Shown here: piece by piece, positions 1 to 64,000 of the stretch
How positions within the stretch are numbered: the stretch's first letter is position 1
Layout of the letters: the number at the start of each line of letters is the position of its first letter
From: Flavobacterium sp. Sd200
Lineage (GTDB): Bacteria; Bacteroidota; Bacteroidia; Flavobacteriales; Flavobacteriaceae
Length of the DNA: 64,000 nt
Reading direction: 5' to 3'
NCBI RefSeq assembly: GCF_009826935.1
Contig: NZ_WUMN01000001.1
Span: 558,001 to 622,000, forward strand
Position numbers and translations under genes: made by a program
Notes under the pieces: generated by a model
Seen by the model: the letters and a program-made list of their open reading frames with translations, nothing else
The model's database searches: none
What the model was told of the DNA's origin: nothing

Positions 1-1
1 T

Positions 2-790
2 GTAGCACCAAACGACTTTAATTTTTATAAAATGGAAGAGTGGCTGGTGTATTCGTCTGCCGATCTTATACATTGGAAAGAGCATCCGGTGCCGTTGAAA
101 ACAACCGATTTTAAATGGGCAAAGGGCGATGCCTGGGCGGCTCAGGTTATAGAACGTAACGGCAAATTTTATTGGTATGTAACCGTTAGCCATGCTACAA
201 TTCCGGGCAAGGCAATCGGAATAGCAGTATCAGATTCGCCAACTGGGCCATTTAAAGATGCATTAGGAAAGGCCTTGATTACAAACGATATGACCAAGCA
301 GGTAGGTATAGATTGGGATGATATAGACCCAACCGTTTTTGTAGACGATGACGGTCAGGCTTATTTATACTGGGGCAATCAGGTGTGTAAGTACATAAAG
401 CTTAAAGAAAATATGCTTGAAGCCGATGGTCCTATAAATGTGGTTAACCTGCCTAATTTTACTGAGGCGCCATGGCTGCACAAGCACAACGACTGGTATT
501 ACCTTTCGTATGCTTATGAGTTTCCGGAAAAGATAGCGTATGCTATGAGTAAATCGCCGGCAGGCCCTTGGGAATACAAAGGCATACTTAACGAACTGGC
601 AGGTAACAGCAATACCAACCACCAGGCTATTATAGATTTTAAAGGAAAGTCATACTTTATATATCATAACGGGGCTATACAACCACATGGTGGCAGCTTC
701 AGGAGATCGGTATGTATTGACAGGCTTTATTATAACCCCGACGGTACTATGAAACGTGTAGTAATGACAACCGAAGGAATACAGGAATAG
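2..790 (+). CDS. Glycoside hydrolase family 43, 5'-truncated by window edge
   Basis: Likely alpha-L-arabinofuranosidase or related GH43 enzyme acting on arabinan or arabinoxylan side chains. The reading frame is open to the left edge; the ATG at 32 is internal, because the codons before it (APNDFNFYKMEEWL) continue the conserved GH43 block just after the catalytic base. The N-terminal blade with the general-base Asp and any signal peptide are therefore missing. Visible landmarks are DIDPTVFVDDDGQAYLYWG, which holds the pKa-modulating Asp, and TEAPWL, which holds the general-acid Glu. The end of the five-bladed propeller is complete. The next gene starts 2 nt after the stop, so the two are co-transcribed. 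Family assignment is firm; the exact substrate is inferred from the neighbouring arabinan genes. Confidence 0.88.
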   Translation, partial: VAPNDFNFYKMEEWLVYSSADLIHWKEHPVPLKTTDFKWAKGDAWAAQVIERNGKFYWYVTVSHATIPGKAIGIAVSDSPTGPFKDALGKALITNDMTKQVGIDWDDIDPTVFVDDDGQAYLYWGNQVCKYIKLKENMLEADGPINVVNLPNFTEAPWLHKHNDWYYLSYAYEFPEKIAYAMSKSPAGPWEYKGILNELAGNSNTNHQAIIDFKGKSYFIYHNGAIQPHGGSFRRSVCIDRLYYNPDGTMKRVVMTTEGIQE

Positions 791-792
791 TT

Positions 793-1794
793 ATGAGAGT
801 TAGTTTTAGTTTAAATATTTATATTTGGGTTTTGTTAGTTTATGGCAGTGTTTTTTCTCAAAAAACACTGCACATAAACGAAACCATAGTACACGATCCT
901 GTAATGATAGAGCAGGACGGAACATACTATTTGTTTTGTACCGGTAAAGGCATTTCGATGTTCTCGTCTAAAGACATGAACAACTGGACAAAACTGAACC
1001 AGGTTTTTGAAACCGCACCACAGTGGGTAGAAAAGGTAGTGCCAAAGTTTGATAACCACATTTGGGCTCCCGATGTTTCATTCCATAATGGGCAATACTA
1101 CTTGTATTATTCAGTGTCTGCATTTGCAAAAAACACATCGGCTATTGGTGTTGCTACCAATAAAACGCTTAATCCTGCCGATAAAAATTATAAGTGGATA
1201 GATCATGGCATTGTTATAGAATCGGTTCCTAACAGAGATCTTTGGAATGCCATAGACCCAAACCTTATTTTTGATGAGAACAATACACCTTGGCTTGCTT
1301 TTGGTTCTTTTTGGAACGGGCTTAAAATGGTAAAGCTTAACGCCGATCTGAAAACCATAGCACAGCCACAGGAATGGCATACCATTGCACGACGCGAGCG
1401 CAGTTTTAAACTGGAAGATAAAGACCCGGGTGATGCTGCTCTGGAAGCGCCTTTCGTATTTAAAAAAGACGGCTACTATTATCTTTTCTTATCATGGGAT
1501 TACTGCTGCCGTGGCGAGAACAGTACTTATAAAGTAGTGGTGGGAAGGAGTAAAACAGTACAGGGACCTTATGTTGATGCCACAGGCAAACCTTTGTTTG
1601 AAGGCGGCGGCACATTGGTTATCGAGGGCAATAAAAACTGGGCTGGGGTAGGGCATAACAGTACCTACACTTTTAAAGGCAAAGATTATTTGGTTTTTCA
1701 TGCCTACGATATGGCGCAGCGCGGAGTTCCTAAGCTTAAGATAAAAGAGATTAAGTGGGAAAACGGCTGGCCAAAAGTGGAGCCTATGAACTAA
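793..1794 (+). CDS. GH43 arabinan endo-1,5-alpha-L-arabinosidase (endo-arabinanase)
   Basis: Secreted 333-residue GH43 enzyme that should cut the alpha-1,5-arabinan backbone. A signal peptide covers residues 1-22 (SVFSQ|KTL). The three catalytic carboxylates sit in recognisable blocks: VHDPVMIEQDGTYYLF (base), NAIDPNLIFDENNTPW (pKa modulator) and EAPFVFKKDGYYYLF (acid). A WDYCCRG block and GHNSTYTF (the His near the bound calcium in family structures) mark the endo-arabinanase group rather than the arabinofuranosidases. The length equals a single catalytic domain with no binding module. It follows the previous GH43 gene by 2 nt and precedes a GH51 arabinofuranosidase, consistent with backbone cutting followed by side-chain and oligosaccharide removal. 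No lipobox is visible, so the product is periplasmic or exported. Confidence 0.88.
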   Translation: MRVSFSLNIYIWVLLVYGSVFSQKTLHINETIVHDPVMIEQDGTYYLFCTGKGISMFSSKDMNNWTKLNQVFETAPQWVEKVVPKFDNHIWAPDVSFHNGQYYLYYSVSAFAKNTSAIGVATNKTLNPADKNYKWIDHGIVIESVPNRDLWNAIDPNLIFDENNTPWLAFGSFWNGLKMVKLNADLKTIAQPQEWHTIARRERSFKLEDKDPGDAALEAPFVFKKDGYYYLFLSWDYCCRGENSTYKVVVGRSKTVQGPYVDATGKPLFEGGGTLVIEGNKNWAGVGHNSTYTFKGKDYLVFHAYDMAQRGVPKLKIKEIKWENGWPKVEPMN

Positions 1795-1840
1795 ACCTGA
1801 TCGATGGATAAAAATTTACATAAATAACGAACAAAAAAGC

Positions 1841-1892
1841 ATTCCGGCCTGTACAGCTTCTTCTTTAAAAGGATTTGTATTGAGGCTGGAAT
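1841..1892 (+). other. Imperfect inverted repeat in the GH43-GH51 gap
   Basis: ATTCCGGCCT at 1841-1850 pairs with AGGCTGGAAT at 1883-1892 (one G-U pair) around a 32-nt loop, followed by TTT. It lies between the endo-arabinanase stop and the GH51 start. It could be a partial terminator or an mRNA structure that sets relative expression; the U-run is too short to call a terminator. Confidence 0.3.
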
Positions 1893-1920
1893 TTTGATTA
1901 TAAACACTAATTACCCAATA

Positions 1921-3912
1921 ATGAAAAAACATTTAATTAAAACAGCTGCTCTTACGGCTTTTGCATTAACAGGCTCAATGCTTTGTAATGCACAATCTGC
2001 CAAAGAGCGCAAACTGGTGCTTAACCTTGCTAACACAGGAGTTAAAATTCAGCCTACCATGTACGGTATCTTTTTTGAGGATATAAACTTTGGTGCAGAT
2101 GGCGGACTTTATGCCGAGATGGTTAAAAACCGTTCTTTTGAATTTGACGACCCGTTGATGGGCTGGAAGCAACCAAACAGCGACAGGCACAAGCTGAATG
2201 AAAAATCGGGCTATGCCAGTGCAATAGAAAATAACCATCCAACAAACAAGCATCTGCTACGTGTTCAGGTAAAAGATAATAAAGGGTACAGCCTTATTAA
2301 CGAAGGTTTCCGTGGTATGGGTGTTAAGGCTAACGAACTTTATGATATTTCTTTAGATGCCGCTACAATAGAGGGGACTATTACCGCTATTAAACTTCAG
2401 TTTGTTGATGCCAAAGACAATGTGCTTGGCGAAACTACAGTAAATGTTTCGGGCAAAGACCTTAAAAAATACAAAGCCCAGATAAAGGCAACCAAAACAG
2501 AGGCTAAAGCAAACTTTAAAGTAACGTTTACTGGTACAGGAACAATCAACCTTGATAATGTTTCGGTTTTCCCTAAAGATACCTGGAAAGGCCGTCCGGG
2601 CGGTTTACGTAAAGACCTTGTTCAAAAGTTATACGACCTAAACCCGGGGTTCCTTCGTTTCCCTGGCGGCTGTATTGTAGAAGGGCGTACATTAGAGCAA
2701 CGCTACCAATGGAAAAAAACTGTTGGCGATGTTGATAACCGCGAACTGCTTATTAACCGCTGGAACACTGAGTTTGACCATCGTTTAACACCTGATTATT
2801 TCCAAACGTTTGGTTTAGGTTTCTTTGAATACTTCCAAATGGCAGAGGATATAGGTGCAGAGCCACTGCCGGTACTTAGCTGTGGTATTGCATGCCAGTT
2901 TAATACAGGAGAAATGGTGCCTATGAACGAGCTTGAGCCGTTTATTCAGGATGCTGTAGACCTTATTGAATTTGCCAATGGCGATGTTACCACTAAATGG
3001 GGTAAGCTGCGCAGCGATATGGGGCACCCGAAGCCGTTTAATATGAAATATATTGGCGTTGGTAACGAGCAATGGGGGCCGGACTATATTGAGCGTTACA
3101 AAGCTTTTGAAAAAGTGATACACGCAAAATATCCAAACATGATCATTGTTTCGGGCAGTGGCCCTTTTCCTGACGGAGAATATTTTGATTACGGCTGGAA
3201 AGAGCTTTCTAAGCTGGGCGTAAAAATTGTAGACGAGCATTTTTACAATACTGCTGAGTGGTTTAAAGGCAATGCTACACGTTATGATAAATATGACCGT
3301 AAAGGCCCTAAAGTTTTTGCAGGTGAGTATGCTGTTCAAAGTAAAGCCATTGCAAGTCCTGAGAACAAAAACAACTGGGATGGTGCGCTTGCTGAAGCTG
3401 CTTTCATGACAGGGCTTGAGCGTAATGCAGAAGTGGTTAACCTTACATCTTATGCTCCGCTTTTTGCCCATGCAGAGGGCTGGCAGTGGACACCGGACCT
3501 TATTTGGTTTAACAACCTAGAAAGCTATGCAACACCTAACTATTATGTGCAGCAATTGTATGGCACAAATGCCGGTACAGATCTTGTTGCGGTTACAGAG
3601 GGCGGCAAAGCAATAACAGGCCAAAACGGTTTGTTTGCATCGGCGGTTACCGATAAAAACACTAAAGAGGTTATTGTAAAAGTGGTTAACACCACAAAAG
3701 AAGCCCAAAAAACTGATATAAGCGTTAAAGGAAGTAAACTTGCCAAGACAGGAAAGATCATTACACTTAAAGGGGAGACGTTGAGCACAGAAAATACTTT
3801 TGGTGCAGAAAGTGTTGTTCCTAAAGAGTCTGAATTTAAATTGAACGGCAGTAAAATTGATGTTACTGTTCCTGCAGAATCTTTTATAGTGATAAAAGTT
3901 AAACTTTCTTAA
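1921..3912 (+). CDS. GH51 alpha-L-arabinofuranosidase
   Basis: Removes terminal arabinofuranose from arabinan and arabino-oligosaccharides. I chose the ATG at 1921: it starts a clean signal peptide (MKKHLIKTAALTAFALTG, cleavage near CNAQ), whereas the upstream in-frame TTG at 1894 adds only non-signal residues. The product is about 663 residues, the size of long GH51 enzymes with an N-terminal carbohydrate-binding-like domain (about 75-220) before the TIM barrel and a C-terminal beta domain. Landmarks are GGLYAEMVKNRSFEF, LRFPGGCIVEG and GVGNEQWG, with E383 as acid/base. E469 in KVFAGEYA is the likely nucleophile; E439 in VDEHFYN is also conserved. It probably belongs to the operon of the two preceding GH43 genes, 126 nt downstream of the second. 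Confidence 0.92.
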   Translation: MKKHLIKTAALTAFALTGSMLCNAQSAKERKLVLNLANTGVKIQPTMYGIFFEDINFGADGGLYAEMVKNRSFEFDDPLMGWKQPNSDRHKLNEKSGYASAIENNHPTNKHLLRVQVKDNKGYSLINEGFRGMGVKANELYDISLDAATIEGTITAIKLQFVDAKDNVLGETTVNVSGKDLKKYKAQIKATKTEAKANFKVTFTGTGTINLDNVSVFPKDTWKGRPGGLRKDLVQKLYDLNPGFLRFPGGCIVEGRTLEQRYQWKKTVGDVDNRELLINRWNTEFDHRLTPDYFQTFGLGFFEYFQMAEDIGAEPLPVLSCGIACQFNTGEMVPMNELEPFIQDAVDLIEFANGDVTTKWGKLRSDMGHPKPFNMKYIGVGNEQWGPDYIERYKAFEKVIHAKYPNMIIVSGSGPFPDGEYFDYGWKELSKLGVKIVDEHFYNTAEWFKGNATRYDKYDRKGPKVFAGEYAVQSKAIASPENKNNWDGALAEAAFMTGLERNAEVVNLTSYAPLFAHAEGWQWTPDLIWFNNLESYATPNYYVQQLYGTNAGTDLVAVTEGGKAITGQNGLFASAVTDKNTKEVIVKVVNTTKEAQKTDISVKGSKLAKTGKIITLKGETLSTENTFGAESVVPKESEFKLNGSKIDVTVPAESFIVIKVKLS

Positions 3913-3954
3913 AAATATTAAGTGTTTAAATTACATTTATTATTTTTTTCCTGC

Positions 3955-3962
3955 TATATTTG
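3955..3962 (+). promoter_or_regulatory. Predicted -7 promoter element for araBD
   Basis: TATATTTG matches the Bacteroidetes TAnnTTTG -7 consensus. The expected start point near 3969 gives a leader of about 60 nt before araB. No convincing TTG -33 element stands at 17-23 nt spacing. The leader contains a 7-bp inverted repeat (AAAGCGT 3984-3990 with ACGCTTT 4009-4015). Confidence 0.5.
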
Positions 3963-4030
3963 CGGGAGTAACAAACCCAACACAAAGCGTATGGCCTTAC
4001 ACAACACAACGCTTTAAAAAATAAGAACTA

Positions 4031-5722
4031 ATGAAAAAATATGTTATTGGCTTAGACTACGGTACAGACTCTGTACGTGCAGTTTTAATTGATACCGAGA
4101 ACGGTGCAGAACTAGCTTCTGAAGTGCACATGTATGCACGTTGGAAAAACAAACTATACTGTAATCCGGAAACCAACCGTTTCCGTCAGCATCCTCTTGA
4201 CCATATCGAAGGTTTAGAGAAAACGATCAAATCGGTTGTTACTACCAGCGAGGTTAATCCTGCCTCTGTAGTAGGTATCTGTATCGATACAACAGGTTCT
4301 TCTCCTATACCTGTTACTCAGGACGGTACGCCATTAGCACTGGTAAAAGGTTTTGAAGAAAACCCTAATGCCATGATGATATTATGGAAAGACCATACCT
4401 CTATTAAAGAAGCGAACGAAATTAATGAGCTTGCTGCCAAATGGGGTGGGGAAGACTACACTAAGTTTGAAGGCGGAATTTACTCTTCGGAGTGGTTTTG
4501 GGCTAAGATCCTTCACATAGCGAGAGAAGATGAAGCTGTAAGGAATGCTGCTTACACCTGGATGGAGCACTGCGACCTTATGACGTATCTTCTTATCGAG
4601 AACAAAGACCTTAAATCGTTTAAACGCAGCCGTTGTGCAGCAGGACACAAAGCCATGTGGCACGAAAGCTGGAACGGATTACCGTCTGAGGAATTCCTTG
4701 GTCAGTTGCACCCGTATCTTGCATCACTTCGCAACAACCTTTATGATGAAACCTATACGTCAGACCTTGTTGCAGGTAACCTTAATGCAGAATGGGCTGA
4801 AAAACTTGGCCTTACTACTGATACTGTAATTGCAGTAGGTACTTTTGATGCACACTCAGGTGCGGTAGGTGCTAAAGTTGATGAGAACGTACTGGTTCGT
4901 ATCATGGGTACTTCTACCTGCGATATTATGATCTCTCAGTCGGACATCATTGGTACTAAAACCGTAAAAGGTATTTGTGGACAGGTAGATGGTTCTGTAA
5001 TTCCGGGTCTTGTAGGACTTGAGGCAGGGCAGTCGGCTTTTGGCGACGTTTTGGCTTGGTTCAAAGACATCCTTTCTTGGCCTATTGATAATCTGGTAAT
5101 GAAATCAGATATCATTACTGCTGACCAAAAAGCAAAACTACAGGCAGAAATTGATGCTAATTTTATAAGGACGCTTACACTACAGGCAGAGCATATTCCG
5201 TTATCTGAAGCGGTACCTGTTGCTCTTGACTGGGTTAACGGTCGCCGTACTCCGGATGCCAACCAGGAACTTAAGAGTGCAATGACGGGCTTATCTCTTG
5301 GTACAAAAGCTCCGCACATATTTAAAGCACTTGTTAATGCTATTTGCTTTGGCTCTAAAATGATCGTAGACCGTTTTGAGAGCGAAGGCGTTAAAATAAA
5401 CAGTGTTATAGGTATTGGTGGTGTGGCACGTAAGTCGCCATTCATTATGCAAACCCTTGCCAATGTGCTGGATATGCCTATAAAAGTTGCAGAATCTGAT
5501 CAGGCTCCTGCATTGGGTGCTGCTATCTATGCTGCTGTTGCTGCCGGCGTTTACAGCAATGTAATTGAGGCAAGTAAGGTAATGGGAAGCGATTTTGAGG
5601 CAGAATATTTTCCACAAGCCGACCAGGTTGCTAAATTTGAAGGCGAAATACAATCGTACATCCAATTAGGAGAGTTTGTAGAAACTATAATCAAATCTAA
5701 AAACTATGAGTTCCATTTATAA
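4031..5722 (+). CDS. araB: Ribulokinase
   Basis: Phosphorylates L-ribulose to L-ribulose 5-phosphate in the cytoplasm, the second step of L-arabinose catabolism. The 563-residue length fits the AraB branch of the FGGY kinases. The N-terminal phosphate-binding loop reads GLDYGTDSVRAVLID, the hinge region holds CIDTTGSSPIPV and MGTSTCDIM, and the C-terminal adenosine motif is GGVARKSPFIMQ. No signal peptide is present. The stop codon lies inside the next gene: the two frames overlap by 17 nt, so araB and araD are translationally coupled. L-arabinose isomerase (araA), the missing step, is not in this window. A TAnnTTTG element about 70 nt upstream suggests a promoter separate from the upstream glycosidases. 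Confidence 0.95.
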   Translation: MKKYVIGLDYGTDSVRAVLIDTENGAELASEVHMYARWKNKLYCNPETNRFRQHPLDHIEGLEKTIKSVVTTSEVNPASVVGICIDTTGSSPIPVTQDGTPLALVKGFEENPNAMMILWKDHTSIKEANEINELAAKWGGEDYTKFEGGIYSSEWFWAKILHIAREDEAVRNAAYTWMEHCDLMTYLLIENKDLKSFKRSRCAAGHKAMWHESWNGLPSEEFLGQLHPYLASLRNNLYDETYTSDLVAGNLNAEWAEKLGLTTDTVIAVGTFDAHSGAVGAKVDENVLVRIMGTSTCDIMISQSDIIGTKTVKGICGQVDGSVIPGLVGLEAGQSAFGDVLAWFKDILSWPIDNLVMKSDIITADQKAKLQAEIDANFIRTLTLQAEHIPLSEAVPVALDWVNGRRTPDANQELKSAMTGLSLGTKAPHIFKALVNAICFGSKMIVDRFESEGVKINSVIGIGGVARKSPFIMQTLANVLDMPIKVAESDQAPALGAAIYAAVAAGVYSNVIEASKVMGSDFEAEYFPQADQVAKFEGEIQSYIQLGEFVETIIKSKNYEFHL

Positions 5723-6410
5723 GAGCCTTAAGGAAGAATGTTATGAGGCTAACATGCAGCTTGATGCATTAAAGCTTGTAATTTATACCTTTGGAAACGT
5801 AAGCGCAGTAGACAGGGATAAAGGCATATTTGCCATTAAGCCAAGTGGTGTACCTTACGAAATTTTAAAACCTGATGATATTGTTATCGTTGATTATGAT
5901 AACAACATTGTGGAGGGTACTATGCGTCCGTCGTCAGACACTAAAACGCACGCCTACCTTTACAAGCACTGGGACAAAATAGGTGGTATTGTACACACGC
6001 ACTCTACTTATGCAGTAGCATGGGCACAGGCACAGCGCGATATACCTATTTTTGGTACTACGCATGCAGATCATCTTACGGCTGATATTCCTGCGGCACC
6101 GCCAATGGCTGACCATCTTATACAAGGCAACTATGAGCACAATACCGGTATACAGATACTGGATTGCTTTAAAGAAAAAGGTCTTAGTTATGAGGAGGTA
6201 GAGATGGTGCTTTTGGGCAATCACGGGCCATTTACATGGGGTAAAAATGCTGCAAAAGCGGTTTACAACAGTAAAGTGCTTGAAGCTGTTGCCGAAATGG
6301 CTTACTTAACGCTGCAAATAAACCCTGCTGCGCCAAGGCTAAAAGATTCGTTAATTAAAAAACATTATGACCGTAAGCACGGAGCCGATTCGTACTACGG
6401 GCAGAGTTAA
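5706..6410 (+). CDS. araD: L-ribulose-5-phosphate 4-epimerase
   Basis: Converts L-ribulose 5-phosphate to D-xylulose 5-phosphate, linking arabinose to the pentose phosphate pathway. It is a class II aldolase/epimerase of 234 residues. It shows the phosphate-binding segment GNVSAVDRDKG, the zinc-binding HTHSTYAVAWAQ pair, TTHADH, and the third zinc His in GNHGPFTWG. The start at 5706 gives the usual family N-terminus (MSSIYKSLKEECYEANMQL) and overlaps the araB end by 17 nt. A strong hairpin terminator follows at once, so araBD is a two-gene unit. Confidence 0.95.
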   Translation: MSSIYKSLKEECYEANMQLDALKLVIYTFGNVSAVDRDKGIFAIKPSGVPYEILKPDDIVIVDYDNNIVEGTMRPSSDTKTHAYLYKHWDKIGGIVHTHSTYAVAWAQAQRDIPIFGTTHADHLTADIPAAPPMADHLIQGNYEHNTGIQILDCFKEKGLSYEEVEMVLLGNHGPFTWGKNAAKAVYNSKVLEAVAEMAYLTLQINPAAPRLKDSLIKKHYDRKHGADSYYGQS

Positions 6411-6418
6411 ATAAAAAG

Positions 6419-6448
6419 ATGCTGCCTCTAAAAGGCAGCATTTTATTA
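6419..6448 (+). terminator. Rho-independent terminator after araD
   Basis: A 9-bp perfect stem (ATGCTGCCT 6419-6427 with AGGCAGCAT 6433-6441), a 5-nt loop and a following TTTTATT run, 9 nt after the araD stop codon. Confidence 0.85.
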
Positions 6449-6508
6449 CCTTGCTGCCTACATCGATGTAGTGAGCAGCTACAGTAATAATAACAAACTA
6501 AAACCAGT

Positions 6509-7684
6509 ATGAAAACTTTAAATTTAGGTTTATCCCTTTTGCTTACAGGAACAATGCTTGTAGGCTGTAAGGAAGAAAAAAAAGAAGAAACAGCTATGCC
6601 AGAACAAACAGAAGCAGTAAAAAAAGGAGGCATCACCAAGTCTGAATTCGGTACAACTCCCGAAGGTGTTAAAATTGAGCAATATACTCTTGAAAATGCC
6701 AAAGGCATGAAAATGGAGGTTATTACTTATGGCGGCATCATTACATCGCTTACTGCGCCTAATAAAGATGGCAAGTATGAAGATATAGTGCTTGGCTATA
6801 AAAATAAGGAAGACTATTTTAACGGCAACCCATACTTTTTTGGTGCTGTTATTGGCCGTTATGGCAACCGTATTGCTAAAGGCAAGTTTAGCCTTGACGG
6901 TAAAGATTATCAGCTAACAGTAAACGACGGGCCGAACTCACTGCATGGTGGTAAAGGTTTTGATAAAAGAGTATGGACAGCCGAAGAAGTTGCTGGTGCT
7001 GCAAGCCCAACACTTAGGTTGAGCTATACCGCTAAAGATGGTGAAGAAGGTTACCCTGGAAATCTTATAACAGTAGTTACTTACGTACTTACTGATGACA
7101 ATGCGCTTGAAATTACTTATGAGGCTGAAACAGACAAGAAAACTGTTGTTAACCTAACACAACACTCTTACTTTAATCTATCGGGTGATTTCAGTAAACT
7201 TATAACAGACCATGAGCTTGAGATCAAGGCTGATAAATTCCTTCCGGTTGATGCTACACTTATACCAACAGGAGAACTTAAGGCCGTAAAAGGTACACCG
7301 TTTGACTTTACTGCATCTAAAGAAATAGGTAAAGATATTAATGCTGCCGATGACCAGATTAAAAAAGGTGGCGGTTTTGACCATTGCTGGGTATTTACAG
7401 ACAGCAGCAACAAGCTAAAACAGGTTGCAGGTGTATACCACAAAGCATCTGGACGTTATATGGAGGTTTATACAGACCAGCCTGCTGTACAGTTTTACAG
7501 TGGTAACTTTATAGATGGTACTAAAGACAGCAAAACAGGTGGTAAATATGAAAAACGCAGCGGTCTTTGTTTAGAAACACAACATTATCCTGATGCGCCT
7601 AACCAGCCGAAGTTTCCTTCAACAGTGTTAAGCCCGGGTGAAAAATATACTACAAAAACCACTTATAAGTTTTCTGTAAAATAA
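6509..7684 (+). CDS. galM: Aldose 1-epimerase (mutarotase), lipoprotein
   Basis: Interconverts alpha and beta anomers of free aldoses. The N-terminus is a lipoprotein signal with lipobox LVGC, Cys20 becoming the lipidated residue, so this copy works in the periplasm or at the outer membrane rather than in the cytoplasm. A charged linker (KEEKKEETAMPEQTEA) precedes the galactose mutarotase-like domain. That domain shows GAVIGRYGNRIAKGKF, the catalytic His in LTQHSYFNLSG and the catalytic Glu in CLETQHYPDAPNQP. A terminator separates it from araD, but the setting suggests it conditions arabinose or galactose released by the upstream glycosidases for uptake. A small hairpin with stem CTGCC/GGCAG at 7760-7776 follows the stop. 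Confidence 0.93.
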   Translation: MKTLNLGLSLLLTGTMLVGCKEEKKEETAMPEQTEAVKKGGITKSEFGTTPEGVKIEQYTLENAKGMKMEVITYGGIITSLTAPNKDGKYEDIVLGYKNKEDYFNGNPYFFGAVIGRYGNRIAKGKFSLDGKDYQLTVNDGPNSLHGGKGFDKRVWTAEEVAGAASPTLRLSYTAKDGEEGYPGNLITVVTYVLTDDNALEITYEAETDKKTVVNLTQHSYFNLSGDFSKLITDHELEIKADKFLPVDATLIPTGELKAVKGTPFDFTASKEIGKDINAADDQIKKGGGFDHCWVFTDSSNKLKQVAGVYHKASGRYMEVYTDQPAVQFYSGNFIDGTKDSKTGGKYEKRSGLCLETQHYPDAPNQPKFPSTVLSPGEKYTTKTTYKFSVK

Positions 7685-7872
7685 CGCTTTACAGCGCGTA
7701 GTGCACAAGCATTGTTTGGGTTTGCAAAGGCACGAAAAGCTGTTTTCTTTTAAAATAAGCTGCCTTGGGACGGCAGTTTATAAAGAGAGTGTATTTACAG
7801 AATTATAAGCCGTAGTTATAACAAATTATTTGGGACATAGTTTGTTAGGGTTAAAATGGGTTATGTTTTAAT

Positions 7873-7906
7873 AAAAAGCCGGTTTCTTTGCTGAAACCGG
7901 CTTTTT
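7873..7906. terminator. Bidirectional terminator between convergent genes
   Basis: A 14-bp stem, AAAAAGCCGGTTTC (7873-7886) with GAAACCGGCTTTTT (7893-7906), lies between galM on the plus strand and the DUF4159 gene on the minus strand. A-rich and T-rich flanks give a U-run in both directions. Confidence 0.85.
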
Positions 7907-7934
7907 TAGTTCAATGGCTTTTTAGAAGTTGCCT

Positions 7935-8573
7935 CTAATTTTTAAAAGCGTAATTAACAAGGTTTGCACCCATTTTAAGGGCTTTGGTGCGCACATCTGC
8001 CGGGTCGTTGTGTACTTCGGCATCTTCCCATCCGTCTCCAAGGTCGGTTTCAAGGGTATAGAACAGTACCAGCCTGCCTTCTAAAAAAATACCCCATCCC
8101 TGTGGTGCTTTATTATCGTGCTCATGAATTTTTGGTAATCCCTGTGCAAATGCAAAAGGGCCTTTAAATATTTCATGATTAGAAGGTACTAGTACAAGCT
8201 CTTTATCAGGGAACAGGCGTTTTATTTCGCGGCGGATATACTTATCCATACCATAGTTATCATCTATATGTAAAAAGCCACCCGATGTCAGGTAATTGCG
8301 GAGGTTGATAATGTCATTATCGCTAAAAACCACATTTCCGTGCCCTGTCATGTGTACAAACGGATAGGTAAAAAGATCTGTACTTCCGGCTTCTACAATG
8401 GCAGTCTTTGGGTTTATTTTGGTATTTATATTTTGGTTACAAAACTTAGCGAGATTGGGAACCGATGTTGGATTTCCATACCAGTCGCCACCGCCCGGAT
8501 ATTTTAATACTGCGATTTCCTGTGCCTGTGTAATTGCAGAAGACAGCATGAGTATATATAAAAGTCTTTTCAT
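7935..8573 (-). CDS. DUF4159 domain protein, exported
   Basis: A 212-residue exported protein of the DUF4159 family; no biochemical function is established that I know of. The start is the ATG at 8573, which begins the signal peptide MKRLLYILMLSSAITQAQ; an in-frame TTG at 8639 would add 22 non-signal residues. The mature protein opens with LKYPGGGDWYGNP and has the TGHGNVVFSDNDIINLRNYL and GGFLHIDDNYGMD blocks typical of the family, whose fold resembles a glutamine-amidotransferase-like sandwich. Family members often sit near MoxR/BatA-type gliding or stress genes; none is adjacent here. It lies downstream of meaB on the same strand, separated by a strong inverted repeat. Confidence 0.8.
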   Translation of the reverse strand: MKRLLYILMLSSAITQAQEIAVLKYPGGGDWYGNPTSVPNLAKFCNQNINTKINPKTAIVEAGSTDLFTYPFVHMTGHGNVVFSDNDIINLRNYLTSGGFLHIDDNYGMDKYIRREIKRLFPDKELVLVPSNHEIFKGPFAFAQGLPKIHEHDNKAPQGWGIFLEGRLVLFYTLETDLGDGWEDAEVHNDPADVRTKALKMGANLVNYAFKN

Positions 8574-8611
8574 TTTAAATTGTAAAATGTAAATATAAGT
8601 AAAGTTGATGT

Positions 8612-8645
8612 GAAAATTTGAGGGAATGTTTTTCCTCAAATTTTC
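8612..8645. repeat. 12-bp inverted repeat between meaB and the DUF4159 gene
   Basis: GAAAATTTGAGG (8612-8623) pairs perfectly with CCTCAAATTTTC (8634-8645) around a 10-nt loop. The right arm touches the meaB stop codon. There is no U-run on the minus strand after the stem, so it may protect a 3' end or act as a weak terminator rather than a classical one. Confidence 0.6.
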
Positions 8646-9737
8646 CTAATCATTTCCATTAAAATACCTGTTCAACAAAATTTGTGCTGCCACGAAAGGA
8701 GACATTTCATTTTCCAGGATTGCTTTTTTTGAAGCGTCCAACAATCCTGTAATATCTTCGCTACTGTAAAAATTAGCCTTTAGTTGTTCGTTAATGGTTT
8801 CTGTAAGCCAGTATGTACTTTGCTCATTTCGGTTTAAATTAAAAAAGCCCGAAGTCTTAGTTATATCAAGATACTGTTCGATTGTTTTCCAAACTTCTGC
8901 AATACCTTCATGGGTTATTGCACTGCATGTACTAACTTTTGGTTGCCAGCCTGAAGTCCTTGCGGGGAATAGATGGAGTGCCCGGCCAAACTCGGTTTTA
9001 GCCAATCGTGCCTTTTCGATGTTATCACCATCAGCTTTATTGATAACTATCAGATCTGCCATTTCCATAATGCCGCGTTTTATTCCCTGAAGTTCATCTC
9101 CTGCGCCTGACAATTTTAGCAACAAAAAGAAATCTACCATACTGTGTACAGCGGTTTCACTTTGACCAACTCCCACGGTCTCGATGATTATAGTGTCAAA
9201 TCCGCAGGCTTCACAAAGTATTATGGCTTCTCGGGTTTTACGCGCCACTCCGCCTAGGGTATCTCCTGATGAGGATGGCCGTATGTATGCGTTTTCATCT
9301 TTGACTAACTCTTCCATACGGGTTTTGTCGCCAAGTATACTGCCATTAGAGATAGAACTACTTGGGTCTACAGCCAATACTGCAACTTTTTTACCGAGTG
9401 AAGTAAGATATTTGCCAAAAGCTTCTATAAAAGTACTTTTACCAACGCCCGGTACACCGGTTACACCAATGCGAATAGACTTGTTGGCATGTGAAAGGCA
9501 TTGCGCTATTATCTCGTTGGCCTTTTCAAGATGTGTCTGATTCGTACTTTCTATCAGGGTGATAGCACGGCTAAGTGCCGTTTTATTTCCTGACAGTATT
9601 CCACTAACCAGTTCCTGAACCGATGGTTGTTTTTTGCGCAACCGCGAAATATTTGCAACCGCGGCATTGCTAATACTTTCGGCCTGGAGTATCCTGTTGT
9701 TATCGATAGGGGAGGATGTCGTTTCGGGGTTTTCCAA
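8646..9737 (-). CDS. meaB: Methylmalonyl-CoA mutase-associated GTPase MeaB
   Basis: P-loop GTPase of the G3E/ArgK group that gates cobalamin loading and protects methylmalonyl-CoA mutase. The 363-residue protein has a helical N-terminal arm with KKQPSVQELVSGILSG, Walker A GVTGVPGVGKSTFIEAFG, the metal-binding DPSSSISNGSILGDKTRM block, the switch ETVGVGQSE and the guanine-specificity motif NKADG. The C-terminal helices serve dimerisation. No mutase subunit is in the window, so the partner is encoded elsewhere. It is cytoplasmic, with no signal peptide. It was formerly annotated as an ArgK kinase; the G-protein motifs support the MeaB name. Confidence 0.93.
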   Translation of the reverse strand: MENPETTSSPIDNNRILQAESISNAAVANISRLRKKQPSVQELVSGILSGNKTALSRAITLIESTNQTHLEKANEIIAQCLSHANKSIRIGVTGVPGVGKSTFIEAFGKYLTSLGKKVAVLAVDPSSSISNGSILGDKTRMEELVKDENAYIRPSSSGDTLGGVARKTREAIILCEACGFDTIIIETVGVGQSETAVHSMVDFFLLLKLSGAGDELQGIKRGIMEMADLIVINKADGDNIEKARLAKTEFGRALHLFPARTSGWQPKVSTCSAITHEGIAEVWKTIEQYLDITKTSGFFNLNRNEQSTYWLTETINEQLKANFYSSEDITGLLDASKKAILENEMSPFVAAQILLNRYFNGND

Positions 9738-9801
9738 AGCAATTCTTCTTGATAGGGTAAAATTAAGGCTTAACGCTCAATTGCACTAATTTAGATAAAA
9801 G

Positions 9802-9832
9802 AAAAAAGGGAAAAGATTACTCCTGTCCCTTT
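9802..9832 (-). terminator. Terminator after the NAD(P)-binding oxidoreductase gene
   Basis: Read on the minus strand, a 7-bp stem (AAAGGGA 9805-9811 with TCCCTTT 9826-9832) is followed by a TTTTTT-rich run. It lies 33 nt past the stop codon at 9865. Confidence 0.55.
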
Positions 9833-9864
9833 GTTTATTAGGTTTTATTCACTTGGCCTGAAAG

Positions 9865-10512
9865 TTAATATGCAGCCGTAAAACGCACCTGATGGTGTTT
9901 AGGGTTTTCAGCTTCATCTGCAAGTACTACTGCAAGGTCTTCTACAGAGAGTATGCTGCGCTGTTCGTCATTAAATACAGGCTCATCAAGTCCAAGGCGG
10001 TAGTTGCCCGTACGACCTGTTTTTGTACCCTGATGCATTTCGAATGCCGGACTGAAAAAAGCCCAATCAAGTTCTTTTTCTTCTTTAAGAATATTAAGAT
10101 AATCGCGGGCTGCCGTAGCACCCGGTTTTATCTCAGCAGGAAAATCTGGTGTATCTACAGCCTGTAAACCCGGAGCTACAAAAAGACTGCCTGCACCACC
10201 AATGGTAATAAAACGTTTAATTCCCGATTTTTTTACAGCTTCCTGTATTGCCTTAGACCCGGCAATAAAATCGTCATAAATATTAGGGTTAGTCCATCCC
10301 GGGTTATAAGCATTTACAACCACATCGTGCCCTTTTAGTAGTTCTGCAAATGCATCAACATCAAAAACATCAGCTTTTACAGCAGTAACATTTTCTGCGT
10401 TCGCTTCTTTCGGGTTTCTGGAAATTGCACTAACCTCATGATTACGGTTAGCAAATTCTGTTACTAATGCCGCGCCTACAAATCCTGTGGCTCCAATAAT
10501 TGCTACTTTCAT
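9865..10512 (-). CDS. NAD(P)-dependent atypical short-chain oxidoreductase (NmrA/BLVRB-like)
   Basis: A 215-residue single Rossmann-domain protein. The dinucleotide-binding motif is at the very N-terminus (KVAIIGATGFVGAALVTEF), and SRNP after beta-2 favours NADPH. The chain keeps the atypical-SDR layout (KADVFDVDAFAELLKGHDVVVNAYN, then TIGGAGSLFV) but lacks a clear YxxxK active site. The family includes flavin or biliverdin reductase-like and quinone-responsive proteins; the substrate cannot be told from sequence. It is followed by a terminator and preceded on the same strand by an Rrf2 regulator 58 nt upstream, a pairing common for redox-responsive reductases. Regulation by that Rrf2 protein is inferred. 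Confidence 0.82.
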   Translation of the reverse strand: MKVAIIGATGFVGAALVTEFANRNHEVSAISRNPKEANAENVTAVKADVFDVDAFAELLKGHDVVVNAYNPGWTNPNIYDDFIAGSKAIQEAVKKSGIKRFITIGGAGSLFVAPGLQAVDTPDFPAEIKPGATAARDYLNILKEEKELDWAFFSPAFEMHQGTKTGRTGNYRLGLDEPVFNDEQRSILSVEDLAVVLADEAENPKHHQVRFTAAY

Positions 10513-10570
10513 AGTGTAAGAAAATTATATGTTATAAAAAAAGTTACAGTTTAAGTTAAAAAAAATGTGA

Positions 10571-10978
10571 TTAAAAATCACGGGTAAATTGAAGCAGCGA
10601 AATATCTTTAAGCTGCCCGCAAATTTTTACGTTTATATTTTTATACAGATTATCAAGATTTTCGTTTATTTTTTTGCCTACAGGGCAGGCCGGGTTAGGG
10701 TCGTTCTTAGAATATCCTAAAGATACACAGTCGAACGTCATGTTGTAAATATCTTCCAGTGTAATATCGGCAGCAGGCTTAGCAAGGCGGGTACCCCCAA
10801 ATTTACCCTCACGGCTCTCTACAATGTTATGCTTTTTTAAATTCCCAATTTCTTTTCTAACCAGTACAGGGTTTATATTCATGCTCCCGGCTATATATTC
10901 AGACGAAAGAAATTCATCAGGATATTTAGTCATTAATGTTAAGATGTGCAGCGTTATGGCAAACTTACCGGGAATCAT
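10571..10978 (-). CDS. Rrf2 family transcriptional regulator
   Basis: A 135-residue winged-helix regulator. The HTH lies at about residues 25-50 (LSSEYIAGSMNINPVLVRKE), followed by the wing (GKFGGTRLAKPAADITLEDI), typical of Rrf2/YwnA proteins. Three cysteines fall in the sensing half (FDCVSLG, NPACPVG, KICGQ), but their spacing is not the compact IscR/NsrR iron-sulfur arrangement, so thiol sensing of the YwnA type is as likely as a cluster. It is divergent from the AEC transporter and upstream of the oxidoreductase gene on its own strand. A good promoter stands 47 nt before the start. Confidence 0.88.
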   Translation of the reverse strand: MIPGKFAITLHILTLMTKYPDEFLSSEYIAGSMNINPVLVRKEIGNLKKHNIVESREGKFGGTRLAKPAADITLEDIYNMTFDCVSLGYSKNDPNPACPVGKKINENLDNLYKNINVKICGQLKDISLLQFTRDF

Positions 10979-11024
10979 TACTGTAATAAAATTTGTTACG
11001 AAAGTATAAAGAATTCTATAACTT

Positions 11025-11053
11025 CAAAAATATTTACAGTTTTTTTGTTCAAA
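11025..11053 (-). promoter_or_regulatory. Predicted promoter of the rrf2 gene
   Basis: On the minus strand TTTG (11053-11050), a 17-nt spacer and TATTTTTG (11032-11025) match the Bacteroidetes -33/-7 pattern. The predicted start near 11018 gives a leader of about 40 nt. Confidence 0.5.
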
Positions 11054-11080
11054 CAGACGCATTTCCGTTCGCTTGTGGGC

Positions 11081-11088
11081 TATCTTTG
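11081..11088 (+). promoter_or_regulatory. Predicted -7 element for the AEC transporter gene
   Basis: TATCTTTG fits TAnnTTTG and lies 18 nt before the ATG at 11106, leaving a leader of about 10 nt. No clear -33 element. Confidence 0.45.
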
Positions 11089-11105
11089 TTTTAATAACCT
11101 GTTTT

Positions 11106-12017
11106 ATGGATAATATAATCCTCATATTTATTTGTCTTTTTGCCGGAGTGGGGCTTCAATATGTCAGAGCAATTCCTGCTAATGCACACTTATCTTTAAA
11201 TCAGTTTGTTATTTACATATCATTGCCTGCTATGGCACTGTTTTATATACCTAAAATAGCCATTAGCACAAAACTACTTTATCCGCTTGGGGTAGCATGG
11301 CTTGGTTTTATATTATGTTGGCTCTTTTTTGGCGGATTAGGTAAAATCTTTGGCTGGCCAAAAAAACTGATCGGCTGTCTTGTATTGACCGGAGGCTTAG
11401 GCAATACCGCCTTTGTGGGCTTGCCTGTAATAGAAGCATTATATGGCAAAAAAGGACTTGAAACAGCTATAATTGTAGATCAGCCAGGCTATTTTGTTGT
11501 GGTGTCTACACTGGGCATTCTTGTTGCGGCATTATATAGTAAAGGTATGCCCACAACCGCTACAGTATTGAAAAAGGTATTGTTGTTTCCTCCATTTTTA
11601 GGCTTTTTTGCAGGTTTTTGCATGAACCTTGCCCACTATGATTTTATAGACACTGCCCAGCATGTATTGCAACGGCTTGCTGCCACAGTAACCCCAATTG
11701 CCCTTGTGGCAGTAGGCCTGCAGCTTAAAATTGAACGCAAGAGCAAACATTGGAACTTTTTGGCTCTTGGCCTGTTCTTTAAACTGATATTGACACCGTT
11801 ATTTTTTCTTGTACTTTACAAAGTGATTTTTAAAGGACCAAAACTGGAAACCGATATATCTGTAATGCAGGCTGCTATGGCAACCCAGATTACTGCAGCA
11901 ATATTGGCATCTGTTAACGGCCTGAAGCCCCGCCTTAGCGGAATGATGGTTGGTATAGGCATACCCCTGTCTTTTATTACAATGGCTTTATGGTATATAG
12001 TTTTAAAATTCTTTTAA
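11106..12017 (+). CDS. AEC family (auxin efflux carrier-like) transporter
   Basis: Inner-membrane carrier of about 303 residues with roughly ten hydrophobic segments. The start at ATG 11106 (MDNIILIFICLFAGVGLQYV) puts the first membrane helix at the N-terminus; a TTG 33 nt upstream lies between the predicted -7 box and this ATG and is less likely. Family features include the polar break SLPAMALFYIPK, the cross-over region GGLGNTAFVGLPVIEALYG, whose FVGLPV signature is typical of AEC members, and a mirrored C-terminal half. Bacterial members export or import organic acids such as malate; the substrate here is unknown. It is divergent from the Rrf2 regulator and followed by a strong terminator. 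Confidence 0.87.
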   Translation: MDNIILIFICLFAGVGLQYVRAIPANAHLSLNQFVIYISLPAMALFYIPKIAISTKLLYPLGVAWLGFILCWLFFGGLGKIFGWPKKLIGCLVLTGGLGNTAFVGLPVIEALYGKKGLETAIIVDQPGYFVVVSTLGILVAALYSKGMPTTATVLKKVLLFPPFLGFFAGFCMNLAHYDFIDTAQHVLQRLAATVTPIALVAVGLQLKIERKSKHWNFLALGLFFKLILTPLFFLVLYKVIFKGPKLETDISVMQAAMATQITAAILASVNGLKPRLSGMMVGIGIPLSFITMALWYIVLKFF

Positions 12018-12050
12018 CCAAACACGCTGTCCTTTGGTCAGTATAATTTT

Positions 12051-12087
12051 AATTCCGCTTATTTTTTAAATAAGCGGAATTTTTTTA
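12051..12087 (+). terminator. Terminator after the AEC transporter gene
   Basis: An 11-bp stem, AATTCCGCTTA (12051-12061) with TAAGCGGAATT (12071-12081), is followed by TTTTTT. Confidence 0.85.
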
Positions 12088-12160
12088 TCGTATAGGCTCA
12101 TAGATTGGTTTATCTGTCAAATCGAATTATTCGGCAAAAAGATGCTAAAAAAGATCCGTG

Positions 12161-12176
12161 TATGACAAATATCATA
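12161..12176 (+). promoter_or_regulatory. Candidate CRP/FNR-family operator upstream of the cbb3 operon
   Basis: TATGA-N6-TCATA is an inverted repeat with the TGA-N6-TCA core of the CRP/FNR superfamily. Its centre is about 43 nt before the start point predicted from the TAATTTTG box at 12198-12205, the position used by activators of this family. The regulator gene is not in the window. Confidence 0.45.
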
Positions 12177-12197
12177 TTTTACCCCATGCTCCGAAAG

Positions 12198-12205
12198 TAA
12201 TTTTG
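12198..12205 (+). promoter_or_regulatory. Predicted -7 element of the cbb3 oxidase operon
   Basis: TAATTTTG matches TAnnTTTG exactly and stands 20 nt before the ccoS ATG. No TTG lies at the usual -33 position, which would fit a promoter that depends on an activator. Confidence 0.5.
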
Positions 12206-12225
12206 TTAACATAAAATTACAAAGT

Positions 12226-12399
12226 ATGAGCGTCATTTATTTATTAATCACCATCAGTATTATAGTTGCATTACTCTTTTTGTATGCATTTATTAAAGCC
12301 GTAAAACAGGGGCAGTTTGACGATGACTACACACCGTCGGTCAGGATGCTTTTTGACGATGAAACCAAAAACAAAACCGATAAAACAAACAGAGACTAA
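12226..12399 (+). CDS. ccoS: cbb3-type cytochrome oxidase assembly protein CcoS
   Basis: A 57-residue protein with one N-terminal membrane helix (YLLITISIIVALLFLYAFI) and the family hallmark GQFDDDYTPSVRMLFDD just after it. CcoS is needed to insert heme and copper into CcoN. It begins at the ATG at 12226 and ends 2 nt before ccoN, so it leads the operon. In many genomes ccoI, the copper ATPase gene, directly precedes ccoS; here the space upstream holds only a terminator and a promoter region, so ccoI must be elsewhere. The gene is easily missed because of its length. Confidence 0.9.
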   Translation: MSVIYLLITISIIVALLFLYAFIKAVKQGQFDDDYTPSVRMLFDDETKNKTDKTNRD

Positions 12400-12401
12400 C
12401 C

Positions 12402-14594
12402 ATGGAAATGCAACAATTTTATTATGACAATAAGATAGTCAAAAAATTCCTCTATGCCACCATACTGTTTGGTGTTGTGGGTATGCTTGTAGGGCTTCTT
12501 GTAGCGGGAATGTACCTTTTTCCGGGCATGACCGACGGAATTTCGTGGCTAAGCTACGGGCGTTTAAGGCCTTTACACACTAATGCCATTATTTTTGCCT
12601 TTGTGGGTAATGCTACTTTTGCGGGTGTATATTACTCTATGCAGCGATTGCTAAAAACCCGTATGTTTAGCGATGTGCTTAGCAACATTAACTTTTGGTG
12701 CTGGCAGCTTATTATTGTGGCGGCAGCCATAACACTTCCGCTGGGCTATACTTCGTCTAAAGAATATGCCGAACTCGAATGGCCTATAGATATTGCCATT
12801 GCAGTGGTGTGGGTAGTGTTTGGTATCAACATGATAGGTACTATTTTAAAACGTAGGGAGCGTCACCTGTATGTGGCTATCTGGTTTTACATAGCCACCT
12901 TTATAACGGTTGCTATATTGCATATATTCAATAGTTTGGCACTTCCGGTAAATGCACTTAAAAGCTATTCTGCCTATGCAGGTGTGCAGGATGCATTGGT
13001 GCAGTGGTGGTACGGGCATAACGCGGTAGCATTCTTTTTAACTACTCCGTTCCTGGGGCTCATGTACTACTTTGTGCCTAAGGCGGCCAACCGCCCGGTG
13101 TATTCTTACAGGCTGTCTATAATTCACTTCTGGTCGTTAATATTTATTTACATCTGGGCCGGGCCTCACCACCTGTTGTACACCGCATTGCCGGAATGGG
13201 CTCAAAACCTTGGTGTGGTGTTCTCTGTAATGCTTATTGCGCCGTCTTGGGGTGGTATGATAAACGGTTTACTTACACTTCGTGGCGCATGGGATAAAGT
13301 GCGTACAGAACCGGTATTGAAATTCTTTGTGGTAGCCATTACCGGCTATGGTATGGCAACGTTTGAAGGGCCAATGCTGTCGCTTAAAAATGTAAATGCC
13401 ATTGCCCACTTTACCGACTGGATCGTGGCTCACGTACACGTTGGTGCCCTCGCCTGGAACGGCTTTTTAACTTTTGGGTTGATATACTGGCTAATACCTC
13501 GCTTAACCAAAACAACATTGTTCTCTACAAAACTGGCAAACTTTCACTTTTGGGTAGGCACACTGGGTATTATAATGTACACACTGCCACTATACGTTGC
13601 AGGTTTTACACAGGCAAGTATGTGGAAAGAATTTAACCCGGACGGTACACTTAAGTACGGTAATTTCCTTGAAACGGTTAAAGAGATCATGCCAATGTAC
13701 TGGATGCGTGCTATTGGTGGTACACTATATCTTATAGGGATGCTGGTATTGGTTTACAACATTGTACAAACCATACGCAAAGGTCAAAAAGTACAGGATG
13801 AACTTGCCGAAGCACCTGCACTGCAACGCATAAGCACCAAAAGGCTTAAAGGAGAGAAATTCCACCCATGGTTGGAGCGCAGGCCTATACAGCTTACCAT
13901 ACTTGCAACGGTGGCTGTGCTTATTGGTGGTATTATACAAATTGTACCAACCATTATGGTTAAGAGTAACATACCAACAATATCTACAGTAAAGCCATAT
14001 ACACCACTGGAGCTTGAAGGCCGCGACCTGTACATACGCGAAGGCTGTGTGGGTTGCCATACGCAAATGATACGCCCATTCCGTAGTGAGGTAGAGCGCT
14101 ATGGTGAATACTCTAAATCGGGAGAATATGTGTATGACCACCCATTCCTTTGGGGCTCTAAACGTACCGGGCCTGATTTGATGAGAGTGGGAGGCAAGTA
14201 TAGCGATAACTGGCACTTTAACCACATGTGGGATCCACAAAGTGTATCGCCGGGTTCTATTATGCCTGCTTATAAATGGATGTTTGATAACAAGGCAGCC
14301 GATTATTCTGAAACTAAAAAGAAAATGGAGGTAATGGTAACCCTTGGAGTGCCATATACCGCAAAGGATATTGAAAATGCAGATGCATTGGTTAAAGAAC
14401 AGGCTCTTAAGATTGAAAAGAACCTGTATGCCGATCCTGATTTTGTAAAAAGCTATGAGCAGAGCAAAGAAGATGCAGCAGCCAGAGGGGAAACCTTTGT
14501 ACCAATGCACGACCGTGAAATTGTTGCCCTGATTGCCTACCTGCAACGCATGGGTACTGATATAAAAATTAAAGAAGCAACTGCCAAAAACTAA
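12402..14594 (+). CDS. ccoNO: cbb3-type cytochrome c oxidase fused subunits I and II (CcoN-CcoO)
   Basis: Catalytic subunit of the high-affinity terminal oxidase in the inner membrane, reducing oxygen to water and pumping protons. Residues 1-480 are the 12-helix CcoN core, with heme and copper ligands in blocks such as RPLHTNAIIFAFVGNATFAG, WWYGHNAVAFFLTTPFLG, WAGPHHLLYTALP and FTDWIVAHVHVGALAWNG. A cytosolic linker and one further helix (about 500-520) lead into a CcoO-type monoheme domain with C549-x-x-C552-H553 (GCVGCHTQMIRPF) and a later methionine-rich axial region (SIMPAYKWM). The fusion of the two subunits in a 730-residue chain is the usual form in Bacteroidota. It is followed 5 nt later by ccoQ. 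Confidence 0.95.
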   Translation: MEMQQFYYDNKIVKKFLYATILFGVVGMLVGLLVAGMYLFPGMTDGISWLSYGRLRPLHTNAIIFAFVGNATFAGVYYSMQRLLKTRMFSDVLSNINFWCWQLIIVAAAITLPLGYTSSKEYAELEWPIDIAIAVVWVVFGINMIGTILKRRERHLYVAIWFYIATFITVAILHIFNSLALPVNALKSYSAYAGVQDALVQWWYGHNAVAFFLTTPFLGLMYYFVPKAANRPVYSYRLSIIHFWSLIFIYIWAGPHHLLYTALPEWAQNLGVVFSVMLIAPSWGGMINGLLTLRGAWDKVRTEPVLKFFVVAITGYGMATFEGPMLSLKNVNAIAHFTDWIVAHVHVGALAWNGFLTFGLIYWLIPRLTKTTLFSTKLANFHFWVGTLGIIMYTLPLYVAGFTQASMWKEFNPDGTLKYGNFLETVKEIMPMYWMRAIGGTLYLIGMLVLVYNIVQTIRKGQKVQDELAEAPALQRISTKRLKGEKFHPWLERRPIQLTILATVAVLIGGIIQIVPTIMVKSNIPTISTVKPYTPLELEGRDLYIREGCVGCHTQMIRPFRSEVERYGEYSKSGEYVYDHPFLWGSKRTGPDLMRVGGKYSDNWHFNHMWDPQSVSPGSIMPAYKWMFDNKAADYSETKKKMEVMVTLGVPYTAKDIENADALVKEQALKIEKNLYADPDFVKSYEQSKEDAAARGETFVPMHDREIVALIAYLQRMGTDIKIKEATAKN

Positions 14595-14599
14595 ACATC

Positions 14600-14794
14600 A
14601 TGCTTAAATTTTTTAAACATAACCTTGAGAGCATAGCTGGTGTAGATATATACCCTATAATCTCGCTGCTGATTTTCTTTTTGTTCTTTGTATGCCTGTA
14701 TACATGGACTTACACCTATAAAAAAGAAAAAATAAGCGAAATGAGCAACCTGCCTTTTTCTGACGAGAACGACGATGCTAACTTATTCATTTAA
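14600..14794 (+). CDS. ccoQ: CcoQ-like small subunit of cbb3 oxidase
   Basis: A 64-residue protein with one membrane helix (IYPIISLLIFFLFFVCLYTW) followed by a basic then acidic tail (TYKKEKISEMSNLPFSDEND). Size, topology and place between ccoNO and ccoP identify it as CcoQ, which stabilises the oxidase. Sequence conservation in this family is low, so the call rests partly on position. It starts 5 nt after ccoNO and ends 12 nt before ccoP. Confidence 0.82.
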   Translation: MLKFFKHNLESIAGVDIYPIISLLIFFLFFVCLYTWTYTYKKEKISEMSNLPFSDENDDANLFI

Positions 14795-14806
14795 AAACTT
14801 AGAATA

Positions 14807-15712
14807 ATGAAAAAATTCATTCCCGTATATGTAAGGGTGCCGATAATTTTTGCCATGGTGTTTATAGCTTTAGAGTTTTTTATAGACTCCGGAGACAGGC
14901 CAGCCTTTATAAAATACCCTTTGGTATCGTTGTTCCTGGCAGTATTCATCTTTTTGCAGATAGCAATAGAGATAGTGGTTTTAGCCATAGACAGGGTTAC
15001 CTACAGCCTGCTTACCGAAGAACAAAAACAAAAGCTTGCCGCTGCCGAAACATGGGATTTTAAAGACAGCAAATGGTATAAAAAACTGAAAGGCTTTTTT
15101 AATAATAGTGCACCTATTGAAGAAGAGGACAGTATTATATTAGACCATGATTACGACGGTATTAAAGAGCTAGACAATGTGTTGCCGCCATGGTGGGTAA
15201 ACCTGTTTTATGTGTGTATTGCCTTTGGTGTAGTGTATCTTATCTACTATCATGTATTAGACGGTAAAAGTCAGGCGGCAGAATTTGATACCGAAATGGC
15301 TGAAGCTAAACTTGCCGTTGAAGAATACAAAAAAACGGCCAAAGACCTTATTGACGCTAACAGTGTAACCCTGCTTACAGAGCCTGCCGATCTGGCTAAA
15401 GGTAAAGAGATATTTGAAACAAACTGTGTTGCGTGCCACAGACCCGATGCGGGTGGTGCCATTGGCCCAAATCTTACCGATGAGTATTGGCTGTTAGGTG
15501 GAGGTATTAAAAATGTTTTCCATACTATTACAGAGGGCGGACGCGACGGTAAAGGTATGGTGGCCTGGAAAGGCAACTTAAAACCATCAGAGATTCAGGC
15601 TGTAGCCAGCTATGTGCTTTCGCTTAAAGGCTCTAACCCTAAAGACCCCAAAGAACCACAGGGCGATGTTTGGGTAGAGGAGGAGGCTGCAAAGCCGGAG
15701 AATGCAAAATAA
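14807..15712 (+). CDS. ccoP: cbb3-type oxidase subunit III (CcoP), single heme c
   Basis: Membrane-anchored cytochrome c that passes electrons into CcoNO. Two hydrophobic segments at residues 8-60 form an extra N-terminal hairpin. The conserved CcoP N-terminal motif follows (DHDYDGIKELDNVLPPWWVNLFY, with its own helix to about residue 150), then a charged helix, then one cytochrome c domain with C207-x-x-C210-H211 (NCVACHRPDAGG) and an axial Met region (GKGMVAWKG). Proteobacterial CcoP normally carries two heme-binding motifs; only one CxxCH is present in this 301-residue chain. It sits between ccoQ and ccoG in one tight operon. Confidence 0.92.
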   Translation: MKKFIPVYVRVPIIFAMVFIALEFFIDSGDRPAFIKYPLVSLFLAVFIFLQIAIEIVVLAIDRVTYSLLTEEQKQKLAAAETWDFKDSKWYKKLKGFFNNSAPIEEEDSIILDHDYDGIKELDNVLPPWWVNLFYVCIAFGVVYLIYYHVLDGKSQAAEFDTEMAEAKLAVEEYKKTAKDLIDANSVTLLTEPADLAKGKEIFETNCVACHRPDAGGAIGPNLTDEYWLLGGGIKNVFHTITEGGRDGKGMVAWKGNLKPSEIQAVASYVLSLKGSNPKDPKEPQGDVWVEEEAAKPENAK

Positions 15713-15718
15713 ATAACT

Positions 15719-17137
15719 ATGTCTGACACGCATGATGATGATGGGTTTCGCGACAGGATAGGAACCATAAATGAAGAAGGGAAGAGAGCCTGGATATATC
15801 CTAAAAAGCCATCGGGCAAATGGTATAAGTATAGAAAAATAACAGGTTGGTTTTTATTGGCATTCCTGTTTATTGCACCGTTCATTACAATTAATGGTAA
15901 TCAGTTCCTGCTTTTTAATGTATTAGACCGCAGGTTCAACATATTTGGCTTTCCCTTCTGGCCTCAGGATTTTTACCTTGTAGTAATGTGCATGGTAATA
16001 GGAGTAGTGTTTGTGGCATTGTTTACCGTTGCCTTTGGCCGTATTTTTTGTGGCTGGATATGCCCGCAAACCATTTTTATGGAAATGGTATTCCGACGTA
16101 TAGAATACTGGATCGAAGGCGACCGCAATGCGCAGCTCAAGCTGGATAAGCAGCAATGGAATGCAGAGAAAATAAGAAAGAAAGGCCTTAAATGGTTTGT
16201 GTTCTTTGTAATATCGTTTGCAATTGCTAATGTTTTCCTTGCCTATTTGGTGGGTAGCAACAGTCTTATTGCCATGGTTCAGGATGGCCCTGCAAGTCAT
16301 ATAGGCACACTTGTAGCTCTGTTGATCTTTACAGCGGTGTTCTATTTTGTATATGCTTGGTTCAGGGAGCAGGTTTGCATTATTGCCTGCCCATACGGCA
16401 GGCTACAGGGAGCATTGCTCGATGATGAGTCGGTTATTGTGGCTTACGACCATGTGCGCGGTGAGCGCGAAAATGGCCGTGGTAGGATCGTCAAAAACGA
16501 AAATCGTTTGCTCAGCGGCAAAGGCGACTGTATAGACTGCAAGCTTTGTGTAGCGGTTTGCCCTACCGGTATAGACATTCGTAACGGTACGCAACTTGAA
16601 TGTATTAACTGTACTGCCTGTATAGACGAGTGCAATACGGTAATGGATAAAGTGGGGCTTCCGCAGGGACTTATCCGCTATGCCAGCGAAGATGAGATAA
16701 CCAAAAAAGCACCCTTTGCCTTTACCGCCAGAATGAAAGGATATACAGCTGTATTAGTTATACTGACCGGAATATTTTTAGGGTTATTGTTTTTGCGAAA
16801 TGATGCAGAGGCTACGGTGCTTCGCCTGCCAGGGCAGTTGTTTGAGCAAAAGGGAGATATTATAAGCAATGTGTACACGTACAAGATTATAAATAAAACA
16901 GCTAACAGCCTTGAGCATGTAACGTTCAAGCTTTCAGGCATAGAAGGAGAAGTAAAACTTGTGGGTAAACCTGATTTTAAAGTACCTAAGGAAGGCATGG
17001 CACAGGGAACTCTTTTTGTAGAAATAAAACCGCACTTGCTTAAAGGTGATAAAACAAAAATAAAATTGGAAGTTTATGATGGCAACAGGCTTATAGAAAC
17101 TGCATCGACCAACTTTTTGGGGCCGCGCCATTTTTAA
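15719..17137 (+). CDS. ccoG: cbb3 oxidase accessory protein CcoG (RdxA/FixG), 4Fe-4S
   Basis: Membrane iron-sulfur protein that reduces copper(II) during cbb3 oxidase assembly. The 472-residue chain has several membrane helices in its first half, with the redox motif FCGWICPQTIFMEMVFRR at about residue 105 and ACPYGRLQGAL at about 225. Two ferredoxin-type clusters follow (GDCIDCKLCVAVCPTGIDIR and LECINCTACIDECN). After a last helix near residue 340 comes a C-terminal Ig-like periplasmic domain. It starts 6 nt after ccoP and is followed by ccoH, the usual gene order. Confidence 0.94.
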   Translation: MSDTHDDDGFRDRIGTINEEGKRAWIYPKKPSGKWYKYRKITGWFLLAFLFIAPFITINGNQFLLFNVLDRRFNIFGFPFWPQDFYLVVMCMVIGVVFVALFTVAFGRIFCGWICPQTIFMEMVFRRIEYWIEGDRNAQLKLDKQQWNAEKIRKKGLKWFVFFVISFAIANVFLAYLVGSNSLIAMVQDGPASHIGTLVALLIFTAVFYFVYAWFREQVCIIACPYGRLQGALLDDESVIVAYDHVRGERENGRGRIVKNENRLLSGKGDCIDCKLCVAVCPTGIDIRNGTQLECINCTACIDECNTVMDKVGLPQGLIRYASEDEITKKAPFAFTARMKGYTAVLVILTGIFLGLLFLRNDAEATVLRLPGQLFEQKGDIISNVYTYKIINKTANSLEHVTFKLSGIEGEVKLVGKPDFKVPKEGMAQGTLFVEIKPHLLKGDKTKIKLEVYDGNRLIETASTNFLGPRHF

Positions 17138-17153
17138 TTAAAATAATAGTATC

Positions 17154-17603
17154 ATGAAAATTAACTGGGGTACAGGCATTGCAATAGCCATTGTTTGTTT
17201 TATGGGGTTTATACTGTTCTTTGTGTTTAGTGTACAGGCCAACCATAAATATGATAACGAACTGGTTGTAGAAGAATATTACAAACAGGAGCGCGTATTG
17301 CAAACCAAGATTGATAAAGAAGAAAACGCAGCAGCTCTTTCTGCCCATGTTGCGGTAGAGGTTATTGCCGAAGGGATTAAAATAGATTTCCCGAAAGGGT
17401 TTGATTATAAAAATATAAAAGGAAAAGTGTCCTTGTACAGGCCGTCGAGCCGGGAGCTGGATTTTGAGGTGCCCATCTCATTATCTGCGCCATACATGCT
17501 CATACCTACTAATGCCCTGGCAGGCGGCCGCTGGGACATATCTATAGACTGGAACTATAACGGAACAGGCTATTTAAACACAGAGAAACTTACTTTGAAG
17601 TAG
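17154..17603 (+). CDS. ccoH: CcoH/FixH family cbb3 assembly protein
   Basis: A 149-residue protein with one N-terminal membrane helix (GIAIAIVCFMGFILFFVFSV), the conserved block NHKYDNELVVEEYYKQE and a periplasmic beta-rich domain ending in WDISIDWNYNGTGYLN. FixH/CcoH associates with the oxidase and helps assemble or stabilise it. It begins 16 nt after ccoG. The tail carries a repeat-rich stretch before the next gene. Confidence 0.9.
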   Translation: MKINWGTGIAIAIVCFMGFILFFVFSVQANHKYDNELVVEEYYKQERVLQTKIDKEENAAALSAHVAVEVIAEGIKIDFPKGFDYKNIKGKVSLYRPSSRELDFEVPISLSAPYMLIPTNALAGGRWDISIDWNYNGTGYLNTEKLTLK

Positions 17604-17611
17604 ACTATAAG

Positions 17612-17740
17612 ACGGGAGATAATAGACGTTAGATTTTAGATGAAAGATAATACACGTGTTTAAAAATATTACATCTTTTAAAAATACATATATACTAATC
17701 TATCATCTAAACTCTATTATCTCTCATCTATTATCTAAAA
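17612..17740. repeat. Imperfect inverted repeat of AGATAATAGA-type words
   Basis: The gap after ccoH holds a left arm of repeated AGATAATAGA/TTAGATGA words (about 17612-17650) and a right arm that is close to its reverse complement (about 17700-17740). A 22-nt piece of the right arm (17713-17734) recurs exactly at 48398-48419, after emrB. This looks like a dispersed intergenic element, not a gene. Confidence 0.55.
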
Positions 17741-17765
17741 GTCTTTCTTAAATCATAAATCTGAA

Positions 17766-18467
17766 ATGGTATTCTCAGCCCTCATACTCGGCCTTATATC
17801 CAGCCTGCATTGCATTGGCATGTGCGGGCCTATAGCCATGATGCTTCCCGTAGACCACAAAAATCCTGCAAAAAAGGCATTACAGATAATGCTGTATCAT
17901 GCAGGCAGGCTCACGGCTTATGGAAGTTTAGGGTTAGCGTTCGGGGTGTTAGGCAGGGGATTTTATTTAGCAGGAATGCAGCAGCAGGTTTCTATAATAG
18001 CCGGTATTGTAATGATAACCGTTGTGCTCTTGCCTGAAAGAATTTTTGCCCGATATAATTTTTCTAAGCCTGTTTACAGGATCATATCTAAAATAAAAAC
18101 CAATCTTGGCAGCCAGTTCAAAAAGCGCAGTTATAAAGCGCTTTTTGTAACAGGCATGCTCAATGGCTACCTGCCCTGCGGTTTAGTATATGCAGCTCTC
18201 TTTGGTGCTATAGCTATGCAAAATATACCGATCGGTATAGTGTATATGTTGCTGTATGGTGTTGGAACAATTCCTCTTATGAGCATAGTAGTATATGCGT
18301 CGGGGTTTATAAAAGCCCCGTTTAGAAACAGCATGGCTAAGGTGGTCCCTTATGCTGCCGTAGTTATAGGCATGCTGTTTATAGTACGGGGGCTTGGTTT
18401 GGGCATTCCGTATTTATCTCCCGGAAATTTAAACTTATATGTAGGCGCAATGGCCGATTGCAAATAG
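17766..18467 (+). CDS. TauE/SafE-like membrane protein of the cbb3 operon
   Basis: A 233-residue inner-membrane protein with about six helices. Its N-terminal signature LHCIGMCGPIAMMLPVD is characteristic of the family annotated as sulfite exporter TauE/SafE, whose cbb3-linked branch (also called CcoS-linked or UreH-like) is thought to handle copper or other metals during oxidase assembly. A second conserved block, GMLNGYLPCGLVYAALFGA, keeps the Cys near Pro seen in the family. It lies 162 nt after ccoH, with a repeat between, and ends 1 nt before the convergent sdaA stop. Metal transport rather than sulfite export is inferred from the motif and the neighbours. Confidence 0.82.
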   Translation: MVFSALILGLISSLHCIGMCGPIAMMLPVDHKNPAKKALQIMLYHAGRLTAYGSLGLAFGVLGRGFYLAGMQQQVSIIAGIVMITVVLLPERIFARYNFSKPVYRIISKIKTNLGSQFKKRSYKALFVTGMLNGYLPCGLVYAALFGAIAMQNIPIGIVYMLLYGVGTIPLMSIVVYASGFIKAPFRNSMAKVVPYAAVVIGMLFIVRGLGLGIPYLSPGNLNLYVGAMADCK

Positions 18468-18468
18468 A

Positions 18469-19893
18469 CTAACAATCGGTGCTGTTAACGGTCACTGCAA
18501 GTCCGCCTTCAGATGTTTCTTTATACTTATTGTTCATATCCTGAGCGGTTTTCCACATGGTGTTAACCACCTTATCTAACGGAACTTTAGCATTCTTAGG
18601 GTCGGTCTCAAGGGCAAGTTCGGCAGCATTAATAGCCTTTATGGCACCCATAGTGTTTCGCTCTATGCAGGGTATTTGAACAAGTCCGCCAATAGGGTCG
18701 CAGGTAAGGCCAAGATGATGTTCCATGGCAATTTCTGCAGCCATTAGGCATTGCTCCGGTGTGCCGCCAAGAACTTCACAAAGTGCCGCTGCTGCCATTG
18801 CAGCCGATACACCTATTTCGGCCTGGCAACCACCCATTGCAGCCGATATAGTTGCTCCCTTTTTAAAGATGCTTCCAATTTCTCCGGCAACCATTAAAAA
18901 TTGTTTGATATGACTTTCATCGGCATTATGGTTTTCAATAACCATATAATACATTAATACGGCAGGAATAACCCCGGCACTTCCGTTGGTAGGTGCAGTA
19001 ACCACACGCCCCAATGATGCGTTAACCTCGTTTACAGCAAGGGCAAAGCAGCTAACCCATTTTAATATCTGCCTGAATTTTACCTCGGTTTTTCGTATTA
19101 CCTGTAACCATTCCTGCGGAGAGCTATAGGGTAGTGTGCCTATAAGTCCGCGGTGCATATCGAAAGCGCGGCGGCGCACATTAAGCCCACCTGGCAGTAT
19201 GCCTTCCGTATGGCATCCGGTGTACATGCACTCGAGCATGGTGTTCCATACGCGCATCAGTTCATGGTCTATCTCTTCATCGGTGCGTATTGATCTTTCG
19301 TTCTCATAAACCACTTCAGAAATACTTTTGTTAAGTTGCCTTGTGTAGGCCAAAAGCTGATCGGCAAGGTCTATAGGATAAGGAAATTCCCTTCTTATTA
19401 TTTCTTTTTCCTTTGCAACAGTACGTTCCTCTTTAACTACAAAACCGCCGCCGATAGAATAAAAGGTTGAAACATATTCTGTATCGTCATAATAAGCGGT
19501 AAATGTAAATCCGTTGGCATGGAACGGCAGGAAATCGCGATTGAAAACAATATCATTGGCAATAGTAAAATCAATTACCTTTTCATTGCCAAGATTTAAA
19601 GTATTGGTAAGGTTTATGGCATGTATAGTTCCCGAAATACTGTCTATAGGCACATACTCGGGGTCGGCACCGCTAAGGCCAAGCATTACGGCAAGGTCGG
19701 TCGCATGGCCTTTTCCTGTAAGCGATAATGAGCCGTAAAGGTCTATCTTAACACGTGTTATGCGGTTAAAAATGCCAAGGTCGCGCACTTCGTTCAAAAA
19801 ACGTTCGGCACCGCGCCATGGGCCAAGGGTGTGCGAGCTTGATGGGCCAACACCTATTTTAAGCATGTCAAAAACAGAGATACATTCGGTCAT
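18469..19893 (-). CDS. sdaA: L-serine ammonia-lyase (single-chain, iron-sulfur)
   Basis: Deaminates L-serine to pyruvate and ammonia using a 4Fe-4S cluster. The 474-residue single-chain form carries the N-terminal beta domain ([20 protein letters not shown], with the substrate-binding SSSH) and the C-terminal catalytic domain ([49 protein letters not shown]). The cysteines in the last two blocks are cluster ligands. It is cytoplasmic and monocistronic as far as can be seen, lying tail to tail with the SafE-like gene with 1 nt between stops. No terminator is visible in that junction. Confidence 0.94.
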
Positions 19894-20036
19894 AGCAATA
19901 GGGCAATTTGTTGCAAAGATACTTTATTTGCCGCGCGCAAAGGTAAATAAATTAGCATTACTATAACGATAGCGAAAAATAATTGTTGATTTGGTAAAAT
20001 TCATAATTATTCTGCTTTATGTGGAATCTATAGCCA

Positions 20037-20066
20037 TAAAAAAACCTCCCGTTAAGGAGGTTTAAA
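20037..20066 (-). terminator. Terminator of the first endonuclease I gene
   Basis: An 8-bp stem, AAACCTCC (20042-20049) with GGAGGTTT (20056-20063), read on the minus strand and followed by a run of T (A-run at 20037-20044 on the plus strand). Confidence 0.75.
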
Positions 20067-20093
20067 ATTCTTTAGACTTTAAGATTTTTAGCT

Positions 20094-21176
20094 TTAGTTT
20101 ACCACAATTTTTTTAGTAACCGTTTGGTTGCCGCTTGTTGCTTTAAGCAAATAAAGACCCTGTGGCAATTGCTCTAAAGTATAAGTGCTGTTTATGGCCT
20201 GTGGTTTTTGTATGCGTTGCACTAACTGTCCGTTTATGCTTATAAGCTGAATTTCATCAAGTACTGCTTCGCTGTAAATATTAACTTTATTGTTTACAGC
20301 CGGGTTAGGATAGACTGATAGTGCAGATGCAAAAATATCTTCAGTACCTGCTACAGTTCCCCATATTTGGGCTGCATATTCGGGGTGGTCTATAAAAGGG
20401 TTTCTGTTGCCCTGAAAGTCATATACGGCATTATTGCGTGTAGTTTCCCTGTCGCTAACAGGGTCTTGCTGATGCCATGTAAGCAATGTGGTTAACGCCC
20501 AGTTTGTAAATACATGGTCGTTGGTGCCGTCAAGCATTGCCCAATCGCCCCAGCCGGCAATTACATCCTGATAACGAACTGCCATGTACAATAGGCAACG
20601 TGCTACATCTCCTTTAAACTCGTCTATAGGTTCAAACACAGTGCCGCTAAACCCGGCTGTATAACCCGAATTTAAGTTACTGCCACGTTTAGAGCCATTT
20701 CTTGAAGTATAGTTAGTATTGTTAACCCTACCAAAAGGAAGGTTTCCGCGATAGCCATTTACTTTACCATCGGTTGGTAAGATGTGGTGCGCGTCTGATA
20801 CCATTGGAGAGCGTTCATTAAAAACGCTTTGTGGCAGCAGGTGCTCGCGATTATAGCAATCGCCTTCGTTGGCGTAGTTTCCGCAACGGTCGTTCCTGTT
20901 TGTAGCCGAGAAGTTATACGGATCGGCGCCTGTTGGGTTTTCAGAATAGATGTCTAAAACCGTACCGTCGTTTTCATAAAAATAATCGCGATCAGATTCT
21001 TCATAGCATGTATAAAGCTGGTTATAAGACTGGGTATTGTGCCCGCGAATAATATTGTGTAATTGTGTTTTGAGTGTGTAACCAGTTCCGGTTGCGTTGT
21101 TGTAATAATTTGCAGGGGCCTGCGCATAAGCTCCTAAAGCAATAAAGCCCAGGACAAGTGTAAAAATTTTGTTCAT
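20094..21176 (-). CDS. Secreted endonuclease I with T9SS sorting domain (copy 1)
   Basis: Extracellular nuclease of the endonuclease I/NucM family, expected to degrade DNA (and perhaps RNA) outside the cell. The start is ATG 21176, which gives signal peptide MNKIFTLVLGFIALGAYAQ; the longer frame has no signal. The catalytic domain (about residues 20-270) shows NREHLLPQSVFNE with the active-site His, DAHHILPTDGKVNGYRGNLPFG and FEPIDEFKGDVARCLLYMAVRY. The last 80 residues are a type A T9SS sorting domain (SVYPNPAVNNKVNIYSE... ending TVTKKIVVN), so it is exported through the gliding-type secretion system. It is a tandem paralog of the next gene upstream; the sorting domains are almost identical and the catalytic parts more diverged. 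Confidence 0.9.
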   Translation of the reverse strand: MNKIFTLVLGFIALGAYAQAPANYYNNATGTGYTLKTQLHNIIRGHNTQSYNQLYTCYEESDRDYFYENDGTVLDIYSENPTGADPYNFSATNRNDRCGNYANEGDCYNREHLLPQSVFNERSPMVSDAHHILPTDGKVNGYRGNLPFGRVNNTNYTSRNGSKRGSNLNSGYTAGFSGTVFEPIDEFKGDVARCLLYMAVRYQDVIAGWGDWAMLDGTNDHVFTNWALTTLLTWHQQDPVSDRETTRNNAVYDFQGNRNPFIDHPEYAAQIWGTVAGTEDIFASALSVYPNPAVNNKVNIYSEAVLDEIQLISINGQLVQRIQKPQAINSTYTLEQLPQGLYLLKATSGNQTVTKKIVVN

Positions 21177-21289
21177 TCTCTCTATAAATAAGGACGGCAA
21201 ATTTAGTGTGATTATCAATAGGTTTCATAAATTTAACATTTACGTAATCCTGTGTTATTTTTTCTGTTATTAAGGATGCTGTAAAAACA

Positions 21290-21314
21290 TAAAAAAACCT
21301 CCCGTATTGGGAGG
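21290..21314 (-). terminator. Terminator of the second endonuclease I gene
   Basis: Stem CCTCCC (21298-21303) with GGGAGG (21309-21314), followed on the minus strand by TTTTTTT. It resembles the terminator of the other copy in sequence and place. Confidence 0.75.
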
Positions 21315-21356
21315 CTAAAATTCTTTTGACTTTACGACTTTCAGTTTTCAGCTAAC

Positions 21357-22469
21357 TTAGTTGACCAGTATTTTTTTAGTAATGGTTTGGTTACCGCTTG
21401 TTGCTTTAAGCAAATAAAAGCCTTGTGACAGCTGCTCTAAGGTATAAGTACTACTTGCAGATTGCGGTTTTTGTATGCGCTGTATTGACTGCCCGTTACT
21501 ATTTATAAGCTGAATTTCGTCAAGAACGCTCTCGCTATAAATATTAACTTTATTGTTTACCGCCGGGTTAGGATAAACAGATAGGGCAGAGGTTAGTACA
21601 TCTTTTACACCTGCTACAGATCCCCATATCTGGGCAACATATTCCGGATGATCTATATATGGGTTTCTGTTGCGCTGACGTACATATATGGCGTTGTTGC
21701 GGTCTATTTCCCTTTGGCTTACAGGATCCTGCTCATGCCAGGTTAGCAGTACATTTAAAAATGTATTAGAAAAAGCATGACCCTCAGTACCGTCAAACAT
21801 AGCCTTAGATTGTGTAGACGATACGTTTGTAGAGGTATAGAACCCTGCTAATTGTCCTTCATATCGTGTAGCAAAATAGAGTATCATGCGGGCAATATCG
21901 CCTTTAAACTCATCTATAGGTTCAAAAACAGTACCTGTATATCCGGCAGAATAGCCTGAATTAAGATTCGATCCTTTTTTTGATCCGTTTGATGTAGTCA
22001 GTGTTGCTGTGCCAACTTTACTGAACGGGAAGTTACCCCTTTGCCCGTTTACATATTTATCTGTAGGTACAATAAAATGTGCATCGGCATACATTGGGAG
22101 GTTCGAACTAAAATATGACTGAGGTACAATGTGTTCTCTGTTAAAGCGTTGTCCTTCGGCTGTGCCTAAAGTACCGTCATCCTGTTGGCTGCTGCCATAT
22201 TCATACTCATAAGCATCAGGCCCGGTAGGATTTTCAGAATACATATCTAAAAGAGTACCATTGTTTTCGTAATAAAAATCTTTATCTGATGTGGTATAGG
22301 TTGTATACAAACCGGCATAACCTCTATCGGTATGATCATCAATAATATTGTGTAGCTGTGTTTTTAATGTATAACCGGTGCCTGTTGCAGTGTTATAATA
22401 ACCGGCAGGTATTTGTGCAAATGCAGCCACCGCCGTAAATGCTAAAAACAATGTGTAAAATTTTTTCAT
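21357..22469 (-). CDS. Secreted endonuclease I with T9SS sorting domain (copy 2)
   Basis: Paralog of the neighbouring nuclease gene, 370 residues from ATG 22469 (signal MKKFYTLFLAFTAVAAFAQ; the upstream in-frame start would place 21 residues before it). It has the same layout: NREHIVPQSYFSS with the catalytic His, DAHFIVPTDKYVNGQRGNFPFS, FEPIDEFKGDIARMILYFATRY, then the T9SS domain SVYPNPAVNNKVNIYSESV. It differs from copy 1 by an insertion near FYTSTNVSSTQSKAMFDG and a few segments in the N-terminal half. The first 35 nt before each start are also alike (AAGGAC.GC.AATTTAG), so the duplication included the promoter. Secreted nucleases in flavobacteria serve phosphate or nucleotide scavenging; that role is inferred. 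Confidence 0.9.
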   Translation of the reverse strand: MKKFYTLFLAFTAVAAFAQIPAGYYNTATGTGYTLKTQLHNIIDDHTDRGYAGLYTTYTTSDKDFYYENNGTLLDMYSENPTGPDAYEYEYGSSQQDDGTLGTAEGQRFNREHIVPQSYFSSNLPMYADAHFIVPTDKYVNGQRGNFPFSKVGTATLTTSNGSKKGSNLNSGYSAGYTGTVFEPIDEFKGDIARMILYFATRYEGQLAGFYTSTNVSSTQSKAMFDGTEGHAFSNTFLNVLLTWHEQDPVSQREIDRNNAIYVRQRNRNPYIDHPEYVAQIWGSVAGVKDVLTSALSVYPNPAVNNKVNIYSESVLDEIQLINSNGQSIQRIQKPQSASSTYTLEQLSQGFYLLKATSGNQTITKKILVN

Positions 22470-22547
22470 TCTGTTATTTTTAAGGACAGCTAATTTAGGG
22501 AGATTATCGATATAACTTCCTAAGTTTAACACTACTAAGGTTCTGAG

Positions 22548-23765
22548 TTATTTTTTTCGCTCTAAAAGTGCCATATAAAACCCGTCAAAACCCGATTGAG
22601 ATGCCAATACTTTGTTTTCTTTTACAAAAGTAAACTCTTTACCAATATCGGTGGTTAAGAAATGTTTAACCTGTTGTTCGTTTTCTGAAGGTAATACCGA
22701 ACACGTTGCATAAACCAGTTTACCACCAGGTTTAACAATCTTGCTGTAGCTTTCTAAAACCTCGGCCTGTGTTTTCCTGATATTGTCTACAAACTCAGGT
22801 TGCAGTTTCCACTTACTGTCGGGATTACGTTTTAATACACCCAAACCGCTGCATGGAGCGTCTATAAGTACACGGTCGGCTTTTTCGTGCAGTTTTTTAA
22901 TAACTTTTGTGCTATCTATAATTCGATATTCTATATTAAAGGCACTATCGCGCTTGGCACGTATTTTAAGCTGTTTCAGTTTACTTTCATAAAGGTCCAT
23001 GGCAATAAGCTGACCTTTATTTTCCATAAGCGCAGAGATATGAAGGGTTTTACCCCCGGCACCGGCACAGGTATCTACTACGCGCATGCCCGGCTCTACA
23101 TCAAGAAAACGCGCTACAAGCTGAGACGACGCATCCTGCACCTCGAACAAACCTTCTTTAAATGCATCGGTTAAAAAAACATTGGCACGTTCTTTTAGCA
23201 CTAAAGCATCCGGATAGTCTTTTAAAACTTCGGTATCAATGTTAAGGTCCATTAAAATGGCTCTTAATTTTTCGCGTGTTGTTTTAAGCGTGTTTACACG
23301 AAGTATTACTTTTGCCTGCTCGTTTTGAGCGGCAATTTCTTTTTCCCATTTGGCTTCGCCAAGTTCTTTTACACCAAGTTCATCCATCCAGTCGGGTATC
23401 GACTCGCGGTATTTTCTAATCCTGGAGAGTTCGTCAAAACGACCTTTTATACGACGCACAGGAGTATCTTCAAAATATTTCCAGTCGGGTAGGGTAATAC
23501 CGCGCAGCACTGCCCATACGGCGAATATGCGCCACAGGTTGTCGCGGTCATACGGTTCTTTAACTTCGGCTATTTCGGCATACAGGCGTTTCCAACGCAC
23601 AATTTCATAAATTGTTTCGGCAACAAACTTTCTGTCGGCACTGCCCCAGCGTTTGTCTTTTTTTAGCGCACGTGCCACAACCTTATCGGCATATTCGCCA
23701 TCATTAAAAATAAACCCAAGAGAGTCTATTACCGTAAAACATAAATTCCTGTGTAATCTCATCAT
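22548..23765 (-). CDS. RsmB/NOP family tRNA/rRNA cytosine-C5 methyltransferase
   Basis: S-adenosylmethionine-dependent m5C RNA methyltransferase of 405 residues. The N-terminal NusB-like part (about 1-140, ADRKFVAETIYEIVRWKRLY) is followed by the Rossmann domain. SAM binding is at VVDTCAGAGGKTLHISALM, and the two catalytic cysteines lie in DAPCSGLGVLKRNPDSKW and VYATCSVLPSENEQQ, the pair typical of RsmB-type enzymes. The 405-residue length is short of classical RsmB (about 430), and Bacteroidota versions are often annotated only as RsmB/NOP. Two adjacent ATGs (23765 and 23762) could each start it. It lies upstream of, and on the same strand as, the nuclease pair, with a 78-nt gap. Confidence 0.9.
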   Translation of the reverse strand: MMRLHRNLCFTVIDSLGFIFNDGEYADKVVARALKKDKRWGSADRKFVAETIYEIVRWKRLYAEIAEVKEPYDRDNLWRIFAVWAVLRGITLPDWKYFEDTPVRRIKGRFDELSRIRKYRESIPDWMDELGVKELGEAKWEKEIAAQNEQAKVILRVNTLKTTREKLRAILMDLNIDTEVLKDYPDALVLKERANVFLTDAFKEGLFEVQDASSQLVARFLDVEPGMRVVDTCAGAGGKTLHISALMENKGQLIAMDLYESKLKQLKIRAKRDSAFNIEYRIIDSTKVIKKLHEKADRVLIDAPCSGLGVLKRNPDSKWKLQPEFVDNIRKTQAEVLESYSKIVKPGGKLVYATCSVLPSENEQQVKHFLTTDIGKEFTFVKENKVLASQSGFDGFYMALLERKK

Positions 23766-23865
23766 AAAAAATTGAACCGCAAAGGTATTATTTTTTGGCG
23801 GATGTTGTATTATGTTTAAACGCTTCTAAAAAGTTATACTATATTAGCTTTAAAAATCAACTGTC

Positions 23866-24918
23866 ATGAAAAATATTTCATTTGCTCTCTTGTTTGTGCT
23901 TGTTCTTGCCGGATGTAAGAATAAGGAACCCAAAACATATGCTCCGTCTTTTACTACAGTAACAATAGATACTCTTTTAACCGATGATATTAGCATTAGG
24001 GCACTTATTGTTGATGGTGATAAAGCCTGGTATGCAGGCAGTCAGGGCAAGTTTGGCTGGGTGTCGTTAAGCGGGGGCAAAAAATTTAATGGTGTTATTG
24101 CTAAAGATAGCCTGTTGCCGGAGTTTAGATCTATTGCCCAAACTGAAACCGATGTATTTATATTGAATGCAGGCACTCCTGCTTTATTACATAAAATATC
24201 TAAAGACGGCAAGCGCAACAAAGAAGTGTACACCGAAACAGGAGATAAAGTTTTTTATGACTGTATGCACTTTTATGATAATAAAAAAGGCATAGTTATG
24301 GGTGACCCTGTAGATGGTTATGCTCAAATAATCAAAACGAATGATGGCGGAGAAACATGGACTAAAACAGGTACTGAATTATTGCCCCGTTTTAATGAAG
24401 GCGAGGCGGGTTTTGCTGCAAGCAACAGCAACATGGCTGTAAAAAATGGAAATACGTGGATAGCATCGGGTGGTAAAAGTTCGAGAATATTTTATTTGGG
24501 CAATAATGCTAAAAACTGGCAGGTTTATAAAACCCCGATCGCACAGGGAACAGAAATGTCGGGCATATTTTCTATAGATTTTTATGATGAAAATATTGGT
24601 TTTGCCGTTGGAGGAGATTATGAAAAACCTACAAAAAACAGTGGTAATAAAATTGTTACAACCGATGGGGGTAAAACATGGAAGCTGGTAGGGGAGAACA
24701 TTGGGTTTGGCTATGCCTCTTGTGTAAAGTTTATGCCCGGAAGCGGTGGCGATGAACTGGTTACTGCAGGACCGACTGGAATTTATTATTCTTATGACCA
24801 AGGCATTACATGGAAACAAATTGCAGATGCAAAAATTTTTCATACTGTGCAGTTTGTAAACAACAAAACCATTGTAGCAGCCGGACAGAATAAAATAGTT
24901 AAGATCAGTTTGAAATAG
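23866..24918 (+). CDS. YCF48/HCF136-like beta-propeller lipoprotein
   Basis: A 350-residue lipoprotein (lipobox LAGC, Cys17) whose body is a seven-bladed propeller of the photosystem II stability factor (YCF48) type. Repeated blade motifs such as KTNDGGETWTKTG, TTDGGKTWKLVGE and SYDQGITWKQI are visible. In Bacteroidota such proteins are often annotated as oxidoreductases without evidence; no cofactor motif is visible here. They sit on the periplasmic or outer face of the envelope. It stands alone between convergent and divergent neighbours, so context gives no further hint. Confidence 0.75.
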   Translation: MKNISFALLFVLVLAGCKNKEPKTYAPSFTTVTIDTLLTDDISIRALIVDGDKAWYAGSQGKFGWVSLSGGKKFNGVIAKDSLLPEFRSIAQTETDVFILNAGTPALLHKISKDGKRNKEVYTETGDKVFYDCMHFYDNKKGIVMGDPVDGYAQIIKTNDGGETWTKTGTELLPRFNEGEAGFAASNSNMAVKNGNTWIASGGKSSRIFYLGNNAKNWQVYKTPIAQGTEMSGIFSIDFYDENIGFAVGGDYEKPTKNSGNKIVTTDGGKTWKLVGENIGFGYASCVKFMPGSGGDELVTAGPTGIYYSYDQGITWKQIADAKIFHTVQFVNNKTIVAAGQNKIVKISLK

Positions 24919-24960
24919 TTTTTAAGAAACCAAACATCTTAGCACCTGATAAGCTTTTTT

Positions 24961-25545
24961 CTATCTGTATTTGTCATTCAGCCCAACGCCTGATAAGAGC
25001 ATAGGTTTTATTTTTTCTAAACGGGCAATTTTTGTTTTTTCCTGTTTGGCTTCGGCAATAAATTCGCAAAACTCTTTTTGCTTGTATGGCGAAAAATTAT
25101 TGAAAGCATTTTCAAGTCCGTCAATATTTTTAAAAGCATACAATAATATTTCGGGAACTATCAGTTCTTTTTTTTGAGGAGCAATCGCAAGTCCTGCTTT
25201 TTCTACCTCTATGGCCTCATTTATATAATGCAGTATGGCTTTTTCGTTGATGTCGTTTAAAGATGTAAAACGCCATTGGCGCAACGATTTGGTATTTTCC
25301 TCATTTGCATTTATAAGTACATTGGCTTCATCTTTTAAAAAAACGCCTTTGTAAAACCAAATGGTAAAGAAGTTTTTAAAGCCGCCAATTCCAATAACAT
25401 TTTTGTTGTTGTAAGTATATGTAGTGCCACCCCATTTGGTGGTTTCTGTAAGTTCGGTTTTGGCAATAATAGCCTTAAGTGCCTCAAGTTCTTTTTCCCA
25501 CTGGTTGGTTTTATCCCAAACTTTTGTGGTGTTTTTCTTTTCCAT
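24961..25545 (-). CDS. YdeI/OmdA-like protein with DUF1801 domain
   Basis: A 194-residue cytoplasmic protein. The N-terminal half is a DUF1801-type fold (LTETTKWGGTTYTYNNKNVIG, FFTIWFYKGVFLKD). The C-terminal part is the short YdeI/OmdA helix pair (PYKQKEFCEFIAEAKQEKTKIARLEKI), which carries the bacteriocin-protection (OmdA-like) label in databases. True function is unknown. It has no signal peptide despite the OmpD-associated name of the family. The gap upstream holds a long inverted repeat. Confidence 0.8.
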   Translation of the reverse strand: MEKKNTTKVWDKTNQWEKELEALKAIIAKTELTETTKWGGTTYTYNNKNVIGIGGFKNFFTIWFYKGVFLKDEANVLINANEENTKSLRQWRFTSLNDINEKAILHYINEAIEVEKAGLAIAPQKKELIVPEILLYAFKNIDGLENAFNNFSPYKQKEFCEFIAEAKQEKTKIARLEKIKPMLLSGVGLNDKYR

Positions 25546-25552
25546 GAATTAC

Positions 25553-25694
25553 TTATTTTTAAGCCACGAATTGCGCTAATTTATACAAATTACAGCAGAA
25601 AGATCAGTCTTTTTGTTGTACTATTTTTAATAGTTGATTTAAAATTTACTTAACTTATTATTGCAAATTAGTATGATTCGTGGCTTAAAAATAA
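25553..25694. repeat. Long inverted repeat with GCCACGAAT arms
   Basis: Arms 25553-25582 and 25665-25694 are reverse complements at 26 of 30 positions, including 19 consecutive bases around TTTTTAAGCCACGAAT. The 82-nt spacer is AT-rich. The arms stand between the YdeI-like gene and pepT, both on the minus strand. The word AGCCACGAATT is typical of dispersed flavobacterial intergenic repeats. Confidence 0.65.
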
Positions 25695-25696
25695 TG

Positions 25697-26938
25697 CTAT
25701 TTTTTTGAGGCAGTAAGCTCGGCAATTTTAACAATTACATCTACTGCTTTTTGCATGCTTTCTACCGGAACATACTCATACTTGCCATGGAAGTTATGTC
25801 CGCCTGCAAATATATTAGGGCATGGCAAACCCATATACGAAAGCTGGCAACCATCAGTACCGCCACGAATGGCTTTTATAAGTGGTTTAATGTCCAGTTC
25901 TTTCATGGCCTGCTCTGCAATTTCAATAATATGGAAAACAGGCTCAACCTTTTCTTTCATGTTGTAGTACTGGTCATTTATTTCGGCAACAACAACATCT
26001 CCTCCAAATTGTTTTTGGTATTTGCGGTTAATACTGTCGGCTATTTTTTTCACCAGTTTTTTGCGTTTAGCAAACTTTTTGGCATCGTGATCGCGAATAA
26101 TAAGCTGTACCACACTCTCTTCTATGCTGCCTGTAATACCCGTTACATGAAAGAAACCCTCATATCCGGTAGTCAGTTCAGGTACTTCCTCTTTAGGTAG
26201 TTTAGATATAAACTTGTTGGCCAACAGCATAGAGTTTATCATCTTGCCTTTGGCATATCCAGGATGAACGCTTTTGCCTTTAAAGGTAAGTTTGGCCCCG
26301 GCAGCATTAAAGTTTTCATATTCAAGTTCGCCAATCTGGCTGCCATCCATTGTATAAGCCCAGTCGGCACCAAAAGCGGCAACATCAAATTTATGTGCAC
26401 CCCTGCCAATCTCTTCATCCGGAGTAAACCCAATGCGTATTTTGCCGTGCTTAATTTCCGGGTGCTGTATTAAATACTCGGCAGCAGTAACAATTTCTGT
26501 AACCCCGGCTTTATCATCTGCGCCAAGCAGGGTAGTACCATCGGTAGTAATAAGTGTCTGGTCTTTATATTGCAACAAATCTTTAAAATAATCAGGAGAA
26601 AGCACAATATTCTGTTCAGCATTAAGCACTATATCGCCACCATCATAATCTTTAACAATTTGTGGTTTTACATTGGCTCCGCTAAAATCGGGCGAAGTAT
26701 CAAAATGCGATATAAATCCTATTACAGGTACCTCGTGGTCTACATTAGAGGGAACCGTTGCCATTATGTAGGCATTCTCATCTATAGTAACCTCGGTTAG
26801 ACCAATGGCTTTAAGTTCTTCTACAAGTTTATTGGCAAGATCCCATTGCTTTGCAGTACTGGGAGTGGTTTGAGAGTTTGCGTCAGATTCCGTGTCTATG
26901 GTAACATAGCTTATAAAACGGTCTATAATATGCTGCAT
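25697..26938 (-). CDS. pepT: Peptidase T (tripeptidase)
   Basis: Cytoplasmic zinc aminopeptidase of the M20B family that removes the N-terminal residue from tripeptides. I used ATG 26938 ([20 protein letters not shown]), which matches the family N-terminus; a start 27 nt upstream is possible. Metal ligands are visible in [27 protein letters not shown] and [15 protein letters not shown], with a later Asp in DWAYTMDGS and a His in [15 protein letters not shown]. The [13 protein letters not shown] block helps bind substrate. The 413-residue length is standard. The gene looks monocistronic; a long inverted repeat touches its 3' end. Confidence 0.95.
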
Positions 26939-27014
26939 TTTTTGTGTTTTAATTTTGTAATGCAAATTTAGGGTTTATTTGACTTTAAAAAAAGTTTAAT
27001 GCTAAAGGCAACAA

Positions 27015-28259
27015 TTACTCATATCTTAAAGCTTCGACAGGATCTAAGGCGGCGGCTTTAATGGCAGGGTAGAGGCCGGATACTACCGTTACAATTACAA
27101 TAGTGCCCAACGATGCAGTAATGGCCATCCATGGCACAGGGAACGAAAGGTTCATAAAAACAGAAGCACCGTATGCCATGCCCAATCCTAAAAGCGTGCC
27201 CAGCATGCCACCCAAAAAGCAGACAATAAGTGTTTCGGTAAAAAACTGCATGGCTATTGTATTTTTCTTGGCACCTAATGACTTTCTAACGCCGATTTCC
27301 CTGGTACGCTCGGTTACGGAAACCAACATAATGTTCATTAGCGCTACAGAAGAGCCAAATACGGTTATAATGCCAATAACCCAGGCCGCAATGCTTAGTG
27401 CCGATGTCATAGAAAGTAGTTGCTGTAAAAGTTCGTCGCTGCGTTCTATGCCAAAATTCTCTTTTTCAACAGGGTTAAGTTTTCGTACAAGGCGCATGGC
27501 AAAAATGCCTTCGTTGACAGCAGATTCGAGCAAATCGCGGTTAGCAATGGTAACTTTAATACTGTAATCTATTTCGGGTGCGCTAAACATAGAGCGTGCA
27601 ACTTGTAATGGAATCATAACATTAAGGTCCTGCCTGTTGCCAAATGTAGAACCTTTAGCTTTTAAAACGCCAATAACCTTAAACCGTGCCCCGCGCACCG
27701 AAAGTGTTTTGCCAATAGGGTTAACATCTTTAAAAATGCCTTTCTCAAAATCAGAGCCTATTATGCACACATAGTTGTTGTTGCTAATATCGAATGTATT
27801 AAAGTTACGCCCGCTTGTAGTTTCCAGCCCTGAAGTTGGCAAATAGTTTTCATCTGCCCCTATAATGGTTATTTCTGGATCACTTTTTTTGTCAGTATAA
27901 CTTACCTCAGCATTACTGGCAGCGGTAAAAGATAGCGAAGTGGTTGCCCCCGGAAAATTGTATCGTTCTTTAAAACCGCGTGCCTGTGTATAGGTTATAA
28001 CGGGGTTTACACGGGCATCACGCCTGTTTTGGCGGCCTACCTGACCCGAAAAATCGTACCTGCTTATAGAAAAAGTATTGGTGCCCATTACGGCAAAGTT
28101 TCCGGTAAGGGTGTTTTGCAATACTGCCACACATGCCAATATTCCTACCAAAGCCCACACACCCAATGCTATAATGCATACGGTTAATATGGTGCGCAAT
28201 AACTGGCCTTTTATGGCAGAGAGGGCTATTTTAGTGTTTTCCGCAAACAAATTAAACAT
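27015..28259 (-). CDS. MacB-like ABC transporter permease
   Basis: A 414-residue inner-membrane permease. One helix at residues 20-50 is followed by a large periplasmic MacB_PCD domain (about 50-270, TNTFSISRYDFSG to RNDLLE region), then the FtsX domain with three helices (SIAAWVIGIITVFGSSVALMN and two more). The cytoplasmic coupling segment is SVTERTREIGVRKSLGAKK, and the C-terminus is ALDPVEALRYE, both hallmarks of MacB/LolC-type permeases. No ATPase gene adjoins it, so it must share an ATPase encoded elsewhere. Likely substrates are lipoproteins, peptides or lipids; this is not resolvable here. Confidence 0.9.
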   Translation of the reverse strand: MFNLFAENTKIALSAIKGQLLRTILTVCIIALGVWALVGILACVAVLQNTLTGNFAVMGTNTFSISRYDFSGQVGRQNRRDARVNPVITYTQARGFKERYNFPGATTSLSFTAASNAEVSYTDKKSDPEITIIGADENYLPTSGLETTSGRNFNTFDISNNNYVCIIGSDFEKGIFKDVNPIGKTLSVRGARFKVIGVLKAKGSTFGNRQDLNVMIPLQVARSMFSAPEIDYSIKVTIANRDLLESAVNEGIFAMRLVRKLNPVEKENFGIERSDELLQQLLSMTSALSIAAWVIGIITVFGSSVALMNIMLVSVTERTREIGVRKSLGAKKNTIAMQFFTETLIVCFLGGMLGTLLGLGMAYGASVFMNLSFPVPWMAITASLGTIVIVTVVSGLYPAIKAAALDPVEALRYE

Positions 28260-28309
28260 GTTTGTTTTTTATGCTAAAATAAGCATTTTGCTTTTAAGGT
28301 TTATAAATA

Positions 28310-28339
28310 TTGATGTTAGCTTTGATTAAGGTATCTTTA
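28310..28339 (+). promoter_or_regulatory. Predicted promoter of the 28355 gene
   Basis: TTG (28310-28312), a 19-nt spacer and TATCTTTA (28332-28339, 7 of 8 to TAnnTTTG) precede the ATG at 28355 by 15 nt. Confidence 0.4.
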
Positions 28340-28354
28340 GCAAAATTATTAGTC

Positions 28355-28822
28355 ATGAAAAATAGCATTATCTTTTTAATTATTGCGGTTTTAAACTTTA
28401 ATGCATTTGCACAGCGCACCAATAATAATGACGATCTTAGAGTAGAATATATTAGTAATAATGCCCCAAAAGTATATTTTACAATAAACAGCAAATGGTT
28501 TACAGAAGATGATACCCTGCCTGTTAGGTATATTGCAGACAATGATGTGATGATATTAAATGCAAGTGTGAATAATATGGGATATGAAGAAACTTTAAAC
28601 AGATTGAAGCAGGATAAACGTTTAAAATTAGACGTTTTGGAGGATAAAAAGCGTTTAAAATGCCGGCATACAGAAGATGTAGATTTTGCTGTGCTTAGTT
28701 ATGGCATATTTTTAGCCGATGGCATTATGCTTACATTATCCATAAAATTGCCAAACAGTAAACTACCCGAATGGGAGCCTCATTTTGACAATGTTTGCCA
28801 AACATTAAGTTTATATCCATAG
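28355..28822 (+). CDS. Small exported protein of unknown function
   Basis: A 155-residue protein I do not recognise. The ATG at 28355 gives a clear signal peptide (MKNSIIFLIIAVLNFNAFAQ), while the longer frame from 28310 runs through the predicted promoter. The mature part is about 135 residues of mixed alpha/beta character with no cysteine pair and no T9SS domain (VYFTINSKWFTEDDTLPVRY, LSIKLPNSKLPEWEPHFDNV). The final segment resembles the short periplasmic proteins that end in a helix reading DNVCQTLSLYP. It is on the same strand as hisS, which begins 85 nt later with its own promoter element. Confidence 0.6.
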   Translation: MKNSIIFLIIAVLNFNAFAQRTNNNDDLRVEYISNNAPKVYFTINSKWFTEDDTLPVRYIADNDVMILNASVNNMGYEETLNRLKQDKRLKLDVLEDKKRLKCRHTEDVDFAVLSYGIFLADGIMLTLSIKLPNSKLPEWEPHFDNVCQTLSLYP

Positions 28823-28877
28823 GGTTTCTGGTTAGATTCTGTCATCCAAAATACCCGTAATCTAAAAAGTCTTTCAG

Positions 28878-28885
28878 TATATTTG
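28878..28885 (+). promoter_or_regulatory. Predicted -7 element of hisS
   Basis: TATATTTG, an exact TAnnTTTG match, 22 nt before the hisS ATG. No clear -33 element. Confidence 0.5.
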
Positions 28886-28906
28886 CATCTTTAAATAATA
28901 GAAGAG

Positions 28907-30331
28907 ATGGCAAAACCCGGAATTCCAAAGGGCACAAGAGATTTTTCACCAATAGAGGTGGCTAAGCGTCAATACATAATAGCTACCATTAAACATCATT
29001 TTGAGTCGTTTGGCTTTCAGCCGATTGAAACACCTTCGTTTGAAAATCTTGACACCCTTTTGGGTAAATATGGCGAGGAAGGCGACAGGCTTATATTTAA
29101 GATACTGAACAGTGGTAATTTCTTTTTTGATAAAAAAGGGGTAAAATTGCCGGAGTCGCTAAACGAACTGTTAGAAAATTCTGCCGAGACCATTACTACA
29201 CAACAGTTAGTCGAACTTAACCGTTTTACAGCGCAAATATCTGAAAAAGCGTTGCGCTATGACTTAACTGTTCCTTTTGCACGCTATGTTGTGCAGCACC
29301 AAAACGAAATAGAGTTTCCTTTTAAACGCTACCAGATACAGCCCGTATGGAGAGCAGACCGCCCACAAAACGGCCGCTACCGTGAGTTTTACCAGTGCGA
29401 CGCCGATGTTGTGGGAAGCACATCGTTATGGCAGGAGGTAGAACTTGTACAGTTGTATGATGCTGTGTTTACTAAACTTGGGCTTAAAGGCACAACCATT
29501 AAAATAAACAACCGTAAAGTGCTTAGCGGTATTGCTGAGGTTATAGGTGCTAAAGATAAACTGATAGACTTTACCGTTGCCTTAGACAAGCTTGATAAAA
29601 TAGGGGAGGATGGTGTTAAAAAAGAAATGCTTGAAAAAGGGATTTCTGCTGATGCTATAGAGAAAGTTCAGCCGCTGTTTAACTTTACAGGCAATGTTAA
29701 TGAAAAACTTGTAAAGCTTGACAGCCTGTTACAAACCTCGGCAGAAGGCTTAAAAGGAGTGGAAGAACTTCGTTTTATTTGCAGTAATGTAGCCGCTTTA
29801 GGCATGGGCGACTGCGAACTTGATCTTGACGTTACACTGGCTCGTGGGCTTAACTATTATACAGGTGCCATATTCGAGGTTACAGCACCCAAAGGTGTAG
29901 ACCTTGGATCTATTGGAGGTGGTGGCCGTTATGACGATCTTACAGGCATTTTCGGGCTTAAAGATAAAAGTGGCGTAGGTATTTCGTTTGGCCTTGACCG
30001 TATTTATATAGCCATAGATAAGCTTAACCTTTTCCCTGAAACTGTTACAGAAGGCACAAAAGTATTGTTTATAAACTTTGGCGAAAAAGAGGCTTTATAT
30101 GCACTTAAAGCTATTAAAGAACTTCGCGCAAGCGGTATTAAAGCCGAGTTATATCCTGATAATGCGAAACTGAACAAGCAGTTTAACCATGCCGATAAAC
30201 GAAGCATTCCGTTTGCAGTGCTGGCGGGAGAGACAGAGATAAACGGCAGTCTGTTCAATCTTAAAAATCTTCTTACAGGAGTTCAGGAAACTGTTAACAT
30301 AGATGAATTGACCGAAAAGTTAAGAAGCTAA
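28907..30331 (+). CDS. hisS: Histidyl-tRNA synthetase
   Basis: Class II aminoacyl-tRNA synthetase that charges tRNA-His. The 474-residue protein shows [17 protein letters not shown] at the N-terminus, motif 1 near [28 protein letters not shown], motif 2 [20 protein letters not shown], histidine-specific blocks [15 protein letters not shown] and GGGGRYDDL, and motif 3 [11 protein letters not shown]. The C-terminal anticodon-binding domain starts at about residue 385 ([14 protein letters not shown]). It is slightly longer than the bacterial norm because of an insertion around residues 60-100, as in many Bacteroidota. A terminator follows. Confidence 0.96.
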
Positions 30332-30362
30332 CAAAACAGGTATAGAAATAATTACTAAAGCA

Positions 30363-30392
30363 AAAGAGTTACCCGAAAAGGTAACTCTTTTT
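30363..30392 (+). terminator. Terminator after hisS
   Basis: An 11-bp perfect stem, AAAGAGTTACC (30363-30373) with GGTAACTCTTT (30380-30390), and a T-run. It may also serve the convergent lyase gene, since the flank on the other side is A-rich. Confidence 0.85.
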
Positions 30393-30410
30393 ATATTAAA
30401 TAGATCGGGC

Positions 30411-32504
30411 TTATTTTTTTACAACAAGCTTAGTATGGTTGTTGCCATTTTGGTTAACATTGCCAATATATGTTCCTGCAGCTATATTTAATCCGCTTAG
30501 GTCAATATTAACAGTGTTGTAGCCCTTTTCCAAACTGCCCAATGTTTTACTGAAAATTACCTGTCCCTGCATGTTGGTCAAAGTAAAATGAGCATCTCCG
30601 TTATTGTCAGTTAATAACGAAAGAGTTATTTCTTTCCCGTTTATTGGGTTAGGATAGATGTTAAAGCTATTGTCAGGCCGTTGTGGAGCTGCAGTACGGG
30701 CGTTACTATTTGCAGTAAACGATGCGCCGCCATCTGCATAATATATATCGGGCTGCTCCGGTGTACTCATGCCTGCTCCTAAAAAATAATCAGTATGGTG
30801 CGATTGCATATAGCCCTTAATGGTCATACAGTTTCTGTAGGCAGGATTGTGTGCTAAAGTATATAATCTCGTGGTGGAAGGAACATTTGTTGTAAAAATA
30901 ACTAACTGCGAGTTATCAGCATTTCTTAATATAACCTCTTCGCGCCAGTCTCCGTTAATATCTCCATAAAATAGAGGTGCGTTGCGGTCGCTGCCCCCTG
31001 CATCATTATAATGCCAGCAGGTTACCAGCCTTGAAACCGATGAGGTGGTATAATTCCATTTCTCGATCTTTTCGTCGTGGAGGTTTTCGCCAAGTAAATC
31101 GCCATCCCACCAAATTTTAAAGTTAGGGTAGGGGCGGTTGGGGTCAGATGTAAGCTGTGTGTTAGTAGGGCCATTATATATTCCAAAAAAAGACCATACT
31201 TCAAACCCGCTGTGTGTTGGGTCTACATCGGCTGCTGTGCCACGGCCTATGTCGCCTACACTTCCATAATGTTCCCACAAAAGCTCTCCGGTATTGGCAT
31301 CATAATAATACTCCAAAAGCCCGCTTGGGTTGTTTTGCTGAACGGCATAACCCTGCATACCTGCGCGGTTAGGGTCGAGCTTGCCAATTTGTGTGCGGTC
31401 GCCATGTACTACGCCCTCAGGCCCCAGTAAATAACGCACAGTGCCATCACCATTAAGGCAATAGCCTATATCGCAAACTTCATCGGTGCCGTTACCGTCA
31501 ACATCTATTATTCTTATTTGGTGACCATCCGGTGCATCAGTGTTGCCCCTAAGCCATTTCCATTGCAGGTTGGTGTTATTGCCGTTGTAGTTAAAGGCGC
31601 AAACCATAAGGTTAAAAGAACCATCGGCATTTCGGTTTTTAAATTTGCCTACTATGCTTGGCGTGGTGCCATTTAAATATCCAATGCCCAGGCTACAGGC
31701 AAAAGATCCTGCAGTTGTATAATCATTCGGAATGGTCTTGTAACTTTTTAGCGCGCCTGTTTCTCCATCAAGTATAGCAATCCATTGCTTGGTGTCGCTA
31801 CTGTTGGTCCATGTAGTGTTATCTCCAAACCTAACACCGTTGGCAATTTTTGTAATTACTTCGGCCTTTCCGTCACCATCAAGGTCATACACGGTTACGC
31901 CATCCCAGTTACCAACATCTATAGTAGCCGATCCTGGCGATATATTGTTCTGGTTGGCACTGTTGGGGCCATAATCTATGTCCCATAAAAATGTACCGTC
32001 ACGTTTATAGGCTTCAATTTTACTATGGCCTGAAACATCGCCAATGCGGTCAAGCACATAATCATACTCGCCATCACCATCAAGGTCGCCCACCCATACA
32101 AAGTGTATACTCGAGCCCGGGAGTATAGGCACTGTATAACAGGGCTTGCTATCGGCATTAGCAATAAGTGTGTAGGTACCGCTTGCTGTCTGCTCTGTTC
32201 CGCCTATTACAGGTTTTACATAATATACATTTTCCTGAGTGAGGTTAGCAGTAGTATCTGTAAAATTGGTTCCAGCCGTTAATACTGAGGTATTTAATTT
32301 TGTGGCAGTTGCACCATTTTCAGATCTGTAAACGTTGAAACCTATACCCGAGGGGTCGAGCCCCAAAAGCCGCCAGCTTATAAAAACTGTATTGTTAGTA
32401 CGAACCGCAACTACGCCCCGCCCTAAGTTTTCCATCCTTCTCTGCGCATGCAGAATGCCCGATTGCAGTAGTAGTAATACTGCCAGAAATGCAAATTTTT
32501 TCAT
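30411..32504 (-). CDS. Rhamnogalacturonan lyase PL11 with T9SS sorting domain
   Basis: Cleaves the rhamnose-galacturonate backbone of rhamnogalacturonan I by beta-elimination. The signal peptide is MKKFAFLAVLLLLQSGILHAQ. The mature protein begins with the PL11 block RRMENLGRGVVAVRTN and a fibronectin-like N-domain, followed by the eight-bladed propeller with many calcium-binding Asp/Gly loops (VGDLDGDGEYDYVLDR, YDLDGDGKAEVITK, IDVDGNGTDEVCDIGY, YGDINGDWREEVIL). The last 75 residues are a T9SS type A domain (FNIYPNPINGKEITL, TKLVVKK), so the lyase is secreted or cell-surface bound rather than periplasmic. It is the last gene of the minus-strand locus, 182 nt after the esterase gene, and may have its own promoter. 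Confidence 0.94.
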   Translation of the reverse strand: MKKFAFLAVLLLLQSGILHAQRRMENLGRGVVAVRTNNTVFISWRLLGLDPSGIGFNVYRSENGATATKLNTSVLTAGTNFTDTTANLTQENVYYVKPVIGGTEQTASGTYTLIANADSKPCYTVPILPGSSIHFVWVGDLDGDGEYDYVLDRIGDVSGHSKIEAYKRDGTFLWDIDYGPNSANQNNISPGSATIDVGNWDGVTVYDLDGDGKAEVITKIANGVRFGDNTTWTNSSDTKQWIAILDGETGALKSYKTIPNDYTTAGSFACSLGIGYLNGTTPSIVGKFKNRNADGSFNLMVCAFNYNGNNTNLQWKWLRGNTDAPDGHQIRIIDVDGNGTDEVCDIGYCLNGDGTVRYLLGPEGVVHGDRTQIGKLDPNRAGMQGYAVQQNNPSGLLEYYYDANTGELLWEHYGSVGDIGRGTAADVDPTHSGFEVWSFFGIYNGPTNTQLTSDPNRPYPNFKIWWDGDLLGENLHDEKIEKWNYTTSSVSRLVTCWHYNDAGGSDRNAPLFYGDINGDWREEVILRNADNSQLVIFTTNVPSTTRLYTLAHNPAYRNCMTIKGYMQSHHTDYFLGAGMSTPEQPDIYYADGGASFTANSNARTAAPQRPDNSFNIYPNPINGKEITLSLLTDNNGDAHFTLTNMQGQVIFSKTLGSLEKGYNTVNIDLSGLNIAAGTYIGNVNQNGNNHTKLVVKK

Positions 32505-32686
32505 TGTTCTGTGGTTTTAATATTAGTAATAATTTGTTGGAATTTATTTTCTTGACGGCTAATAAATGCTTTAAATAGCCGATTACAATATTTATAGAAC
32601 CTGAATTGTAAAACCTGCGGATAGTTATTGTGTATGGACTGCCTTAATGTTTTATGGCTTGTAGAAATTGTTTGAAATTTATCATG

Positions 32687-33610
32687 CTATTTTAGGGTAA
32701 CTTTTTTTGCTCTGTTACCCGCTATATTGAGTTCGACGAGTTTATTGTACATTTCAATACCAAGGTACTCCGCCGATGTTTCAGTAAAATGCAATTGGTC
32801 TGTTTGTAGTTCTCCCTGAGACATATCTATAACATAAAAGTTACTGTCTTCAAGAGCAAGTTGATGCATGGCTGTTTCTACTTCTTTGTTGTACTGCTTA
32901 TTTAACCTGGATACAGTTCCGCATATAAATGGCAGTTGCTTGTATTTCATATCTCCGGTTTTTTGAACTAAGAAATTGCGCATATGGGCTATCACGTTTT
33001 TAAGATTTTCATAATAGTGACTGCCATACTTGCTATCACTTTCTCCCTGATGCCATAAAAATGCCTTAATACTGTATCCGTTCTTTAGTTTTGATAATGT
33101 GCTGTCTATGCACAGGCTAATGTTTTCTTCAAAGGAGAGCAGTAAGGATTTCCCTCCTTTGGCAGTAGATGTATTTTGGGTTAACCAGTTTTCATCTGCC
33201 TGCCAGTAATATTTACTGTTGCTGGTTGCCGCTGTATCTATAGCAGTTCCGCCTAAAGACCACTTAATTACGTAAAAATCTTTTTGAAACGCTTTTTCAA
33301 GCCAGTAATAAGTAACAGCGTCATAGGCCCAGCGGTGCGGATTGTTCTTGTTCTTTATGCTTGGCCAGAAAGGTTTAAAATTTCCGGTCACGGTATCGGT
33401 AGTGCTTCCTCTACTTATTTTACAGTATTGATATGCATTGTCTTTATACCCGTTCAAGATATAATCAGGTAACTTATCATTACCAATACGCCCATCAGTA
33501 TTAGACTGACCCGCAGTAATAATCACTGCGGTCGGTTCGCTGTCATTCATTTTACCTGAAGAACAGGATGCTAATAGTATTAACAGTAAGCAGAGGTATT
33601 TGTATTTCAT
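32687..33610 (-). CDS. SGNH-type carbohydrate acetylesterase, lipoprotein
   Basis: A 307-residue lipoprotein (lipobox LLASC, Cys16) of the sialate O-acetylesterase/CE6-like SGNH group, expected to remove acetyl groups from polysaccharide. The catalytic Ser36 is in TAGQSNTDGR, the oxyanion and Gly block near KWSLGGTAIDTA, FLWHQGESDSKYG carries the Gln-Gly-Glu-Ser element, and the Asp-x-x-His pair is in TDQLHFTETS. Rhamnogalacturonan I is acetylated on galacturonate, so an esterase beside a PL11 lyase makes sense; the substrate is inferred. Its ATG overlaps the stop of the deacetylase gene by 1 nt (TAATG), so the two are translationally coupled. Confidence 0.85.
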   Translation of the reverse strand: MKYKYLCLLLILLASCSSGKMNDSEPTAVIITAGQSNTDGRIGNDKLPDYILNGYKDNAYQYCKISRGSTTDTVTGNFKPFWPSIKNKNNPHRWAYDAVTYYWLEKAFQKDFYVIKWSLGGTAIDTAATSNSKYYWQADENWLTQNTSTAKGGKSLLLSFEENISLCIDSTLSKLKNGYSIKAFLWHQGESDSKYGSHYYENLKNVIAHMRNFLVQKTGDMKYKQLPFICGTVSRLNKQYNKEVETAMHQLALEDSNFYVIDMSQGELQTDQLHFTETSAEYLGIEMYNKLVELNIAGNRAKKVTLK

Positions 33611-34572
33611 TACTTTAAAATTTTAAGTAGTATCTCCCCACCAAACGGATCGAAATCAAAAAGTGCCTTATCAGCATATATCATTACTTTAAGAGCTTTT
33701 CCATTCTGCATTGCTCTTAGTTGCTTTATATTCTTTTCGGTTATTACAGCCGTCAATTTCTCTGTAAATATTTCAGGATCTAATTTTAATAGAGGCGTAA
33801 TCACATATTCCCCTTTTTTGCTTTTTACATCAAGCCTCGTGTTTTCATATTCTTTTGTATAAGCGGCTACCTCCCTAAATGTGCCCACCCATACTTTATC
33901 CTGCATTTCATAAACTGTTTTCAGATGTTCCCAAAAAACATGAGGATTGTTAAAGGCATCATAGCCATAGGTAATGCCATGTGTCATCCCCACGCCCCAC
34001 GCGTTGCTTTTAATAAGGCTGTCAACCCAATCAGAGAGGTCTTCTTTAGTCGATTTACTTCCAATAGAGCGCTGTTCTGTCCGGGTACCTACACGGTTAC
34101 GCGATGCTAAAGCAATAACTTCGGGGTTTTTTCTGTTGCCCGGATAGCAATAGGAGCGGGGCAATATGCCTGTATTTGCAAATATTGCACTGTCGTTTTT
34201 ATACAGTTCTGTTTCAATTTCTTCCGGAGTACATTTTGTAAGGTTTTTATGTGCCCATCCATGATTGGAAACTTCCTGCCCCAATAAACTGATTTCTTTT
34301 ATCTGCTTCCAATTCATTCGGGTAGAGTCCGGCTTAGCACTTGTACTTACCCTACTGCCATTAATCCAAAATGTACCTTTAAATCTATATTTTTTGAGCT
34401 GTGGCACCACAAGGCTGTAATGTTCGGCAAGACCATCATCAAAAGTGTAGCTTATAGCACATTGCCTGTCATTCCTGTATTTTGCTATATGTATGCCTAA
34501 TTGATCTTTTGGCGAAACATTGAAAAGAAACACGGTGCATATAAGTAGTATGTTTTTAAATATATAGCTCAT
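33610..34572 (-). CDS. Polysaccharide deacetylase (NodB-like), exported
   Basis: Carbohydrate esterase of the CE4/NodB superfamily, 320 residues with an N-terminal signal (YIFKNILLICTVFLFNVSP). Motif 1 is TFDDG (D45, D46), and motif 2 with the metal histidines is SNHGWAHKNL (H104, H108). The next conserved stretch is RSYCYPGNRKNPEVIALA, where the Tyr-Pro-Gly-Asn segment stands for motif 3. The C-terminal 90 residues form a small beta domain (TPLLKLDPEIFTEKLT...DFDPFGGEI). It may remove N- or O-acetyl groups from the target glycan. It starts 17 nt after the LacI stop and overlaps the esterase gene by 1 nt, forming one transcription unit. Confidence 0.85.
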   Translation of the reverse strand: MSYIFKNILLICTVFLFNVSPKDQLGIHIAKYRNDRQCAISYTFDDGLAEHYSLVVPQLKKYRFKGTFWINGSRVSTSAKPDSTRMNWKQIKEISLLGQEVSNHGWAHKNLTKCTPEEIETELYKNDSAIFANTGILPRSYCYPGNRKNPEVIALASRNRVGTRTEQRSIGSKSTKEDLSDWVDSLIKSNAWGVGMTHGITYGYDAFNNPHVFWEHLKTVYEMQDKVWVGTFREVAAYTKEYENTRLDVKSKKGEYVITPLLKLDPEIFTEKLTAVITEKNIKQLRAMQNGKALKVMIYADKALFDFDPFGGEILLKILK

Positions 34573-34589
34573 ATTATTAAGAACAAAAG

Positions 34590-35612
34590 TTATACTTTAC
34601 TCGAAGCTCTAAACTGTATTTTGGTATGCAGTAATAATGTTTTTTGTTTAGGTACTGCCTTAGTTTTTATTACTTCGGCCAAATTGGTAAGTGCCAAAAA
34701 GCCTATATCTGTTGCCGGTTGCCTAATGGTAGATAGGGGAGGGTTTAGCGCAAAGGCAATATCGGTGTTAGAAAACCCTATAACTGCTATTTCATTCGGT
34801 ACTTTAATTTTGAGTTTTGCCAAAATACCCAATGTGCGTGTGGTAATAATATCTGTTGCACCAAAAATGGCATCAGGTTTACCGCCCGACGATCTAAGTT
34901 TTTTGATCCAATGGCCTATCTTTTCATCTAAAGACTCTATATCTTCGAGATTACAGGAAATTTTAAAATCAGGATCGTATTGTATATCATTTTTTTTCAG
35001 CGCTTCCTGAAATCCCCTAAAGCGGGGATGGTTTTCTCCAAACTGTTCTGCGGTAATAAACACAATCCTTTTACGGTCTTTTTTAATAAGGTGTTGTGTG
35101 GCTTTTAAAGCTCCCATGTATTCATCAACTCCTATTTTTACAGTCTCCAATTCGCAGCTAATGCGGTCAAAAATTATAACCGGGCAGCAGTTTTTTATTA
35201 TTGATGAAATGAAAGATATATTAGCAGATGCATCAACCGGAGCTATTAAAATTCCGTCTACGCCCCTTGATATTAAGGTTTCAAGACAGGATTTTTCGGT
35301 ATCTGTATTTTCAAAGCTCTGCATAATAACAATATCATAGCCAGTTTGCAGCGATGCTTTTTGGATGCCATCCAGCACCTGCGAAATAAAAGTGTTATTT
35401 ATGGAGCAAACTATTACGCCAACTGTGTTTGTTTTGCCGTTCTTAAGGCTGGTGGCTACTTTGTTTGCTCTGTAATTGTTAGTATTTGCAAAATCAATTA
35501 CGCGCTGTTTGGTTAGCGGACTTATTTCGCTAATATCATTTAAAGATTTTGAAACAGTAGACACAGATAGTCCCAAAGCCTTTGCAATATCTTTAATGGT
35601 AATATTTGCCAT
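34590..35612 (-). CDS. LacI family transcriptional regulator
   Basis: A 340-residue repressor or activator. The N-terminal HTH and hinge are textbook LacI (ITIKDIAKALGLSVSTVSKS, hinge NYRANKVATSLKNGKTN), followed by a periplasmic-binding-protein-like sensor domain (VGVIVCSINNTFISQVLDGI to the end). Effector is unknown, most likely a sugar or oligosaccharide of the pectin pathway. The gene is placed inside the locus, after susD and before the deacetylase, so it is probably in the same transcription unit and autoregulated through the susC promoter, where a LacI-like palindrome is seen at 40683-40696. That link is inferred from context and motif only. Confidence 0.92.
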   Translation of the reverse strand: MANITIKDIAKALGLSVSTVSKSLNDISEISPLTKQRVIDFANTNNYRANKVATSLKNGKTNTVGVIVCSINNTFISQVLDGIQKASLQTGYDIVIMQSFENTDTEKSCLETLISRGVDGILIAPVDASANISFISSIIKNCCPVIIFDRISCELETVKIGVDEYMGALKATQHLIKKDRKRIVFITAEQFGENHPRFRGFQEALKKNDIQYDPDFKISCNLEDIESLDEKIGHWIKKLRSSGGKPDAIFGATDIITTRTLGILAKLKIKVPNEIAVIGFSNTDIAFALNPPLSTIRQPATDIGFLALTNLAEVIKTKAVPKQKTLLLHTKIQFRASSKV

Positions 35613-35644
35613 AGCATAATTGTCTTAAAGGTTAAATTCAATGC

Positions 35645-35663
35645 ACAGGCAAATAATGCCTGT
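35645..35663. other. Hairpin between susD and the lacI gene
   Basis: ACAGGCA (35645-35651) pairs with TGCCTGT (35657-35663) around a 5-nt loop, in the 82-nt gap after susD. There is no U-run, so it is more likely an mRNA-processing or stability element that lowers downstream expression than a full terminator. Confidence 0.5.
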
Positions 35664-35694
35664 ACATCAAATTTTCTAACCCAATTCATGTTGT

Positions 35695-37377
35695 TTATTG
35701 AGGATATCCCTCGTTTTGTTCTAACACAGCTTCCCTGTTCCTCTCAATTTCAGAATAAGGAATAGGCAACAGGTTGTGATGAGGCTCAATATCATTGTAA
35801 TAAGTATTAAAACGTGTAACCCTGTCATACAACAATCCAAGGCGGTTTAAGGTTAGCCTCCTTTTTTCTTCCACACCAAACTCTCTCATCCTTTCATCAA
35901 GAATATAATCGATGTTTACTGCCGATGGTGCCACATTACCGGCATTAGAGCGCGAGCGAACCACATTAATATCAGCCGCTGCCGCGGTTGTATTATTAAG
36001 GCGATAGTAAGCCTCTGCGCGTATGAGGTAGGTTTCAGCCAGCCTGAACATATACTGGTCTGTATATGTGCCACCTGCTGTTGCATCTTTTAATAAAAAT
36101 GTACTTGCGTTTTGATACAGGTTCGCAGGATGGTCAAAAGGTGTGGTTACCTTACTTTGATAAGCATAAAAGGCACGGCTTGGAACGGTAATACCAGCAG
36201 GAGGATTCTCGGTAGAGATTATTTGCCCGTATAGTGGAGAGGCAGGATTGGTTGCCTTAAATTCTCTAACAAAATTGTGATTAGCGTTTCTTATGTCATT
36301 AGTCCAGTCGCTTTGCCATATAGTGTTGCTAAAATATACTGTAGATATTGCCCAACCAATGCCACGGCCACCTGTATAATCTCCTATGGGCCAGCTAAAC
36401 GGACGGCTTCCGTTTATTACAATATCCCTGACAGACGGTGCGTGGTGCCTTTCATAAAGCGGTGCACCTGTTCTGGTAGTGGTTACGGCAGCACCGCCCG
36501 GCACATCAGTTTCAAACTGTATTACCCAAAGTGCCTCTGTATTAGACGCATGGTTTTGGTTATTGCGCTGAAAAAGATCCCAGTACACATCGCCCGGTTG
36601 TACACTTATTCTGTTTCCAAACCTTTGGGTCATAAGCCCTGTAGAAGGGTCGTCTATTACCACTGTAGCGGCATCTACTGCGTTTTGATATTGTCCTGCT
36701 GCAAGATATACTTCAGACAGTAAATGGCGAGCCACAAGTTTGTGCACCTGCCCCGGGCTTACCTGTGCTTTTGTACGCAGGTTTTCGGCGGCAAACTGCA
36801 AATCGAGTATTGTTTGGTTTAAAACTTCTTCTTTTGTGGCTCTTACAAAGTCGAGTTTGGGTTCATAAACAGCCTCTGTAATTAAAGGCACACCACCATA
36901 TAAATATACCAGTGTACGATAGCTAAATGCCCTGAAATATCTCGCTTCGGCTTCAACTAAAATTTTTTGCTCATCGGTCATTTCCGATTCGCCTATTTTA
37001 TCCAGTATAATATTAGCTTCAGATATTATCTTAAAAAAGTTTACCCAGTGCACTACGGCAACACTGTTGCTGTCGCCATAAGGGTTCATAGCTCCTTCAT
37101 AATTTGTAAATCGCAGCACATCGGGCTGGCCGTCAAAAACAAGGTCGGTTCCATAAATGTAGTCCATGTTGTTGCGGTCGCCTTTAGAGTAGAACTCGAA
37201 ACGAACCCTATCATACAAATAATTGAGCGACATTTTAAAATCGTCATAAGTGTTCAGAGCATTAGAAGCCGCTAAAAAATCCAAAGGCTCTTCTTCAAGA
37301 AAGTCTTTTTCGCAGGATGTAGATACCATCAGTGCGGCTAAAAGTGGAAGTATTATATATTTTTTCATAGTCTTCAT
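35695..37377 (-). CDS. susD: SusD/RagB family outer-membrane glycan-binding lipoprotein
   Basis: Surface lipoprotein that forms the lid of the SusC channel and captures oligosaccharides. The lipobox is MVSTSC (Cys22 from the ATG at 37377; a second ATG at 37368 would also fit). The N-terminal SusD-like block is EKDFLEEEPLDFLAASNA, helical TPR pairs follow (LVEAEARYFRAFSYRTLVYLYG and HKLVARHLLSEVYLAAGQY), and the C-terminal signature reads RLAETYLIRAEAYYRL with DERMREFGVEEKRR. The 560-residue length is standard. It begins 3 nt after the susC stop codon, the usual coupled pair. The bound glycan is probably a rhamnogalacturonan fragment, judging from the downstream enzymes. Confidence 0.95.
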   Translation of the reverse strand: MKTMKKYIILPLLAALMVSTSCEKDFLEEEPLDFLAASNALNTYDDFKMSLNYLYDRVRFEFYSKGDRNNMDYIYGTDLVFDGQPDVLRFTNYEGAMNPYGDSNSVAVVHWVNFFKIISEANIILDKIGESEMTDEQKILVEAEARYFRAFSYRTLVYLYGGVPLITEAVYEPKLDFVRATKEEVLNQTILDLQFAAENLRTKAQVSPGQVHKLVARHLLSEVYLAAGQYQNAVDAATVVIDDPSTGLMTQRFGNRISVQPGDVYWDLFQRNNQNHASNTEALWVIQFETDVPGGAAVTTTRTGAPLYERHHAPSVRDIVINGSRPFSWPIGDYTGGRGIGWAISTVYFSNTIWQSDWTNDIRNANHNFVREFKATNPASPLYGQIISTENPPAGITVPSRAFYAYQSKVTTPFDHPANLYQNASTFLLKDATAGGTYTDQYMFRLAETYLIRAEAYYRLNNTTAAAADINVVRSRSNAGNVAPSAVNIDYILDERMREFGVEEKRRLTLNRLGLLYDRVTRFNTYYNDIEPHHNLLPIPYSEIERNREAVLEQNEGYPQ

Positions 37378-37380
37378 AGT

Positions 37381-40380
37381 TTAAAAAGTAATATTGACAC
37401 CTACAGAATAACTTTTCATTACCGGCCTGCCATTCTCGTCAAGTCCCTGTCCGGTTTCAGGATCCCAGCCTTTCCATTTTGTCCAGGTAGCAAGGTTTTT
37501 GCCGCTAACAAAAAGGCTTACATCAGAAACCCCTAACTGTTTAACCAGTTTTTGATTGAAGTTATAGGATAGCGATACATCCTGAAGCCTTATAAAGCTA
37601 CGGTCACGATACACTGGTGTGCTTATAGATGGTGCTACAATAGATCTTGGGAATTCTCCATTGGGGTTGCGGGGCGACCAGTAGTCTATATCAGAAAAAT
37701 AATTGTATCTAACCGAGTTGTCATTACGCAATCCGCCAACGCTTGTAGGCAGCATATTGCCAAGATAGCCGTCTTTGCCTCCTTGTATAGAGTTAAAGAA
37801 TATGTTCAGGGTAAAGCCTTTGTAGGTTACAGTATTAAGTAAACTTACACGATAGGCCGGGTTAGTTTGTCCCAGTATAACGCGGTCATCGGCTGTAATT
37901 TGCCCATCGCCGTTAACGTCTACTATTCGCTGCGTTCCTGGGCTGTAACCGCTCGGAATATCATCGCCTATCTGATAGATACCGTCATATTTATAACCAA
38001 ATATTGCCCCTGTTGACTGGCCTATAAAAAGCCCTGCCGATGTAAGGTCGTCTTCGCGCCCATCACCGTCAATATCTTCACCTGTTAAAGCAATAATCTC
38101 ATTCTTGTTCGTAGAAAAATTGGCGGTTGTACTCCACGAAAAGTCTTCACCTTTAATATTTTGCGATGTTAGCTGTATTTCAAGCCCTTTGTTCTGTACT
38201 TCTCCCACGTTTGTTAGTATACTTTGTATTCCAACCAAGGCCGGTAGAGGAACACTAAATACAAGATCATCCGTTTTGTTTCTATAGTACTCTACTGTAC
38301 CCGAAAGCCTTTTATTGAACAGCCCAAAATCCAATCCAAAGTTTAAGCCGATGTTTTTTTCCCAACGCAGGTTAGGATTTTCCAGCCTCGTGGCATTCTG
38401 CCCAAAAACAGGGGTACCGCCGTCGCCATATACATAGCTCCTGCCACGGCCAAAAGTAGGAAGCGATTGATAACGGCCAAGTGTATTACCTGTAGCCCCA
38501 TAGTTAGCCCTTACTTTTAAAAAGTTGAGTGTTTTGTTGTCTTTTAAGAATGATTCCTCAGATACGATCCAGCCCAAAGCCGCTGAAGGGAATATTGCCC
38601 ATTTTTCATTCTTTGCAAATACCGAAGCTCCGTCTCTTCTAACAGTGGCTGTTAAAAGGTATCGGTCTTTAAATTTGTAGTTAACACGTGCCATTTGATA
38701 GTTAAGGGCTTCTCTCCATGCTCCTGAATTAGCAAACTGATTGATGCCCTGTTCCAGGCTGTTATAGCCCATTATTAAAGAGGATATGTCTGATGAGTTA
38801 GACTCTGTTATAGTGCTTTCTCTTTCAATGGCTCCATACAGCAGGGTTACATCTATATCATGCCTGCCAAAGTTGCGCTTGTAGTTTACAATGTTGTCCA
38901 GTGTATAATCATTATAACGGGTGTGGTTCTTGTATGCAGCACCCGTCAAGCCGGCATCATATTTACTTGCACCAAAGTTTTCGCTTATTCTGTAGTTGTT
39001 ACCATAATTTACACGATAAGTTAGGCCCTTAAGAAAAGGAAAGTTTACTATGCCATAAAAATTGCCAAAGAAATCATTCTGTGTAGAGTGGTTTTCTACA
39101 TCGTATGTTAAGAATGGGTTTTGTATATTGGTTCCCGTAGGCGCCGGAATAAGGTTGCCGTTTTCATCATACGGGACTAAAAAAGGAGCCTGCCTTATAA
39201 GTGCATCAAGATCGGGCTCTGCGCCGCTATAATCATTAAACGCAGCAAAAGACTGTACACCAACGGTTAACCAATCGGTAGCTTTGCTTTCAAGGTTTAC
39301 CCTGATGTTCTTACGTTTAAAGTTGTCATTTATTATAAAACCTGCCTGATCTGTTAATCCTGCCGAAATAAGATAATTTACATTATCTGCACCTCCGGAC
39401 ACACTTACTTCATGTTTTTGTATCTCACCCGGATTTGTGCCCGCATCCCACCAGTCAAAATTATTATCTCTAATATTGTTATTTTCATCCAGCATAAAAC
39501 GATCCATACGGGTTGTTATATCAAAAGCCGGGTTAGGAGTAGTATAATCAGGGGCTAAAAAAGCTTCGTCATAATACAAATCCCTAACTTTTTCTAAAAA
39601 TTCATCTCTGTTTAGTGGCCTTAGTTTAGTAGCGGGGGTTTGAGAGGCATAGCTCCAGCTATAGGTAATTTTTGGTTTACCTTTTTTTCCTTTTTTGCTG
39701 GTAATCAGTAATACTCCATTACCAGCCTGAGAACCATAAACAGTAGCTGAACTGGCATCTTTAAGTACTTCTATAGATTCTATGTCGTTAGGGTTAATAG
39801 AGGCAAGAGTACCGCTGTACGGAATTCCGTCAAGTACTATAAGTACGCTTCCATTACCGCTAATGGTATTATTTCCCCTAATTTGTATAGATGGGTTTTG
39901 TCCGGCAGAGTTTACCTGACCTATATTTAAACCCGGAACCGTCCCCTGCAAACTTTGGATAATATTTACGTTTGGTGCTTTCCTGAAGGCTTCGAGGTTA
40001 GCACTGGATACTGCACCTGTAAGGTCTTTTTTCTTCTGTGTACCATAACCCACCACAATTACTTCCTCAAGGGTTTTGATGTCAGGATCCATTCTTACAT
40101 TTAGCGATGTTTGCTCGGCAACAGCTACAGTTTTTTTTGCGTAGCCTATAAAGGAGAATTCCAGTTCAGGGTTTTGAACACCCGAAGGAATGGTTATAGT
40201 AAAATTACCATCCATATCGGTTACGGTCGCAACCGATGTGCCTGAAATAAATATATTAACACCGGGAATTGGAAGGTTTTGCTCGTCATGAACAACCCCG
40301 GTTATTTCTTTGTCCTGCGCTTTTACACTCCAGGAAAACAGAAGTATAAACGAAAAAAATAAAGTAATTTTATTAATCAT
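37381..40380 (-). CDS. susC: SusC/RagA family TonB-linked outer-membrane receptor
   Basis: TonB-dependent channel that imports oligosaccharides. The signal peptide is MINKITLFFSFILLFSWSVKAQ. A carboxypeptidase-regulatory-like domain follows (ITGVVHDEQNLPIPGVNIFI), then a TonB-box-type segment before the plug (LEEVIVVGYGTQKKKDLTGA), the plug (IQIRGNNTISGNGSVLIVLD, VLKDASSATVYGSQAGNGVL) and the 22-strand barrel ending MKSYSVGVNITF. The 999-residue length is typical. It has no extra N-terminal STN domain, so signalling through an anti-sigma factor is unlikely; control is by the HTCS and/or LacI proteins of the locus. A 374-nt region upstream holds a predicted promoter, a palindrome and a terminator-like hairpin. 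Confidence 0.95.
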   Translation of the reverse strand: MINKITLFFSFILLFSWSVKAQDKEITGVVHDEQNLPIPGVNIFISGTSVATVTDMDGNFTITIPSGVQNPELEFSFIGYAKKTVAVAEQTSLNVRMDPDIKTLEEVIVVGYGTQKKKDLTGAVSSANLEAFRKAPNVNIIQSLQGTVPGLNIGQVNSAGQNPSIQIRGNNTISGNGSVLIVLDGIPYSGTLASINPNDIESIEVLKDASSATVYGSQAGNGVLLITSKKGKKGKPKITYSWSYASQTPATKLRPLNRDEFLEKVRDLYYDEAFLAPDYTTPNPAFDITTRMDRFMLDENNNIRDNNFDWWDAGTNPGEIQKHEVSVSGGADNVNYLISAGLTDQAGFIINDNFKRKNIRVNLESKATDWLTVGVQSFAAFNDYSGAEPDLDALIRQAPFLVPYDENGNLIPAPTGTNIQNPFLTYDVENHSTQNDFFGNFYGIVNFPFLKGLTYRVNYGNNYRISENFGASKYDAGLTGAAYKNHTRYNDYTLDNIVNYKRNFGRHDIDVTLLYGAIERESTITESNSSDISSLIMGYNSLEQGINQFANSGAWREALNYQMARVNYKFKDRYLLTATVRRDGASVFAKNEKWAIFPSAALGWIVSEESFLKDNKTLNFLKVRANYGATGNTLGRYQSLPTFGRGRSYVYGDGGTPVFGQNATRLENPNLRWEKNIGLNFGLDFGLFNKRLSGTVEYYRNKTDDLVFSVPLPALVGIQSILTNVGEVQNKGLEIQLTSQNIKGEDFSWSTTANFSTNKNEIIALTGEDIDGDGREDDLTSAGLFIGQSTGAIFGYKYDGIYQIGDDIPSGYSPGTQRIVDVNGDGQITADDRVILGQTNPAYRVSLLNTVTYKGFTLNIFFNSIQGGKDGYLGNMLPTSVGGLRNDNSVRYNYFSDIDYWSPRNPNGEFPRSIVAPSISTPVYRDRSFIRLQDVSLSYNFNQKLVKQLGVSDVSLFVSGKNLATWTKWKGWDPETGQGLDENGRPVMKSYSVGVNITF

Positions 40381-40556
40381 TTTTTATGTTTTATAGTTAT
40401 ACAATTGATTTTTTCGACTGATAATTCCAGTCCCTTAGCTGAGGTTTTAAATTTGCTGTACCTGCTGTAATAGTTATTCATCTTGTTATAATTCATGCTT
40501 GTTATTGGATTTATTTTCTATTAATTAAATTCACTATATCGATTTCGTTTTCGTTT

Positions 40557-40580
40557 GAAAAAAAAACTCCTTTTCAGGAG
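40557..40580 (-). terminator. Terminator-like hairpin in the region upstream of susC
   Basis: On the minus strand CTCCT-GAAA-AGGAG (40580-40567) is followed by ten T. The stem is only 5 bp. It lies between the GH2 stop and the susC start, so it either ends GH2 transcripts or acts as an attenuator in a susC leader. The rest of the 374-nt gap holds AT-rich sequence, a palindrome and a promoter. Confidence 0.4.
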
Positions 40581-40682
40581 ATTCTTCACAGGATTTGAAA
40601 ATTATAAGTCAATATTATAGCTGCCCGCTAAATCGTCATGATTTTACAGGTATAGTACACGATATAATTTTCGTATTTTTTA

Positions 40683-40696
40683 GGGAAGCGTTTCCC
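40683..40696. promoter_or_regulatory. Candidate LacI-family operator
   Basis: GGGAAGCGTTTCCC is palindromic at 12 of 14 positions with a central CG, the form of LacI-family operators. It lies directly downstream of the start point (about 40700) predicted for the minus-strand promoter at 40707-40734, a position suited to repression. The cognate protein would be the LacI regulator encoded at 34590-35612. Confidence 0.45.
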
Positions 40697-40706
40697 AAGT
40701 GGGGAG

Positions 40707-40734
40707 CAAAACTATAAGGATGTTGCTCCCCAAA
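40707..40734 (-). promoter_or_regulatory. Predicted promoter upstream of susC, overlapping a hairpin
   Basis: On the minus strand TTTG (40734-40731), 16 nt and TAGTTTTG (40714-40707) match the Bacteroidetes pattern with a spacer one short of the usual range. The same bases form a 9-bp inverted repeat (GGGGAGCAA 40701-40709 with TTGCTCCCC 40723-40731) just after the GH2 stop, which may be a GH2 3'-end structure instead. Confidence 0.35.
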
Positions 40735-40754
40735 ATTTAATCAGATTACCTTTT

Positions 40755-43700
40755 CTAGTTTACTTTTTCATAGACTTCAACTTCTACAATACGCAACTGT
40801 CCTTTACCATCGGCGGCGTTGGGATCTTTATACAGGTCCAGCTCTTTATTGCCTGTAATTTCTATGATCTCGCCATAAGCATCTTTATCCTGGCTTTGTC
40901 CTTTTAGCTGAATCTTTACAAAACGGCCTTTTGTTGGTTTTACAGGTATCGATATATATCCAAGACTCTTTTCAGTATCGCCGCTGTACACCTCTTTGCC
41001 ATCAACAGATATGATAATAGGATAGCTTCGCATCCTCCAGCCTGTAAGTTTTAGTTCTATCTCGCTTATTTCTGCATCACGCTCCAGCTCATAAGTAATC
41101 CATCCGGTTTTTATGTCGCCGTTATTTGTCCATTCGCTTAGCTCGTTGTCATCAAAGCTTTGTTTTACTTTATCAGTATTAGTATCTGTAAGTGCCCCCA
41201 CAATTTTTATTGCTTTGCGGCTTTCTTTATAAGATGCACCTTTTGGCGTTGCCCCCCTTTGCAGGTTAGAAGGCTGGTGGTTGCCGCTAATGTATCCTGA
41301 TAATCCGTTCTTTTGTTTAGCTGTTACGGTTGTAAAGCCAATAGATGCAGGTGTTAAGCCCTTTGCTGTTGCACTTAATGTTATTTTGCCCGCTTTGTTT
41401 GTAGAGCGTATAAGTACTCTGTTTACACCACATTCTACCGGAAGTATTTTCGACAGTATGTAGTTGTCTTTTCCCTGTGCTATACCGCCACGCCATTCGG
41501 CAGGGCCATTCAGTTCAAAAGATATGGCATCATTTGCCAATGGGCAACGGTTCCCCTGTGCGTCTACCACTTCAACCTGAACAAGTGCAAGATCGCCACC
41601 ATCGGCTTTAAAACCATCAGGAGCATGCATTTCAGTAAGTTTTATGGCTGCCGGTTTTCCTGCAGTTTTAATTTTAGCGCGGCTAAGTTCTTTTTTATTA
41701 GCGTCATAACTTACTGCCTCTATAGTACCTTCCTGCCATTTAATATCTTTAAAGGTGAATAAAAACCCGTTGCTGCGTTCTCCCATCCCCTGCGACTTGC
41801 CATTTACAAACAGCTCTGCCTGCTCTCCTGACGATACTGCGTAAACATCCTTCACCACATCCGGAGTATAATTCCAATGGCCTACAAGGTGCGTGCGGTA
41901 GTTTTCAACATCTACCCATCCGTCCCACATTACCTGATGGGCATAAAAAGCATCTTTGGCTATGCGCATGGCATCTACCTCGCCGCTGCGCCTGTAGTTT
42001 TCCACACCCCTAAAGTGCGTGTTAGAGTCAGAGAATATAATATTTACTCCCCCAGAACTAACCCTTGTACCTGTGCCGGGACGCACCCTGTAATAATCCC
42101 ACCAGGTTGAAACATCTGCCCTAACAAAAGAATCCTGGTTTTGGTTGTAGGCACGGGCATCTTTCTTTTGGCTTGTGTTCGTTACAGTTGACTTATATTC
42201 GTTAACACCCTCGCCATTTTTATGAAAAGGGTAGGAGTAGTCGTCCCAGTATTTGCGAAGTGCCTCATCACGGCAGTATTCTGTTGCCCACATAGGTATA
42301 TGGGCACTTTTGTTTATATAGAGCATTTCGCCGCCATATTCGGCAATTTGACTATCCAGCATTTCGCGAGATCCTATGGCACGTCCTCCAAACGGGTCAT
42401 ATTTATCGCGTATGGCTTTCATTTCCGCCATGTGTTCTTCAGATATCGATTCGTTACCGCACTCATAAAAAATAATACTTGGGTTGTTGCGGTTGTATAT
42501 AATAGCATCACGCATTAGCAGTGTGCGCAGTTCCCAGCGGCGGCCCTCTACATCTTTTTCAGAATCTCCTGCGGGCATGGCCTGCATAAGCCCCACACGG
42601 TCACAGCTTTCCACATCCTGTTTCCATGGTGTTACGTGCATCCAGCGCACAAGGTTTGCATTGCTGTCTACCATTAGCTTGTTACTATAATCGCTTAACC
42701 AGGCCGGCACGCTCATGCCCACGGCAGGCCACTCGTTACTGGTGCGCTGTGCATATCCTTTCATTTGTATTACACGGTCGTTAAGCCATACCATACCATC
42801 GGCAAAACGTGTTTTCCTAAATCCGGTGCGTGTGTTTACCACATCTACAGGTCTATTGTCTACATAAAGTGTTGTGTAAATATTGTACAGGTAGCCATAT
42901 CCCCAACTCCAAAAATTAAGATTGCCTATTTCTTCTTCTGCCGATAAAACTGCTGTTTCACCCGGTTTAAGTGTTTTATTTGTGCCGGAAAATGTTTTTA
43001 CTACTTTGCCATCCATATCTTCTACTTTAACTTCATAGCGTATGTTTTTGGATGTGTTATGCTCGTTGCGCACTTCCGATTCGGCGCGGATAATAGCCGT
43101 TCTGTTACTAATATTTATCTGTTTGGCATATACATAAGTACCCGTAGTACCCAAATTGCTGTAAAGAGGTAATGTTTGATATACTCTGTCTTTTACATGC
43201 AGGTACACATTTTTAGGAATACCGCCATAGTTGGCATTAAAGTTCTTGTCGTTCCATTGGTAGTTAGACTGTGTGGCACGCTCTTTATATTTCCAGGAGT
43301 TGTCTATGCGTGCAGCTATTATATTGTCTTTACCGTTTGGGTTAAGATAATCTGTTACATCAAGCCCGACAGCCATTACACCATTTTCGTGTATACCGAT
43401 TGATTTTCCGTTGATGTAAAACTCTCCCCCGAAGCGTATGCCTTCAAATTCAATGAACACTTTTTTGCCCTTAGCTTCTTTAGGCAATGCAAAATGCTTG
43501 CGGTACCATACTATAGATGTGCTAAGGCTGTCTATAGGCAGTTTAAAAGCTTCGTCTTCGTTAAAAGCGCGCGGTAAGGTTACTTTTTTCCATGAGGTGT
43601 CGGCCAGTTTTGGGTCGGCACCGTTGGTCACTTCCCCTACATTTACCAGCCACTCACTATTAAAGTTGTATTTTAACTGTTGGTTTTTAGATTGCGATAA

Positions 43701-43766
43701 AAGTTTGTCGGTATTGAAAAATAATACTAAAAATGTAAGAGCTATTACTCTTAAATGCTTGTCCAT
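40755..43766 (-). CDS. Glycoside hydrolase family 2 (beta-galactosidase/galacturonidase-like)
   Basis: Large exported exo-glycosidase, 1003 residues with a signal peptide near MDKHLRVIALTFLVLFFNTD. Domain order: sugar-binding jelly roll (about 70-210, FEGIRFGGEFYINGKSIG), Ig-like (to about 320), TIM barrel with acid/base E439 in FYECGNESISEEH and nucleophile E496 in WATEYCRDEA, a DUF4982-type domain (AELFVNGKSQGMGERSNG), an invasin-like domain (VQVEVVDAQGNRCPLAND) and a C-terminal F5/8 discoidin-like binding domain (GWITYELERDAEISEIELKL). The family covers beta-galactosidases, beta-glucuronidases and beta-galacturonidases; with a PL11 lyase in the locus, action on galactan side chains or on lyase products is likely but not proven. 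It lies between HTCS and susC. Confidence 0.88.
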   Translation of the reverse strand: MDKHLRVIALTFLVLFFNTDKLLSQSKNQQLKYNFNSEWLVNVGEVTNGADPKLADTSWKKVTLPRAFNEDEAFKLPIDSLSTSIVWYRKHFALPKEAKGKKVFIEFEGIRFGGEFYINGKSIGIHENGVMAVGLDVTDYLNPNGKDNIIAARIDNSWKYKERATQSNYQWNDKNFNANYGGIPKNVYLHVKDRVYQTLPLYSNLGTTGTYVYAKQINISNRTAIIRAESEVRNEHNTSKNIRYEVKVEDMDGKVVKTFSGTNKTLKPGETAVLSAEEEIGNLNFWSWGYGYLYNIYTTLYVDNRPVDVVNTRTGFRKTRFADGMVWLNDRVIQMKGYAQRTSNEWPAVGMSVPAWLSDYSNKLMVDSNANLVRWMHVTPWKQDVESCDRVGLMQAMPAGDSEKDVEGRRWELRTLLMRDAIIYNRNNPSIIFYECGNESISEEHMAEMKAIRDKYDPFGGRAIGSREMLDSQIAEYGGEMLYINKSAHIPMWATEYCRDEALRKYWDDYSYPFHKNGEGVNEYKSTVTNTSQKKDARAYNQNQDSFVRADVSTWWDYYRVRPGTGTRVSSGGVNIIFSDSNTHFRGVENYRRSGEVDAMRIAKDAFYAHQVMWDGWVDVENYRTHLVGHWNYTPDVVKDVYAVSSGEQAELFVNGKSQGMGERSNGFLFTFKDIKWQEGTIEAVSYDANKKELSRAKIKTAGKPAAIKLTEMHAPDGFKADGGDLALVQVEVVDAQGNRCPLANDAISFELNGPAEWRGGIAQGKDNYILSKILPVECGVNRVLIRSTNKAGKITLSATAKGLTPASIGFTTVTAKQKNGLSGYISGNHQPSNLQRGATPKGASYKESRKAIKIVGALTDTNTDKVKQSFDDNELSEWTNNGDIKTGWITYELERDAEISEIELKLTGWRMRSYPIIISVDGKEVYSGDTEKSLGYISIPVKPTKGRFVKIQLKGQSQDKDAYGEIIEITGNKELDLYKDPNAADGKGQLRIVEVEVYEKVN

Positions 43767-43828
43767 GGTTTGTAATTAAATAGGGTTACTATATAGTATA
43801 ATGCTGAAATGACGATGATCGATAATGT

Positions 43829-43862
43829 AAACGAAAACGATATTGTTAACAGGGCAAATGTA
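43829..43862 (-). promoter_or_regulatory. Predicted GH2 promoter with adjacent AAACGAAAACGA motif
   Basis: On the minus strand TACATTTG (43862-43855) fits the -7 consensus. Directly downstream, AAACGAAAACGA (43830-43841 on the plus strand) would cover the start point; the same 12-mer occurs in inverse orientation before susC at about 40545-40556. It is a possible shared regulator site. The whole 300-nt gap 43767-44066 shows no gene. Confidence 0.35.
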
Positions 43863-44066
43863 AAACATGAGTAAAAAATGAGCCTGTAAAATTGTCCCGA
43901 ATTACGGGTAAAAACAGACCAACCTCTTGTTTTGGAAGAATAAACGTGAATATTTTGTTGTTTTTTTATTGGATATAAAAAAAAGTAAAAATATTTTTTA
44001 GAATTATTGAACGTTAAATTTGCAACGATTTTAGGGTTGTTGATGCATTGAAAAGACGTATCAATT

Positions 44067-47000
44067 TTATTTTGATGTAATTGTTTTAGCATATTCTGTT
44101 GGTGCCATACCAAATTCTGATTTAAAACATTTCCTGAAATAATCTGCATCGCTAAAACCAACCATATAGGCTACTTCATTAACCGTAAACTTAGATTCTG
44201 ATAGTAGTTGCTGAGCTTTTTTCAGACGAATTTCTTTCAGTATTTCAGAAAGGCTTAGTCCTGTAAGGTCTTTAACCTTCCGATAAAGCTGACTCCTGCT
44301 TACCCCAATGCCTATACAAATTTCTTCTACTCCAAGTTCGGGTTTCGATAAATTATTTTCAATAAATGCTAAAAGTTTTTGCAATAGCTTTTCATCGGCC
44401 GAAAGAGGTATCTCTTTTGCAGGCTGTACAGATATTTCTTTGCGGTATTTTTCTTTTAAATTTTGTCTCAATATGAGCAGGTTTTTAATACGGGCAGACA
44501 GTGCAGAGAGGTTAAATGGCTTAGTAATATAATCGTCGGCACCGTTTTCTATTCCTTCAATTTCAGATTCAACAGGATCCTGAGCCGTAAGCAGCACTAC
44601 GGGTATGTGAGAAGTTTTAATATCATTCTTTATTTTTCGGCACAATTCAAAACCGTCCATTTGCTCCATCATCACATCCGATATTACAATATCAGGCTGT
44701 TCCTGTATGGCAGTTTTAAATCCTTCGGTTCCATCAGATGCTTCCAATACAGTATAAGTATTAGAAAAGTAATCTTTTAGATAGGCTCTTAATTCTATAT
44801 TATCTTCTACTAAAAGTATAGTATTGACTTTTTTTGCCCCAATGCCTTTTTCCTGAATGGGGATTATAGCATTATCCGTAATATCATTAATTGCTATGAA
44901 CTCATTATTTGTATCAGCATCATACGTTTTTAAAGGCAACGTTACTGTAAATGCAGTTTGATTTTGACCTATGGCTGAATATTTGCTCTCAACTTCTATT
45001 GTTCCGCCATGGAGCTCTACAAGCCCTCTGCTGTATGCAAGCCCTAAACCTGTACCGCCCGAGCTATGTTTTTTTCCTTGTTTAAATGGCAGAAAGATTA
45101 CTTCACTGTCTTCATCAGATATTATTTCTGTAGCGGTATTTGTAACTTTAATTACTGCGTTTTGTTCATTCTCTTTTGAGGAAAAAGAGAAATTTACGTC
45201 TATTTTTCCTGATACAGGCGTAAATTTTAGTGCGTTAGACAAAAGGTTGTAAATTACTTTTTCCATTTTGTCTTCATCATAAAGAAATATGCAACTGCTT
45301 ACATTATGATTAAAGGTCAAGCTAATATTTTTTGACGCTGCGTTATCTTTAAAGGACGCTATTACAGTATGTAAAAAAGCTATTATGTCATAATTTTTAA
45401 GTTCAGGTTGTAAATTGCCTGTTTCGAGTGTCCTGAAATCAAGAAGCTGATTAACCATTTTCACCAATCTTTCACCACTAAGGCGCATGGTTAAGAGTTG
45501 AGTATATATAGCTTTATTTTCGGCAAACATGTTTGTAAGCCTTTCCAATGGGGCAAGTATGAGGGTTAGTGGCGTTTTAATTTCGTGAGAGATGTTCGTA
45601 AAGAACTGAAGCTTGTTTTGATACAGTTCGTTTTCCTGTTTGTGCATAAGCTCCTCATAAGCCAGTTTTGTTTTAAGCCCTGATACCCGTGCCGAATATT
45701 TATGGTAGGTGTAAAAACTGCCGGCTATAATTATGATATAACAAAAATATGCCCATCCGCTGGCCCAAAAAGGAGGTAATACTTCTATATTTAATACAGT
45801 TGGAACAGTATTCCAAACACCGTCGCTGTTTGAAGAAATAACCTTGAAGGTATATTTGCCTGATTGAAGATTGGAGTAGGAGGCAACCCTGCGTGTGGCA
45901 TCAGTATATACCCAGTTTTTATCGAACCCTTCAAGTTTATAAGCATATTTATTTGCTTGGGGGTTAGAGTAATGTAAGCCTGCAAATTCTATCGATATAC
46001 TTTTGTCATTATATTTTAGCTCAATTTGTTTGGTTAAATATAATGGCTTTGTTAATACAACCCTGCCGTTTATTTTTTCGTTGATCTGTACCGGACGGTT
46101 GAGTATCTGTAATTCTGTGAGTACGGTAACAGGCAGTGTTTTTTCCGGTAGAATATCATCAGGATTAAAAATATTAAATCCGTTATTGCCCCCAAAATAC
46201 ATTTTGCCGTTACTATCTTTAAAAGCGGCTCCGGCAGAAAACTCCTGACTTTGCAGGCCATCCTGTAAACCATAGGTTCTTACGCTCATCCGTTTTTTAT
46301 GCAGTTGCGATATACCTTTTTTATGGCTTATCCATAAAAAGCCTTTGTCATCTTCTAAAATAGAGACGACAGAAGATTTTAAGAACTGATCATTAGCAGA
46401 AAGGTTCGTAAATGTTTTGTTTACAGGATCATACTTATCTAACCCATTTCCGGTACCGATCCATATTATTCCGCTTTTATCTTCATAAATGCAGTTTATT
46501 CGGTTATCGCTTACAGAGTTTCTATCTTCATTATGAACAAAATGCGCTGTAACTTTAAACTCATCAGAATTCGCTACCTGTTTAAGTACGCTTATCCCAC
46601 CGGTATTGCCGCCTATTCCTTCGCACCCAACCCATATTTGGCCTTTTGAATCCTGCATAACAACCCGTGTGTGGGCATGCAGCATCATTTTTTCCGGGCT
46701 GTAGTTTATAAAAATGTCTTGTTTTGGTTTGTATTTATAAACTCCGTTCCAGCTTGCAATTAATATATTATGCTCATTGTCTTCGTTAATGCCAAAAACG
46801 GTAGTGTACCTTACTTTTGCAGACAGATCGCTGAAAACTCCCGTCGAGGGATTATAACAGTTGAGCCCTTCTTTAGTGCCTATCCATATAACTCCGCGCG
46901 AATCACAAAAAACGGAGCGTATCAAATTGCTCGTTATTGAACCTGGCCCTTTTTGAAGATGCCGTGTTTTATTGCCAATTACAGTAATACCCTTATCACG

Positions 47001-47789
47001 CGTACCCACCCAGATATTTCCGGTCTTGTCTGTACAAATAGAGGTTATATTATTATCTGCTAATGATTGTTTTACAAAAGGATCATGATAAAAATGCTGA
47101 AAGGGCTTTGCTGCCAAGTTTGCTTTATTAATGCCGTTGCTATAAGTGCCTACCCATAATATATCGTGATTATCTTTATAGATATCTGTTACATAAGCGT
47201 CATTTAATTGTCCGGGATTTATTGAGCCTTCTTCATAGATCTTTGTTACGCCCGATCTTATATTTGTTTCTATAAGACGGTTTCTTGGAACCTCAATTTT
47301 CCATACATAATCCTTAAAATTAGCTTTGGTTTTACTAATATGTTTTCTTCTGTCTGTCCATAAAAAAATAGAGTCGGCAATTTCATTTCTTTTAAACCTG
47401 TCAAAGTTATCTTTTTCATAGTTGTAGCGGCACAACTCATCATCCTCAAAAGTGCGTATCCAGATGTTCTGCTCTTTGTCAAGCTTTAGGGTATGTATCC
47501 TGTTGTTATTGATACTTTTTTTATCCTTTGGATTGTACATATAGGTTTTAAAAGAATACCCGTCATAACGGCACAATCCGTTCCAGGTTCCAAACCAAAT
47601 AAAACCATATTTGTCTTTAACTATGCCCAATACAGTGTTTTGGGGCAGGCCGTCATCTGAAGTAATGTGATTAAACCGGATAATTGGATGTTGAGAAAAT
47701 GCCTCATGTATGCTACAGCCAATAAGTAAAAACATCATTACAATATAAAGATGCTTTTGGTTAAGGATATAGCAAATAGGTTTCAACAT
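44067..47789 (-). CDS. Hybrid two-component system sensor-regulator (HTCS)
   Basis: Single-chain sensor kinase and AraC-type regulator that detects an oligosaccharide in the periplasm and switches on its polysaccharide locus. The 1240-residue protein starts with a signal/membrane segment (YIVMMFLLIGCSIHEAFSQ), then two seven-bladed Reg_prop propellers (repeats such as GFIWFGTWNGLCRYD, NIWVGTRDKGI, GIIWIGTGNGLDKYD), a Y_Y_Y domain (about 600-690), a membrane helix (GWAYFCYIIIIAGSFYTY), HisKA with H735 in NISHEIKTPL, a HATPase domain (GGTGLGLAYSRGLVEL), a receiver domain with D1038 in VISDVMMEQMDG, and a C-terminal AraC HTH (ICIGIGVSRSQLYRKVKDLT). All catalytic residues look intact. It heads the locus beside GH2. 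Confidence 0.95.
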   Translation of the reverse strand: MLKPICYILNQKHLYIVMMFLLIGCSIHEAFSQHPIIRFNHITSDDGLPQNTVLGIVKDKYGFIWFGTWNGLCRYDGYSFKTYMYNPKDKKSINNNRIHTLKLDKEQNIWIRTFEDDELCRYNYEKDNFDRFKRNEIADSIFLWTDRRKHISKTKANFKDYVWKIEVPRNRLIETNIRSGVTKIYEEGSINPGQLNDAYVTDIYKDNHDILWVGTYSNGINKANLAAKPFQHFYHDPFVKQSLADNNITSICTDKTGNIWVGTRDKGITVIGNKTRHLQKGPGSITSNLIRSVFCDSRGVIWIGTKEGLNCYNPSTGVFSDLSAKVRYTTVFGINEDNEHNILIASWNGVYKYKPKQDIFINYSPEKMMLHAHTRVVMQDSKGQIWVGCEGIGGNTGGISVLKQVANSDEFKVTAHFVHNEDRNSVSDNRINCIYEDKSGIIWIGTGNGLDKYDPVNKTFTNLSANDQFLKSSVVSILEDDKGFLWISHKKGISQLHKKRMSVRTYGLQDGLQSQEFSAGAAFKDSNGKMYFGGNNGFNIFNPDDILPEKTLPVTVLTELQILNRPVQINEKINGRVVLTKPLYLTKQIELKYNDKSISIEFAGLHYSNPQANKYAYKLEGFDKNWVYTDATRRVASYSNLQSGKYTFKVISSNSDGVWNTVPTVLNIEVLPPFWASGWAYFCYIIIIAGSFYTYHKYSARVSGLKTKLAYEELMHKQENELYQNKLQFFTNISHEIKTPLTLILAPLERLTNMFAENKAIYTQLLTMRLSGERLVKMVNQLLDFRTLETGNLQPELKNYDIIAFLHTVIASFKDNAASKNISLTFNHNVSSCIFLYDEDKMEKVIYNLLSNALKFTPVSGKIDVNFSFSSKENEQNAVIKVTNTATEIISDEDSEVIFLPFKQGKKHSSGGTGLGLAYSRGLVELHGGTIEVESKYSAIGQNQTAFTVTLPLKTYDADTNNEFIAINDITDNAIIPIQEKGIGAKKVNTILLVEDNIELRAYLKDYFSNTYTVLEASDGTEGFKTAIQEQPDIVISDVMMEQMDGFELCRKIKNDIKTSHIPVVLLTAQDPVESEIEGIENGADDYITKPFNLSALSARIKNLLILRQNLKEKYRKEISVQPAKEIPLSADEKLLQKLLAFIENNLSKPELGVEEICIGIGVSRSQLYRKVKDLTGLSLSEILKEIRLKKAQQLLSESKFTVNEVAYMVGFSDADYFRKCFKSEFGMAPTEYAKTITSK

Positions 47790-47896
47790 TTTCAGTAAAA
47801 AATAAAACTTAAACAGGCTCTAAACTACAACATTATTATTTTTTAACTGTCATGTACTGTTATGTGCCGATGATGTTTACCAACTGTATTGAATAA

Positions 47897-47926
47897 AAAA
47901 ACTCCGAAAGTATATTCCGGAGTTTT
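47897..47926 (-). terminator. Terminator of the DUF3861 gene
   Basis: A 9-bp stem, AAAACTCCG (47898-47906) with CGGAGTTTT (47918-47926), followed by a T-run on the minus strand, 23 nt past the stop at 47949. Confidence 0.8.
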
Positions 47927-47948
47927 AAAAGTATTAGTTTGTAGAAAA

Positions 47949-48242
47949 TTATATGCCGCTTTTTAGCCTTTTCATAAACTCTTTAAATGCGGGTAAAAAA
48001 TCTTCGAAAAGACCATGCTCTTTATTGCGCAGCATTACTTCGCTAAACATTTTTAAACCAATGGCAAATTCAGCCGACTGGTTCACATCACCAAAATGAT
48101 CTTTTTCCTGCAACACTTTTATAATGTTGAAAATATTGTCGTGATTATCAAATTCTATAACAACAGGCTGTTGTAATTCTTCATCTTTAGGGTTGTAAGT
48201 ATGTTCTAAAGTAACTTTATAATGGTTGTATTTTGTATTCAT
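47949..48242 (-). CDS. DUF3861 family protein
   Basis: A 97-residue cytoplasmic protein of the DUF3861 family; no function is established that I know of. The family pattern is clear: an N-terminal strand pair (YNHYKVTLEHTYNPKDEEL), FDNHDNIFNIIKVLQEKDHF in the middle, and the C-terminal helix block FAIGLKMFSEVMLRNKEHGLF with DFLPAFKEFMKRLKSG. It has no signal peptide and no cysteine. It lies downstream of the efflux operon on the same strand but is separated by a strong terminator whose U-run ends only 14 nt before the ATG. Its own promoter may be the TAACTTTG box at 48309-48316. Confidence 0.82.
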   Translation of the reverse strand: MNTKYNHYKVTLEHTYNPKDEELQQPVVIEFDNHDNIFNIIKVLQEKDHFGDVNQSAEFAIGLKMFSEVMLRNKEHGLFEDFLPAFKEFMKRLKSGI

Positions 48243-48256
48243 GATTTTAATGATTT

Positions 48257-48294
48257 AAAAAAGCCTGGCGCACTGAAAAGCTGTGCGCCAGGCT
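48257..48294 (-). terminator. Terminator between emrB and the DUF3861 gene (possible attenuator)
   Basis: Read on the minus strand, a 12-bp perfect GC-rich stem (AGCCTGGCGCAC at 48294-48283 with GTGCGCCAGGCT at 48273-48262), a 9-nt loop and TTTTTT. It ends the tetR-tolC-emrA-emrB transcript. It also falls inside the leader of the DUF3861 gene if that gene uses the promoter at 48309-48316. Confidence 0.8.
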
Positions 48295-48308
48295 ACCTGC
48301 TGGTTAGG

Positions 48309-48316
48309 CAAAGTTA
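48309..48316 (-). promoter_or_regulatory. Possible -7 element for the DUF3861 gene
   Basis: TAACTTTG on the minus strand fits TAnnTTTG. It lies upstream of the strong terminator, so transcripts from it would need to read through. No -33 element is evident. Confidence 0.3.
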
Positions 48317-48397
48317 AATTTACTGTTTATATTTTCTGTCGACATTTCCGAAACATACATTAAGAACCTGCTATAATTTATAATAAATAACATTCGG

Positions 48398-48419
48398 TCT
48401 ATTATCTCTCATCTATTAT
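48398..48419. repeat. 22-nt dispersed repeat copy
   Basis: Identical over 22 nt to 17713-17734 (words TCTATTATCTCTCATC and ATTAT in series). It stands 10 nt past the emrB stop, as the other copy stands after ccoH. Confidence 0.6.
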
Positions 48420-48429
48420 GTTTCGTCTC

Positions 48430-50022
48430 TTAGTGTACTGATGACATATCTACCTTACTCTTACCTTGTCTTACCAATAATATAAACGGTATACAGATAA
48501 CGAAAAGTATGCCCAAATACAGAAACACGTCCATGTATGATAATACTGTTGCCTGTTTCATTACACCACCTTCAAGAGCGGCATAGGCCTTATTTAAAGC
48601 TTCAGATGAGCTAAAACCCCTTGCCATAAAGCCATGTTGCAGTTGCTGTACTCTTTGCTGAACTGCAAAATCGGTAGCGTTTTCATGTGCTACAAGGTTT
48701 ACCCTGTGTGCCTGTGTAGACCTTGTAATAAACGTACTGATGAGTGCAATACCAAACGAACCGCCTAACTGACGCATCATACCTGTAAAAGCCGCACCCT
48801 CGCCAATGCTTTTGCCTTTAAGGGTGCTTAGTGCCATAGTTGTAATAGGTACGAATAGCAAGCCCAAGCCAACACCGCGAAGTATAAGAGGCCAAAACAT
48901 GTGTTCGGAACCTGTATCTGGTGTCATAATGCTGTACATCCAGAAGGTAAAGCCAAAGAACACCATAAAACCAACAGCTACCATATAAGTTTGAGGTACA
49001 CCGTTCTGGATCATCTTACCAATAAAAGGCATCATAAAGGCTGTCATTAAAGAACTTGGTATTAATAGCATACCTGCCTGTAGTGCGGTCCAGCCCAGCA
49101 TAGACTGGGTGTAAATTGGTATAACAAACGTTGAACCATAAAGCCCGAAGCCTAATATAAAACACATTATGGTACCAATGCGCAGGTTACTGTCTTTAAG
49201 TACACTAAGGTTTACAATAGGATGTTTATACACGGTTTCTCTCCAAATAAATGCGAGTAAACCAAAAACGGCAACCACACTCAGGATAACAATTTCGTGC
49301 GATTCAAACCAGTCGTCCTGCTGCCCGTGTTCTAATACAAACTGTAATGATCCAATAAACGCAATGAGAAAAAATATTCCCAACCAGTCTACCTGGCTTG
49401 CTTTAAGCTTTTCGCCATATTTAGGGCTTCTTACATATATAAGGCTCAACATGGTCGCTATAATACCAAGAGGAACGTTAATGTAAAAAATGTAAGGCCA
49501 TGACCAGTTGTCTACTATCCATCCACCCAGCGGCGGCCCAAGGGTAGGGCCTACAATTACACCCATACCATAAATAGCCTGTGCAATACTTCGTTTTTCC
49601 ACCGGATAACTTTCTGTTATAATGGTTTGTGCCGTTACAAGGAGGGCACCACCTCCCATTCCCTGAATGAACCTAAAAGTTACAAGCTCCCAAATGTTAT
49701 CAGCATTACCACACAAAAAAGACGATACCGTAAAAATTATAATAGATGCCGCAAAATAATTTCGTCGGCCAAACTGCTGTGAAAGCCAGCTTGTCATAGG
49801 TATAACAATTACGTTTGCAATGGCATAGGCTGTAATTACCCAAGCCACATCGGTCAATGTAGCACCAAGGCTACCACGCATTTCATTAAGCGCTACGTTT
49901 ACAATAGTTGTATCTACAATTTCAAGCAGGGCACATAGTACTGCTGTTATTGTAATAATAACGCGTTCAAAGCCATATAAAACTAAACTATCGTCTGCTT
50001 TTACTGTTGCTGCTCCTGCCAT
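48430..50022 (-). CDS. emrB: EmrB/QacA-type MFS drug efflux permease (DHA2)
   Basis: Inner-membrane proton-driven exporter of 530 residues with 14 predicted helices. DHA2 signatures are LLEIVDTTIVNVALNEM (helix 1, motif D), WLSQQFGRRNYF (motif A), RFIQGMGGGALLV (motif B) and YGMGVIVGPTLGPPLGGWIV (motif C). With the adjacent membrane-fusion protein and TolC-type channel it forms a tripartite pump that exports drugs or other toxic compounds across both membranes. It begins 5 nt after the emrA stop and is the last gene of the operon, followed by a dispersed repeat and a terminator. Confidence 0.94.
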   Translation of the reverse strand: MAGAATVKADDSLVLYGFERVIITITAVLCALLEIVDTTIVNVALNEMRGSLGATLTDVAWVITAYAIANVIVIPMTSWLSQQFGRRNYFAASIIIFTVSSFLCGNADNIWELVTFRFIQGMGGGALLVTAQTIITESYPVEKRSIAQAIYGMGVIVGPTLGPPLGGWIVDNWSWPYIFYINVPLGIIATMLSLIYVRSPKYGEKLKASQVDWLGIFFLIAFIGSLQFVLEHGQQDDWFESHEIVILSVVAVFGLLAFIWRETVYKHPIVNLSVLKDSNLRIGTIMCFILGFGLYGSTFVIPIYTQSMLGWTALQAGMLLIPSSLMTAFMMPFIGKMIQNGVPQTYMVAVGFMVFFGFTFWMYSIMTPDTGSEHMFWPLILRGVGLGLLFVPITTMALSTLKGKSIGEGAAFTGMMRQLGGSFGIALISTFITRSTQAHRVNLVAHENATDFAVQQRVQQLQHGFMARGFSSSEALNKAYAALEGGVMKQATVLSYMDVFLYLGILFVICIPFILLVRQGKSKVDMSSVH

Positions 50023-50027
50023 ATTTA

Positions 50028-51116
50028 TTATTTTAAGTGTACATCAACTTCAACGTTCATACCTGAGCGTAAAAGTTTTACTTTCTCTTTATCGTTACTG
50101 TCGGTAAGATTGATCCTTACAGGAAGTCTTTGTACTGTTTTAACAAAGTTACCAGTGGCATTGTCAGGAGGCAATAAAGAGAAACGTGCACCGGTTGCAG
50201 GAGAGAACGAACTAACTACGCCTTCAAATTCTACATCCGGGTAAGCGTCGGCCACGATAATAACTTTTTGGCCTTCTTTCATTTTAGTAACCTGTGTTTC
50301 TTTAAAGTTAGCAACCACCCAGCTGTTAGAATTGTCTAAGATGTAAAACAATGCCTGACCCGGTTGTACAAGTTGTCCGGGCTGAATGTCTATAGTAGAT
50401 ACCTGACCGTCTACAGCAGCAGTAACCACTGTGTAAGAAAGGTTTAGTTTAGCAGCATCAAGGGCAGCCTGAGCTCTTTTAATGTTTGCCTGGGCAACTT
50501 CGGTTTGTTTGTTGCTTACATTGCTTCTTGATACGCTTGCAGCTCTTTGAGATGTGCTTGCGGCCTGTGCCTGTTGTAATACTTTAAGTTCGGCTTCGGC
50601 TTCCTGTTTAGCAGCCTGTGCCTGTTCAAACTGTTGTTTGGTTATGCTCCTGTTATTATAAAGGTTCTGGTAACGCTCAAAATCGTTATTAGCCCTCCAT
50701 AGTCTTACTTTGGCAGCCTCAATATTTCCTTTAGATGAAAGTATATTAGCTTCAGAAACAGATACTCCCGCAGCCGCACCGCCTATATCGGCCTTGGCCA
50801 CTTCAAGGTTGCTTTGTGCTGCTAAAAGCTGTGCTTCGGCATCGGCAACACGAACCGCATAATCTTTATCGTCAATAGTAAATAGTGTATCGCCTTTTTT
50901 TACAAAGTCGTTATCTTTTACATATATTTTAGTAATATATCCGGTAACGCGGGGCAATATCGGGCTCATGTTTTTTTCTACCTGGGCATCGTCTGTAGTT
51001 TCGTGTGCCAAAGAGTGCATGTATTTATAGATACCGTAACCACCACCTATAATAACAAGAACTATAAGTATGATAAGGAACTTTTTATTGGTTTTCTTTT
51101 TTTCCGTGGTTTCCAT
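50028..51116 (-). CDS. emrA: EmrA/HlyD family membrane-fusion protein
   Basis: Periplasmic adaptor of 362 residues linking the EmrB permease to the outer-membrane channel. One N-terminal membrane helix (KFLIILIVLVIIGGGYGIYKY) is followed by the split lipoyl domain (VTGYITKIYVKDNDFVKKGD and AVDGQVSTIDIQPGQLVQPG), a long coiled-coil hairpin of Ala/Gln/Glu-rich heptads (about 95-215), and the beta-barrel domain (SWVVANFKETQVTKMKEGQ). It starts 5 nt after the tolC stop. Its size and the order tolC-emrA-emrB are those of EmrAB-type pumps in Bacteroidota. Confidence 0.93.
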   Translation of the reverse strand: METTEKKKTNKKFLIILIVLVIIGGGYGIYKYMHSLAHETTDDAQVEKNMSPILPRVTGYITKIYVKDNDFVKKGDTLFTIDDKDYAVRVADAEAQLLAAQSNLEVAKADIGGAAAGVSVSEANILSSKGNIEAAKVRLWRANNDFERYQNLYNNRSITKQQFEQAQAAKQEAEAELKVLQQAQAASTSQRAASVSRSNVSNKQTEVAQANIKRAQAALDAAKLNLSYTVVTAAVDGQVSTIDIQPGQLVQPGQALFYILDNSNSWVVANFKETQVTKMKEGQKVIIVADAYPDVEFEGVVSSFSPATGARFSLLPPDNATGNFVKTVQRLPVRINLTDSNDKEKVKLLRSGMNVEVDVHLK

Positions 51117-51121
51117 GGTTA

Positions 51122-52474
51122 TTATTTGTTTTGTGTAAGATTAAAAGAGTTTGTTAGTTTGCCCGATGCATTTAGCAGCTCATAGAAACGCTGGGTTATG
51201 TCGGCTTTAGAAAATGCTTCGTTTAGTTGTGTTTGTAGCTTTTGTACATCGGCTTCAAGCAGGTCGTTAGTGTCTACAAGGCCGTTGTCATATTTATCTT
51301 TTACAATACGGTAGTTTTCTTCCGCCTGTGTTACGGCTTCAGTATATACCCTGTTTTGTTTAAGTGCAAGGTTATAGTTTTCCTGTGCAGTTTTTACCTG
51401 TATTTTCACACTTTCTGTCATCAGGTCCAATTGCTGGTGTGTTTCGTTTCTACGGCTTTCGGCAGCTTTTACTTTTTTGCCGTTTTTCCATATTCCTGCA
51501 ATGTCATAAGAAAGGCCTACACCCACGTTAGCGGCATTATACACCTCTACAAAGTCGGGTATATTAAGGTAAACATATCCGGCAGATAATGACAGGGAAG
51601 GGTAATATCCGGCTTTGGCAACTTTAATGTTGTTCTCTGCAGCCTTTTCTTCATAGCGCATGGCTTCAAGATCATTTCGTTGTGCTATGGCTTCGCTCTC
51701 ACTAATAGCAACATCTGCGTTTTGGTTTTTAAAATAACCGTCCTTCACATCTATCTGTGTACTTTCGGGCATGTGCAGCAATGTTATAAGCTGGTAGTTT
51801 ATAGTTGCCACATTTTTTTTGGCTTCATCAAGGCTTATTTGTATGTTGCTGGCCTGAAGTTTTGTTTTAAGAAGGTCATTACGGGCAATAAGACCGTTCT
51901 CTTCCATTGCTGTAAAGTCTTTAACCCTTTGGTTGGCACTTTTAAGGTTTTCTTCTATAAGTGCTACAGATTGTTGTGCTTTATATAGGTTTGTATATAA
52001 AGCAATAGTTTGCAACGCTACCTGGTCTTTAGTATCGGCAGCATTAAACGTTTGTGCTTTATAGGCATTTTCGCTGGCTGCAATACTGTTCTTTACTTTA
52101 CCGCCTGCATATACAGGCACACTTGCATTAGCAAGTGCAAACATGGCACTGTTTACTTTTGGTGTAGATGAGCCTCCTGAAGATTCGCCCGATTCTCCTG
52201 AACTACTGCTTCCGGCAGATTTTAGATTTATGGTAGGGTCTGTAAGACGAAGGTACTGGCCACTTACCGTAAATGACGGATAGGCAGTGTTTTTTGTGTT
52301 TGCCAGTTCCAGTTTTGAGGTTTCTACCTTAGTGTCCGCCAGGTTCGCCTCGGTGCTTTTTGTAACTGCCATTTTTACGGCTTCATCCAGCGATAGCTGT
52401 TGCTTTTGTTGCGCGTGCATTGTGGCACCCGTAATAAGCAGAAACCCTATGGGCAGCATTTTTCTAATTTTCAT
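51122..52474 (-). CDS. TolC family outer-membrane efflux channel
   Basis: Outer-membrane factor of 450 residues with a signal peptide (KMLPIGFLLITGATMHAQ). It has the duplicated OEP repeat: each half begins with a helix rich in Ala, Glu, Gln (LSLDEAVKMAVTKSTEANLA) and contains the strand pairs that form the barrel (PSFTVSGQYLRL, PSLSLSAGYVYL), with the equatorial NxxxLLxA-type motif near DTNDLLEADVQKLQTQ. A Ser/Gly/Glu-rich loop (SAGSSSSGESGESSGGSS) after the first strand is probably surface-exposed. The ATG overlaps the tetR stop by 11 nt, which couples the channel to its regulator. Confidence 0.92.
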   Translation of the reverse strand: MKIRKMLPIGFLLITGATMHAQQKQQLSLDEAVKMAVTKSTEANLADTKVETSKLELANTKNTAYPSFTVSGQYLRLTDPTINLKSAGSSSSGESGESSGGSSTPKVNSAMFALANASVPVYAGGKVKNSIAASENAYKAQTFNAADTKDQVALQTIALYTNLYKAQQSVALIEENLKSANQRVKDFTAMEENGLIARNDLLKTKLQASNIQISLDEAKKNVATINYQLITLLHMPESTQIDVKDGYFKNQNADVAISESEAIAQRNDLEAMRYEEKAAENNIKVAKAGYYPSLSLSAGYVYLNIPDFVEVYNAANVGVGLSYDIAGIWKNGKKVKAAESRRNETHQQLDLMTESVKIQVKTAQENYNLALKQNRVYTEAVTQAEENYRIVKDKYDNGLVDTNDLLEADVQKLQTQLNEAFSKADITQRFYELLNASGKLTNSFNLTQNK

Positions 52475-53084
52475 TTGCTAAAAGCGCTTTAATGGTTTGT
52501 TTAATATGTAGTGTTAACTCGTTTGCAATGTATTGGTCAAACCCGGCATCGTCAAGGCCAAGAGTTTTTTGAAAATACAGTTTGTTGGTATGAAAATGGG
52601 TAAGGGTGCCTAATATAGTGGTAGGTATAAGCCCTATATTTATTCCACGCCTGAAAGACCCTTTATTCTGCCCGTCTTCTATTATTTTATTGAATATCTC
52701 GGAGTTTACTTTTTTGATCTCCATGAACGAATCCATGTTGAGTATCCTTTTCTTGGTAGAAAGTTCAAAATGCATTATTTGGTACATGCATTTGTTCTTA
52801 TTTATTCGTGATATATACAGGTCTATAAGGCGATCCACTTTTTCAAAAGGGGAGAGGTCTTCTTTAAATATAGTCTCCAACTGCATTTTCATGCCCGATG
52901 TTCTATATATTATAAGTGTTTCGAGCAGTTTTTCTTTCGAACCAAAATAGTAGGATATCATGGCTATATTAACCCCGGCTGCCTTTGCTATAGTCCTTAT
53001 AGATGCCCCATCAAATCCTTCCTCGGCAAATAGCTTTTCTGCCACCTGAAGGATCTCGATTTGTTTATCATTAAATTCTGTCAT
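52464..53084 (-). CDS. TetR family regulator of the efflux operon
   Basis: A 206-residue repressor. The ATG at 53084 (MTEFNDKQIEILQVAEKLF) gives the standard TetR N-terminus; the longer frame to 53120 would run through the operator. The HTH is ASIRTIAKAAGVNIAMISYYFG, with the typical YYxF end, followed by KEKLLETLI. The C-terminal ligand domain (about 60-206) is not assignable to a ligand. It is the first gene of tetR-tolC-emrA-emrB. Two phased palindromes at 53113-53145, overlapping the predicted promoter, are probably its binding sites, so the whole operon should be derepressed by an efflux substrate. Confidence 0.92.
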   Translation of the reverse strand: MTEFNDKQIEILQVAEKLFAEEGFDGASIRTIAKAAGVNIAMISYYFGSKEKLLETLIIYRTSGMKMQLETIFKEDLSPFEKVDRLIDLYISRINKNKCMYQIMHFELSTKKRILNMDSFMEIKKVNSEIFNKIIEDGQNKGSFRRGINIGLIPTTILGTLTHFHTNKLYFQKTLGLDDAGFDQYIANELTLHIKQTIKALLANEN

Positions 53085-53107
53085 AACATAGGTTATAAAT
53101 AACGGTA

Positions 53108-53115
53108 CAAAGTTA
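53108..53115 (-). promoter_or_regulatory. Predicted -7 element of the efflux operon
   Basis: TAACTTTG on the minus strand fits TAnnTTTG; the start point near 53101 gives a 17-nt leader before the tetR ATG. It overlaps the first palindrome by 3 nt. Confidence 0.5.
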
Positions 53116-53145
53116 AACACTTGTTTAAATTAAACGTTTGTTTAA
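53113..53145. promoter_or_regulatory. Two phased TetR-type operators
   Basis: TTAAAC-ACTT-GTTTAA (53113-53128) and TTAAAC-GTTT-GTTTAA (53130-53145) are two 16-bp palindromes with identical half-sites, 17 bp apart centre to centre. They cover the region between -33 and -7 of the predicted promoter upstream of tetR. Confidence 0.7.
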
Positions 53146-53298
53146 ATTGTTTATTAACAAAATATTAACATAAAACGATTTAGTATAAAATAAGATTTGG
53201 TCGTTAATTTTATATGGTTAACGACCGGATGATTAATTATTTATTAGACGGATAAAGAATAAAAATCCAAGCTACTTAGTAGTAAAATAATACTTTAA

Positions 53299-53499
53299 TT
53301 ATTTTCCTGTAACAGCTTTTTTGCTTTTCTTTTTTTCGAACAGATAGCCTAAAATTAGTCCTGTTACTGCCCAAAGGGGTATGCCAAGCAATAGTTTTTC
53401 TGTATTAAAACTTTCATGGTCTGCTAAAGGAAAAAGCACCATGGTAATAACATATAGTATACCGGCCCACACTAGGCCGGAACGAACCCACTTTTTCAT
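53299..53499 (-). CDS. Small two-helix membrane protein
   Basis: A 66-residue protein I do not recognise. The ATG at 53499 gives MKKWVRSGLVWAGILYVI, a first membrane helix (about 10-28), a short polar loop with a charged DHESFNTEK stretch, a second helix (LLLGIPLWAVTGLILGYLF) and a very basic tail (EKKKSKKAVTGK) that should stay in the cytoplasm. It lies between the efflux operon and the ABC-F gene, transcribed toward the former with a 179-nt gap. Size and topology recall the small unnamed inner-membrane proteins common in flavobacteria; no family can be named. Confidence 0.55.
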   Translation of the reverse strand: MKKWVRSGLVWAGILYVITMVLFPLADHESFNTEKLLLGIPLWAVTGLILGYLFEKKKSKKAVTGK

Positions 53500-53676
53500 G
53501 ACATAAAATTTTATGTTATACAATAGGTTATTGATGCTCTTTTAGAAAGAGTATCATTATAAATGTACTGATTTTTTTGAAGATGAACAATGTTTAAGGC
53601 ACTAAACATAACTATATATTTGTATAGCTTTTATGTTTTATTAATAATTTCTTTTTTAGCAACATAGTTATTATCC

Positions 53677-53684
53677 TATCTTTG
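53677..53684 (+). promoter_or_regulatory. Predicted -7 element of the ABC-F gene
   Basis: TATCTTTG, exact TAnnTTTG, 20 nt before the ATG at 53705. No clear -33. Confidence 0.5.
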
Positions 53685-53704
53685 CGGCTTCAAAAAAACA
53701 CCTC

Positions 53705-55342
53705 ATGATCACAGTAGATTCAGTTGCGGTACAGTTTGGAGGTACCACACTTTTTAGCGATGTTTCTTTTTCTATAAACGAGACCGATAAAATAGCCCTT
53801 ATGGGTAAAAATGGCGCAGGAAAATCGACACTGCTAAAAATTATAGCAGGAGAAAATAAACCCTCGTCAGGGCAAATATCATCGCCTAAAGGAACTGTAA
53901 TTGCTTACCTGCCACAGCACCTGCTTACTAAAGATGACGCAACCGTTTTTGAAGAAACTTCTAAAGCTTTTGAAGGCATTTTTAAAATGAAGGCCGAGAT
54001 CGATGCACTTAACGAAGAGCTTACTGTGCGCACAGATTATGAGTCGGATGAGTATTACAAGATCATTGAGAAAGTGTCTGAGTTGAGTGAAAAGTTTTAT
54101 TCTATCGAAGAAGTAAATTATGAGGCTGAAGTAGAGAAAGTACTTACAGGTATGGGTTTTACCCGCGAAGATTTTACAAGGCCAACATCTGAATTTAGCG
54201 GGGGATGGCGTATGCGTATAGAGCTTGCTAAAATACTTTTACAAAAGCCCGATCTTATTTTACTGGATGAGCCTACAAACCACATGGATATTGAGAGCAT
54301 TCAATGGCTTGAGGATTTCCTTATAAACAGTGCAAAAGCAGTTATGGTAATTAGCCACGACCGCGCTTTTGTAGATAATATTACTACACGTACCATTGAG
54401 GTTACTATGGGACGTATTTATGATTATAAAGCTAAATACAGTCATTATTTAGAGTTGCGAAAAGACCGCCGTGCCCACCAGCAAAAGGCTTATGACGAGC
54501 AGCAAAAAATGATTGCCGAGAATATGGAATTTATTGAGCGTTTTAAAGGAACCTATTCTAAAACATTGCAGGTGCAGTCTCGTGTAAAAATGCTTGAAAA
54601 ACTGGAGCTTGTAGAGGTAGACGAAGTAGATACATCGGCACTAAGGCTTAAGTTTCCGCCTGCACCAAGATCCGGACAGTATCCTGTAGTAGTTAGTGAA
54701 TTAAGCAAGAAATATGGCGATCATGTAGTTTTTAATAACGCATCGATGGTTATTGAGCGTGGACAAAAATTGGCATTTTTGGGCAGGAACGGCGAAGGTA
54801 AATCTACTATGGTCAAAGCTATAATGAGCGAGATCGGTTATGACGGAGGTTCGCTTGAAATTGGCCACAATGTAAAAATTGGATACTTTGCCCAAAATCA
54901 GGCATCGTTATTAGATGGTGAACTTACTGTTTTTGAAACCATAGACCGTATTGCCGAAGGCGACATCCGTACACAGATAAAGAATATTCTGGGTGCATTT
55001 ATGTTTAGCGGAGATGATACCACTAAAAAGGTAAAAGTGCTTTCGGGTGGCGAAAAAACACGCCTTGCCATGATAAAACTGCTTCTTGAACCGGTTAACG
55101 TACTGATACTGGATGAACCTACCAACCACCTTGATATGAAAACCAAGGACATAATAAAAGATGCACTTAATGCCTTTGACGGAACACTTATATTAGTATC
55201 TCACGACAGGGATTTTCTTGACGGATTGGTTACTAAAGTGTTCGAATTTGGTAATAAACGCGTTAAAGAACATTTTGAAGATATTAAAGGTTTCCTTGAA
55301 CATAAAAAAATGGAAAACCTTAGAGATATAGAAAAGAAGTAA
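53705..55342 (+). CDS. ABC-F family ATPase (ribosome-associated)
   Basis: Cytoplasmic protein of 545 residues with two ABC domains and no membrane segment, the ABC-F plan. Domain 1 has Walker A GKNGAGKSTLLKII, signature FSGGWRMRIELAK and Walker B LILLDEPTNHMDIES; domain 2 has GRNGEGKSTMVKAI, LSGGEKTRLAMIK and VLILDEPTNHLDMKT. The inter-domain linker (about 240-310, basic, with KDRRAHQQKAYDEQQK) reaches the peptidyl-transferase centre in family members. EttA, Uup and YbiT types rescue or regulate stalled ribosomes; the length and arrangement look closest to YbiT/Uup. Antibiotic-resistance ABC-F proteins have longer linkers. A terminator follows. Confidence 0.93.
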   Translation: MITVDSVAVQFGGTTLFSDVSFSINETDKIALMGKNGAGKSTLLKIIAGENKPSSGQISSPKGTVIAYLPQHLLTKDDATVFEETSKAFEGIFKMKAEIDALNEELTVRTDYESDEYYKIIEKVSELSEKFYSIEEVNYEAEVEKVLTGMGFTREDFTRPTSEFSGGWRMRIELAKILLQKPDLILLDEPTNHMDIESIQWLEDFLINSAKAVMVISHDRAFVDNITTRTIEVTMGRIYDYKAKYSHYLELRKDRRAHQQKAYDEQQKMIAENMEFIERFKGTYSKTLQVQSRVKMLEKLELVEVDEVDTSALRLKFPPAPRSGQYPVVVSELSKKYGDHVVFNNASMVIERGQKLAFLGRNGEGKSTMVKAIMSEIGYDGGSLEIGHNVKIGYFAQNQASLLDGELTVFETIDRIAEGDIRTQIKNILGAFMFSGDDTTKKVKVLSGGEKTRLAMIKLLLEPVNVLILDEPTNHLDMKTKDIIKDALNAFDGTLILVSHDRDFLDGLVTKVFEFGNKRVKEHFEDIKGFLEHKKMENLRDIEKK

Positions 55343-55353
55343 ATGAAAATATT

Positions 55354-55392
55354 AAGCTCTGAAAATAACTATTATTTTCAGGGCTTTATTTA
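55354..55392. terminator. Terminator between the ABC-F gene and the monooxygenase gene
   Basis: A 15-bp stem with one G-U pair: AAGCTCTGAAAATAA (55354-55368) with TTATTTTCAGGGCTT (55372-55386), then TATTTATAG. It stands between convergent genes and can act for both. Confidence 0.75.
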
Positions 55393-55408
55393 TAGTGTAA
55401 ATCAAGAA

Positions 55409-56569
55409 TCAGTGTTGGCTAAACATTTCCATCATTTTATCAAGTGCATTTTCTGAATGCATTAATTCTCCGTTTACAACAGATTCTTCTGCAGCTATTG
55501 CTGCTCTTTTTTGCATATTAGTTTCGTAATGTGAAATAGCCTCATATAGGCTGCCAAATTTATCTGATATGAGGCATTCACTAAGTTCTAAAGCATCAAG
55601 CATTGCCATGTTTACTCCTTCTCCGGCAAATGGAGGCATTACATGGGCAGCATCGCCTAACATGGTTAAATTAGGCATTGTCTCCCATTGCTGATCTAAC
55701 GGCATATAGTATATAGGTCGGGGCACAAAAGGAGTTGTAACATTTTCTATAAGCTCATCCCACTTACTGCCCCAATCGGAATATTCTTTTTTAAACCAGT
55801 CAAAAAAATGTTTTTTGTCGTTATAGTCAATACCATTGCTGTTGGTCCATGATTCGTCTGTTTTAATGCTAAGATAAAAACCGAAATCACCATCGCTTTT
55901 TTGACCGCCCAATATACATTTAGAACTTCCAAAAGCCATTATTTTGCCTCCTTTTACCATAGCATTTATATTTGGAATAGAAATTTTAGATTTGCCTACC
56001 GTGCCTTCGATCATTGTGATGCCTGAATATACTGATTTTATATCTGTAATATACGGACGGATTTTAGAGTTAGCACCATCGGCAGCAATTACAATATCAG
56101 CATAATGTGATGATCCGTTTTTAAAATGCAGGAGCCAGCCGTCATTTTGTTTTTCCATCGAAATAAAATGGCTGTCCCAAACAACCGTTTCCGGTTTTAA
56201 AGAATCTAAAAGTATATTTCTTAATGGCCCACGATCTATTTCGGGTCTAAAATATTTACTGCCAAAATTATATTCTTTTTTATCATCATGATCGCTAAAG
56301 CATATCTTAGCATTTTTATCAGTAATAATTTTTTTATCTGCTCCCGGCATAAAGTTTTGTTCAAACGCTGTTATTAGATCGGCTTTGCGTAAAGCCGCCA
56401 ATCCGGATTCTTCGTGCAAATCAAGAGGAGAGCCCTGTACGCGGGCATTTTTATCAAAATCTCTTTCGTAAACATTTACATTTAAATCGTTAAGCTGCAG
56501 TAGTCTTGCTAATGTTAGGCCACCAGGGCCACCACCCACAATGGCAATTTGTTTATTTTGTAATTTCAT
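55409..56569 (-). CDS. Tet(X)-like FAD-dependent monooxygenase
   Basis: Class A flavoprotein monooxygenase of 386 residues, close in layout to Tet(X). The FAD-binding GxGxxG is IAIVGGGPGGLTLARLL (residues 8-24), with VYERD, then ARVQGSPLDLHEESG, RPEIDRGPLRNILLDSL, DIVIAADGANSKIR and the second FAD motif GDAAHVMPPFAGEGVN (residues 305-320). It should use NADPH and oxygen to hydroxylate a small molecule. By eye, the Tet(X) substrate-contact positions Gln192, Arg213 and His234 correspond here to Glu, Lys and Gly, so tetracycline as substrate is doubtful. An AraC regulator gene ends 24 nt upstream on the same strand, probably in the same operon. Confidence 0.87.
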   Translation of the reverse strand: MKLQNKQIAIVGGGPGGLTLARLLQLNDLNVNVYERDFDKNARVQGSPLDLHEESGLAALRKADLITAFEQNFMPGADKKIITDKNAKICFSDHDDKKEYNFGSKYFRPEIDRGPLRNILLDSLKPETVVWDSHFISMEKQNDGWLLHFKNGSSHYADIVIAADGANSKIRPYITDIKSVYSGITMIEGTVGKSKISIPNINAMVKGGKIMAFGSSKCILGGQKSDGDFGFYLSIKTDESWTNSNGIDYNDKKHFFDWFKKEYSDWGSKWDELIENVTTPFVPRPIYYMPLDQQWETMPNLTMLGDAAHVMPPFAGEGVNMAMLDALELSECLISDKFGSLYEAISHYETNMQKRAAIAAEESVVNGELMHSENALDKMMEMFSQH

Positions 56570-56593
56570 GTCTTTTAAATTAATGACACAAAA

Positions 56594-57367
56594 TTATCGC
56601 TGTTTTAAGACGGATAATAGTACAAATCGGTCGTTTTTATTTTTAGATAATTCTTTAGGTACTACACCCGAAAATTTCTTTATTTCTTTAATAAAGTAAG
56701 TCTGGTCAGTAAAATCTTCCTCAGGAAAAAGTTTGCCATGGGCAATATGTTCTAATGATTTTCTAAAGCGCAGTATAGTACAATAGGCTTTTAGTGAAAG
56801 CCCCAATGTTTGATTAAAGTAACGGTTTATTTGCCTGCTGCTCCACCCAACTTCATCTGCGAGCTGCTTAACAGTTGCTGAGCCATTTGATGCATATATC
56901 AGATCAAAAAGTTTTCTTTTACGATTATCAATATTTTGGGGTAGCAGTGATATTATTTTGCTTGTTACCTTTTGACAGAATGCTTCAAAATCTTTAGGTT
57001 GGTCTTCGGTAAATTCCCAGTAATCATGAGGCAACTCTTTCGCACTGTTAATAATATCGGCTATAGACAGTTTAAGAATATATTCAACAGCGAGTGGCTT
57101 GAAACTTACTACAAATGTGTGGGTGTGTGGCAAAACGTTTCTTGTTTCAGGAAAAGTTTCCAATCCTACAAGAGTAACATGATAGGGTTGTGATGCTGAG
57201 ACAGAAAAAAACAGATCAACTCTGCCATCTGGCATTACAACAACTTCTTTAGGACTATCGGTAGGATTTTGAAACATACCAATACTTTCTACAAAGTCGG
57301 AGATTGTAGCTTCAGGTTTAACAAATTTATATACAAAATTACTGTGCATGTAGTGTCTGTTTTGCAA
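56594..57367 (-). CDS. AraC family regulator upstream of the monooxygenase gene
   Basis: A 257-residue regulator with a beta-rich N-terminal domain of the DUF6597 type (VVVMPDGRVDLFFSVSAS, VVSFKPLAVEYILKLSI) and a C-terminal AraC double HTH (VKQLADEVGWSSRQINRYFN, then FRKSLEHIAHGK and FSGVVPKELSK). The start could be 57367 or the ATG at 57349. It precedes the monooxygenase gene in the same direction, so it probably controls that gene and itself. The 180-nt divergent gap to the other AraC gene holds two 13-nt direct repeats 24 bp apart, good candidates for its binding sites. Confidence 0.88.
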   Translation of the reverse strand: MQNRHYMHSNFVYKFVKPEATISDFVESIGMFQNPTDSPKEVVVMPDGRVDLFFSVSASQPYHVTLVGLETFPETRNVLPHTHTFVVSFKPLAVEYILKLSIADIINSAKELPHDYWEFTEDQPKDFEAFCQKVTSKIISLLPQNIDNRKRKLFDLIYASNGSATVKQLADEVGWSSRQINRYFNQTLGLSLKAYCTILRFRKSLEHIAHGKLFPEEDFTDQTYFIKEIKKFSGVVPKELSKNKNDRFVLLSVLKQR

Positions 57368-57378
57368 TGTGAAAGTAA

Positions 57379-57420
57379 ATTTATAAAACTTCTCATAGAC
57401 TTATTTATAAAACTTTCTCA
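57379..57420. promoter_or_regulatory. Direct repeat, candidate AraC sites
   Basis: ATTTATAAAACTT occurs at 57379-57391 and 57403-57415; TCTCA follows both within a base. The 24-bp spacing is close to two helical turns, as for paired AraC-type sites. It lies 12 to 53 nt before the minus-strand AraC start. Confidence 0.45.
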
Positions 57421-57548
57421 GAATTAATGGGTGAATTATTTTTTGTAATATTAAAAAATAGTGATTATGTTTGAAAAATTAATAAAAATTTATGGTTTAG
57501 TTAGGGGTTTGAAAACTTTGGTTGTTTTATTGCTAAAATCCCTACACC

Positions 57549-58367
57549 ATGCAGCCAATATCTTTACCCCACCCGGGAAAACTGCTTATTATAGAGCCGT
57601 TAGATTATCCCAACCCTTATGATTTTCATCATCCGCACAGGCACGATTATTTTGAAATAATACTTATTAAAAGTGGCTGTGGGCAACAGTATATCGATTT
57701 CAATCCTTATTTAATACAACCTGGACAAATATTTACCGTCTACCCGGGGCAGGTACACTTAATGCAACGCGGCACTGCACAAGGGCTTTTGATACAGTTT
57801 AGAAAAGACATTTTTGAATTTATATACCCCTTGAGACATTACAATTTGTATTTTCCTGACCCTATTTTTGATCTTGACCCGGCAACTTTTGCGCGCCTGT
57901 ATAATTTTGCCGAAAGTATTTTGAAACTCAATCAAACAGAGCAACTTTCGTCTTTATCTATTTACAAGGCATATAGTTACCTGCAAATTATACTCATAAC
58001 CCTAACAGAGCATTATAATAATTATACCAATTTTCAGGATGCCAATTTAATAGTGCAGTTTTTGTCGTTGGTAACCCAACACATAAAATCGAAAAAGAAA
58101 GTTGCCGATTATTGCGATATTTTAGGGTGTAGCCCTGATAAACTTACAGCAGCCTGCAAGGCAGGTATCGCAAAAACACCTTTAAAGCTTATTCATGAAG
58201 AGACCATTTTAGAAATTCGCCGTCTTATGCTGCTTAACCAATTGTCGCTTAAGGAAATTGCCTATTATATGAACTTTGACAGTCCTGCTAATTTTAGCGC
58301 ATTTATTAAAACCCACACAGGGCAAACACCATCTGAATTACAGGGATCTATTTTTAGAAAAGCATAA
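57549..58367 (+). CDS. AraC family regulator, cupin type
   Basis: A 272-residue regulator with an N-terminal cupin-like sensor (HHPHRHDYFEIILIKSGCG, YPGQVHLMQRG) and a C-terminal AraC HTH pair (ADYCDILGCSPDKLTAACKA, with LSLKEIAYYMNFDSPANFSA as the second helix-turn-helix). The effector is unknown. It faces away from the other AraC gene across the shared gap and reads toward the two secreted paralogs, whose upstream regions share a 17-nt element; it is the obvious candidate regulator of them, by position only. The last codons overlap nothing; 104 nt separate it from the next start. Confidence 0.9.
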   Translation: MQPISLPHPGKLLIIEPLDYPNPYDFHHPHRHDYFEIILIKSGCGQQYIDFNPYLIQPGQIFTVYPGQVHLMQRGTAQGLLIQFRKDIFEFIYPLRHYNLYFPDPIFDLDPATFARLYNFAESILKLNQTEQLSSLSIYKAYSYLQIILITLTEHYNNYTNFQDANLIVQFLSLVTQHIKSKKKVADYCDILGCSPDKLTAACKAGIAKTPLKLIHEETILEIRRLMLLNQLSLKEIAYYMNFDSPANFSAFIKTHTGQTPSELQGSIFRKA

Positions 58368-58399
58368 ATTTAAGCTTTACATTAAAACTAAAATTATTA

Positions 58400-58444
58400 A
58401 CGGTTTTTTAATAACTTCTGCTTCATTTGTAAAAAGTAGTTTTG
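58400..58444 (+). promoter_or_regulatory. Conserved upstream element plus -7 box, first secreted paralog
   Basis: ACGGTTTTTTAATAACT (58400-58416), then 20 nt, then TAGTTTTG (58437-58444). The identical 17-mer and the same 20-nt distance to a TAnnTTTG box recur before the second paralog. Confidence 0.55.
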
Positions 58445-58471
58445 TTTTTATAAAATTTAAATAAAAATGTT

Positions 58472-59362
58472 ATGAAAACAATTACCACTTTGGCTATGGC
58501 AATAGCACTGCCTTTTATGGCAACTGCGCAGTTGCAAAACCCGGGCTTTGAACAATGGGCAATAGAGCCGGACGGAACAGATCAGACACAAGTAAATCGT
58601 CCACTTGGCTGGACCATAGACAATGGTCGTGGTTTAGGACCTGTAAATGCTAATTATTCTCCGGTTATAGAAGATGCCTTAACCGGTAATTATTCTTTAA
58701 TGTTAGGGGTGTGGTATTCCTACTTAAAAGATATGGCTACACAAACCGCCCCAATATCTTACAGGCCTGCCGCACTAAAAGGACTGTATAAATATACGGA
58801 TGCCATGCTTACCAGCGATGCAGGAGATTTGTATGATCTGGCATCTGTAACAGTACATTTAACGAAATGGAATGAGGCTGCCTCAAGGCATGATACAATT
58901 GGTACCGGACATGTTTTTTTAGGAGGTACAATCTTTGCCAGCGAATTTGAATGCGAAATAGTTTATACCAGTGACGAGATTCCGGATAGTATTACTGTAA
59001 AGTTTGACTGTTCTGTAATGGATCATGAAGGCTATCCGGTGCTATTCTCATCTTGGGGACAGAGCTCGCTTTTAACAATAGATAATATTGAACTGATTGA
59101 AGAAGAGTCTTCAGGCCGCTCGAGTCTTGGTACAGGCATGCAAAAACAAAAATATTTTGCGGTGTATCCTAATCCTACAACAGACGTTGTAAAATTTACA
59201 GACTTTAAAGGAGATGTAGAAGTTTATGATGCCACAGGAAAACTTGTTCTTTCTCAAAAACAAAAAGAAAGTATCTCTGTTTTGTCTCTACAACCCGGAT
59301 TATATAATGTAAAACTTGATGATGGAAAAGCTATACATACGGCTAAATTCATTAAAAAGTAA
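58472..59362 (+). CDS. T9SS-secreted protein of unknown function (paralog 1)
   Basis: A 296-residue exported protein. The signal peptide is MKTITTLAMAIALPFMATAQ. The body (about 20-215) opens with LQNPGFEQW and is beta-rich, in the style of carbohydrate-binding jelly rolls at the N-terminus (SYRPAALKGLYKYT, VTVHLTKWNEAASRHDTIG, LLTIDNIELIEE). The C-terminal 75 residues are a T9SS type A sorting domain (FAVYPNPTTDVVKFTDF, TAKFIKK). I know no precise function; the LQNPGFEQW to TIDNIEL pattern matches many secreted flavobacterial proteins of the PCMD/CBM-like group. It is a tandem paralog of the next gene and sits downstream of an AraC regulator. Confidence 0.8.
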   Translation: MKTITTLAMAIALPFMATAQLQNPGFEQWAIEPDGTDQTQVNRPLGWTIDNGRGLGPVNANYSPVIEDALTGNYSLMLGVWYSYLKDMATQTAPISYRPAALKGLYKYTDAMLTSDAGDLYDLASVTVHLTKWNEAASRHDTIGTGHVFLGGTIFASEFECEIVYTSDEIPDSITVKFDCSVMDHEGYPVLFSSWGQSSLLTIDNIELIEEESSGRSSLGTGMQKQKYFAVYPNPTTDVVKFTDFKGDVEVYDATGKLVLSQKQKESISVLSLQPGLYNVKLDDGKAIHTAKFIKK

Positions 59363-59396
59363 TCATTTATACTTACACTAACTCAAACACCCTAAG

Positions 59397-59431
59397 GCAG
59401 CGCAGTATTTTAAAGATGCGCTGCTTTTTAT
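59397..59431 (+). terminator. Terminator after paralog 1
   Basis: GCAGCGCA (59397-59404) with TGCGCTGC (59417-59424), then TTTTTATTTTT, 34 nt after the stop. Confidence 0.85.
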
Positions 59432-59474
59432 TTTTATAAACTACTGGTATTTAGTTTTAAAACTACAATTGTTT

Positions 59475-59519
59475 ACGGTTTTTTAATAACTCTGTTTGAT
59501 AATTCTTAGCATAAGTTTG
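59475..59519 (+). promoter_or_regulatory. Conserved upstream element plus -7 box, second secreted paralog
   Basis: ACGGTTTTTTAATAACT (59475-59491), 20 nt, TAAGTTTG (59512-59519). Same arrangement as before paralog 1. Confidence 0.55.
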
Positions 59520-59547
59520 TTATAATAAAACTTTAAAAGAAGAAATT

Positions 59548-60420
59548 ATGAAAACAATTACTTATTTATTTTTAGCATTTATAGCGCCGTTTTTTGCTAC
59601 TGCGCAATTACAAAATACAGATTTTGAAGAATGGATAAACCCGGTTACGGATGTAATATTTGCAAACAGGCCAGTTGGGTGGACTATTAGCAACGGGCGC
59701 GCAATTATGGAAGATACAAATACATATTTCCCTCCGGTTACTGATGTTCAAAATGGGAACTATGCCCTAAAAATGAGTATTTGGTATAATTATACTAAAG
59801 ATATGGCAGAGCAAACTGCACCAATAGATTTTCGCCCAACAGCATTGGTTGGGTATTATAAATACACAGGCAACAGGGTTTATTCCGGAGTAGGGGAGAT
59901 CGATGATAAGGCTTCGGCATCAATATATCTTACTAAATGGAATGAGGCTCTTTCGCACCAGGATACCATTGGAAGCGGAGATGTTTTACTTGATGCTTCA
60001 GAAGACTATATTCGTTTTGTTTGTCCTGTAGCATATACAAGTAATGAAATCCCTGATACTGTAAAAGTTTTATTAGATTGCTCTTTGATGAACAGGCCCG
60101 GTTATGCAAGTATTTTGGCTCCGGATGGAGTAGCTTCCTTTTTTACTGTAGATAATATAGCACTTACAGAAGAGGTCTTGAAAGGAGATGAATTGCAACA
60201 AAAGAAATTTAATGTCTATCCTAATCCGGTAGTCAACGCTTTAAGTTTAGATGGTTTTCAGGGGACAGTAACTATTTTTAATGCCCTAGGAAAGCTTGTT
60301 TTAAAAAACAACAATGTGCATACCGGAAAGATTGAAGTTACAGCTCTTCCATCGGGTATTTATTATTTGCAATTAAATAACAATAATGCCTTACAAAACA
60401 TAAAGTTCATCAAACAATAA
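59548..60420 (+). CDS. T9SS-secreted protein of unknown function (paralog 2)
   Basis: A 290-residue paralog of the preceding gene, with the same plan: signal peptide MKTITYLFLAFIAPFFATAQ, start of the body LQNTDFEEW, shared blocks such as RPVGWTISNGRA, DMAEQTAPIDFRPTALVGYYK, IYLTKWNEALSHQDTIGSGD and FTVDNIALTEE, then a T9SS domain (FNVYPNPVVNALSLDGF, LQNIKFIKQ). Identity to paralog 1 is roughly half, so the duplication is not recent. It has its own terminator and its own copy of the upstream element, so the two are separate transcription units under likely common control. Function unknown. Confidence 0.8.
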   Translation: MKTITYLFLAFIAPFFATAQLQNTDFEEWINPVTDVIFANRPVGWTISNGRAIMEDTNTYFPPVTDVQNGNYALKMSIWYNYTKDMAEQTAPIDFRPTALVGYYKYTGNRVYSGVGEIDDKASASIYLTKWNEALSHQDTIGSGDVLLDASEDYIRFVCPVAYTSNEIPDTVKVLLDCSLMNRPGYASILAPDGVASFFTVDNIALTEEVLKGDELQQKKFNVYPNPVVNALSLDGFQGTVTIFNALGKLVLKNNNVHTGKIEVTALPSGIYYLQLNNNNALQNIKFIKQ

Positions 60421-60491
60421 TGTTTACCTTAAAATGCAGTATATGCATTGGTTTTAGTTTTCAATAATTTTATAGCGTGATTTTTTTTATT

Positions 60492-60532
60492 ACCCTCCGT
60501 ACAGCTTCTGTGTTTGGAGGGTTTTATTTTTT
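60492..60532 (+). terminator. Terminator after paralog 2
   Basis: ACCCTCC (60492-60498) with GGAGGGT (60516-60522), an inner ACAG/CTGT pairing, then TTTATTTTTTT. Confidence 0.8.
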
Positions 60533-60625
60533 TAATTTCCTTTAAAAAGAAAAACAAAAGTTAAATGAGTTTGGTATTAGATCTGTGAAAATTATTTTTA
60601 TATTAGAAGTAATTATGATAAAAAC

Positions 60626-62197
60626 ATGAGAAAAACGAGAATCCTGACATTGGTTGTTTTAGGTGCGCTTTTAAGTGTAATATCCTGTAAAAAATCAGGT
60701 AATACGGAAGTGCATGACCACAATGACAACGACACGAAAGAGATAGCATTAGACACTACACAATTTGGGGCTTTTTTTGAAAAACACCCAGATTTTAAAG
60801 AGTTTAGAGGCGAGATAGGTGAGCTTTACCGTAAGCATAACCATTATATATGGCACGAAAAAAAAGGATTTATAGAAATGGCAGAAGCGTTATACAATCG
60901 GGTAAACCAACTTGATGCCGATGGTTTGCCAAGAAAAATTCCTTATAAAAAAGAGCTTGACGAATTATTCGAAAATAATGGTAGGGGAGAAAGGCCCGAT
61001 GTAAACTCTGAACTGCTTATAAGTTCTACTTATTTTTATTATGCCAAGAAAGTGCTGAATGGCTTAGATACTACAAAAAGCAAACAAACCGGATGGTTTT
61101 TACCTCGTGAAAAAACGGACTATGTAGCCTATCTTGATACATTGATGCAGGATCCAAAGCTGTTTAATAAAGATTCGGGTGAATTATTCAGTGGTTATTA
61201 CAACCTAAAAAAAGGACTTAAAAAGTATAAAGATATTGAAGCAAAAGGCGGATGGCAGGAAATTGCATTGCCCGACGGAGTGAAATCTATAAAACAGGGG
61301 GATGATTATCCTGCCGTGGCACAATTAAGGGCGAGACTTTTTACTGAGGGCTATTTAAGCAGTGATTCTAAGTCAACAAAATTTGATGATGAGCTTGTAA
61401 AATCGGTTACAAGCTATGAAACCAGTCATTTCAGGCAATTTGATGGTAAAGTGGGGCCTGCAATTGTTAAGGAACTTAATATACCTGTAGAAAGCCGAAT
61501 TAAGACTATTACGGTTAATATGGAGCGTTGCCGCTGGATTACTCCTGATATTGATAAGCAACAGGAATACATTGCCGTTAACATACCTTCATACAGGCTT
61601 CGATATGTGAGAGACGGTAAATTATTCATGATATCTAACGTAGTGGTAGGTAAAGAGCTAAATAAGACTGTTGTATTTAGCGGTAACATGAGTTATCTTG
61701 CCTTTGCCCCTTATTGGAACATTCCTAAAAGTATTTTAGAGAAAGAAATTAAACCTGGTATTGCAAAAAATCCAAACTATCTGGCAGAACATAATATGGA
61801 ATGGCATGGCAATATGGTTAGGCAAAAACCAGGCGGACAAAACTCTTTAGGGAAAGTAAAGTTTATGTTTCCTAACTCTAACAACATCTATTTACATGAT
61901 ACTCCTGCTAAAAGTTTATTTAATGCCGATGACAGGGCTTTTAGCCACGGATGCGTTCGTGTGCAAAAGGCCAGAGATCTTGCCATTGCCATAACCAAAA
62001 AAGATGGTAACTGGACCGAGACTAAAGTAGATAAAGCTATGAATTCGGAAAAAGAAAGTACTTATGTGCTTAAAACTAAAATACCGGTATATATAACTTA
62101 TTTTACAGCATGGGCAGATGAGAATGGGAGTGTCGTCTTTTTTAATGATGTTTATGAGCGTGATAACAGCCTGGCAGACCTGCTTTATAAATCTTAA
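60626..62197 (+). CDS. Murein L,D-transpeptidase, lipoprotein
   Basis: A 523-residue lipoprotein (lipobox SVISC, Cys21) of the long YcbB/LdtD-like group. Domain order: N-terminal scaffold (about 60-230), a peptidoglycan-binding domain 1 (about 230-290, DYPAVAQLRARLFTEGYL), then the YkuD catalytic domain with HDTPAKSLFN and the catalytic Cys443 in SHGCVRVQKARDLA. It should make 3-3 cross-links between diaminopimelate residues or attach proteins to peptidoglycan; YcbB-type enzymes also give beta-lactam bypass. The catalytic residues look intact. It lies alone between the secreted paralogs and the tRNA gene; no terminator is obvious after it. Confidence 0.92.
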   Translation: MRKTRILTLVVLGALLSVISCKKSGNTEVHDHNDNDTKEIALDTTQFGAFFEKHPDFKEFRGEIGELYRKHNHYIWHEKKGFIEMAEALYNRVNQLDADGLPRKIPYKKELDELFENNGRGERPDVNSELLISSTYFYYAKKVLNGLDTTKSKQTGWFLPREKTDYVAYLDTLMQDPKLFNKDSGELFSGYYNLKKGLKKYKDIEAKGGWQEIALPDGVKSIKQGDDYPAVAQLRARLFTEGYLSSDSKSTKFDDELVKSVTSYETSHFRQFDGKVGPAIVKELNIPVESRIKTITVNMERCRWITPDIDKQQEYIAVNIPSYRLRYVRDGKLFMISNVVVGKELNKTVVFSGNMSYLAFAPYWNIPKSILEKEIKPGIAKNPNYLAEHNMEWHGNMVRQKPGGQNSLGKVKFMFPNSNNIYLHDTPAKSLFNADDRAFSHGCVRVQKARDLAIAITKKDGNWTETKVDKAMNSEKESTYVLKTKIPVYITYFTAWADENGSVVFFNDVYERDNSLADLLYKS

Positions 62198-62281
62198 ATA
62201 AAAAATACTGATAAAAATTAAAATATATACTGCTTATATACAGTTGTTTAATAAATATCGTTAAAAATAGTAGTAAATATG

Positions 62282-62312
62282 TTTGTTAACTTAAAAAACA
62301 ACTGTATATTTG
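62282..62312 (+). promoter_or_regulatory. Promoter of the tRNA-Tyr gene
   Basis: TTTG (62282-62285), a 19-nt spacer and TATATTTG (62305-62312): an exact match to the Bacteroidetes housekeeping promoter, 43 nt before the mature tRNA. Confidence 0.75.
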
Positions 62313-62355
62313 CAACCGCAATGAGGGAATGAAAATTCTTGAATTAGGCCAAGGA

Positions 62356-62436
62356 GGGGAGATACTCAAGCGGCCAACGAGGACGGACTGTAAATCCGTT
62401 GGGAAACCTTCGCAGGTTCGAATCCTGCTCTCCCCA
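62356..62436 (+). tRNA. tRNA-Tyr (GTA)
   Basis: Class II tRNA of 81 nt including the discriminator base. The acceptor stem is GGGGAGA (62356-62362) with TCTCCCC (62429-62435), discriminator A62436, and CCA is not encoded. The anticodon stem ACGGA/TCCGT encloses loop CTGTAAA with anticodon GTA at 62390-62392. A long variable arm follows (62400-62411 region), then the T stem GCAGG/CCTGC around TTCGAAT. These traits fix tyrosine specificity. A good promoter precedes it and a terminator follows. Confidence 0.96.
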
Positions 62437-62443
62437 CAAACTA

Positions 62444-62475
62444 AAAGCTTCAGTGTTTTACTGAGGCTTTTTTTG
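62444..62475 (+). terminator. Terminator after tRNA-Tyr
   Basis: AAAGCTTCAGT (62444-62454) with ACTGAGGCTTT (62460-62470), one G-U pair, followed by TTTTTG. Confidence 0.85.
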
Positions 62476-63056
62476 TGTTCTTATTTTGGATTCCAATACT
62501 CCTTAATCAAAGACTAATGTGGAAAATTTTAGAGCGATATTTCATAGAATGTCTTCGAATGACTAAATTTTATAATGAAAGATTCTCTCTCAAGGTTTTT
62601 TTGAAAAGATAATTTTTTAAGATTTTACTATATAGAATGGTAGAAGTGTCTTAAGTCAAAATTAATAAGGGATAATTAAGATTCTCTAATGTCTAATTTT
62701 ATAAAGTGTGCTGATAGAATTATTCTGTAGTTTTTGTGTAATGAGTGACATAAATGTCGATAGAGGTATTTGGGTACGAAGTTTTGTTTCTTGAGGTGTA
62801 TGTAAATTCAAAATTGTTGAGGCGTCATTTCAGGACTTTACATTTTAAATCTAAAAAATGGCTTTGATCCAAATTTAAAGCGTTTTAAAGTGGCTTAATG
62901 CTATATTTAGTACGGAAGTATAATAGGTAAATTTTTTAAACTACGTATTTTTTGAATGGCTAAGAATACAGGAGGGTGGGTAAAGTATAACTTCTAAAAA
63001 TAAAGAAGAGTGAAACTAGGATGTCCGTTTCTACTTGTGTTGATTTATATTTAAAC
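62476..63056. other. Intergenic region with no gene seen
   Basis: About 580 bp, very AT-rich, with no open frame of note, no tandem array and no copy of the tRNA 3' end that would mark an integrated element. Several TAnnTTTG-like boxes occur by chance-level pattern. It could hold a small RNA or decayed sequence, but nothing specific supports either. Confidence 0.5.
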
Positions 63057-63090
63057 AATATGGGGTGAAATTTTATTTTCACCCCATATT
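63057..63090. terminator. Perfect 14-bp hairpin after the 63157 gene
   Basis: AATATGGGGTGAAA (63057-63070) pairs with TTTCACCCCATATT (63077-63090) around a 6-nt loop. It lies 67 nt past the minus-strand stop at 63157. There is no strong U-run on the minus strand, so terminator function is likely but not certain. Confidence 0.55.
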
Positions 63091-63156
63091 ATTATGTCTT
63101 AAGTGTTTATTCTTAAATTACTATATAAAATAAGCACTTTTAAAACTATTTATGTA

Positions 63157-63381
63157 TTATACTGATTGCTTATTACTAAGAAACCTTTTGTAATACATGT
63201 AAGCAAAAATTATTCCTGAAATTCCTAATAGGAAAATTTTACCATTTAAAGAAACGTCATCTTCGTCTCCACCTTCTGGTCCGCCAGGTCCCTGACCTCC
63301 TGAGCCAGGCTGAGCAAATACAACTAAATTACTAACCAGCATAAAAGCTAGCATGTACCACTTTAAAAGACTATTCTTCAT
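63157..63381 (-). CDS. Tiny exported Gly/Pro-rich protein with C-terminal membrane helix
   Basis: A 74-residue protein from ATG 63381 (the frame to 63408 would add nine residues before the signal). Order: signal peptide (LKWYMLAFMLVSNLVVFAQ), a short linker PGSGGQGPGGPEGGDEDD, then one hydrophobic helix (GKIFLLGISGIIFAYMYY) and a basic end KRFLSNKQSV. This pattern of signal, Pro/Gly/acidic linker and terminal helix with a basic tail is common in flavobacteria, often mislabelled as signal peptidase; it also resembles short C-terminal anchoring tails such as PEP/LPXTG-like sorting sequences, but here it stands alone. No function is known to me. A perfect hairpin follows it. Confidence 0.7.
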   Translation of the reverse strand: MKNSLLKWYMLAFMLVSNLVVFAQPGSGGQGPGGPEGGDEDDVSLNGKIFLLGISGIIFAYMYYKRFLSNKQSV

Positions 63382-63663
63382 AATTTTGGGGTTTAAATTA
63401 TAATACAAATATATACTATTTGTTTAAAAAACAAAAAAAAACACTCGTTTTTTTGTTTTTTAATATGTAATTAAAATTCACTCACAATTTATGATTTAAA
63501 GATGTGTTTATTCTGTTTGAAATGAAAAAATGTATCTTCAAAATAGCTAATTTTGTTTTGTTCTTACCTATTAGAGAACTATTTTATAGCATATAAAGAC
63601 CTTAAATGAAATTGCTTAGAATAAATAAAAAATAGTACCAGCTATTTTTCAATAAAAATATAG

Positions 63664-64000
63664 TTAAGTATTATCAGCCTGGTACCATTCTGCAAAGGAT
63701 GTCTCGGTCTCCTGTAATTTTAAAGAGTGTAAAAGAATGCCTTCAGGTAAATTTGTTTTTATCTTTTCAGCAAAATCTATAACCATGTTTTCACTTGTGG
63801 GTTGATAATCTACAAGTATTACATGATGTCCCCGGTCACTTAATTCTTTAGCTAATTCTACATGAGGTGTATTTTTATTAAAAACTGTTGCGTGATCAAA
63901 AACATCTACTATTTCCTGTTTCACAATTTTTTTTAAGTCGCCAAAATCAATAACCATTCCATATTTTACATTTTCAGTATCATCAATAGGGCTGCCCATA
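63664..64000 (-). CDS. 6-pyruvoyl-tetrahydropterin synthase/QueD family, 5'-truncated by window edge
   Basis: Last 111 residues or so of a T-fold enzyme, most likely 6-carboxytetrahydropterin synthase (QueD) of the queuosine pathway. The core block YGMVIDFGDLKKIVKQEI is followed by FDHATVFNKN, where the family has the catalytic Asp-His pair, then PTSENMVIDFAEKIK with the substrate-binding Glu, and LHSLKLQETETSFAEW with the pterin-binding Glu. The zinc-binding His residues and the catalytic Cys lie upstream, beyond the window. The ATG at 63999 is internal to the family alignment, so the real start is outside. QueD and eukaryote-type PTPS cannot be separated from this fragment. Confidence 0.82.
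   Translation of the reverse strand, partial: MGSPIDDTENVKYGMVIDFGDLKKIVKQEIVDVFDHATVFNKNTPHVELAKELSDRGHHVILVDYQPTSENMVIDFAEKIKTNLPEGILLHSLKLQETETSFAEWYQADNT

Follow-up and report, generated by a model that had tools for sequence, protein, structure and literature searches.

A candidate LacI-controlled boundary between GH2 and susC in a Flavobacterium pectin locus

Introduction

What is the role of the 374-nt gap that separates GH2 from susC in a locus of Flavobacterium sp. Sd200, and where might the LacI-family protein encoded in the same locus act? The window, i.e. the whole stretch of 64,000 nucleotides analysed here (contig NZ_WUMN01000001.1, positions 558,001 to 622,000), carries on its minus strand, in this order, genes for HTCS, GH2, SusC, SusD, LacI, a polysaccharide deacetylase, a SASA esterase and a family 11 rhamnogalacturonan lyase (PL11) (Table 1). 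A sequence-only reading had recognized in the gap a promoter, a CG-centred palindrome of LacI type and a terminator-like hairpin, and had taken them, on condition that the promoter is real, for parts of a long susC leader subject to repression and possibly to attenuation; the alternative it named was the 3' end of GH2 transcripts.

Table 1. Features of the locus, in minus-strand order (window coordinates)
Feature	Position	Strand	Basis
HTCS hybrid two-component regulator	44067..47789	-	Pfam Reg_prop, Y_Y_Y, HisKA, HATPase_c, Response_reg, HTH_18
Direct repeat GGTCTGTTTTTAC / GGGACAATTTTAC, candidate HTCS site upstream of GH2	43886..43920	-	repeat also in F. seoulense L089
GH2 -7 box TACATTTG, predicted start 43850	43855..43862	-	sequence
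Candidate LacI-type operator AACGAAAACGATATTGTT, +4 to +21 of predicted GH2 start	43830..43847	+	matrix scan
GH2 glycoside hydrolase	40755..43766	-	Pfam
Predicted promoter TTTG-N16-TAGTTTTG, start 40702	40707..40734	-	sequence; consensus and placement from PMC9723704
Strong hairpin GGGGAGCAA-N13-TTGCTCCCC, overlapping the predicted promoter	40701..40731	-	fold; sequence
Palindrome GGGAAACGCTTCCC (GGGAAGCGTTTCCC on the plus strand), proposed earlier as LacI-type site	40683..40696	-	sequence
Central stem-loop of the predicted 146-nt RNA	40597..40672	-	MFE and centroid structures
Intrinsic terminator CTCCTGAAAAGGAG + T9	40558..40580	-	sequence; recurs beside stop codons in other genomes
Candidate LacI-type operator AACGAAATCGATATAGTG, directly behind the terminator	40532..40549	-	matrix scan
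39-codon ORF, TGA overlapping the susC ATG (ATGA)	40377..40496	-	sequence
SusC	37381..40380	-	Pfam
SusD	35695..37377	-	Pfam
LacI-family regulator	34590..35612	-	Pfam LacI + Peripla_BP_3 (PF00356, PF13377)

Results

Elements of the gap

The promoter-like TTTG-N16-TAGTTTTG, the palindrome and the hairpin lie where the sequence-only reading had put them, and its distances hold: the terminator ends 177 nt before susC, and the leader would measure 322 nt if transcription started at 40702. The LacI gene is indeed found downstream of susD on the same strand, and its product contains both the LacI HTH and the periplasmic-binding-like sensor domain (PF00356, PF13377). Two details had to be amended: the palindrome has its CG centre and palindromic arms at the position given, with one of the seven pairs broken, and the hairpin (CTCCTGAAAAGGAG at 40580-40567) is followed by nine T (40566-40558) and then C, instead of ten T.

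On the minus strand, TTTG (40734-40731) and TAGTTTTG (40714-40707) are separated by a 16-nt spacer. TAGTTTTG is an exact TAnnTTTG, the consensus flavobacterial -7 box, and the sole exact one on the coding strand of the gap; since this box sits at -12 to -5 as described in PMC9723704, the predicted start is 40702. TAnnTTTG boxes number 93 on both strands of the window, where 20 Markov sequences average 91; the box by itself is therefore not above chance. The leader promoter is a prediction. The -7 box is contained in a strong hairpin (40731-40701) that is absent from the sequence-only reading. No exact TAnnTTTG box was found between the terminator and susC, so the start of susC is unexplained unless transcription passes the terminator. 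As to the identity of the gap, a repeat or mobile element was rejected: the 374-nt gap has no second copy in the genome (best non-self E 0.03), and the hairpin pattern GGGGAGCAA-N13-TTGCTCCCC has a single match in the whole genome.

Candidate LacI operators

The nearest relatives of the locus LacI, collected from 150 genomes, comprise a paralogue in the same genome (60% identical, beside the UxaC and UxuA genes), a protein from a similar uronate cluster in genome G024 (57–58%) and one from F. limi (50%); those found sit in uronate or susCD clusters. These three loci share a CG-centred motif, present before susC in all of them and before the uronate genes in two; CG-centred even palindromes are described as the general operator form of the LacI family (PMC4052901). 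Two LacI-type sites flank a susC promoter, TACTTTTGGTCTATAA.ACCATAAG, common to both uronate clusters (L049, 2320-2460; L050, 15030-15220), an arrangement that could permit looping there.

A matrix built from seven sites of these three loci ranked 40532-40549 first (16.2 bits) and 43830-43847 second (14.7 bits) among 63,983 positions of the window, the third-best position scoring 11.8 bits. In 30 Markov sequences of the same length, equal or better sites numbered 0.03 on average for the former and 0.2 for the latter (best single score, 16.9). These ranks are partly circular, because some training sites were picked for likeness to the window site: a 17-nt match had first drawn attention to 40532-40549, and three training sites out of seven (one per locus) were chosen for their resemblance to it. 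As controls for circularity, we used six- and four-site matrices, from which two look-alike training sites were left out together with F. limi; the four-site matrix consists of the sites common to both uronate clusters, chosen without regard to the window. With it the two window sites ranked 20th and 25th of 63,983 (8.8 and 8.6 bits), the best position, elsewhere, scoring 14.3; when F. limi was added to the four, they ranked 6th (40532-40549) and 11th (43830-43847). This weaker outcome of the non-circular test reduces our confidence in the LacI-operator reading, and the case therefore rests on the place of the sites, in the two promoter spacers of the unit, together with the other targets of the motif.

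Site 40549-40532 begins 8 nt past the T-run and lies 151 nt before susC; it would occupy +154 to +171 of a transcript started at 40702, or else stand on the path of read-through from GH2. The position of the other site, 43830-43847, fits classical repression of GH2. Note that the paralogous LacI (60%) could bind the same candidate sites.

Other targets of the motif

Of the 20 matches to the long consensus in the genome, all of which were inspected, 8 are exact and 12 have one mismatch; the reversed pattern gives 11. Thirteen are intergenic and seven inside reading frames. Ten of the intergenic matches adjoin susC and GH2 of the locus, C3 susC (two), the uronate operon, GH115 (two), pectate lyase/pectinesterase, GH28/GH2 and GH43 genes; three are not next to such genes, and two of these precede large secreted proteins with fn3 and GEVED domains. 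Besides uronate, glucuronoxylan and pectin genes, the motif precedes two further susC genes of this genome; a site unused in training, scoring 20.8 bits, lies 166 nt before a third susC. A shorter version of the motif gave 35 matches genome-wide, below the 48 of its reversed control. In five other genomes, matches to the long consensus do not clearly exceed those to the reversed pattern (G024, 17 versus 15; G374, 20 versus 27; F. fluvii G351, 14 versus 12; G258, 16 versus 26; F. limi G060, 24 versus 36). The exact matches lie inside reading frames in G374 and F. fluvii and at the start of an unrelated gene in G258; in G024, all three are in the uronate cluster.

Related loci

The closest orthologous locus is that of F. 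seoulense (L089; HTCS 63%, GH2 78%, SusC 75% and SusD 79% identical), which comes from a genome collection other than the 398 genus and 397 family genomes that we searched with SusC. Those searches (two candidates scored per genome, the two sets overlapping) gave SusC matches of at most 56% identity, none closer than F. seoulense. The 21.7-kb stretch of F. seoulense examined contains no LacI match, and the first two genes listed behind susD encode an aldo/keto reductase and a short-chain dehydrogenase. Its GH2–susC gap measures 159 nt, with no counterpart of the terminator block, and the best LacI-motif scores are 2.9 bits at the GH2 promoter region and -1.3 in the gap. The GH2 promoter keeps its -7 box, TATATTTG, at the aligned place. 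The direct repeat GGTCTGTTTTTAC/GGGACAATTTTAC upstream of GH2, which we tentatively assign to HTCS, is shared with F. seoulense and absent from the GH2–susC gap and from the region upstream of GH2 in F. fluvii and F. limi.

No LacI match was found in the stretches of F. fluvii examined, where the scores are 4.5 and -3.6 and the GH2–susC gap is 44 nt. F. limi has lacI and a susC site and lacks a GH2 site (best score, 4.4 bits). As judged from the loci compared, lacI and the susC operator would thus go together, and the GH2 operator does not always accompany them; the absence of both sites where lacI is absent is documented in one locus, that of F. seoulense.

We estimate at about 0.52 the probability that the GH2–susC gap separates two transcription units of a rhamnogalacturonan/pectin locus and is a boundary under LacI control. 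The LacI-family protein encoded after susD would control both units by binding an 18-bp CG-centred operator, of about WACGAAWACGWTNTAGTW, at the GH2 start and behind the terminator. When no pectin or uronate signal is present, LacI would block initiation at GH2 and bar RNA polymerase from susC-susD-lacI; its release would require an inducer, which is probably a uronate or a sugar derived from pectin. Most transcripts of GH2 or of the gap would end at the terminator. What we can point to are the sites, the recurrence of the motif by related genes and the absence of the sites in the one locus where lacI is absent; binding, repression, the inducer and the place of the susC transcription start are what we infer. 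LacI control, as the sequence-only reading had proposed it, is supported for the unit, through 40532-40549 and the GH2-promoter site, and probably not through GGGAAACGCTTCCC.

The palindrome and the long susC leader

GGGAAACGCTTCCC was central to the control first proposed: a susC transcript starting at 40702 would carry a 322-nt leader, with repression by LacI at the palindrome (+7 to +20) and attenuation at the terminator (+123 to +145). In favour of this alternative are the single exact -7 box on the coding strand of the gap and the position of the palindrome, whose centre lies 16 nt after TAGTTTTG, close to the 15 nt between the GH2 LacI-type site and its own box; such a spacing would be fitting for an operator. 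RNA running from 40702 to the T-run also folds better than shuffled sequences (z -3.45; 1 of 200 shuffles as good). CG-centred 14-mers equally good or better number 20 in the window and 11–17 in five Markov sequences. However, the association of the box with such a palindrome is suggestive at most and compatible with chance: a TAnnTTTG box with one in the next 30 nt is seen once in the window, where 20 Markov sequences average 0.3.

Comparison with other sequences speaks against the palindrome. The genome holds one exact copy of GGGAAACGCTTCCC, and its near matches (19) equal those of the reversed control (19). We collected 63 SusD-related loci and took as leader the 500 nt before the longest susC frame; seven loci were left out (susC or its start missing, or too close to the locus edge), and GGGAAACGCTTCCC is absent from all 56 usable leaders, an outcome that the sequence-only reading had named beforehand as refuting. 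The three LacI-linked susC leaders, of which one belongs to the 56, lack it as well. Its absence from the closest relative is a weakened test, because F. seoulense is also without a nearby lacI. Finally, GGGAAACGCTTCCC fits the motif of the LacI relatives poorly in all three matrices, with 1.4 bits and 612 window positions scoring higher for the seven-site matrix, 743 for the four-site matrix and 719 for the four sites plus F. limi. Given the single genome copy, the 56 leaders and this poor fit, GGGAAACGCTTCCC is probably not the operator of the locus LacI. Its use by another LacI of the genome was considered and rejected: the near matches and the palindrome itself are more than 5 kb from five of the eight LacI-family genes.

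Two further points weigh against the control first proposed: the 5' UTRs of F. psychrophilum have a median length of 24 nt and a mean of 65 nt, as given in PMC9723704, and the MFE and centroid structures, computed from the single sequence, both leave the terminator formed. Attenuation in the susC leader is possible, and conserved support for it was not found. Taken as a whole, this alternative strikes us as quite improbable. Under the LacI-boundary reading, GGGAAACGCTTCCC, which as RNA forms a 5-bp hairpin, would either have no role or open a structured RNA as its first hairpin.

Terminator and fold of the gap RNA

Within 1.2 kb, two terminator-like sites are found, one per strand, against 0.6 expected. 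A comparison of the 198 nt of the gap from 40754 to 40557 with 398 Flavobacterium genomes, with two candidates scored for each genome, gave no full-length relative of the block; the matches were all short and reached about 50 nt at most; among the 50 non-self matches listed, the terminator hairpin alone (query positions 168–198) accounts for 22. In all four loci of other genomes that we inspected, this hairpin lies in a spacer, 8–31 nt from a stop codon; three of these spacers separate convergent genes and the fourth two genes on the same strand. The terminator hairpin belongs to a recurrent gene-end type. CTCCTGAAAAGGAG is a nearly symmetric terminator hairpin that recurs in the genus (L192, L195, L197 and L198, near 1507).

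The 3' end of GH2, which the sequence-only reading had kept as its alternative, gains weight from this placement beside stop codons. In its strict form, this alternative sees in the whole block 40754-40557 nothing more than a structured 3' end of the GH2 mRNA with its terminator; transcription of susC would then come from read-through or from a promoter that escaped recognition. A strong fold does begin about 23 nt past the GH2 stop (z -4.29 for the RNA 40754-40557, with none of 200 shuffles as good), and the shorter gaps of F. seoulense and F. fluvii suggest cotranscription in these species. However, if the GH2 promoter, which has its own site, drove all susC transcription, susC would not need a LacI site of its own. 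We hold this account to be a tentative one, credible though short of even odds, and note that it is compatible with a LacI-controlled boundary.

The same fold could belong to a free-standing small RNA of about 146 nt (40702-40557), located between GH2 and susC and ending at the terminator, with the palindrome as its 5' hairpin. A predicted start, the 5' hairpin, the central stem-loop and the terminator do follow one another in order in an RNA that folds better than nearly all its shuffles (see above), and B. thetaiotaomicron is described as having many intergenic small RNAs and susC-linked antisense RNAs (PMC7366714). Homologues with conserved structure were nevertheless not found: the 398 genus genomes gave only the short matches already mentioned, a single-sequence structure model, run with strict filters on 299 genomes, gave no clear relative (its next best match, in the same genome, has E 0.3), and Rfam gave no family in the gap at gathering score and none near it at E <= 10, the matches all being sub-threshold. 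The fold of the gap RNA is supported as a prediction; that it marks an independent small RNA is unlikely.

Discussion

Our comparison suggests a LacI-regulated pectin locus of known kind, whose operator was probably misassigned earlier. The locus LacI resembles KdgR, UxaR and UxuR, the LacI-family uronate regulators of Bacteroides described in PMC3878776 and PMC4052901, by family and by its candidate targets, among which are genes of uronate catabolism. Here the regulator gene lies inside a susCD/HTCS locus with PL11, and the candidate sites flank GH2 and susC. The rhamnogalacturonan loci of Bacteroides described in PMC3878776 likewise combine HTCS, susCD, pectin enzymes and a direct repeat as candidate HTCS site; here, by contrast, a local LacI layer would be added, which is absent from the closest orthologous locus, that of F. 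seoulense.

CcpA is known to act as a roadblock in hut and gnt, at distances comparable to that of the susC site. More generally, an operator located downstream of a promoter can stop the elongating polymerase, as described for LacI, GalR, PurR and CcpA (PMC10310618, PMC4132739). The present locus differs from these systems in that the candidate operator, known from sequence alone, begins 8 nt past the T-run of an intrinsic terminator, so that a polymerase stopped by LacI would stand near the terminator. One may then imagine that LacI, when it occupies 40549-40532, arrests RNA polymerase while the active site of the enzyme is on the T-run and so makes a leaky terminator efficient, an idea that we consider very improbable. 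It is just as speculative that an inducer would let the polymerase pass both obstacles, a single protein thereby setting termination efficiency in the susC leader. A narrow literature search found no publication on repressor-enhanced intrinsic termination. The terminator–operator arrangement is the one feature that merits experiment. With its operator just beyond a terminator, it lends itself to asking whether a repressor can set termination efficiency.

The analysis also illustrates that comparing the relatives of a regulator can lead to a better operator candidate than picking out a palindrome by eye. It yields, for Flavobacterium, a pectin/uronate LacI motif that can be put to the test and that precedes three susC genes in a single genome.

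Two minor observations concern susC itself. The ATGA overlap between the 39-codon ORF and susC resembles translational coupling and is possibly due to chance; a comparison by eye with F. seoulense found no counterpart of this ORF. Eight SusD-related loci from Chitinophaga and its relatives have a LacI gene nearby, about 30% identical (L121, L124, L127, L128, L129, L132, L134 and L147). Four of them carry a different CG-centred motif, near TGCAACCGATTGCA, before susC (L121, L127, L134 and L147, at about -213, -131, -308 and -138, respectively), which may mean that this susCD type came under LacI control more than once.
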